A stretch of DNA of 20,191 nucleotides, taken from positions 1-20,191 of IMG/VR virus record IMGVR_UViG_3300027905_000037; one strand, written 5' to 3'. How positions within the stretch are numbered: position 1 is the stretch's first letter; every line of letters begins with the position of its first letter. The notes beneath the pieces were generated by a model. That model was not told the DNA's origin and did not search any database. It saw only the letters and a program-made list of their open reading frames with translations. The stretch comes from a virus. Below are positions 1-20,191 of this stretch, piece by piece. The translations under genes were made by a program, and so were the position numbers.

Positions 1-7
1 ATTAAAT

Positions 8-112
8 ATGCCGGGACAACCCGAGAAGCGGGAAGAGCTGCCTATGCCAGAGCAGCGCTGGATCGATACGGCGAGTTCGCTAGGGCTTGATCCTACCGGC
101 TTGCGTCCATGA
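8..112 (+). CDS. C-terminal end or small hypothetical ORF upstream of the HNH gene
   Basis: A 34-codon reading frame runs from the ATG at 8 to the TGA at 110-112, and the frame is also open back to the left edge, so this may be the end of a longer gene. It is hydrophilic, with Glu, Pro and Arg near the start, and ends in GLRP. I recognise no family. The support is positional: its stop overlaps the next start as ATGA (109-112), the coupling pattern seen between many genes of this operon. Confidence 0.4.
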   Translation: MPGQPEKREELPMPEQRWIDTASSLGLDPTGLRP

Positions 113-423
113 AGATGCTCCGCCCGCGCCTGACTTGTCCCGATCTCTCTATCGCTCGCGTCCCTGCGAACGAAGTCAACCCGTTCTATTCCACGCCCGA
201 ATACCGCGCATGGCGTGAGCTCGTCATCGGCCGTGCCCTCGGCAGATGCCAATGGCCACGCTGCGGCCGCAAGGAACGCCGCATGTTCGCCGATCACATC
301 GTCGAGCTGCGAGACAAGGGCGCGCCTCTTGACCCCACCAATGGCCAGTGTCTTTGCGGAAAGCATCACACTATCAAGACGTTACGAGCTCGCGCCACAA
401 GACTGCGGGGATGGGGGGTTTAA
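109..423 (+). CDS. HNH endonuclease of the phage packaging module
   Basis: This is a 104-residue small HNH nuclease of the kind encoded next to phage terminases. A zinc-ligand pair is visible (C47, C52), then the catalytic-type DH (D62-H63), the Asn of the motif in PTNGQ (N78) and LCGKHH (C83, H86, H87). This gives the order C-x4-C / DH / N / C-x2-HH expected of the family. In HK97-like phages such proteins work with the terminase in specific cleavage at cos ends, and the position just before the terminase genes fits that role. The start at 109 overlaps the previous stop by 4 bp. The 98 bp to the small terminase contain runs of G and C (about 412-465) but no convincing terminator. Confidence 0.85.
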   Translation: MKMLRPRLTCPDLSIARVPANEVNPFYSTPEYRAWRELVIGRALGRCQWPRCGRKERRMFADHIVELRDKGAPLDPTNGQCLCGKHHTIKTLRARATRLRGWGV

Positions 424-521
424 TCCGCTGTCTGGGGGGCGGCCCAGCAATCGCGCCCCAACCCACGCGCACGAAAAGTTCTCCGATTTGTGAAAACCAA
501 ACGGTCTAGAAATCAAACGGC

Positions 522-893
522 ATGAGCAAATCAACCGGCGTCGGCCGCGGCGGCAAAAGGATCGGCGCTGGCCGGAAACGTCAACAACCAGCATCGGCAT
601 CTGCGGCAGCAGCAGAGCGGCGTGTTGCACGCGCGGTAGCTGTTGTCGTCAAACCAGCCCCTCACGATCCGACCATCGAAGAGCTGGTCAAAAAGGCATA
701 CCGGACGCTGCAAGACGTGATGGATAACTCCCCCTTTCATGCGCCAAGGGTTACGGCGTCCAAGTTCATAATCGAGCATGCGGCTTCCGGCTCCGCCGGC
801 ATAAAGGCTCAGCGCCAGGAAGCAGCTAAAGCAGTCGGCAGGGGCCGCTTTGCGACGCCCGCGGCGCCCAGGCTTGTCATCGATAACAAGTAG
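522..893 (+). CDS. terS: Terminase small subunit
   Basis: A 123-residue basic protein. The N-terminus carries GGKRIGAGRKR (residues 10-20), the glycine/lysine/arginine signature common at the start of phage terminase small subunits, followed by an Ala/Arg-rich linker. A central helical region starts near DPTIEELVKKAY and continues to KFIIEHAASG. The tail ends in PAAPRLVIDNK. The small subunit recognises the packaging site and recruits the large subunit. Length and position between HNH and the large terminase fit. No strong Shine-Dalgarno is seen before the ATG at 522. Its last nine residues are echoed just before the large terminase ATG (see the repeat at 863 and 1188). Confidence 0.75.
   Translation: MSKSTGVGRGGKRIGAGRKRQQPASASAAAAERRVARAVAVVVKPAPHDPTIEELVKKAYRTLQDVMDNSPFHAPRVTASKFIIEHAASGSAGIKAQRQEAAKAVGRGRFATPAAPRLVIDNK
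863..889 (+). repeat. Imperfect 27-bp direct repeat, copy 1 (3' end of terS)
   Basis: Positions 863-889 align without gaps to 1188-1214 with 21 of 27 bases identical, including GGCGCC at the start and TCGATAACAA at the end. In the terS frame this copy encodes APRLVIDN(K). The second copy encodes APKFAVDNK directly before the terL ATG. The mismatches mostly keep residue class (R/K, L/F, I/V), so the two look like diverged coding copies rather than chance identity. Confidence 0.5.
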
Positions 894-926
894 CGTTCAC
901 AAACGCTTGAGCGAAGAGGCCTTCAG

Positions 927-1086
927 ATGATTTCGCGCCGCTCGCTGTTCGGCTTTTCTCGGTGCTGCCCCGTTTGCCGCCATTGCCGCCCTGAAAGCCG
1001 CTAGCGAGATGTCCATCGCACATCAGGCGCCAATTCTATTTGAATCGGGGCTTGGCCTAGGACCGAACGTGCCGAAGAGATTTTGA
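927..1086 (+). pseudogene. Frameshifted small protein with Tat-like signal sequence
   Basis: The ATG at 927 has a good Shine-Dalgarno (AGAGG, 915-919). It opens MISRRSLFGF, a twin-arginine start, but the zero frame soon turns into Cys-rich sequence and stops at a TAG near 1002. Dropping one T from the TTTT run near 954-957 continues as LGAAPFAAIAALKAASEM and reaches a TGA at 1084-1086. The repaired product is about 52 residues: a twin-Arg motif, a hydrophobic Ala-rich segment and a short tail ending PKRF. The simplest reading is a one-base insertion in a homopolymer, either a real pseudogene or a sequencing error. Function is unknown. It lies in the 322-bp gap between terS and terL. Confidence 0.5.
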
Positions 1087-1187
1087 TAGCGACAAAATCA
1101 TTCATGTCGCATCTTGCGGCCCGGATTAGCGAGTAAGAGCCTTCACGCCAAAAATTTCGGACGACCGCCGGCTCACTGCGCCGTCAG

Positions 1188-1214
1188 GGCGCCGAAGTTC
1201 GCCGTCGATAACAA
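1188..1214 (+). repeat. Imperfect 27-bp direct repeat, copy 2 (just before terL)
   Basis: This is the partner of 863-889, with 21 of 27 bases identical and an exact TCGATAACAA at 1205-1214. It reads APKFAVDN(K) in the same frame as the following terL ATG and has no stop, so it would fuse to TerL if translated from the TTG at 1114. It resembles a remnant of a terS 3' end. Confidence 0.5.
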
Positions 1215-1215
1215 A

Positions 1216-2895
1216 ATGATCGAATGGTCTACAGCCTGTCCCGACTGGGAAAGCCGCGTCCTCGCGCGTCAATCGTTGATCCCGCTCGCTCCGCTCTTCC
1301 CCGCCGAAGCAGACGCGGGGCTGAGAATATTTCGTGACCTTAGAATCGTCGACGTGGGCGGCAGTCCGACAATGGGCGAGGCTTGCCGCCCTTGGGTGTT
1401 CGATTTCGTCTCGGCGATCTTCGGGGCCTACAATCCGGAGACGGGGCGCCGCCTGATCCGAAATTTCTTCCTGCTCGTCGCGAAGAAGAACTCGAAATCG
1501 ACGACGGCCGCGGGGATCATGCTGACCGCGCTGATCCGCAACTGGCGGATCTCCGGCGAGTTTCTGATCCTGGCCCCGACCCTCGAGGTCGCCAACAATT
1601 CGTTCAAGCCCGCTTACGACATGGTGCGCGGCGATCCTGAGCTGAGCGATCTCCTGCATTTGAGCGCGCCGACGCGGACGATCACTCATCGCAATACCGG
1701 CGCCACGCTGAAAGTCGTCGCCGCCGATAATGAAACGGTTTCCGGCAAAAAGGCGATCGGCGTTCTGATCGAGGAGCTATGGCTCTTCGGCAAAAAGAAT
1801 AACGCCCACAACATGCTGCTTGAGGCGACGGGCGGTCTGGCATCGCACCCGGAAGGCTTCGTGATCTACCTATCGACGCAATCCGACGCGCCGCCGGCTG
1901 GTGTTTTCAGGCAGAAGCTTCGCGAGTTTCGCGACATCCGAGACGGTCACGTCCTCGATCCGCGCAGCCTCGGCATCCTATACGAATTTCCGAAGAGGAT
2001 GCTCGAAAGCCGCGAATATCGGGAGCCGCGAAACTTCTACGTCACCAATCCGAACCTTGGCAAGTCGGTTGACGAGCAATATCTGATCGAGGAATTCGAC
2101 CGCGCCGAACGAGCGGGGCAGGAAGAATTCATCGGGTTTCTGGCAAAGCATCTCAATGTTGAAATCGGGCTCGGCCTGCACACCGATGGCTGGGCCGGCG
2201 CCGAGTATTGGATCGAGCGGACAGACAAGGAGCTGACCTTCGAGTCGCTGCTCGCTCGATCCGACGTCGTCACGGTCGGAATTGACGGCGGCGGCCTAGA
2301 CGATCTGCTCGGGCTCGCCGTCCTCGGGCGCGAAAAGGAAACGGGCCGTTGGCTCGCTTGGTGCTGCGCCTATGCGCACGAGATCGTTTTCGAGCGACGC
2401 AAGTCGATCACCACTGAATTGCGCGGCTTCGAAGCGGCTGGCGATCTCGCGGTCGTCGATTGCATGGAAGAGGCGTTCGCTGCAGTGGCGGGCCTGGTCG
2501 CCGAAGTCGAAGCGGCGGGTCTGCTCGCCCAAGTGGGCCTTGACCCGATCGGCGTCGCTGAAATCGTCAGCGCCCTGGCCGAACATGAAATCGAGGGCGA
2601 CGAGCGCGTGGTCGGCATCTCGCAGGGCTACAGGCTCGGCGGGACAATCAAGGGGGTTGAGGTAAAGCTCGCCGACGGCGCGCTCGCCCACGCCGACCAA
2701 GCGCTGATGACTTGGTGCGTTGGCAATGCCCGCGTCGAGCCGCGCGGCAATTCGATCCTAATAACGAAGCAGGCCTCCGGCACCGCCAAGATCGACCCGC
2801 TGATGGCTCTGTTCAATGCGGCGGCGCTGATGGAAAAGAATCCCGAGCCGCGCGCCTCGGCCTATGCCGACGGCCATGCGCTGATGGTAATCTGA
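1216..2895 (+). CDS. terL: Terminase large subunit (Terminase_1/YmfN-like)
   Basis: ATPase-nuclease motor that packages DNA through the portal. The frame is open back to a TTG at 1114, but the family-like N-terminus (MIEWSTACPDWE) begins at the ATG at 1216, giving 559 residues; neither start has a clear Shine-Dalgarno. The Walker A-type loop is VAKKNSKST (88-96, K94). Its residue before the Lys is Ser, where many relatives have Gly. Walker B is VLIEE (183-187, catalytic-type Glu). ATPase signals such as ILAPT and LSTQSDAP follow. The C-terminal RNase H-like nuclease starts at VGIDGGGLDD (D357), with candidate acidic residues D443 (GLDPIG) and D494 (HADQALMTW). The portal gene follows 13 bp after the stop. 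Confidence 0.93.
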   Translation: MIEWSTACPDWESRVLARQSLIPLAPLFPAEADAGLRIFRDLRIVDVGGSPTMGEACRPWVFDFVSAIFGAYNPETGRRLIRNFFLLVAKKNSKSTTAAGIMLTALIRNWRISGEFLILAPTLEVANNSFKPAYDMVRGDPELSDLLHLSAPTRTITHRNTGATLKVVAADNETVSGKKAIGVLIEELWLFGKKNNAHNMLLEATGGLASHPEGFVIYLSTQSDAPPAGVFRQKLREFRDIRDGHVLDPRSLGILYEFPKRMLESREYREPRNFYVTNPNLGKSVDEQYLIEEFDRAERAGQEEFIGFLAKHLNVEIGLGLHTDGWAGAEYWIERTDKELTFESLLARSDVVTVGIDGGGLDDLLGLAVLGREKETGRWLAWCCAYAHEIVFERRKSITTELRGFEAAGDLAVVDCMEEAFAAVAGLVAEVEAAGLLAQVGLDPIGVAEIVSALAEHEIEGDERVVGISQGYRLGGTIKGVEVKLADGALAHADQALMTWCVGNARVEPRGNSILITKQASGTAKIDPLMALFNAAALMEKNPEPRASAYADGHALMVI

Positions 2896-2908
2896 AAGGT
2901 CGCGGCGC

Positions 2909-4393
2909 ATGGGCTTCCTTTCGCGGTTGCGCGCCGCGGGCGCCACCCTGATCCAGAAGGATGCCGGCGGTGGGAGCGCCGCCCTGCCAGCCCAAGGCTA
3001 TTTGCCGACACTCGGCGCCACGCCTTCGGCAACCGGCCTGCTGATCTCGCAGGGCACGGCGATGGCGGTCTCCGCCATCTATGCCTGCATCACGGTGCGC
3101 AGCCAAGACGTCGCGCGTTGCACGCCGCAACTCTGGCGTCGCGATCCGCGCGGCAAACGCGTGCAAATTACCGATCATCCGCTTTGCGACGTCTTCCGGC
3201 AGCCGAACGAGGTCCAGACTTGGTTCGAGTTTATGGAGCAGATGAGCGGCGGCTATCTGCTCCGCGGCAACGGCTATGCGGCAATCAAGCGCGACGGCAA
3301 CGGGAAGATTTATGCATTCATCCCGATCAATCCCGATGCGGTTCTCATTCTGGAAAGCTGGGACGGCCAAATCTTCTACAACGTCAATCGGATCGGCCTC
3401 TGGCAGATCGCGATGTTGCGTGAGTTTCCGTCATCGATGGCGTCGGAGGATATTTTTCACCTCCGCGGGATCTCGTTCAACGCCCTTGCGGCAGTCTCGA
3501 CAATCGGCATGGCCCGCGATGCGATCGGCGTCGCAATGGGCCTCGAGCAGCAGGTCGCGCGGCTGATCCAGAACGGCGCTCGGCCGTCTGTCGTTCTGCA
3601 GGCGAAGAATAAACTTACGCCCGACATCGCCACGCGCCTGAAACAGCAATGGCAAGAATTCACTTCCGGCCTTCAGAACGTCGGCAAGACGGCGGTGCTT
3701 GAGGACGGCATCGAGGCCAAGCCCCTCCAGCTCACGTCCGTCGATATGGAGATGATTGCACAGCGCAATTTTCAGCTCACCGATTGCGCCCGCTTTTACC
3801 GCATCCCGCCGCACAAGCTCGGCCTCGGGGAGCTGCGCGGCGTCAACATCGTCCAGATGGATCAGGACTATGTTTCGAACACGATCATGCCCGATCTGCA
3901 CCGATGGGAGCAGAAATTCGATCGGACGTTCAAGCTCGCCGAGCAGGACATCGAGATCAAGTTCGACGAGACGGTTCTGCTGCGCGCCGACATTGCAACG
4001 CGCTACGCCTCGGCCCGCATCTCACTTCTGTCCGGCTGGACGACGGTGAACGAGGTGAGGGCTGGCGAAAATCTCGATCCGGTCGAAGGCGGCGATCAGG
4101 TCTATCGGCCGCTGAATATGGCGGCACTTGGCTCCGACGTGACGGGCACCGCGCCGGATGGCGCAGGCGCGCCGGCGGCGGCCGAGGGTGGCGCGGGCGG
4201 TGCCGACGATGTCGCAACCGGCGGCAAGCCGACGCTTAGTGATGCGGCGGCGGCCGACAACGCCAGCGCGAACATTTACCAGGATCAGGAGCCCAAGCCG
4301 AAGCCGGGGAAAGCCTTCGCCGGTGAAGATGCGAACAAGTTTCTCGCCGAGACGCTTGCCGGCCTGCCCCTCCGCCAAGAGGAAGATGCTTAA
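2909..4393 (+). CDS. Portal protein, HK97 family
   Basis: A 494-residue Phage_portal-type protein that forms the dodecameric DNA channel at one capsid vertex. The N-terminus is short and basic (MGFLSRLRAAG). The family core follows: AVSAIYACITVRSQDVA, then PNEVQTWFEFMEQMSGGYLL with GNGYAAI, the FHLRG stretch near residue 190, and LTSVDMEMIAQRNF and IPPHKLG in the clip/stem half. The C-terminal region (about 400-494) is low complexity, rich in Gly, Ala, Asp and Pro, and probably disordered. The gene sits 13 bp after terL and its TAA directly abuts the protease ATG at 4394, as expected for coupled head genes. Confidence 0.93.
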   Translation: MGFLSRLRAAGATLIQKDAGGGSAALPAQGYLPTLGATPSATGLLISQGTAMAVSAIYACITVRSQDVARCTPQLWRRDPRGKRVQITDHPLCDVFRQPNEVQTWFEFMEQMSGGYLLRGNGYAAIKRDGNGKIYAFIPINPDAVLILESWDGQIFYNVNRIGLWQIAMLREFPSSMASEDIFHLRGISFNALAAVSTIGMARDAIGVAMGLEQQVARLIQNGARPSVVLQAKNKLTPDIATRLKQQWQEFTSGLQNVGKTAVLEDGIEAKPLQLTSVDMEMIAQRNFQLTDCARFYRIPPHKLGLGELRGVNIVQMDQDYVSNTIMPDLHRWEQKFDRTFKLAEQDIEIKFDETVLLRADIATRYASARISLLSGWTTVNEVRAGENLDPVEGGDQVYRPLNMAALGSDVTGTAPDGAGAPAAAEGGAGGADDVATGGKPTLSDAAAADNASANIYQDQEPKPKPGKAFAGEDANKFLAETLAGLPLRQEEDA

Positions 4394-5869
4394 ATGCCCA
4401 TGAAGTTCATGCCGGCCGCTGTGGTGGCCGATCCATCCCTGGGTGATCGTCAAATTCGCGTTGTAGCGAATAGTGGCAAGAGCGATCGCGTCGGCGATGT
4501 GCTCGTCGCCAAAGGCTGCATGTTGCAGAATTATTCGGCCAACCCGATTGTCCTCGCCAATCACGATATCTCTTGCCCGGTCGGCAATTTTGCGCCGGAA
4601 ATCAAGGACCGGGTCGAGGGCGTGATCAGTTTCGCGCCTGCCGGAATCTCGGCCAAGGCGGACGAGTATTGCGCGCTCTACAAGGCCGGCGTTCTGCGCG
4701 CCGTCTCCGTCGGCTTCGACCCGATTGAGGCGATTCCGAATAAGGCCGGCGGGATCACCTATGAGCGGTGGGAGCTCATGGAGCTTTCCTGCACCGCCGT
4801 GCCTTGCGACGCCGGCGCGATCGTCATCGGCCGAGACGGCAACGCCCTCGCCAGCAAGGCAGAAGGCGCGAGCTGGAAATGCGGCGCGTCGCGCAATTTG
4901 CCGCTCGGCGGTGATGACGCATGGGACGGGCCGGCCGCGGAGAAAAGCATCTTCGAGAAGGCGAGCTTTGACGGCGACGACCCGGATCTCAGCTTCGCAC
5001 GCAAGGGATTCCTCGCCTATGATTCGGCAAACCCGAAGCTCAAGGGCTCCTACAAGCTGCCGTTCGCCAAAGTGATTGACGGCCGGTTGACAGCGATGCC
5101 GAGCGGCGTCCGCGCTGCGGCCTCGCGCCTGCCGCAAGCCGACATCCCGGAGGACGTGCAAACGAAAGGGCGGGCGGTCCTAGATTCCTACGAATCCAAG
5201 ATGGACGGCGACGGTGACGGCAAAGGCGCCGGCCGGCGCGTCGTCAAGGGCAAGCCGAAGATCAAGGGCCTCTATGATGTTGCACAACTCGCCGCCCTGC
5301 TGGGCGAGCTCGGTTGGATTCAGGACATGTCCAAATGGGAGGCCGATGTCGAGCAGGATGAGAGCAAGATGCCGGCGATGCTCGCCGCGGCGCTCAAAAA
5401 CCTCGCGGATTGCCTCATCGCGATGACGCAGGAGGAGACGGCCGAGTTGCTTGCTGGCCGCGATGTCGAGCCGATACTGCCCATGGACGATTATATCCTC
5501 GCCGCGCCCACGCCGATCGCGAAAAAGCTTCGCGCCGTGTTCCGCAAAGCAGGCCGCGTATTCAGCCAGGCTAACCAGGATCATCTCGACGCGCTGACCA
5601 AGTGCATCGGCAAGATGGCCGATTGCCACGTCAAGGCGGCCGACCTGCACGATGATATGCACGACGCGCTGCTGGAGATGCAGCAGCACATCGAGGAAAC
5701 CGGCGAGCACGTCAAGGCCATGAACGAAAGCGCCGATGGCAAGAAGCCGTCTGGCGGCGACGGCGATCAGCCGGGCGATGAGCCCGAAAACGCCGACACC
5801 GAGCTTGCCGCGCAGGTCGCGCATCGTAAGCGCCTCGCCGCGGCGTTGGCGCTCGCCGACGCGCCGTGA
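4394..5869 (+). CDS. Prohead protease (S78-like) with long helical C-terminal extension
   Basis: The N-terminal about 145 residues are an HK97-type prohead protease. The catalytic-type His lies in LANHDISCPVG (H57) and the nucleophile-type Ser in LRAVSVGFDP (S105), with the WELMELS segment after it. A second conserved-looking domain follows near 215-270 (SYKLPFAKVIDGRLTAMPSG), which I recognise from other phage protease proteins. The remainder (about 285-491) is mostly helical, with a coiled-coil-like stretch DHLDALTKCIGKMADCH through EMQQHIEETGEHVK and a charged Gly/Asp linker. At 491 residues it is far longer than a bare protease, so a scaffold role for the C-terminus is plausible but inferred. 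It would cleave itself and the capsid protein N-terminus during maturation. Confidence 0.88.
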   Translation: MPMKFMPAAVVADPSLGDRQIRVVANSGKSDRVGDVLVAKGCMLQNYSANPIVLANHDISCPVGNFAPEIKDRVEGVISFAPAGISAKADEYCALYKAGVLRAVSVGFDPIEAIPNKAGGITYERWELMELSCTAVPCDAGAIVIGRDGNALASKAEGASWKCGASRNLPLGGDDAWDGPAAEKSIFEKASFDGDDPDLSFARKGFLAYDSANPKLKGSYKLPFAKVIDGRLTAMPSGVRAAASRLPQADIPEDVQTKGRAVLDSYESKMDGDGDGKGAGRRVVKGKPKIKGLYDVAQLAALLGELGWIQDMSKWEADVEQDESKMPAMLAAALKNLADCLIAMTQEETAELLAGRDVEPILPMDDYILAAPTPIAKKLRAVFRKAGRVFSQANQDHLDALTKCIGKMADCHVKAADLHDDMHDALLEMQQHIEETGEHVKAMNESADGKKPSGGDGDQPGDEPENADTELAAQVAHRKRLAAALALADAP

Positions 5870-5918
5870 TTTTAGGACGAATGCACCAATGGGCGAGGCA
5901 GCGCGGAGACAAAGAATC

Positions 5919-6194
5919 ATGACGGCGCTTATCGGCGGCAAGTCCTGCCGTTCCTGCGAATTCATCCTGATCGTCGGCAAGGGCGGACTTTTTTGCCGCC
6001 GCCATCCGCCTATGGCCTTCGGCATTGCCATGCCGGGCCCGCAAGGGCCGGTGTTGACCGTTCATTCGTCCTACCCGCCCGTCAACCCTGATATGCCTTG
6101 CGGTGAGTATCAGCGCAGCGAATTGAATGCTGCGGCTGAGCTGAGCGAGGCGAAGCCGGGCAACGGTGAAATCGCAATTCGAGCGACACCATGA
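5919..6194 (+). CDS. Small Cys-rich protein, probable metal-binding, unknown function
   Basis: A 91-residue protein starting MTALIGGKSC, with GGAG at 5905-5908 upstream. An in-frame ATG at 5889 (AGGA at 5874-5877) would add ten residues; I cannot decide between them. From the later start, Cys and His are arranged as KSCRSC, then LFCRRH 12 residues later, then PDMPCGEY: a C-x2-C ... C-x2-H ... C pattern suggesting a bound Zn or Fe. The rest is Pro/Gly rich (PGPQGP, SSYPPVNP). It lies between protease and capsid, and its TGA overlaps the next ATG (6191-6194). I do not recognise a named family. A structural or assembly role is only suggested by location. Confidence 0.65.
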   Translation: MTALIGGKSCRSCEFILIVGKGGLFCRRHPPMAFGIAMPGPQGPVLTVHSSYPPVNPDMPCGEYQRSELNAAAELSEAKPGNGEIAIRATP

Positions 6195-6457
6195 TGGATC
6201 AAAGGACGGCGTTCGCGATCGCGAAGGTATACATGGAGAGCCTATTCAAGCTCTATCCCGAGGCGAAAGGTCTTCCGCGCGTCATTGAGGACGGCGGCGA
6301 GGCCGATGTGGTGCGTCTTTCGATAAAGACTGCAAAGGGCATTCTCACGATGATCTACCCGTTGGAAGAAGGAACGCGACGCACCGACGAGCTCGTCGAG
6401 TGCTACCGCACCTATCAGCCCTGCGGCGCGACGATCAAGCAGCTTCTCGCAAACTGA
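6191..6457 (+). CDS. Hypothetical 88-residue protein in the head operon
   Basis: It begins with two consecutive ATG codons (6191 and 6194); the first overlaps the preceding stop as ATGA. The sequence looks like a compact alpha/beta protein: a helical N-terminus (RTAFAIAKVYMESLFKLY), a strand-rich middle (VVRLSIKTAKGILTMIYPL), and a C-terminal helix ending KQLLAN. No motif is recognised. Codon use matches its neighbours. About 94 bp separate it from the capsid ATG, a stretch with no clear terminator. Confidence 0.6.
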   Translation: MMDQRTAFAIAKVYMESLFKLYPEAKGLPRVIEDGGEADVVRLSIKTAKGILTMIYPLEEGTRRTDELVECYRTYQPCGATIKQLLAN

Positions 6458-6551
6458 AATTCCCCGACGACATGTCGGCTGCCCTTTCGGGAGCTTGGGC
6501 AACTCGACCGCAGCGCCGGCATGGCGCCGCTTCCCTCAGATGGAGCCTTCA

Positions 6552-7964
6552 ATGGCCATTCACGAACTTCGCGCCTCGCGCGCGACCTCGCTCGACAAGT
6601 TTATGAAACTTGCCGAGAAACCCGACTTCAAGAAGGACGTCGATCAGCCAGAATTTGATCGGCTGCAGGCCGAGATCAAGGATCTCGACGGCAGGATCGA
6701 GCGCGAAAAGGCCGCGCAGGAGCTCGCCGGCGACAAGGCCACGCTGGCGCCGGGCCAAGAGAGTCACCCGCGCCTCTATGCTCAGGGGAAGGACGATCCT
6801 TGGACCGACGACGAAGCCGCGAAGCGCAGGGGCCTGTTGACTTCCAAGGGCCTCGTTTTCGGCGGCGTCGCCAAGATGATTGCTGCCGGCGGGGGCTCCT
6901 ATTTCGAGGCGCGCAATATCTCGAAGGAGCTCTACGGCGAGCAACACATCATCACGAAGGCGCTGGTCGCTGGTATTGGCTCCTCGGGCGGGTTCATTTT
7001 GCCGCCTGAATATATCAACGAGATCATCGAACTGCTCCGGCCGCTCTCCGTCGTGCGGGCTTCAAACCCGCGCACGATGCCGATGCCGCGCGGCACGATG
7101 ACTCTGCCGGCGCAGACCTCGCCCGCGACCGCGACCTACGGGCCCGAGCATACGCCGATCTCGGCTACCCAGCCGGCGCTCGGTCAGATCGTTGCGACCT
7201 ACAAAAAGCTCCGGGCTCTCGTCCCGATCAGCAACGACTTGTTGCGTTACGCCGATCCGGCGGCCGACGCATTCGTCCGCGATGACATGGTCAAGGTGAT
7301 GGCGCTGCGCGAAGATCTCGCCTTCATCATGGGCGATGGAACGCTGGAAAGCCCGCGTGGCTTCCTGAGCTTCGCAAATGCCTACGCGCAGGCATCTCTG
7401 GGCACGGCGGGCACATGGCTGGCCACCGCGAATTCGATCGCAGCGGTCGGCGCGAACTTCATTACGTCGAATGAGACTTACACGCTCTCGACCGTCGCTA
7501 CCGAAATCGGCGGCATGGTCAACAGGCTCGACACCGCCAATGTGCCGGACATGCGCCGCGTTTGGTTCATGCACCCGCGCTCATGGAACTATCTGAACAA
7601 CGTGCAAAATTCGCTCGGCGTCTATGTTTATCGCGACGAGCTGTCGAGGGGTGCGCTGCTCGGCTATCCGTTCAAAAAGTCAACGCAGATCCCGATCAAC
7701 ATCTGGGACTCGGGCACCGGCAACCATGACTGCAGCTTCGTCTTCCTCGTCGAGATGACCGACGCGTTGGTCCTTGATGCAATGACGCTGGAGCTCGCCA
7801 TCTCGCGCGAAGGCAGCTACGTCGATTCGCTCGGCGCTCAGCAGAACGCATTCGCGAACGATGAGACAATCGTCCGGGCGATCGCCGAACACGATTTCCA
7901 GATGAGGCATTCCGCCTCGATCTCGGTCGACCAGTTCGTGCGCTGGGCCCCGGCGATCTCGTAA
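6552..7964 (+). CDS. Major capsid protein, HK97 fold
   Basis: The frame is open from a TTG at 6495, but the ATG at 6552 is preceded by GGAG at 6542-6545 and gives the natural N-terminus MAIHELRASR, 470 residues. Residues about 30-60 form a charged coiled-coil (FDRLQAEIKDLDGRIEREKA), typical of the N-terminal delta-like region removed by the prohead protease. The coat core begins near ALVAGIGSSGGFILPPEY and continues with the family hallmarks SVVRASNPRTMPMPRG, KKLRALVPISNDLLRYADP, LAFIMGDGT and PRGFLS. It assembles the icosahedral shell. A strong hairpin follows 16 bp after the stop. The accessory genes that follow replace the usual direct transition to the head-tail connectors. Confidence 0.93.
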   Translation: MAIHELRASRATSLDKFMKLAEKPDFKKDVDQPEFDRLQAEIKDLDGRIEREKAAQELAGDKATLAPGQESHPRLYAQGKDDPWTDDEAAKRRGLLTSKGLVFGGVAKMIAAGGGSYFEARNISKELYGEQHIITKALVAGIGSSGGFILPPEYINEIIELLRPLSVVRASNPRTMPMPRGTMTLPAQTSPATATYGPEHTPISATQPALGQIVATYKKLRALVPISNDLLRYADPAADAFVRDDMVKVMALREDLAFIMGDGTLESPRGFLSFANAYAQASLGTAGTWLATANSIAAVGANFITSNETYTLSTVATEIGGMVNRLDTANVPDMRRVWFMHPRSWNYLNNVQNSLGVYVYRDELSRGALLGYPFKKSTQIPINIWDSGTGNHDCSFVFLVEMTDALVLDAMTLELAISREGSYVDSLGAQQNAFANDETIVRAIAEHDFQMRHSASISVDQFVRWAPAIS

Positions 7965-7980
7965 CCGACTTCCTAGGCCC

Positions 7981-8010
7981 TCGGGCCGGCCGCTCAAATG
8001 GCCGGCCCGG
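7981..8010 (+). terminator. GC-rich perfect hairpin after the major capsid gene
   Basis: GGGCCGGCC (7983-7991) and GGCCGGCCC (8000-8008) are exact inverted repeats around an 8-nt loop. A C-G pair and a T-G wobble extend the stem. The following sequence is pyrimidine-rich (about 8012-8034) but lacks an immediate U run. It could be a partial terminator that reduces expression after capsid, or an mRNA-stabilising 3' structure. Which of these is not visible in the sequence. Confidence 0.55.
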
Positions 8011-8048
8011 ATCTCATCACTTTCTCTTTCTCTTGGGAGTTGGCTGCT

Positions 8049-8600
8049 ATGGCTGACATCATGCTCCAAAAACACATCGGCGACTTGATTGATCTCAAGG
8101 CGCTGTCTTCCTCGCTCTCCTGGACCGCCGGTGGCGCTTCGGATAGCGTGACTTGGACCGGGATCTCGATTGATCGCGGCGGTGCTTTCGCGACCGGCGC
8201 GCTGCCGCGCACGCTCGATGCCGCGTTGCTCTTCGACGCAACGCTCGCCTCGGGCAAGTCGCTCTCGGTCTATTGGGACGTGCAGCACTCGCCCGATAAC
8301 TCGACGTGGTCGGACTACGCGACCGAAGCGTCTCAGGTGGTTGCGACGGGACAATCGGGCGGCGGCCGAGCTATTGGCGTCTCGCGCCTTACGCTGAGCT
8401 CGGCGGACGACCCGAACATTGCCTCGGCGACGAACATCCCGGGCCAGACGCCGACGCCCTCGATCAATCTCGGCTCCGCGGCGCGGTATATTCGGCTCAA
8501 TGTAGTGCCGCATCTTGCCAGCACCGGGACGGACACCGGGGTCATCGCCGCGGTCGGCGTCTTCGCCGGCTTCGATATCCTGCAGGCGCCGAGCTCGTAA
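8049..8600 (+). CDS. Putative capsid decoration/cement-like protein
   Basis: A 183-residue protein; GGGAG at 8035-8039 supports the ATG at 8049 over the upstream in-frame ATG at 7998, which lies in the hairpin loop. The sequence is beta-rich: SLSVYWDVQHSPDNSTW looks like the strand-loop-strand seen in phage proteins that read as a measured-value-plus-deviation fold, and ARYIRLNVVPHLASTG resembles the last strands. Placement right after capsid, small size and beta-rich character suggest a head decoration or cement protein, but I do not recognise a specific family. The related-looking gene at 14781 shares the short W-containing strand pattern (AYIQTSLDQGQTWFDI). It is a candidate substrate for the downstream enzymes, by proximity only. 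Confidence 0.55.
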   Translation: MADIMLQKHIGDLIDLKALSSSLSWTAGGASDSVTWTGISIDRGGAFATGALPRTLDAALLFDATLASGKSLSVYWDVQHSPDNSTWSDYATEASQVVATGQSGGGRAIGVSRLTLSSADDPNIASATNIPGQTPTPSINLGSAARYIRLNVVPHLASTGTDTGVIAAVGVFAGFDILQAPSS

Positions 8601-8605
8601 GGCGC

Positions 8606-9808
8606 GTGTCAACCGGCCTCTATGTCCACACGCCCGGCCGCTTGTCGCGGTGGGGCGTCGTGGACGTGGGCCTCAAGTGCGTCCACAAGTGCAAGTTCTG
8701 CTACTACTCGTTCCTTGACGGGTCGCCCGATCAGTTCGCCGGCATGGCGCACGCGAAGTTCCAAGCGGTTGAGCACCTGAACGCACTTGTGGATTCGCTG
8801 GCGCAGAACGGCTTTGTCGGATTTGATGTAACCGGCGGCGAGCCCGCGCTCTCGCCCTCGATTGTCCAGATCGTCAGGCGCGCCGTTGAGCATGGGTTAG
8901 CGGCTCGGATCATCACGCTCGGCCAATACTTAATGCGCGCGATGAGAAGCGCGCCCGGCCATGCTCGGCTGATCGACGGGCTGCTCGAGGCCGGCGTCGC
9001 CGACTTCTTGCTCTCGATTCACGCTGTCGAGCCGGAAGCCTTCGACGCCATCACCGGCGGCTCATGGATCGCGATGCGGAGCGCGATGGAATACCTCGAC
9101 GAAAAAGGTTTCGACTACTGCTCGAACACGACGGTCTTCGAGGACAATTTTCGCTCATTGCCCGCGATCGCGCGCGAGCTCGCCAAGCACCGCGTCTATG
9201 TTGCGAACTTTATCGTGATGAACGCCTACTATGCTTGGGGGCGCCCCGACGCGCCGACGCGGAAGGTTCAAGCGCATTACAGCGAAATCCGGCCTTATCT
9301 TCTGGAGGCTCGCGATCTGCTTGAGGAGGCGGGCATCGCGGTCAATGTCCGCTATGCGCCGCTTTGCACGATGCGAGGGATGGAGCGCAATCTCGTCGGG
9401 ATCGCTGGCGTTCGCCACGACCCCCACGAATGGATGAACGCGATCGACCACATGAGGCCTGGCCCCGGCGCCGAAATGGGCCGCCGCCTCGCGCTCCACG
9501 ATTACCAGATGCAATATAGGCTCGAACCTCCCACCTCTGCCGGCACCGTCGCGCATCGCGCCGACAAGATCTTCCCGAAGAAATGTCGATCATGCCGCGC
9601 GATCTCGATCTGCGACGGCATTGATCGCCGTTATCTGTGCGAATGTGGCACCGACGAACTTGAGCCCTATTCTCAATTCCGCGGTGATCTATTAGATCGC
9701 GAGCGGTTGGCATATCTTCCCGCCTTCGTTGTCAAGACGGCACCCTATGCCGACGCGTGCCGGGCGGTTTCGTCCATGCTGAGAGGTGATCATGTGGTTG
9801 CTTCCTAG
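8606..9808 (+). CDS. Radical SAM enzyme with C-terminal Cys-rich (SPASM-like) tail
   Basis: A 400-residue protein from a GTG at 8606, five bases after the previous stop, with AAGG at 8599-8602; the reading frame open further upstream is a shadow of the previous gene. The [4Fe-4S] motif CVHKCKFC is exactly C-x3-C-x2-C (C25, C29, C32), followed by an aromatic (Y33). The SAM-binding VTGGEPALS motif is at residues 75-83 (GGE 77-79). The C-terminus has C327, C330, C336, C345 and C347 (KKCRSCRAISICDGI, YLCECGTDEL), a likely auxiliary Fe-S or metal site. Such proteins act on peptides, sugars or nucleotides; the substrate here is unknown. The end overlaps the next gene by 17 bp, so the two are translationally coupled. 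Confidence 0.9.
   Translation: MSTGLYVHTPGRLSRWGVVDVGLKCVHKCKFCYYSFLDGSPDQFAGMAHAKFQAVEHLNALVDSLAQNGFVGFDVTGGEPALSPSIVQIVRRAVEHGLAARIITLGQYLMRAMRSAPGHARLIDGLLEAGVADFLLSIHAVEPEAFDAITGGSWIAMRSAMEYLDEKGFDYCSNTTVFEDNFRSLPAIARELAKHRVYVANFIVMNAYYAWGRPDAPTRKVQAHYSEIRPYLLEARDLLEEAGIAVNVRYAPLCTMRGMERNLVGIAGVRHDPHEWMNAIDHMRPGPGAEMGRRLALHDYQMQYRLEPPTSAGTVAHRADKIFPKKCRSCRAISICDGIDRRYLCECGTDELEPYSQFRGDLLDRERLAYLPAFVVKTAPYADACRAVSSMLRGDHVVAS
9782..9791 (+). promoter_or_regulatory. Near-consensus Shine-Dalgarno deciding the GT start
   Basis: AGAGGTGATC directly precedes the ATG at 9792 and closely matches the 16S-complementary consensus AGGAGGTGATC. It lies within the radical SAM coding sequence. It favours ATG 9792 over the in-frame GTG at 9786, which falls within the Shine-Dalgarno itself. 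Confidence 0.6.
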
Positions 9809-11267
9809 CCTAAACCGAGTGGAGAAGCTTCGCCGCTTCTTCGAAGCTTGTCATACGACCGGCGTCTCGACACCCGGGATGGTGCTCATTGACGAAGACG
9901 ACTTTGCCGCAAATCAGGACGATTATCGCCGCATAGTGTTGCCTCTCGGCTGGCATCTGTGCCGCACCATTGGGCGCACGCAAGGCGACAAGATTCGCGA
10001 AGTCTGGGAGGAGATCAAATCCTGCGCTTGGTTCGGCCTGATCGGCGATGACAATATACCGGAGACCCAATTCTGGGACCGGCGCCTCATCGATGCGCTG
10101 GATGATCAGAACCTGATCGTCTCCTGCAATGACGGCTGGCAAGCGCCGAAGCGGCTGGCAAATTGCTGGATCATGTCCGGTGATCTCGTCCGCACGGCGG
10201 GCTATATTTTCGCGCCCGGCATGCACCATCTATTCGTCGATGATATGTGGGAGACGATCGGCCTCGAGGCCTCCTGCTGGCGATGCCTGATGGACGTGGT
10301 GGTCCGGCATAATCACGTGATGATCGGCGAGATCGCCGATGAAACGCATCGGGGCGTCTACGGCGATGGCTTCGCCGCGCAGGCCGGCCCCGACCGGAAA
10401 AAAGGATTGTGGGCCGGCGACGAAAGGGCATTCCAGCAATGGCTTTCGTTTGAGCGCCACAGGATCGTGACCGAGATTAAGCGCAAGCGGCCGGCGCCCG
10501 TCGATGATCCGGAGGCGGCGGTGAAGGCAACGCGCCTCGCGCGCGCCAAGTCTCGCTCGCTGATGATCGCGACGCCAGTGGCGCGTCACCCGTGCTACCA
10601 ATACACGGTTTCGCTCATCGATACCGTTCTGATGCTCGATCGGCTCGGCATCAAGCATTGCTTGCAGATGATCGTCGGTTCTTCGAATTTGCCGCGCGCC
10701 CGCAACGAGCTCTGCGCTCGGTTTCTCGCGTCGCCATGCACCGACCTGATCTTCATCGACGACGACATGGAATGGCGAGCAAACGACGTCGCAAGACTTC
10801 TTGCATCGAACCAACCGATTGCTGGCGGCGTTGGTCGCAAGCGCGTTGATAAGCCGAACACCGACACCGACGTTTGGTGCGGCGAGCCCTATCTCGGGCC
10901 GGACAATGACGTCGTTCAGGACGAGATGGGTTTCGTTCGCTTCCGCAAGGTCGGCACCGGGTTTCTGAAAATCGCGCGCGAGGCCTTCGAGCAAATCATC
11001 GCGGCGCACCCGGAATGGAAGGGCGCCGGCCACAACGACATGCCACAGCAGGCGCGTGACAATTACTACCGCTTCTTCCGCTTCGCCGAGGATGAGCGCG
11101 AGACGGGCGAGGACTTCGCTTTCTGCGCTGCTTGGCATGATTGCGGCGGCGAAATTTGGATTGATCCCGCCACGTACCTCGGCCACGTCGGCGAGCGGGT
11201 TTATAGGGGCTCGATCAGCGAACTAATGACGCCGCGCAACGCGGCACCCAAAGAGGCGGCGGCATAA
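9792..11267 (+). CDS. Tandem GT-A glycosyltransferase-like protein
   Basis: A 491-residue protein that seems to contain two nucleotide-sugar transferase-like units. The N-terminal unit (about 1-225) opens with strand-turn MWLLPSLNR, has VLIDEDDF (31-38), GLIGDDNIP (82-90, a DxD-type metal site), and VDDMWETIG (149-157). The C-terminal unit (about 255-480) has SLMIATPVARHP, SSNLPRARNELCARFL, the strand LIFIDDDMEW with DDD at 323-325, then GEDFAFCAAW (439-448) and GGEIWIDP with LGHVGERVYRG, a pattern I recognise from family-2-like transferases. It may transfer sugar to a protein or surface glycan. Substrate and activity are not shown. It overlaps the radical SAM gene by 17 bp, implying joint expression. 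Confidence 0.8.
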   Translation: MWLLPSLNRVEKLRRFFEACHTTGVSTPGMVLIDEDDFAANQDDYRRIVLPLGWHLCRTIGRTQGDKIREVWEEIKSCAWFGLIGDDNIPETQFWDRRLIDALDDQNLIVSCNDGWQAPKRLANCWIMSGDLVRTAGYIFAPGMHHLFVDDMWETIGLEASCWRCLMDVVVRHNHVMIGEIADETHRGVYGDGFAAQAGPDRKKGLWAGDERAFQQWLSFERHRIVTEIKRKRPAPVDDPEAAVKATRLARAKSRSLMIATPVARHPCYQYTVSLIDTVLMLDRLGIKHCLQMIVGSSNLPRARNELCARFLASPCTDLIFIDDDMEWRANDVARLLASNQPIAGGVGRKRVDKPNTDTDVWCGEPYLGPDNDVVQDEMGFVRFRKVGTGFLKIAREAFEQIIAAHPEWKGAGHNDMPQQARDNYYRFFRFAEDERETGEDFAFCAAWHDCGGEIWIDPATYLGHVGERVYRGSISELMTPRNAAPKEAAA

Positions 11268-11415
11268 GCGGCCGCGCGAGGATTGAACCATGTCAGAGAG
11301 CGCGCGCCTTGTGCCGCATGGCGTCTCCGGCTCGACGCCGATCAACGCCGACGTAACCAATCTCGGTTCGGCCGTTCCAGTGAAAGTGACACTGACGGCG
11401 AACGGAATTATGCAC

Positions 11416-11445
11416 TTGACAAAGTGGCCGCTAGGGATTGATATT
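11416..11445 (+). promoter_or_regulatory. Candidate sigma70-type promoter spanning the left junction of the insert
   Basis: A perfect -35 TTGACA lies at 11416-11421. After 18 bp comes GATATT (11440-11445), four of six matches to the -10; TGATAT with a 17-bp spacer is an alternative. The -35 belongs to the interrupted gene and the -10 to the inserted DNA. The ATG of the membrane protein at 11484 is about 38 bp further on. Confidence 0.4.
11425..11431 (+). repeat. 7-bp direct repeat TGGCCGC, left copy at insertion boundary
   Basis: An identical TGGCCGC occurs at 12322-12328, 897 bp away. Both copies are read in the same phase (TGG CCG C..), so removing the interval restores a continuous ORF. 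This could be a target duplication or a microhomology junction. Confidence 0.55.
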
Positions 11446-11483
11446 TCCCAGGAGCCGCGCGGACTTTCGTCGAGAGCGCTGAA

Positions 11484-12272
11484 ATGCTGGATCAGATCGG
11501 CACATTTCTGCGCCTCGTATGGGCCGAATGGTCCAGTCGCGTGACGGGTTCGCTCAGCGCCTTTCTTGTATTGGCTGGTCTCTGCATCAGCATCGCGGGA
11601 ACTTTTGGGGCTAAGATACCAAGTGAATCGATTTTACAACTTGTGACGTGGGCGCTGGCGGCACTCTTCGGCGCCCAAGCTGCATTCTCTATTTGGGCAC
11701 GGGAGCATCAGGCCAGAATAGAAGTAGAGCGCAAACTTGCAGAAAAAACGACACCGAACTTTACCGTATCATTCGACCAAGAGCGCGGCGGTATCGTGAA
11801 CGCAGTAGATCAAACAAAAATCGAGATGCCAGGAACATATGGGGGAACCATTTTCAGGCCCGGTCCATCATACAATGCGTCGTGCCTGCGTATTCTTATA
11901 AAAACGAAGTCCGATGTACCGGTTAAGAGATGCCAGGCTTTTATTTTGTCTCTGGAAAAACAAGCGCAGCCTGACGAGGCATTTATCTACGTTGAGCTTC
12001 CGCAGCGTATCCCATTGCAGACGGGACCGTTCGAAGTATTACCAAACATTCCTTACCCCGTTGATTTCATGAAGGCCAGCGACCAGAACAATAAGCTTGT
12101 GAGAACCGGAGAATGGCCGAATGTTTTGGCGCGAGCATTCGACGATCTAGCCACATATCGTTTCACTATCGCTGTGAATGGTGATGGCATCACTGCCAAG
12201 CCGATCAAGGTGGACGTAGTGTGGCGTGGACAATGGGACACAATCTCCGCCAGCCAGGTTCACGAAACTTGA
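11484..12272 (+). CDS. Two-TM membrane protein of unknown function, cargo of the insert
   Basis: A 262-residue protein. Two predicted membrane helices are visible: about 22-42 (GSLSAFLVLAGLCISIAGT) and 50-71 (ILQLVTWALAALFGAQAAFS). A short charged helix follows (REHQARIEVERKLAEK), then a soluble, strand-rich domain from about 92 to the end. The N-terminus has Trp and acidic residues (RLVWAEWSS). I recognise no named family. The base composition is lower in GC than in all neighbours, which points to separate acquisition. Only a weak Shine-Dalgarno (GAGAG, 11472-11476) precedes the ATG. Membrane-bound phage cargo proteins of this kind can act in superinfection exclusion or host modification, but nothing in the sequence proves this. 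Confidence 0.75.
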   Translation: MLDQIGTFLRLVWAEWSSRVTGSLSAFLVLAGLCISIAGTFGAKIPSESILQLVTWALAALFGAQAAFSIWAREHQARIEVERKLAEKTTPNFTVSFDQERGGIVNAVDQTKIEMPGTYGGTIFRPGPSYNASCLRILIKTKSDVPVKRCQAFILSLEKQAQPDEAFIYVELPQRIPLQTGPFEVLPNIPYPVDFMKASDQNNKLVRTGEWPNVLARAFDDLATYRFTIAVNGDGITAKPIKVDVVWRGQWDTISASQVHET

Positions 12273-12280
12273 ATTAAATT

Positions 12281-12306
12281 AGGGGCGTAGTGCCTTTCCG
12301 CCCTTT
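12281..12306 (+). terminator. Weak hairpin at the end of the membrane protein gene
   Basis: AGGGGCG (12281-12287) can pair with CGCCCTT (12299-12305), with one G-T wobble and an 11-nt loop, followed by only TTT overlapping the stem end. It lies 8 bp after the stop of the cargo gene, so a weak terminator is plausible. Confidence 0.3.
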
Positions 12307-12321
12307 ACCCACAGATTTCTT

Positions 12322-12328
12322 TGGCCGC
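12322..12328 (+). repeat. 7-bp direct repeat TGGCCGC, right copy at insertion boundary
   Basis: Identical to 11425-11431. See the left copy for the in-phase junction that it defines. Confidence 0.55.
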
Positions 12329-12441
12329 GTTTCACTGGCGCCGCGGGCGGTGAATATCCGCGGACCATTCTCTCAGGAACGGTTCTCTATCTACTCGCCT
12401 ATGAGGCCGCCGCGCTCAAAGCCGCTGGAGGCGCCACGTAA
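12322..12441 (+). pseudogene. 3' half of the interrupted small gene
   Basis: This start-less open stretch reads WPRFTGAAGGEYPRTILSG through AYEAAALKAAGGAT and stops at TAA 12439-12441. The protein-like composition and codon use match the phage genes, not the insert. It is in phase with 11290-11424 when the two TGGCCGC copies are joined, which gives one 84-residue product. The frame stays open leftward only to a TAG at 12280-12282, with no start codon of its own. Confidence 0.6.
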
Positions 12442-12635
12442 TCGGCCCGCACGAGGGCCGGATAACGCCGCCAGCCATTCGCAAAAAGATTGCGGCGAAG
12501 TTGGCCGGGCGGGTATTCTCGGAAGATCGCAAGGCGAATCTCGGAAAACCCAAGTCCCCGGCTGCCAGAGAAAATATGCGAGCTGCCTGGGTCCTTCGCC
12601 GTGCAGCGCGGAACGAACTCAGGAACTCGCCGTGA
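12438..12635 (+). pseudogene. Start-less basic small ORF, NUMOD3-like motif (possible lost GTG start)
   Basis: This frame reads like real coding sequence: an Arg/Lys-rich 65-residue product with AIRKKIAAKLAGRVFSEDRK and then GKPKSPAARENMRAAW, which weakly resembles the NUMOD3 helix-turn motif found in phage nucleases. Its TGA (12633-12635) overlaps the next GTG start (12632). No ATG, GTG or TTG is found near its beginning; the codon at 12438 is GTA, overlapping the previous TAA. A GTG there (overlap GTGA, as elsewhere in this operon) would have been a normal start, so a single G to A change could have removed it. A TTG at 12501 would give only 44 residues. Confidence 0.4.
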
Positions 12636-12859
12636 CCAAACTTGTGCGATTCACGAAACCGATGCGGCCCTTTGGCATCGGAGATCAACGGCTCGTGCCC
12701 GACGATGTTGCGGCGCGACTTGCGGCGGAGGGCGTGATCGAGCCGAACCCGCCGGACTTCCCCGCGAATCCACCGCGTCAGGTGGGCGCCCCAGAGCCGG
12801 CGCGCAAGCCGCACCGCCGGTTCGTCCCTGCGCTCGGCCAAACCTATTTGACGAAATGA
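12632..12859 (+). CDS. Small connector-region protein
   Basis: Starts at a GTG at 12632 with AGGA at 12620-12623 and gives 75 residues; the frame open upstream to 12290 crosses the interrupted gene and the start-less ORF and is not believable. MTKLVRFTKPMRPFGIGDQ is followed by VPDDVAARLAAEGVIEPNPPD and a basic Pro-rich tail ending LGQTYLTK. It matches the general pattern of a small phage protein with an FxKPMRPYxxGD-like start and a degradation-like VxxAxKLxAEG helix that I have seen in head-tail regions, but I cannot name a family. Its TGA overlaps a following ATG (12856-12859). Confidence 0.65.
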   Translation: MTKLVRFTKPMRPFGIGDQRLVPDDVAARLAAEGVIEPNPPDFPANPPRQVGAPEPARKPHRRFVPALGQTYLTK

Positions 12860-12867
12860 GGCTCCCG

Positions 12868-13560
12868 ATGGACCGGATTAGAAATTGCTTCCTTGCGGCG
12901 GCAATGTTCGCGTTTTTGGTGGCCGGCGCGGCGGTCGCACAGCAATACAATCTGCAAGGCGGCGCGCAGGGCCAGTCGGTCGGTTCATCCGTCATCGATG
13001 ATCTCAATATCGCGGGCAATGCGCAGCCGGTCAGCGCCACGAACCCGCTGCCGACGGCACCGCAACAATCGGCCGCGATAACGAATCCAAGTTCGACCTT
13101 GACGCTGCCGGCGGCGACGACCGCCTACACCTCGGGCGAGCTGATCGCCAACAGCGCGACGGCCGGCTCGGTTGTCGTGCCCTCGTTCGCAATCGCGAAC
13201 GTTGGCGGCGGTGCAATAATTCAAAAGGTCCGCCTGAACACAAACGACGCGACCTCGACCGCTTGGCCAGGCAAAGTAATTCAGGTGGACCTTTGGTCCG
13301 CGCCCCCGAGCTTCACTAACGGCGATCGCGGAGCCTTCCTGCCTGCGAGCGGGACCGCCGGCCATCTCGGCGCATTTACTTGCACGATGAGCGCGGAGTA
13401 TGGCGACGGCGCCTATGCCGATTGCGCGCCGACCATTGGCAGCGCCTTGGTTATCCGACTGCCTTCCGGTACCGGGATCTTCTGGACGCTGCAAACCACC
13501 GGCTCCGGCGTCACCGGCGCGAGCAACGTCTTCAGGCTCACGGCGGAAGTGCAGAACTAG
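12868..13560 (+). CDS. Beta-rich phage structural-type protein with a Sec signal peptide
   Basis: A 230-residue product. The ATG at 12868 has GAGG at 12858-12861; an in-frame ATG at 12856 would add four residues. The N-terminus is a textbook signal peptide: basic MDRIRN, hydrophobic FLAAAMFAFLVAGAAVAQQ with an AVA-QQ cleavage-type site at about residue 25. The mature part is Ser/Thr/Ala rich and strand-like, including TAYTSGELIANSATAGSVVV and STAWPGKVIQVDLWSAPPSF, a pattern I recognise from phage structural or fibre-like proteins. Only two Cys occur in its second half. An exported structural-type protein in the head-tail module is unusual. It may act outside the cytoplasm or be a virion protein processed differently. 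Confidence 0.75.
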   Translation: MDRIRNCFLAAAMFAFLVAGAAVAQQYNLQGGAQGQSVGSSVIDDLNIAGNAQPVSATNPLPTAPQQSAAITNPSSTLTLPAATTAYTSGELIANSATAGSVVVPSFAIANVGGGAIIQKVRLNTNDATSTAWPGKVIQVDLWSAPPSFTNGDRGAFLPASGTAGHLGAFTCTMSAEYGDGAYADCAPTIGSALVIRLPSGTGIFWTLQTTGSGVTGASNVFRLTAEVQN

Positions 13561-13587
13561 GCGCATCTCCAGCCCGAGGCCGCAGGC

Positions 13588-14625
13588 ATGGCGCCGACAA
13601 TCATCACCCGCCTCAAGCTGCCGGCTGTCCCTTCGTTTCAGGGCGCGCAGCAATATGACCTCGTCGCTCTCGATGACGTAAAGCTCGAACTCAAAATCGA
13701 GACGAGCAAGGACGATGCTTGGCTGAAAAAGGTTATCACTCGGGAATCGGCTGCGGTCGCCCATTTCTGCAACCGGCATTTTCAAGTCCAGACCTATGAG
13801 GACGAATGCTGGGCGTTCCGGGACCCCTATCCCTATCAGCTCCCGTCCGGATTTATGCCCCTACAGTTGCGGCGCCGGCCGCTGGTGGCCCTTCCATCGG
13901 AGGCACATACTGCACCGCCCGGGCCCTTTCCGGTCCTCTCACAGGCCCCGGGAGGCGCCCTGCCGGCGACCCGCTATTACGTCAAGATGAGCTATGTGAC
14001 TGAGGGCGGCGAAACGGCGGCAGGGGCCGAGGCGAACCTGCTGGTGAGCGCCGGCAACCTTCTGAGCGTCGCTTCGCCTCCGATGGACAATCGGGCGGCG
14101 GCTATTGGCTGGAATTGCTACGTCGGGACGACGAGCTTCGGCGAGAGCCTGCAGAATGACGAGCCGTTAGCGATCGACGCAAGTTTCATGTTGGCGACAT
14201 CGGGACTCGTTTCTGGCGCGCCGGGATTGCCACCTTACACGCTCGTCGTCGAGCGGGGCATCGCGCCGGGCCAAGTCATCCCTCGCGCGCTCGCCGAGGG
14301 CTGGGACTTCGAGGCTGATCGGGAAACTGCGCAACTCACGCGGCTGCTCCCCGATCATTATCCGGGCAGATGGCCGGGCGTCCCGATCACCGTCGCCTAT
14401 CTCGCCGGCTTTGCCGAGATCCCAGCCGACGTGCAGGACGCGACGATAATGCTGCTCAAAGAGCGCTGGTTCGCTCGCCACCGCGATCCGAATATCCGTT
14501 CGGAAGAAGCAGCCGGCGTTTATTCGGCACAGTATTGGTTCGGCACGGGGCCCGGGGGACCGGCCGATTTGCCCGCCTTCGTCGCGGAGAGGCTGTCGCG
14601 CTATCGCGCCCCGGTGATCGCGTAA
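13588..14625 (+). CDS. gp6-like head-tail connector with an inserted Ig-like domain
   Basis: A 345-residue protein. The N-terminal part (LVALDDVKLELKIETSKDD, then ITRESAAVAHFCNRHFQ, about 25-66) and the C-terminal part (VPITVAYLAGFAEIPADVQ and MLLKERWFARHRD, about 265-300) are the two halves of an HK97 gp6-like connector that forms a ring under the portal. Residues about 105-215 look like an Ig/fibronectin-type domain between them: ATRYYVKMSYVTEGGETAA, NLLSVASPP, then GWNCYVGTTSFGE. Ordinary connectors of this family are about 100-200 residues, which fits an insertion. The start at 13588 has GAGG 9 bp upstream. The gene is followed by a strong Shine-Dalgarno for the next ORF. Confidence 0.82.
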   Translation: MAPTIITRLKLPAVPSFQGAQQYDLVALDDVKLELKIETSKDDAWLKKVITRESAAVAHFCNRHFQVQTYEDECWAFRDPYPYQLPSGFMPLQLRRRPLVALPSEAHTAPPGPFPVLSQAPGGALPATRYYVKMSYVTEGGETAAGAEANLLVSAGNLLSVASPPMDNRAAAIGWNCYVGTTSFGESLQNDEPLAIDASFMLATSGLVSGAPGLPPYTLVVERGIAPGQVIPRALAEGWDFEADRETAQLTRLLPDHYPGRWPGVPITVAYLAGFAEIPADVQDATIMLLKERWFARHRDPNIRSEEAAGVYSAQYWFGTGPGGPADLPAFVAERLSRYRAPVIA

Positions 14626-14636
14626 GGAGACCGACC

Positions 14637-14774
14637 ATGCACGTCAGGATCGCAGCGGTCAGGGGCATCCCGTGTTTCTTCGGAATCTCGCTATGCGGGA
14701 CTTCAATCGCTTGGTGGGCGCCGCGCCGAGGGGATTGGATCATCTGGTCGATCGGCAAGCCTTATTTCTGGTGA
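14637..14774 (+). CDS. 45-residue Trp-rich hydrophobic small protein
   Basis: The ATG at 14637 is preceded by AAGGAGA (14624-14630), one of the best ribosome-binding sites in the window, which starts at the stop of the connector gene. The product has five Trp residues and a hydrophobic run, CFFGISLCGTSIAWWAP, then RRGDWIIWSIGKPYFW. I recognise no family. The strong ribosome site and clean spacing to the next gene (6 bp after its TGA) make it a real gene candidate despite the short length. A weakly membrane-associated role is possible. Confidence 0.55.
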   Translation: MHVRIAAVRGIPCFFGISLCGTSIAWWAPRRGDWIIWSIGKPYFW

Positions 14775-14780
14775 GGGGCA

Positions 14781-15203
14781 ATGGATAACCCGGGCGCGCT
14801 CCAACTCACACAGAACGGCAGCGCTTTCCCGATCGTCGGCCCGGGCACGTTCATCGGCGACGCGATCGAAGGCCTCGAGGGAATGAAATCCCTCTCGTTG
14901 CAGGCGCAGTTCCTTTATGGCTCAGGCGGCGCGAGCGTCCTCGCCTATATCCAAACTTCGCTCGATCAGGGGCAGACTTGGTTCGACATTGCCGCGCTGC
15001 AATTCGAAACCTCGAGCGGGACTCAGATCATCAATCTTTCGGCCGACGACGCTAACACGACGCCTTTCACGCCGTCTCAGCAGTCACTTCCGGCGGGCAC
15101 TTGCATCAACGGTGTGCTCGGCGATCGGCTCCGCGCCGTCGTGGTCGTTACCGGCACGTATGGTGCGAGCTCGTTGCTCAACCTTGCGGGTTGCGCCCGG
15201 TGA
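14781..15203 (+). CDS. Beta-rich structural protein of the neck region
   Basis: A 140-residue protein with GAGGGG (14772-14777) close upstream of the ATG at 14781. Strand-like stretches SLSLQAQFLYGSGGASV and AYIQTSLDQGQTWFDIAAL precede a middle with INLSADDANTT and a final strand region LRAVVVVTGTYG. The pattern (measured values over strands with QTWFDI) is typical of small phage virion proteins near the head-tail joint, which fits its place between connector and head closure. I cannot name the family. Its TGA overlaps the next GTG start (15200-15203). Confidence 0.65.
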   Translation: MDNPGALQLTQNGSAFPIVGPGTFIGDAIEGLEGMKSLSLQAQFLYGSGGASVLAYIQTSLDQGQTWFDIAALQFETSSGTQIINLSADDANTTPFTPSQQSLPAGTCINGVLGDRLRAVVVVTGTYGASSLLNLAGCAR

Positions 15204-15589
15204 TAAACCCGGCCGCCGAATCCGTCACCCGGCGCGGCATCGCCGCGAAGGGCATCGAGGTGGTTTTCTCGCGCCTCTCCGGCATGGCGCCAAACGTGGT
15301 GAGCTTTTCCGCGCAAGTAAAAGCGATCGTGCAGAATTACGTGCCCGATTCCATAGTCACTAGAGAGACGGGCTACAGTGCGAGTCAGATCGGCGCGATC
15401 ACGCAGGGCGATAGGCAAGTCATCGTGATGGCGAAGGATCTGCGCGATCGGCGCTTTCCTCTTCCGCCGCAGAAGCATGATAAGATTCTCATTCTCGAGA
15501 CTGGCGAGCTGCTTGACGTCACGCGCGTCGATGTCGGCAAGCGTGCTCTTGCCGGCGCGATCGAGCTATTTGGAACCGGCGTAGCATGA
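15200..15589 (+). CDS. Head closure / head-tail joining protein
   Basis: The GTG at 15200 overlaps the previous TGA (GTGA) and gives 129 residues. Signature stretches are SVTRRGIAAKGIEVVFSRL near the start, then IVQNYVPDSIV, GAITQGDRQVIVMA near the middle, and LLDVTRVDVGKRALAGAIELFG at the end. This matches the general plan of small phage head-completion/neck proteins, and it sits exactly in that place. It would seal the connector ring and bind the tail. The TGA overlaps the next ATG (15586-15589). Confidence 0.7.
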   Translation: MINPAAESVTRRGIAAKGIEVVFSRLSGMAPNVVSFSAQVKAIVQNYVPDSIVTRETGYSASQIGAITQGDRQVIVMAKDLRDRRFPLPPQKHDKILILETGELLDVTRVDVGKRALAGAIELFGTGVA

Positions 15590-15819
15590 TCGCAATTCAC
15601 CAATTCCCTAGCGGAATTCTCACTCTTTGGCATAATGGTGAGTTGGTTCCCGCCGCATTTTGTGGTGCCGGTCCTGACGGCACGCTGCGCTTCGAAATTA
15701 CCGCCGACCTATTCGAGCTTGGAACGAAGGTATCTGAGCAGGAACTCGATGAGCTGAAGAAGCATCATCCAAAAGCTGTCGCTGCCGCGCTGCGCCGCGG
15801 CATTACCTTCAAGGCATGA
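15586..15819 (+). CDS. Hypothetical 77-residue protein in the neck operon
   Basis: It starts with an ATG overlapping the previous stop and ends with a TGA overlapping the next ATG (15816-15819), so it is embedded in a coupled chain of genes. It has a strand-rich first half (IHQFPSGILTLWHNGEL, LRFEITADLF) and a helical second half (SEQELDELKKHHPKAVAAALRR). Not recognised. Confidence 0.6.
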   Translation: MIAIHQFPSGILTLWHNGELVPAAFCGAGPDGTLRFEITADLFELGTKVSEQELDELKKHHPKAVAAALRRGITFKA

Positions 15820-16292
15820 AGGCAATGGCTGAATTCACGGTTAAAGTCAGTCACGCCAAACTGGACCTTCGTCTTGAGAAGATTGAGACCAACACGCTCA
15901 TTTTCTTGCGTTCTGCGGCCGAGACCTTGGACGCTGAGCTTGTCAGCCTTGCGAAAGCCGGCGCGCCTGTGAAGAGCGGCAAATATCAGCGCAGCATCCG
16001 CGGCAAGGTGACTTCTTCGCGGCGCGGCGTCGTCGGGCGCGTTTATTCTCGCTCGCCGCTGGCCCACATCATCGAGGCTGGTGCGCACATTCCAGCGCAT
16101 GAGATTTTACCGAAAGTTAAGCAGGCCCTTCACTTCGGCGGCGGCGCTGGCGATGTTTTCGCGGCTCGTGTCGAATCGCCTGGCGCGACCCTGCCGTCCC
16201 GCCGCGTGATCCAAGATGCCTTCGACGCGATGCGAGGCGACATTGTCTCGACGCTAGAAAGCGCAGTCCGTAGGGCCGCGCGGGAGAGCTGA
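15816..16292 (+). CDS. HK97 gp10-like tail completion protein
   Basis: A 158-residue protein; two ATGs are possible (15816, overlapping the previous stop, and 15825). A first helix region contains LEKIETNTLIFLRSAAETLDAELVSLAK. The segment APVKSGKYQRSIRGKV matches the conserved 'P.dTG.lr.SI' pattern of the HK97 gp10 family, then YSRSPLAHIIEAGAHI, the 'YA..vE.G' element, and a C-terminal region with LPSRRVIQDAFDAM ending in helices. Proteins of this family act at the tail end of the head-tail joint. Length is normal for the family. The tail terminator follows after 3 bp. Confidence 0.8.
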   Translation: MKAMAEFTVKVSHAKLDLRLEKIETNTLIFLRSAAETLDAELVSLAKAGAPVKSGKYQRSIRGKVTSSRRGVVGRVYSRSPLAHIIEAGAHIPAHEILPKVKQALHFGGGAGDVFAARVESPGATLPSRRVIQDAFDAMRGDIVSTLESAVRRAARES

Positions 16293-16295
16293 TCC

Positions 16296-16724
16296 GTGGC
16301 GACGCGCGAAGCAATCATGGAGGCGCTGCTGAAACAGCTCGCCGCCTCCGGCGAGTTCGCGACGGTCGGTCGGCGCAATCCTGGCGTGGAGACGATCCCC
16401 GCCGACAATACGCCGGCCTTGCTCCTGCTCGAGGCCAAGGAAACCTTTGATCGTCCGAGCCCGATGCTTCCGCCCAAGCGCACGCTCCATGCGCTCGCGG
16501 CCATCTATTATGACGTGGGCAATAGCCAAACTGCGATTCCGGCCTCGATCATAAACGGGCTACTCGACGGATTCGAAACGGCGCTCGCGCCCGACGCAAG
16601 CGGCCGCTGCACGCTTGGCGACTTGGTCTTTTCGGCGATGATCGACGGAGAAATAGAAAAGGCGCCGGGCGATAGGACCGGCAAGGGACTCGCAATCGTG
16701 CCGATTGCCATCCTCATTCCATAG
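16296..16724 (+). CDS. Tail terminator-like protein
   Basis: The GTG at 16296 is preceded by GGGAGA (16282-16287) and gives 142 residues. An N-terminal helix (TREAIMEALLKQLAAS) is followed by strand-rich sequence with PALLLLEAKETF, ALAAIYYDVGNS and, near the end, GKGLAIVPIAILIP, with a central ILNGLLDGFE-type helix (IINGLLDGFETALAP). This arrangement and its place between the gp10-like protein and the tube protein fit the lambda U / tail terminator fold, which caps the tail tube. The sequence alone is not conclusive. Confidence 0.65.
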   Translation: MATREAIMEALLKQLAASGEFATVGRRNPGVETIPADNTPALLLLEAKETFDRPSPMLPPKRTLHALAAIYYDVGNSQTAIPASIINGLLDGFETALAPDASGRCTLGDLVFSAMIDGEIEKAPGDRTGKGLAIVPIAILIP

Positions 16725-16736
16725 GAGCACTTCACA

Positions 16737-17498
16737 ATGTCAGAGCCCTTTGCGGTATTCGGGCCGGGCATCGCTATCGTCACCCGAACGGATGTATCGC
16801 CGTCGCTGGCAATCAACATCGGCTATGCGCAGAGTTTTTCGATTGATTTCTCCGCGACCGAAAAAGATTTGCACGGGCAATATCAATATCCGCTGGTCTC
16901 GGCGCGCGGTACGATCAAATGCACGGGCAAATTGACTGCCGCGGTGATCTCTGGGCTCGCCTGGAATGAGGCCTTCTTCGGGCAATCGTTTGCGGCCGGC
17001 GGATTTGCGTGGAATATCCAAGAGCCGCATGCGGTCCCGGGCTCGGCCTCCGGCTACGCGCTGGCGGTCAGTAATGCTGCGAACTTCGACGTTGACCTCG
17101 GTGCCACCTATGCGGGCAGCGGCCTGCCCCTCCAACGCTCATCGGGCACGGCGTCGGGCACCGGCTATTATCTCGAAGCGAGCGGCAGCTATTCGTTTTC
17201 GTCCTACGATTCCGGACAGAATATCCTCGTCACTTATACCAACGCGACGACGGTCGGGCAGAACCTCGCGGTTGCGAACAAGCTGATCGGCACGACGCCG
17301 ACCTTCCAGCTCGATTATTATACGAATCTCAATCAGCCTACGGCAAAGCCGTTCGCGGTGCGGCTGTTCGCCTGCGTAGGCAGCAAGCTCGCTCTCGCCG
17401 CAAAACTCGAAGATTACTTGATGCCGGAAATCGACTTCGGCTTCTATGCCAATGCGGCGGGAAATGTGTTTGAAATGGTATTTCCTGAGGTTTCATAA
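16737..17498 (+). CDS. Major tail tube protein
   Basis: A 253-residue protein with AGGAG at 16723-16727 before the ATG. The first half opens MSEPFAVFGPGIAIV and carries SFSIDFSATEKDLHGQYQYP, then RGTIKCTGKLTAAV; the second half has GYYLEASGSYSFSSY and later TPTFQLDYYTNLNQPTAKPF. Length, beta richness and position directly before the tail assembly chaperones identify it as the main tail protein. It polymerises around the tape measure into the tail tube. The closing section MPEIDFGFYANAAG is typical of the end of a tube-protein domain. No other tube gene is present in the window. Confidence 0.8.
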   Translation: MSEPFAVFGPGIAIVTRTDVSPSLAINIGYAQSFSIDFSATEKDLHGQYQYPLVSARGTIKCTGKLTAAVISGLAWNEAFFGQSFAAGGFAWNIQEPHAVPGSASGYALAVSNAANFDVDLGATYAGSGLPLQRSSGTASGTGYYLEASGSYSFSSYDSGQNILVTYTNATTVGQNLAVANKLIGTTPTFQLDYYTNLNQPTAKPFAVRLFACVGSKLALAAKLEDYLMPEIDFGFYANAAGNVFEMVFPEVS

Positions 17499-17510
17499 TA
17501 CAGGTGACAA

Positions 17511-17846
17511 ATGGCTTCTGAGCCGCAAACGATCATCCTCGGCGAGCGCCGTTTTGAAATCCGCCCCCTCACGCTGGGCCAAGTTCGCAAGATTGACAAA
17601 TATCTTGCGGAGCCGGTTACGAGCAACGTCGACCGCTGCATCGCGATCTTGAAGATTGCTCTCGAAAGAGATCATAAGGACATGAGGGCATTCCTTGATG
17701 ATGAGGAAGGAGAGCTCAGCGTCGCGGAGCTCGCCGAGGCGATGAAGAGGGTCTTGCGTGCCGGCGGTTTCGTCACGGAGGCTCCAAAAAAGCCGGGGGA
17801 AGATCAGGCGGCCGGCCAGATTGGGCATGGATCATTGGCCGCCTAG
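17511..17846 (+). CDS. Tail assembly chaperone G-like protein
   Basis: A 111-residue protein starting MASEPQTIILGERRFEIRP with LTLGQVRKIDKYLAEP, then an acidic helical part (FLDDEEGELSVAELAEAMK) and a short basic/Gly tail. The start FEIRPLTLGQV is typical of phage tail chaperones in which an N-terminal beta strand region precedes helices. It precedes the tape measure gene, as expected. Near its end is the slippery heptamer A AAA AAG in frame (17786-17792). Most ribosomes stay in frame and stop at 17846, while a minor fraction would shift to make the GT fusion that chaperones the tape measure. Confidence 0.8.
   Translation: MASEPQTIILGERRFEIRPLTLGQVRKIDKYLAEPVTSNVDRCIAILKIALERDHKDMRAFLDDEEGELSVAELAEAMKRVLRAGGFVTEAPKKPGEDQAAGQIGHGSLAA
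17786..17792 (+). promoter_or_regulatory. -1 ribosomal frameshift slippery site A AAA AAG
   Basis: The heptamer AAAAAAG lies in the zero frame as ccA AAA AAG (codons at 17784, 17787, 17790). This fits the classical X XXY YYZ rule for a -1 shift, and the -1 frame is open from here to 18058. Confidence 0.85.
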
Positions 17847-18061
17847 CAACTGCGCTTTGTAAGTTGCCGGAGGAAGTGTCCGAGATTGAATGGGCGGACG
17901 TCCTTGCCCTCTTCGCCTATTGGCGAACCGATCTGCCCGTCCACGAAATCCTGAAAGCGGTCTATAAGATTCAGCCGAAGAAAGAGCCGACGTTCATGAC
18001 CTTTGAGGCCATGCGCGAGCTCATGAAGAGGACCGGCGGCAAGATCGAGGGATTGCGCTGA
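17792..18061 (+). CDS. Tail assembly chaperone T part (GT fusion via -1 frameshift)
   Basis: After a -1 shift at 17786-17792 the frame reads AGGRSGGRPDWAWIIGR, then LATALCKLPEEVSEIEW, and continues through ADVLALFAYWRTDLPVHE to a TGA at 18059-18061. The full G-T product is about 183 residues: 94 from the G frame and 89 from here. A TTG at 17864 is a possible independent start but has no good ribosome site. The T region is helical, with the W-x-I and FAYWRTDLP-type pattern commonly seen in such chaperone tails. It recruits the tape measure protein during tail assembly. The TGA overlaps the next ATG (18061) as TGATG. Confidence 0.82.
   Translation, partial: AGGRSGGRPDWAWIIGRLATALCKLPEEVSEIEWADVLALFAYWRTDLPVHEILKAVYKIQPKKEPTFMTFEAMRELMKRTGGKIEGLR
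17806..17844 (+). promoter_or_regulatory. Stem-loop downstream of the slippery site
   Basis: A GGCGGCC (17806-17813) pairs with GGCCGCC T (17837-17844) as an 8-bp stem with two possible additional G-T pairs and a loop of about 20-23 nt, starting 13 nt after the slippery heptamer. A shorter GCCGG/CCGGC pair (17792-17796 with 17812-17816) is an alternative. Either could stimulate frameshifting; spacing is slightly long. Confidence 0.45.
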
Positions 18062-20191
18062 TGGCCGACGTACAAGTCACCTTTGCTGCCAGCATCGAGG
18101 GCCTTGTCGATGGCATGAACTCGATCAAGCAGCAGGTCGCGGGATTCGCCGCCGGCCTGACCGGCATCGGCTCTGCGCTCACCGGCATCGGCGGGGGCAT
18201 CGCCGCCGCCTTCGCGGTCGATAAGATCGCCGCGTTCGCGAGCTCAATGGCCGAGCTCGGCGAGAAGACCGCCATAGCATCACAGATTCTAGGCATCCCG
18301 ACAGAGGCCATCGGCGCGCTCGGCCTCGTGGCCCAAGCCGGCGGGACTGATCTGGATTCTCTCGTCAATGCTTTCAGCAGGATGAGCAAGGATCTTGCCG
18401 TGGAGTCGACCCAGACCGAGAGTGCTCTCGCCGCCCTTGGCCTTTCGCTGCAATCGTTCAAGAGCCTTACGCCGGAACAGCAGCTTGAAACGCTGGCGCA
18501 GAAATTCTCGCAATCGGCAGATGGTGCCGGAAAGGACGCCATTGCGATCGCATTGTTCGGGCGGGCTGGCAGGCAGTTGATCCCCTTATTCAACGAGGGC
18601 GCGGCCGGCATCCAAAAGTGGACCGAGGAAGCAGATCGGTTCGGTATATCCTTGAGTGGGCCCACCGTCGACGCAATGCTGCAGATGCGTGCTGCTCAGA
18701 TAAGCATGGGCGCGGCGATGGAGGGCGCCGGCATCCAAGTGTTCATGGAATTTCAAAGCTCGATGCGGGGCGTTGTGGATGAGATTACGGATCTGGCTGC
18801 TGCCTTTACCCAGGAAATGCAAAGCGGCGGCATGATGAAGGATATCATGACCGACCTCGGCTTCTCGGCACAGGTGCTCGTCTCCGCGATCTCTATGATT
18901 ATTGTCGCCTGGCGCGAGATGTGGCTGGCCGCAACCGAGACGATCGACGCGGTTGAAATTCTCATCAGCCACCTTGGCGCGTCGATTGCCGAAATGGGCG
19001 CCGGCAACTTTGCCAAGGCTGAAGTCGAATGGTCTGGCTTCCTCGCCGATCTCACCTCGCGGACGAATGATTACGTCGCCGACTCAAAAGCGGCGATGAA
19101 AAATTACATGGATGAGCTAAACGCCATTTGGGTCACTGGCGGGAACAAGATCGCTTCGACGCAGCCCAAGACAAACTTGCAAATGGCCGCCCCGGCCGCG
19201 GCACAAGAAGCGCTCGAGGCGAAAATCACTACACTCAACGCCGAAGTGGAAGCGTCCAAAAAGGCCGAGGAAGCACAGGTCGCGCATATCGACGCGCTTG
19301 TGAAGATGAAAAAGCTCACCGCAGAGCAGGGCCTCGCGGCGACAGTCGCCGCGCTGAATGCGGAGGTTGCCGCTTCAATGGCGGCCTATCAGAAAGAAGC
19401 AGCACTGGTTGCAGATCAGCCGAACAAGCTCGCCGAGATCCTAGCGAAGGAAAAGGCCTTACAACAGGACGCGACGAACGAAATCGCAAAGCTCCACGAT
19501 AAGGCGGCCGAGGAAGCCGTCGCATCATGGAACAAGGCGTTCGGCGAAATCAACAGCGCGCTCACCAGCCAGATCGACGGATTGCTCACAGGCACAGAAA
19601 AGTGGTCGCAGGCGTGGAAAAAGGCACTGACCGGCATGATCGAGGACGCGATCAAGTTTTTCGCGGACCTCGCGCTCAAGCAGGCCGAGAGCGTCGCGTT
19701 GAATATCCTCGGCATCGGGCAACAAACGACGGCGACGATAGCTGGCCAAGCCGCACAGACGGCCGCCGTTGGTGCCGGCGCTACGGCGCGCGTCGCCGAA
19801 TCCCAGATTGGCCTTATCCCGACGCTCATCAACGACGCGAAGGGCGTCTTTTCCGGCATCTTCGCCTTCCTAGCGCCTCTGCTTGGGCCTGCGGCTGCCG
19901 GCCCCGCCGCTGCTGGCGCAGCCCTTGCCGCCGCGCCGCCGGGCTTCGCAGAGGGTTCCTGGGAACTGGCCGGCGACACGTTCGCCCGGCTCCATGCTGG
20001 CGAGATGGTCGTGCCTGCTGCGCAGACGCCATGGGCGCAGAGCGTTCTTTCTAATGCGGCCGGCGGCGGCGGCGACACGCATCACCATTTCTCGCCGGTC
20101 GTCAACGTCTCTGGGGGCGGCAACGCGCAAGATATTGCCGATCAGGTCAAGGGCTCGCTCTTGGACCTGTATAAATATGGCGGGCTCACCA
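18061..20191 (+). CDS. Tape measure protein (right end outside window)
   Basis: An open frame of at least 710 codons from the ATG at 18061, overlapping the chaperone stop, with no stop up to the window edge, so the C-terminus is missing. The N-terminal part (MADVQVTFAASIEGLVDGM, then GFAAGLTGIGSALTGIGGG) is Gly/Ala rich. Residues about 268-290 form a hydrophobic helix (LVSAISMIIVAWREMWLAA). A long coiled-coil region follows at about 380-490 (EALEAKITTLNAEVEASKK). The C-terminal part has LHAGEMVVPAAQTPWAQ and GDTHHHFSPVVNV, typical for the end of such proteins, and KYGGLT at the edge suggests little is missing. It spans the tail lumen, sets tail length, and may help DNA cross the inner membrane. 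Confidence 0.92.
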   Translation, partial: MADVQVTFAASIEGLVDGMNSIKQQVAGFAAGLTGIGSALTGIGGGIAAAFAVDKIAAFASSMAELGEKTAIASQILGIPTEAIGALGLVAQAGGTDLDSLVNAFSRMSKDLAVESTQTESALAALGLSLQSFKSLTPEQQLETLAQKFSQSADGAGKDAIAIALFGRAGRQLIPLFNEGAAGIQKWTEEADRFGISLSGPTVDAMLQMRAAQISMGAAMEGAGIQVFMEFQSSMRGVVDEITDLAAAFTQEMQSGGMMKDIMTDLGFSAQVLVSAISMIIVAWREMWLAATETIDAVEILISHLGASIAEMGAGNFAKAEVEWSGFLADLTSRTNDYVADSKAAMKNYMDELNAIWVTGGNKIASTQPKTNLQMAAPAAAQEALEAKITTLNAEVEASKKAEEAQVAHIDALVKMKKLTAEQGLAATVAALNAEVAASMAAYQKEAALVADQPNKLAEILAKEKALQQDATNEIAKLHDKAAEEAVASWNKAFGEINSALTSQIDGLLTGTEKWSQAWKKALTGMIEDAIKFFADLALKQAESVALNILGIGQQTTATIAGQAAQTAAVGAGATARVAESQIGLIPTLINDAKGVFSGIFAFLAPLLGPAAAGPAAAGAALAAAPPGFAEGSWELAGDTFARLHAGEMVVPAAQTPWAQSVLSNAAGGGGDTHHHFSPVVNVSGGGNAQDIADQVKGSLLDLYKYGGLT

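Follow-up and report, generated by a model that had tools for sequence, protein, structure and literature searches.

The radical SAM protein (rSAM) and the tandem glycosyltransferase (GT) encoded beside the capsid gene of this phage probably form that half of a virion glycosylation cassette which handles the sugar chemistry, a reading to which we give a probability of about 0.6. In such a cassette, the C-terminal unit of the GT (unit 2) would act on a cement-like head protein, the N-terminal unit (unit 1) would extend the glycan, and the rSAM would edit it. As judged from sequence comparison, the GT is a chimera: its N-terminal unit is tied to the rSAM, its C-terminal unit to the cement-like protein. 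Phage virion glycosylation as such is known; the rSAM-bearing variant with a coupled GT appears to be new, and its coupling is well supported.

The window, that is, the whole stretch of DNA that was analysed, is the 20,191-bp IMG/VR virus record IMGVR_UViG_3300027905_000037, which carries in order the genes for TerL, portal, protease, HK97-type capsid, a 183-aa protein (8049-8600), rSAM, GT, connector and tail proteins. The rSAM and GT genes (Table 1) are flanked by the capsid genes and the connector genes, and overlap by the 17 bp originally predicted, at positions 9792-9808. Residue numbers of the rSAM count the start Met; those of P0001 are 1 lower (253, 326/329/335).

Table 1. Window positions of the capsid, cement-like, rSAM and GT genes and of the motifs within them
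Feature	Position	Strand	Basis
Major capsid protein, HK97 type	6495..7964	+	Pfam Phage_capsid 6.4e-36; exact start uncertain
Possible jelly-roll cement/decoration-like protein, 183 aa, best acceptor candidate	8049..8600	+	Position after capsid gene; weak BPP-1 cement match
Radical SAM protein (rSAM), 400 aa, GTG start	8606..9808	+	Pfam Radical_SAM 2.3e-13
CxxxCxxC (C25, C29, C32), SAM-binding 4Fe-4S cluster motif	8678..8701	+	Invariant, 15 homologues
rSAM GGE motif	8834..8842	+	Invariant
rSAM C254 (P0001 C253)	9365..9367	+	Invariant, 15 homologues; putative role
C327-x2-C330-x5-C336, SPASM/twitch-like auxiliary cluster motif	9584..9613	+	Invariant, 15 homologues
Tandem GT-A glycosyltransferase, 491 aa, ATG start	9792..11267	+	AF2 model pLDDT 87; Foldseek matches
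GT unit 1 (residues 1-225); GDDN 10044-10055, VDD 10236-10244	9792..10466	+	phrog_14945 glycosyltransferase 3.5e-21
GT unit 2 (residues 248-482); IDDD 10755-10766, GED 11106-11114	10533..11237	+	phrog_1574; Pfam Anp1 in 6/12 homologues

By its CxxxCxxC and GGE motifs, the window rSAM is a member of the radical SAM superfamily, and it scores 51 bits against the Pfam Radical_SAM cut-off of 29.5. The C25-x3-C29-x2-C32 and GGE motifs on which the original prediction was built are intact. Its C-terminal Cys cluster stood in part: C327, C330 and C336 are invariant in 15 homologues, while the final C345/C347 ('CEC') are not conserved. C254 is likewise invariant across these 15 homologues, bacterial ones among them. 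The rSAM has the CxxCx5C motif and one further invariant Cys, and no match to the SPASM Pfam model was found in it; most known SPASM/twitch-type domains belong to enzymes that modify peptides. The conserved C254 could be a fourth ligand of the auxiliary cluster or a hydrogen-atom donor, the latter being the role that a Cys plays in NeoN (PMC10991966).

The closest solved rSAM by sequence is a sugar enzyme, the cytosylglucuronate decarboxylase BlsE, with a match confined to the common rSAM core. BlsE, NeoN, HygY and BtrN are precedents for radical SAM enzymes acting on sugars, and the phage rSAM shares their core. The peptide maturase model HxsC4 gave the top NCBIfam score, full-length at 43.6 bits where the cut-off is 500 bits; with a score so far under the cut-off, and no precursor peptide recognised, the rSAM was not classed as an HxsC or other peptide maturase. 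A plasmid search with the rSAM gave a generic mycofactocin match only, and among named phages it matches Campylobacter phages only, at ~25% identity and away from the head genes.

The 491-residue GT has the GDDN (85-88) and IDDD (322-325) motifs noticed at the outset, and 12 homologues show no variation at D86-D87 and D150-D151 of unit 1 or at D323xD325 and E440-D441 of unit 2. The window GT by itself has no Pfam match, and a PDB sequence search with it gave none either; in PHROGs it is split, with an N half that is glycosyltransferase-like and a C half that has no name. Its AlphaFold2 model (pLDDT 87) was matched along its length by Foldseek to two-domain GT-A enzymes, namely LH3, heparosan synthase 2, K4CP and mimivirus R699. 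Agreement is by domain only, with an overall TM of about 0.3, which is low because the domain orientations differ. A nucleotide-sugar fold is thus predicted for each unit, as the original prediction of two GT-A-like units demands, and by predicted fold and acidic motifs in each unit the protein is a two-unit GT-A glycosyltransferase. It resembles heparosan synthase 2 of Pasteurella, the E. coli K4 chondroitin polymerase and mimivirus R699 in having two GT-A domains per chain, by fold. No sequence relation to those tandem polymerases was detected in the PDB, and the phage units evolve apart, with unit 2 alone in many phages. Among named phages, unit 1 has its matches in GTs of Streptomyces phages, whose genes are not near those of the head; in phages EGole and Moab (L034 and L035) a unit-1-type GT adjoins another GT and a nucleotidyltransferase outside the head genes, possibly as a separate glycan cassette.

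The protein encoded at 8049-8600 is predicted to be mostly beta strand, in a model with a pLDDT of only 66. Two weak independent signals link it to the cement protein of phage BPP-1, a profile match (E 0.081) and a fold match (3j4u_H, E 6e-3), so its assignment as a cement protein is a weak one. The place of its gene fits a cement role, since in 34 lineages the cement-like gene comes immediately after that of the capsid. According to the available part of PMC3863775, the BPP-1 cement protein Bbp16 is a jelly-roll on the head exterior, and glycosylation is not mentioned in that part; our match to it is near the detection limit. The original prediction had listed the 8049 protein among several possible acceptors, and it is now the best candidate, being next to the capsid gene in 34 lineages and covarying with unit 2.

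The rSAM and GT were expected to recur together beside capsid genes, and this could be followed in IMG/VR, where their homologues are not limited to occurring apart. Scans for the rSAM gave 11 further contigs (7 bacterial contigs were also matched). All 10 contigs that continue past the rSAM gene carry the GT on the same contig, downstream at 0-1.4 kb; the 11th ends inside the rSAM gene. Together with the window, the contigs with the pair collapse to 8 distinct lineages. In 4 contigs (2 lineages) the cement and GT genes have an FkbM methyltransferase gene between them, and in 2 a Methyltransf_24 gene. In L004, an unrelated 90-kb phage, the pair is found between the tail tube and tape measure genes, with neither a cement nor a capsid homologue present, which means that the cement-like protein cannot always be the acceptor.

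A scan with unit 2 gave 138 relatives; 80 loci were retained from it and reduced to 43 distinct close lineages. Unit 2 stands alone in 27 of these lineages, behind another class of unit 1 in 8, and behind the rSAM-class unit 1 in the remaining 8. The cement gene is upstream of unit 2 in 34 of the 43, with a gap of <=120 bp in 19 of the 34, and what fills the larger gaps is the rSAM, methyltransferases, or an SDR of the GDP-mannose-dehydratase-like kind along with a methyltransferase. Since the families found in this slot are GDP_Man_Dehyd-like SDR, Methyltransf_11/23/24 and FkbM, the rSAM sits where sugar-type enzymes are placed. Enzymes for making a sugar donor of the phage's own (SDR epimerase, NTP_transferase) were absent from the nine contigs searched, and one member of the wider set, L076, has an SDR in the slot. 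The 43-lineage survey makes the pair not a novelty standing by itself but the rSAM-bearing variant of a wider module of capsid, predicted jelly-roll cement-like protein and GT-A unit 2, which is apparently undescribed. In a P22-like phage (L036, MW202691.1), close downstream of the coat gene, a unit-2-type GT is fused to a class I methyltransferase-like domain (5947-7224).

The two GT units are not equivalent, since the GT is chimeric: unit 1 is inherited with the rSAM, and unit 2 covaries with the cement-like protein. The unit 1 sequences of all eight rSAM-positive lineages form one clade, supported at 100/99.9 among 12 sequences and at 71/87 among 23 sequences, with no shuffle as low; the unit-1 class was first defined from rSAM-positive members, and the tree was not. 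The other 35 unit-2 lineages gave no rSAM, with whole contigs searched for six non-rSAM phages. A comparison of L010, which has the rSAM, with L020, which has none, bears on this inheritance. Their capsids are sisters and 76% identical, their cement-like proteins are 75% identical and their flanking genes are common, and the DNA similarity ends right after the cement gene and restarts inside unit 2. This break marks the rSAM and unit 1 as an exchanged block. Within the GT, L020 changes its affinity at the linker, at about residue 230-250. Trees of unit 1 reject L010 and L020 as sisters (AU p 0.0005), whereas for unit 2 the best tree has them as sisters, meaning that the rSAM travels with unit 1. 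In the unit-2 tree alone, a single rSAM-positive clade was not rejected (AU p 0.19). The co-variation of the rSAM with the whole GT is modest because the GT is chimeric.

Unit 2, for its part, follows the cement-like protein. In partial Mantel tests on 32 phages, unit 2 correlates with cement given capsid (r 0.53, p 0.0002), as against r 0.05 (p 0.29) with capsid given cement. Among the 8 rSAM phages, the unit 2-cement correlation is 0.69 and the unit 1-cement correlation is -0.08, the opposite of what linkage alone predicts, as in these phages unit 1 lies closer to the cement gene than unit 2 does. Where the cement-like protein is missing, in L004, unit 2 has diverged (31-46%), whereas the rSAM (53-66%) and unit 1 (56-63%) have not. 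We read the covariation and the L004 divergence as unit 2 choosing the acceptor, with unit 1 and the rSAM handling the sugar; common descent and gene linkage may account for part of the covariation.

The following course of events would be compatible with these data. Once the capsid genes are on, unit 2 would put a sugar from a host nucleotide-sugar donor on the cement-like protein, which would be exposed on the head, and unit 1 would add a second sugar. The rSAM, by means of a 5'-deoxyadenosyl radical and with one auxiliary Fe-S cluster, would abstract a hydrogen atom from the unit-1 sugar, either in the nucleotide sugar or in the glycan, leading to oxidation, epimerisation or another rearrangement. 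A point against this course is that an rSAM needs, in vivo, both low oxygen and reductants from the host. The edited sugar would then be capped by a methyltransferase in some relatives, and the product would be an unusual surface glycan that may alter the recognition or the stability of the particle. We see about even odds for the combined proposition that the rSAM edits a C-H bond of a virion-displayed sugar, that it forms an exchangeable block with half of a chimeric GT, and that both belong to a common, undescribed module in which the GT co-evolves with the cement-like protein and the slot takes varied sugar-editing genes.

The rSAM might instead modify the cement-like protein itself, by epimerising, oxidising or crosslinking a residue that the GT then glycosylates. 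We regard this as rather unlikely, although the CxxCx5C auxiliary motif resembles that of peptide-modifying SPASM proteins and HxsC4 remains the best NCBIfam model over the full length, if far under its cut-off; L020 retains its 75% identical cement-like protein and unit 2 with no rSAM at all, the rSAM follows unit 1 rather than the cement protein, and the bacterial relatives lie in glycan loci and have no recognised precursor peptide. Those relatives bring up a different target, because the bacterial kin of both enzymes are found in surface-glycan or flagellar loci and, in the available part of PMC7029224, phage GTs that change the O-antigen are known. The cassette could on these grounds alter the host surface (LPS or flagellin), and so block superinfection or receptor binding after release. 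This, too, is unlikely: the genes lie within the head operon, where their place is kept in 34 lineages, unit 2 covaries with the cement-like protein, and neither protein has a membrane segment, the highest 19-residue hydropathy being 1.07 and 1.34 for the two. The absence of a membrane segment from the rSAM and GT, together with the lack of a recognised flippase gene in the gene maps, also led us to set aside a serotype-converting gtr cluster.

Hypermodification of phage DNA, in which the rSAM would edit a glycosylated base, has a basis in the virus GTs known to decorate DNA with diverse glycans (Pyle et al. 2024, as far as cited in the available part of PMC12619734), but the gene order is tied to the cement gene and not to DNA metabolism, and we consider it improbable. 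Nine contigs of 28-90 kb, which are possibly fragments, yielded no Tet/JBP (for which the control was silent too) and no thymidylate synthase, and a cytosine-5 methylase was seen in just one of the nine, the rSAM-negative L023, and in none of the rSAM-positive contigs. Membership in the DNA glycan hypermodification systems was not adopted, as base-priming enzymes were not found beside the GT in these nine possibly incomplete contigs. It is very doubtful, too, that the GT is a bifunctional polymerase whose repeating polysaccharide coats the virion or is released. Its best structural matches, heparosan synthase 2 and K4CP, are indeed two-domain polymerases, but they match by domain only, and the 27 of 43 lineages with unit 2 alone indicate that unit 2 works without unit 1, which counts against a polymerase. 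Glycosylation of the virion, with the sugar edited by the rSAM, is the best-supported reading.

The cellular relatives of both enzymes point to glycan or protein-glycosylation machinery. The closest bacterial rSAMs, about 41-46% identical, come from Desulfovibrionales and Nitrospira contigs, and their neighbours are GT2, a PseF-like cytidylyltransferase, a PF01973 protein weakly similar to PseD, FkbM and other rSAMs. In Desulfovibrionales these are glycan or Maf-type flagellin modification loci; they are cellular rather than phage-borne, and no tandem GT of the phage type was seen there. Flagellin genes occur in the same genomes, not adjacent. Bacterial rSAM relatives at L028 (10031-11794) and L031 (5004-6785) have a C-terminal extension of ~200 residues. 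Single-domain relatives of unit 2 are found between fliJ and motB in the flagellar operons of Acetobacteraceae (Acetobacter and Aristophania); the genes in this interval at L069 (5629-6402) and L070 (5971-6786), annotated as hypothetical, are candidate flagellar glycosyltransferases.

Among known systems, the nearest in kind are the mycobacteriophages Che8 and Rita, in which capsid or tail-tube proteins are glycosylated (Freeman et al. 2023, cited in the accessible portions of PMC11256854 and PMC12619734) and which, like the present phage, encode GTs. In those portions, no rSAM is described for the mycobacteriophages, as opposed to the rSAM, the cement-like protein and the two-unit GT-A seen here, and the Che8 relative Maravista has its GT genes near the genome 3' end rather than beside the capsid gene. 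According to the available part of PMC7029224, the host-recognition regions of pelagimyophages include genes for radical SAM enzymes and GTs. A literature search, covering few subscription journals, gave no paper in which phage capsid glycosylation is connected with a radical SAM enzyme and none on the rSAM/GT pairing, in keeping with the original prediction that such a pairing in this position had not been described.

If the proposal is true, radical chemistry would join the tools by which viruses dress their particles, and virion glycosylation would be a modular trait of many soil and water phages beyond the mycobacteriophages. The specific acceptor (8049-8600), the division of labour and the natural pairs with and without the rSAM (of the L010 and L020 types) make it testable by mass spectrometry. 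Since phage surface glycans bear on immune recognition, the chemistry of their sugars may be relevant to the use of phages as well.

The gene maps held several further observations. In the head-tail operon of the window and of several relatives, proteins with a Sec-type signal peptide (for example ...FLVAGAAVAQQ) are encoded in the interval from GT to connector genes or shortly past it, at 12856-13560 in the window, 12423-12983 in L002, 6508-7895 in L006, and 11445-11861 and 13434-13907 in L010. The TerL/portal interval of L002 has an HNH-like endonuclease gene (1476-2279), and the portal/protease interval of the related phage L026 encodes a J-domain-like protein (14610-15257, PYEILGVSRDA...).

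Follow-up and report, generated by a model that had tools for sequence, protein, structure and literature searches.

A foreign segment with a predicted membrane-protein gene inside a small accessory gene of a probable phage genome fragment

A small accessory gene in a virus record is interrupted by a segment of foreign DNA. The composition of the segment is alien, conserved residues of the gene are missing at the join, and the slot in which it lies is accessory. We consider it quite likely that this segment of ~0.92 kb, which carries a single membrane-protein gene and, probably, a promoter of its own, entered the gene by illegitimate (non-homologous) recombination and replaced 8–12 codons of its target. 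The stretch of DNA that we analysed (the window) is a complete virus record in IMG/VR of 20,191 bp, which is probably a genome fragment of an uncultivated phage. It contains terminase, portal, protease, capsid, and neck-region genes. No DNA-level match of the region to named phages was found, the best matches of the portal protein to named phages were ~33% identical, and scanning genome contigs with the capsid alignment revealed no relative.

Elsewhere in the window, an HNH endonuclease gene (109–423; PHROG 589, 7e-19) lies directly before the small terminase gene, which is a common arrangement. At 8306–11267, the head operon includes a radical SAM gene and, after it, a two-domain glycosyltransferase gene. 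Among 84 loci searched, the radical SAM protein has strong homologues in L036, L069, and L012, and a weak one in L016; its similarity to viperin models is weak and far under the cut-off.

Two halves of one gene

The pieces that flank the segment are two halves of a single gene. A search with the joined protein led to an intact 84-residue relative in the viral contig L003, between the portal and protease genes, and a capsid-based search provided 80 related viral loci, whose ORFs included further relatives of this 84-aa family. A profile built from 16 related phage proteins, with the window excluded, was matched by the left piece at model positions 1–42 (30.7 bits) and by the right piece at positions 51–90 (41.9 bits). 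The native left part comprises 38 codons, M1–N38 (11290..11403, + strand), beyond which the piece has neither the conserved Tyr nor the loop, whilst the native right part extends from P47 to the stop codon (12325..12441, + strand) in an open frame that lacks ATG, GTG, and TTG. Each half matches the one protein family independently, which places the split far beyond chance.

Support for the idea that the segment was inserted into one gene, as the earlier note had proposed, came both from these complementary matches and from syntenic intact copies. In three related loci (L006, L008, and L138), an intact 84-aa gene lies between the same two genes as in the window, namely, a glycosyltransferase-like gene (GT) upstream and a gene that we call dn75 downstream. 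The phage-like codon use attributed to both pieces was also found (z = −0.95 and −1.62).

The 84-aa family is present in 16 of the 50 viral records searched whole (E ≤ 0.01), including a near-identical sister contig from another metagenome, which contains the right half of the gene only. The family has a predicted fold with a pLDDT of 75, in which the seam region falls within a loop of low confidence, and neither the PDB nor viral models yielded a Foldseek match at E ≤ 0.001. Between 12283 and 12441, the right half of the broken gene offers none of the usual start codons, so that the gene is probably no longer functional.

The position of the 84-aa gene varies: it is found beside the portal gene in L003 (L003:6010-6264), between GT and dn75 in L006, L008, and L138, and, in the record of L036/L091, a long way downstream (L091:4986-5267).

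Where the segment begins and ends

In 16/16 homologues, the distance from a conserved Tyr to a conserved Pro is exactly 13 residues, e.g., YAMLSGPGIPTRP, whereas the joined protein has 9 residues at the same place (GIMHLTKWP), without the Tyr and without the GxPxR loop. Left out of this count were L138 (found later; by eye, also 13), L019 (a weak match of 38 bits, in which the conserved Pro is not clear), a weak copy in G028 (= L109) with its loop unread, and identical or overlapping copies of the same contigs. Given this difference in spacing, the joined 84-residue protein is probably not the ancestor, and the claim that its frame restores the old gene is not supported. The search with the joined protein, which had been proposed as a check, revealed a real family with intact homologues in related phages, but a different seam. 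Based on the short spacing and the missing Tyr and loop, the target would most likely have lost 8–12 codons in the event.

Resemblance to the family extends as far as N38 (base 11403) or slightly beyond (~11415), and restarts at P47 (base 12325). From these limits, and a GC content of 0.509 compared with ~0.61, the likeliest extent of the foreign segment is 11404..12324 (+ strand), or 921 bp, with its left edge placed to within about 20 bp. The left boundary probably lies close to 11404, and weak support for this position came from the 21 bp to the left of the first TGGCCGC copy discussed below, which are 38% GC, a value that is low for the phage (P = 0.024) and fits the insert (P = 0.17).

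The earlier note had placed the ends of the insert at two TGGCCGC copies (11425–11431 and 12322–12328, + strand). Its arithmetic was correct upon recomputation: the copies begin at 11425 and 12322, in phase and 897 bp apart, and when 11424 is joined to 12322, the frame stays open for 45 + 39 codons, from the ATG at 11290 to the TAA at 12441. However, the idea that the copies mark the ends of the insert was not supported. Taken alone, the 7-bp in-phase repeat is weak evidence and near chance; 6.7% of shuffles had an in-phase shared 7-mer within ±30 bp, 13% within ±50 bp, and 53% within ±100 bp. The window contains six copies of TGGCCGC, compared with 3.5 expected.

A clean insertion at TGGCCGC would mean that an 897-bp piece entered a target that was already in the short form, that the repeat is a target-site duplication or a product of microhomology, and that the loop of the intact gene already read ...NGIMHLTKWPRFTG.... 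Such an event would account for a repeat that is exact and in phase, as well as for a joined frame that is open and belongs to the family. We nevertheless regard it as unlikely, given that it requires the prior loss of four codons from a spacing that is invariant in the homologues, that such a repeat is near chance, that the GC content of the 21 bp beside the repeat is unlike that of the phage, and that neither a transposase nor terminal inverted repeats were seen. A target duplication is an improbable source of the TGGCCGC pair, given that the simplest reading is a replacement of 8–12 codons by ~0.92 kb.

The segment, its gene, and its surroundings

As noted previously, the interval has a lower GC content than its flanks (0.51 vs 0.61–0.62) and encodes a protein with two hydrophobic segments. 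The insert ORF (11484..12272, + strand) specifies 262 aa, with two predicted N-terminal membrane helices (~17–47 and 49–72) and a soluble C-terminal region, and its codon use differs greatly from that of seven phage genes (z = −12.2; GC3 0.529). The product of this cargo gene would be expected to sit in the host inner membrane. It has no match in Pfam, PHROG, NCBIfam, PADLOC, or PDB sequences, and none was found in phages, plasmids, or genome contigs at the sensitivity used. When viral contigs were scanned with two partly different peptide sets, the only relative was the sister contig. Similarly, the protein was absent from 49 of the 50 viral records searched whole, the single match being that same contig, and local ORF searches of related loci gave nothing better than E 0.13–0.21. 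A single-sequence structure prediction was unusable (pLDDT 43).

Ahead of the insert ORF is a promoter-like site, TTGACA-18-GATATT (11416..11445, + strand), which matches the consensus at 10 of 12 positions and, with the left edge moved to 11404, therefore lies wholly within foreign DNA. A score of 10/12 was reached by 0.34% of shuffled 80-bp stretches, and the stretch before the window ORF at 17511 also scores 10. This putative promoter may drive expression of the cargo gene, in the manner of a moron. At the 3′ end of the insert, the RNA fold of 12276–12312 (−9.8 kcal/mol) predicts a weak hairpin, GGGGCG/CGCCC followed by TTT (12281..12305, + strand), which is a possible weak terminator and was not flagged by a terminator scan.

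In agreement with the earlier note, there was no transposase within the interval, and no terminal inverted repeats were evident at its ends. A transposon or IS was rejected on these grounds, and given that target codons were apparently lost and not duplicated. The interval contains no integrase either. A mobile intron or homing element, which would be spliced out to leave a functional 84-aa gene, has in its favor that joining the flanks restores the frame and that homing genes are common in phages. It is, however, very improbable, as no Rfam intron was detected at E values up to 2 (there was one unrelated sub-threshold match), the insert ORF matches neither an endonuclease nor any other family, and the spliced product would miss the conserved loop residues. 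The stop codons inside the segment, and a joined product that is four residues short of the invariant spacing, also led us to reject a group I/II intron or an intein.

The sister contig matches 12202–20191 of the window with 13 mismatches in 7990 bp, and ends inside the insert. Since it has no mismatches between 12202 and 13056, the right junction is confirmed by an independent metagenome contig. The left junction is seen in the window assembly alone, as would also be the case if the insert had been joined to the phage in error. We believe that such a chimera is highly unlikely, because halves of the same gene lie on both sides of the insert, the right junction of which is identical in a second metagenome. 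No genome both near-identical and free of the insert was found, and the pre-insertion sequence was deduced from relatives that are ~40–50% identical. The description of the insertion as “recent” holds only loosely, as the sister contig, from a different metagenome, already has the right junction. A comparison of relatives with and without the 0.9-kb segment, which had also been proposed, showed that the gene is intact and uninterrupted in L006, L008, and L138 and that the right junction is common to the sister contig, but the seam is not clean. Finally, the idea that there was no insertion, and that a native gene is flanked by two unrelated small ORFs, is scarcely credible. Although the left ORF, unjoined, stays open to 11544 and is by itself a complete 84-codon ORF, the idea is contradicted by the complementary profile matches of both pieces, and the intact syntenic copies also count against it.

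The region between GT and dn75 is an accessory slot. Its left wall is the two-domain GT gene (9786..11267, + strand; PHROG 14945, 9.6e-22, and 1574, 1.5e-21), which has homologues in many related loci, and its right wall is dn75 (12632..12859, + strand; 75 aa), homologues of which come after the GT gene in related loci. Loci whose GT genes end in the same 300 bases were counted once; both genes are present in 40 distinct related loci, in 23 of which the gap between them is ≤32 bp. It is 136–809 bp in the other 17, three of which contain the 84-aa gene. The broken gene was dispensable in the slot, given that it is missing there from most relatives. The contents of the slot differ: judged by eye, L024 has a zinc-ribbon-like ORF, L069 has a hydrophobic ORF of 54 aa, and an ORF with a low-complexity tail recurs in L015, L023, L046, L063, L067, and L084. 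A minus-strand open frame in the slot of L036 (L036:15181-15420) appears, by eye, to encode a small helix-turn-helix protein.

In the window, 190 bp (12442–12631) separate the broken gene from dn75, compared with essentially none in L006, L008, and L138. An ORF in this interval ends ...FSEDRKANLGKPKSPAARENMRAAW..., and overlaps the start of dn75 as GTGA. By eye, it resembles NUMOD3 modules; this reading is not firm, as the ORF had no match in Pfam or PHROGs.

Comparison with known systems

Defence and exclusion effectors with two membrane helices have an N-terminal helix pair, followed by a soluble domain. The insert protein is alike in its predicted helix pair and soluble domain, which we treat as a lead only, and it differs in having neither a PADLOC match nor recognised partner genes, and it gave no usable fold prediction (pLDDT 43). 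A tentative, and rather doubtful, idea is that the insert encodes a previously undescribed phage-borne membrane protein, with two N-terminal helices, a sensor-like soluble domain, and its own promoter, that would be made in the lysogen or in early infection so as to block rival phages or alter the host envelope, and that the GT–dn75 slot is a cargo hotspot specific to this uncultivated phage group. The variable slot is a place to collect orphan cargo genes of this phage group.

Here, the acquisition of cargo has been caught while the two halves of the disrupted gene can still be read. It also illustrates that a seam read by eye can mislead, since comparison with relatives shifted the boundary and revealed lost target sequence. 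Mosaic exchange in tailed phages by illegitimate recombination (PMC3029335) likewise involves no convincing shared junction sequence and a loss of target sequence; the present case differs in that the exchange lies within a coding region and left a pseudogene.

Morons, according to two sources (PMC3029335, PMC2147016), are segments that one genome has and a related genome lacks, and usually consist of an ORF, a promoter, and a terminator. The insert is likewise a one-gene segment that is absent from related genomes, as it was found in the sister contig only and L006, L008, and L138 are uninterrupted, and its GC content and codon use are unlike those of the surrounding phage genes. It is also oriented forward in the operon, and its promoter-like site (a consensus match) may be a promoter of its own. 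The slot, as with morons, is located between genes that are contiguous in most relatives (23/40), whereas the insert itself does not lie between two genes, but inside a third small gene, which it destroys. In addition, a terminator is usual for morons, whereas that of the insert is weak or doubtful. The best reading is that the insert is moron-like cargo gained by illegitimate recombination, which is a clear case, if an ordinary one of a familiar kind, of the acquisition of cargo genes by phages.
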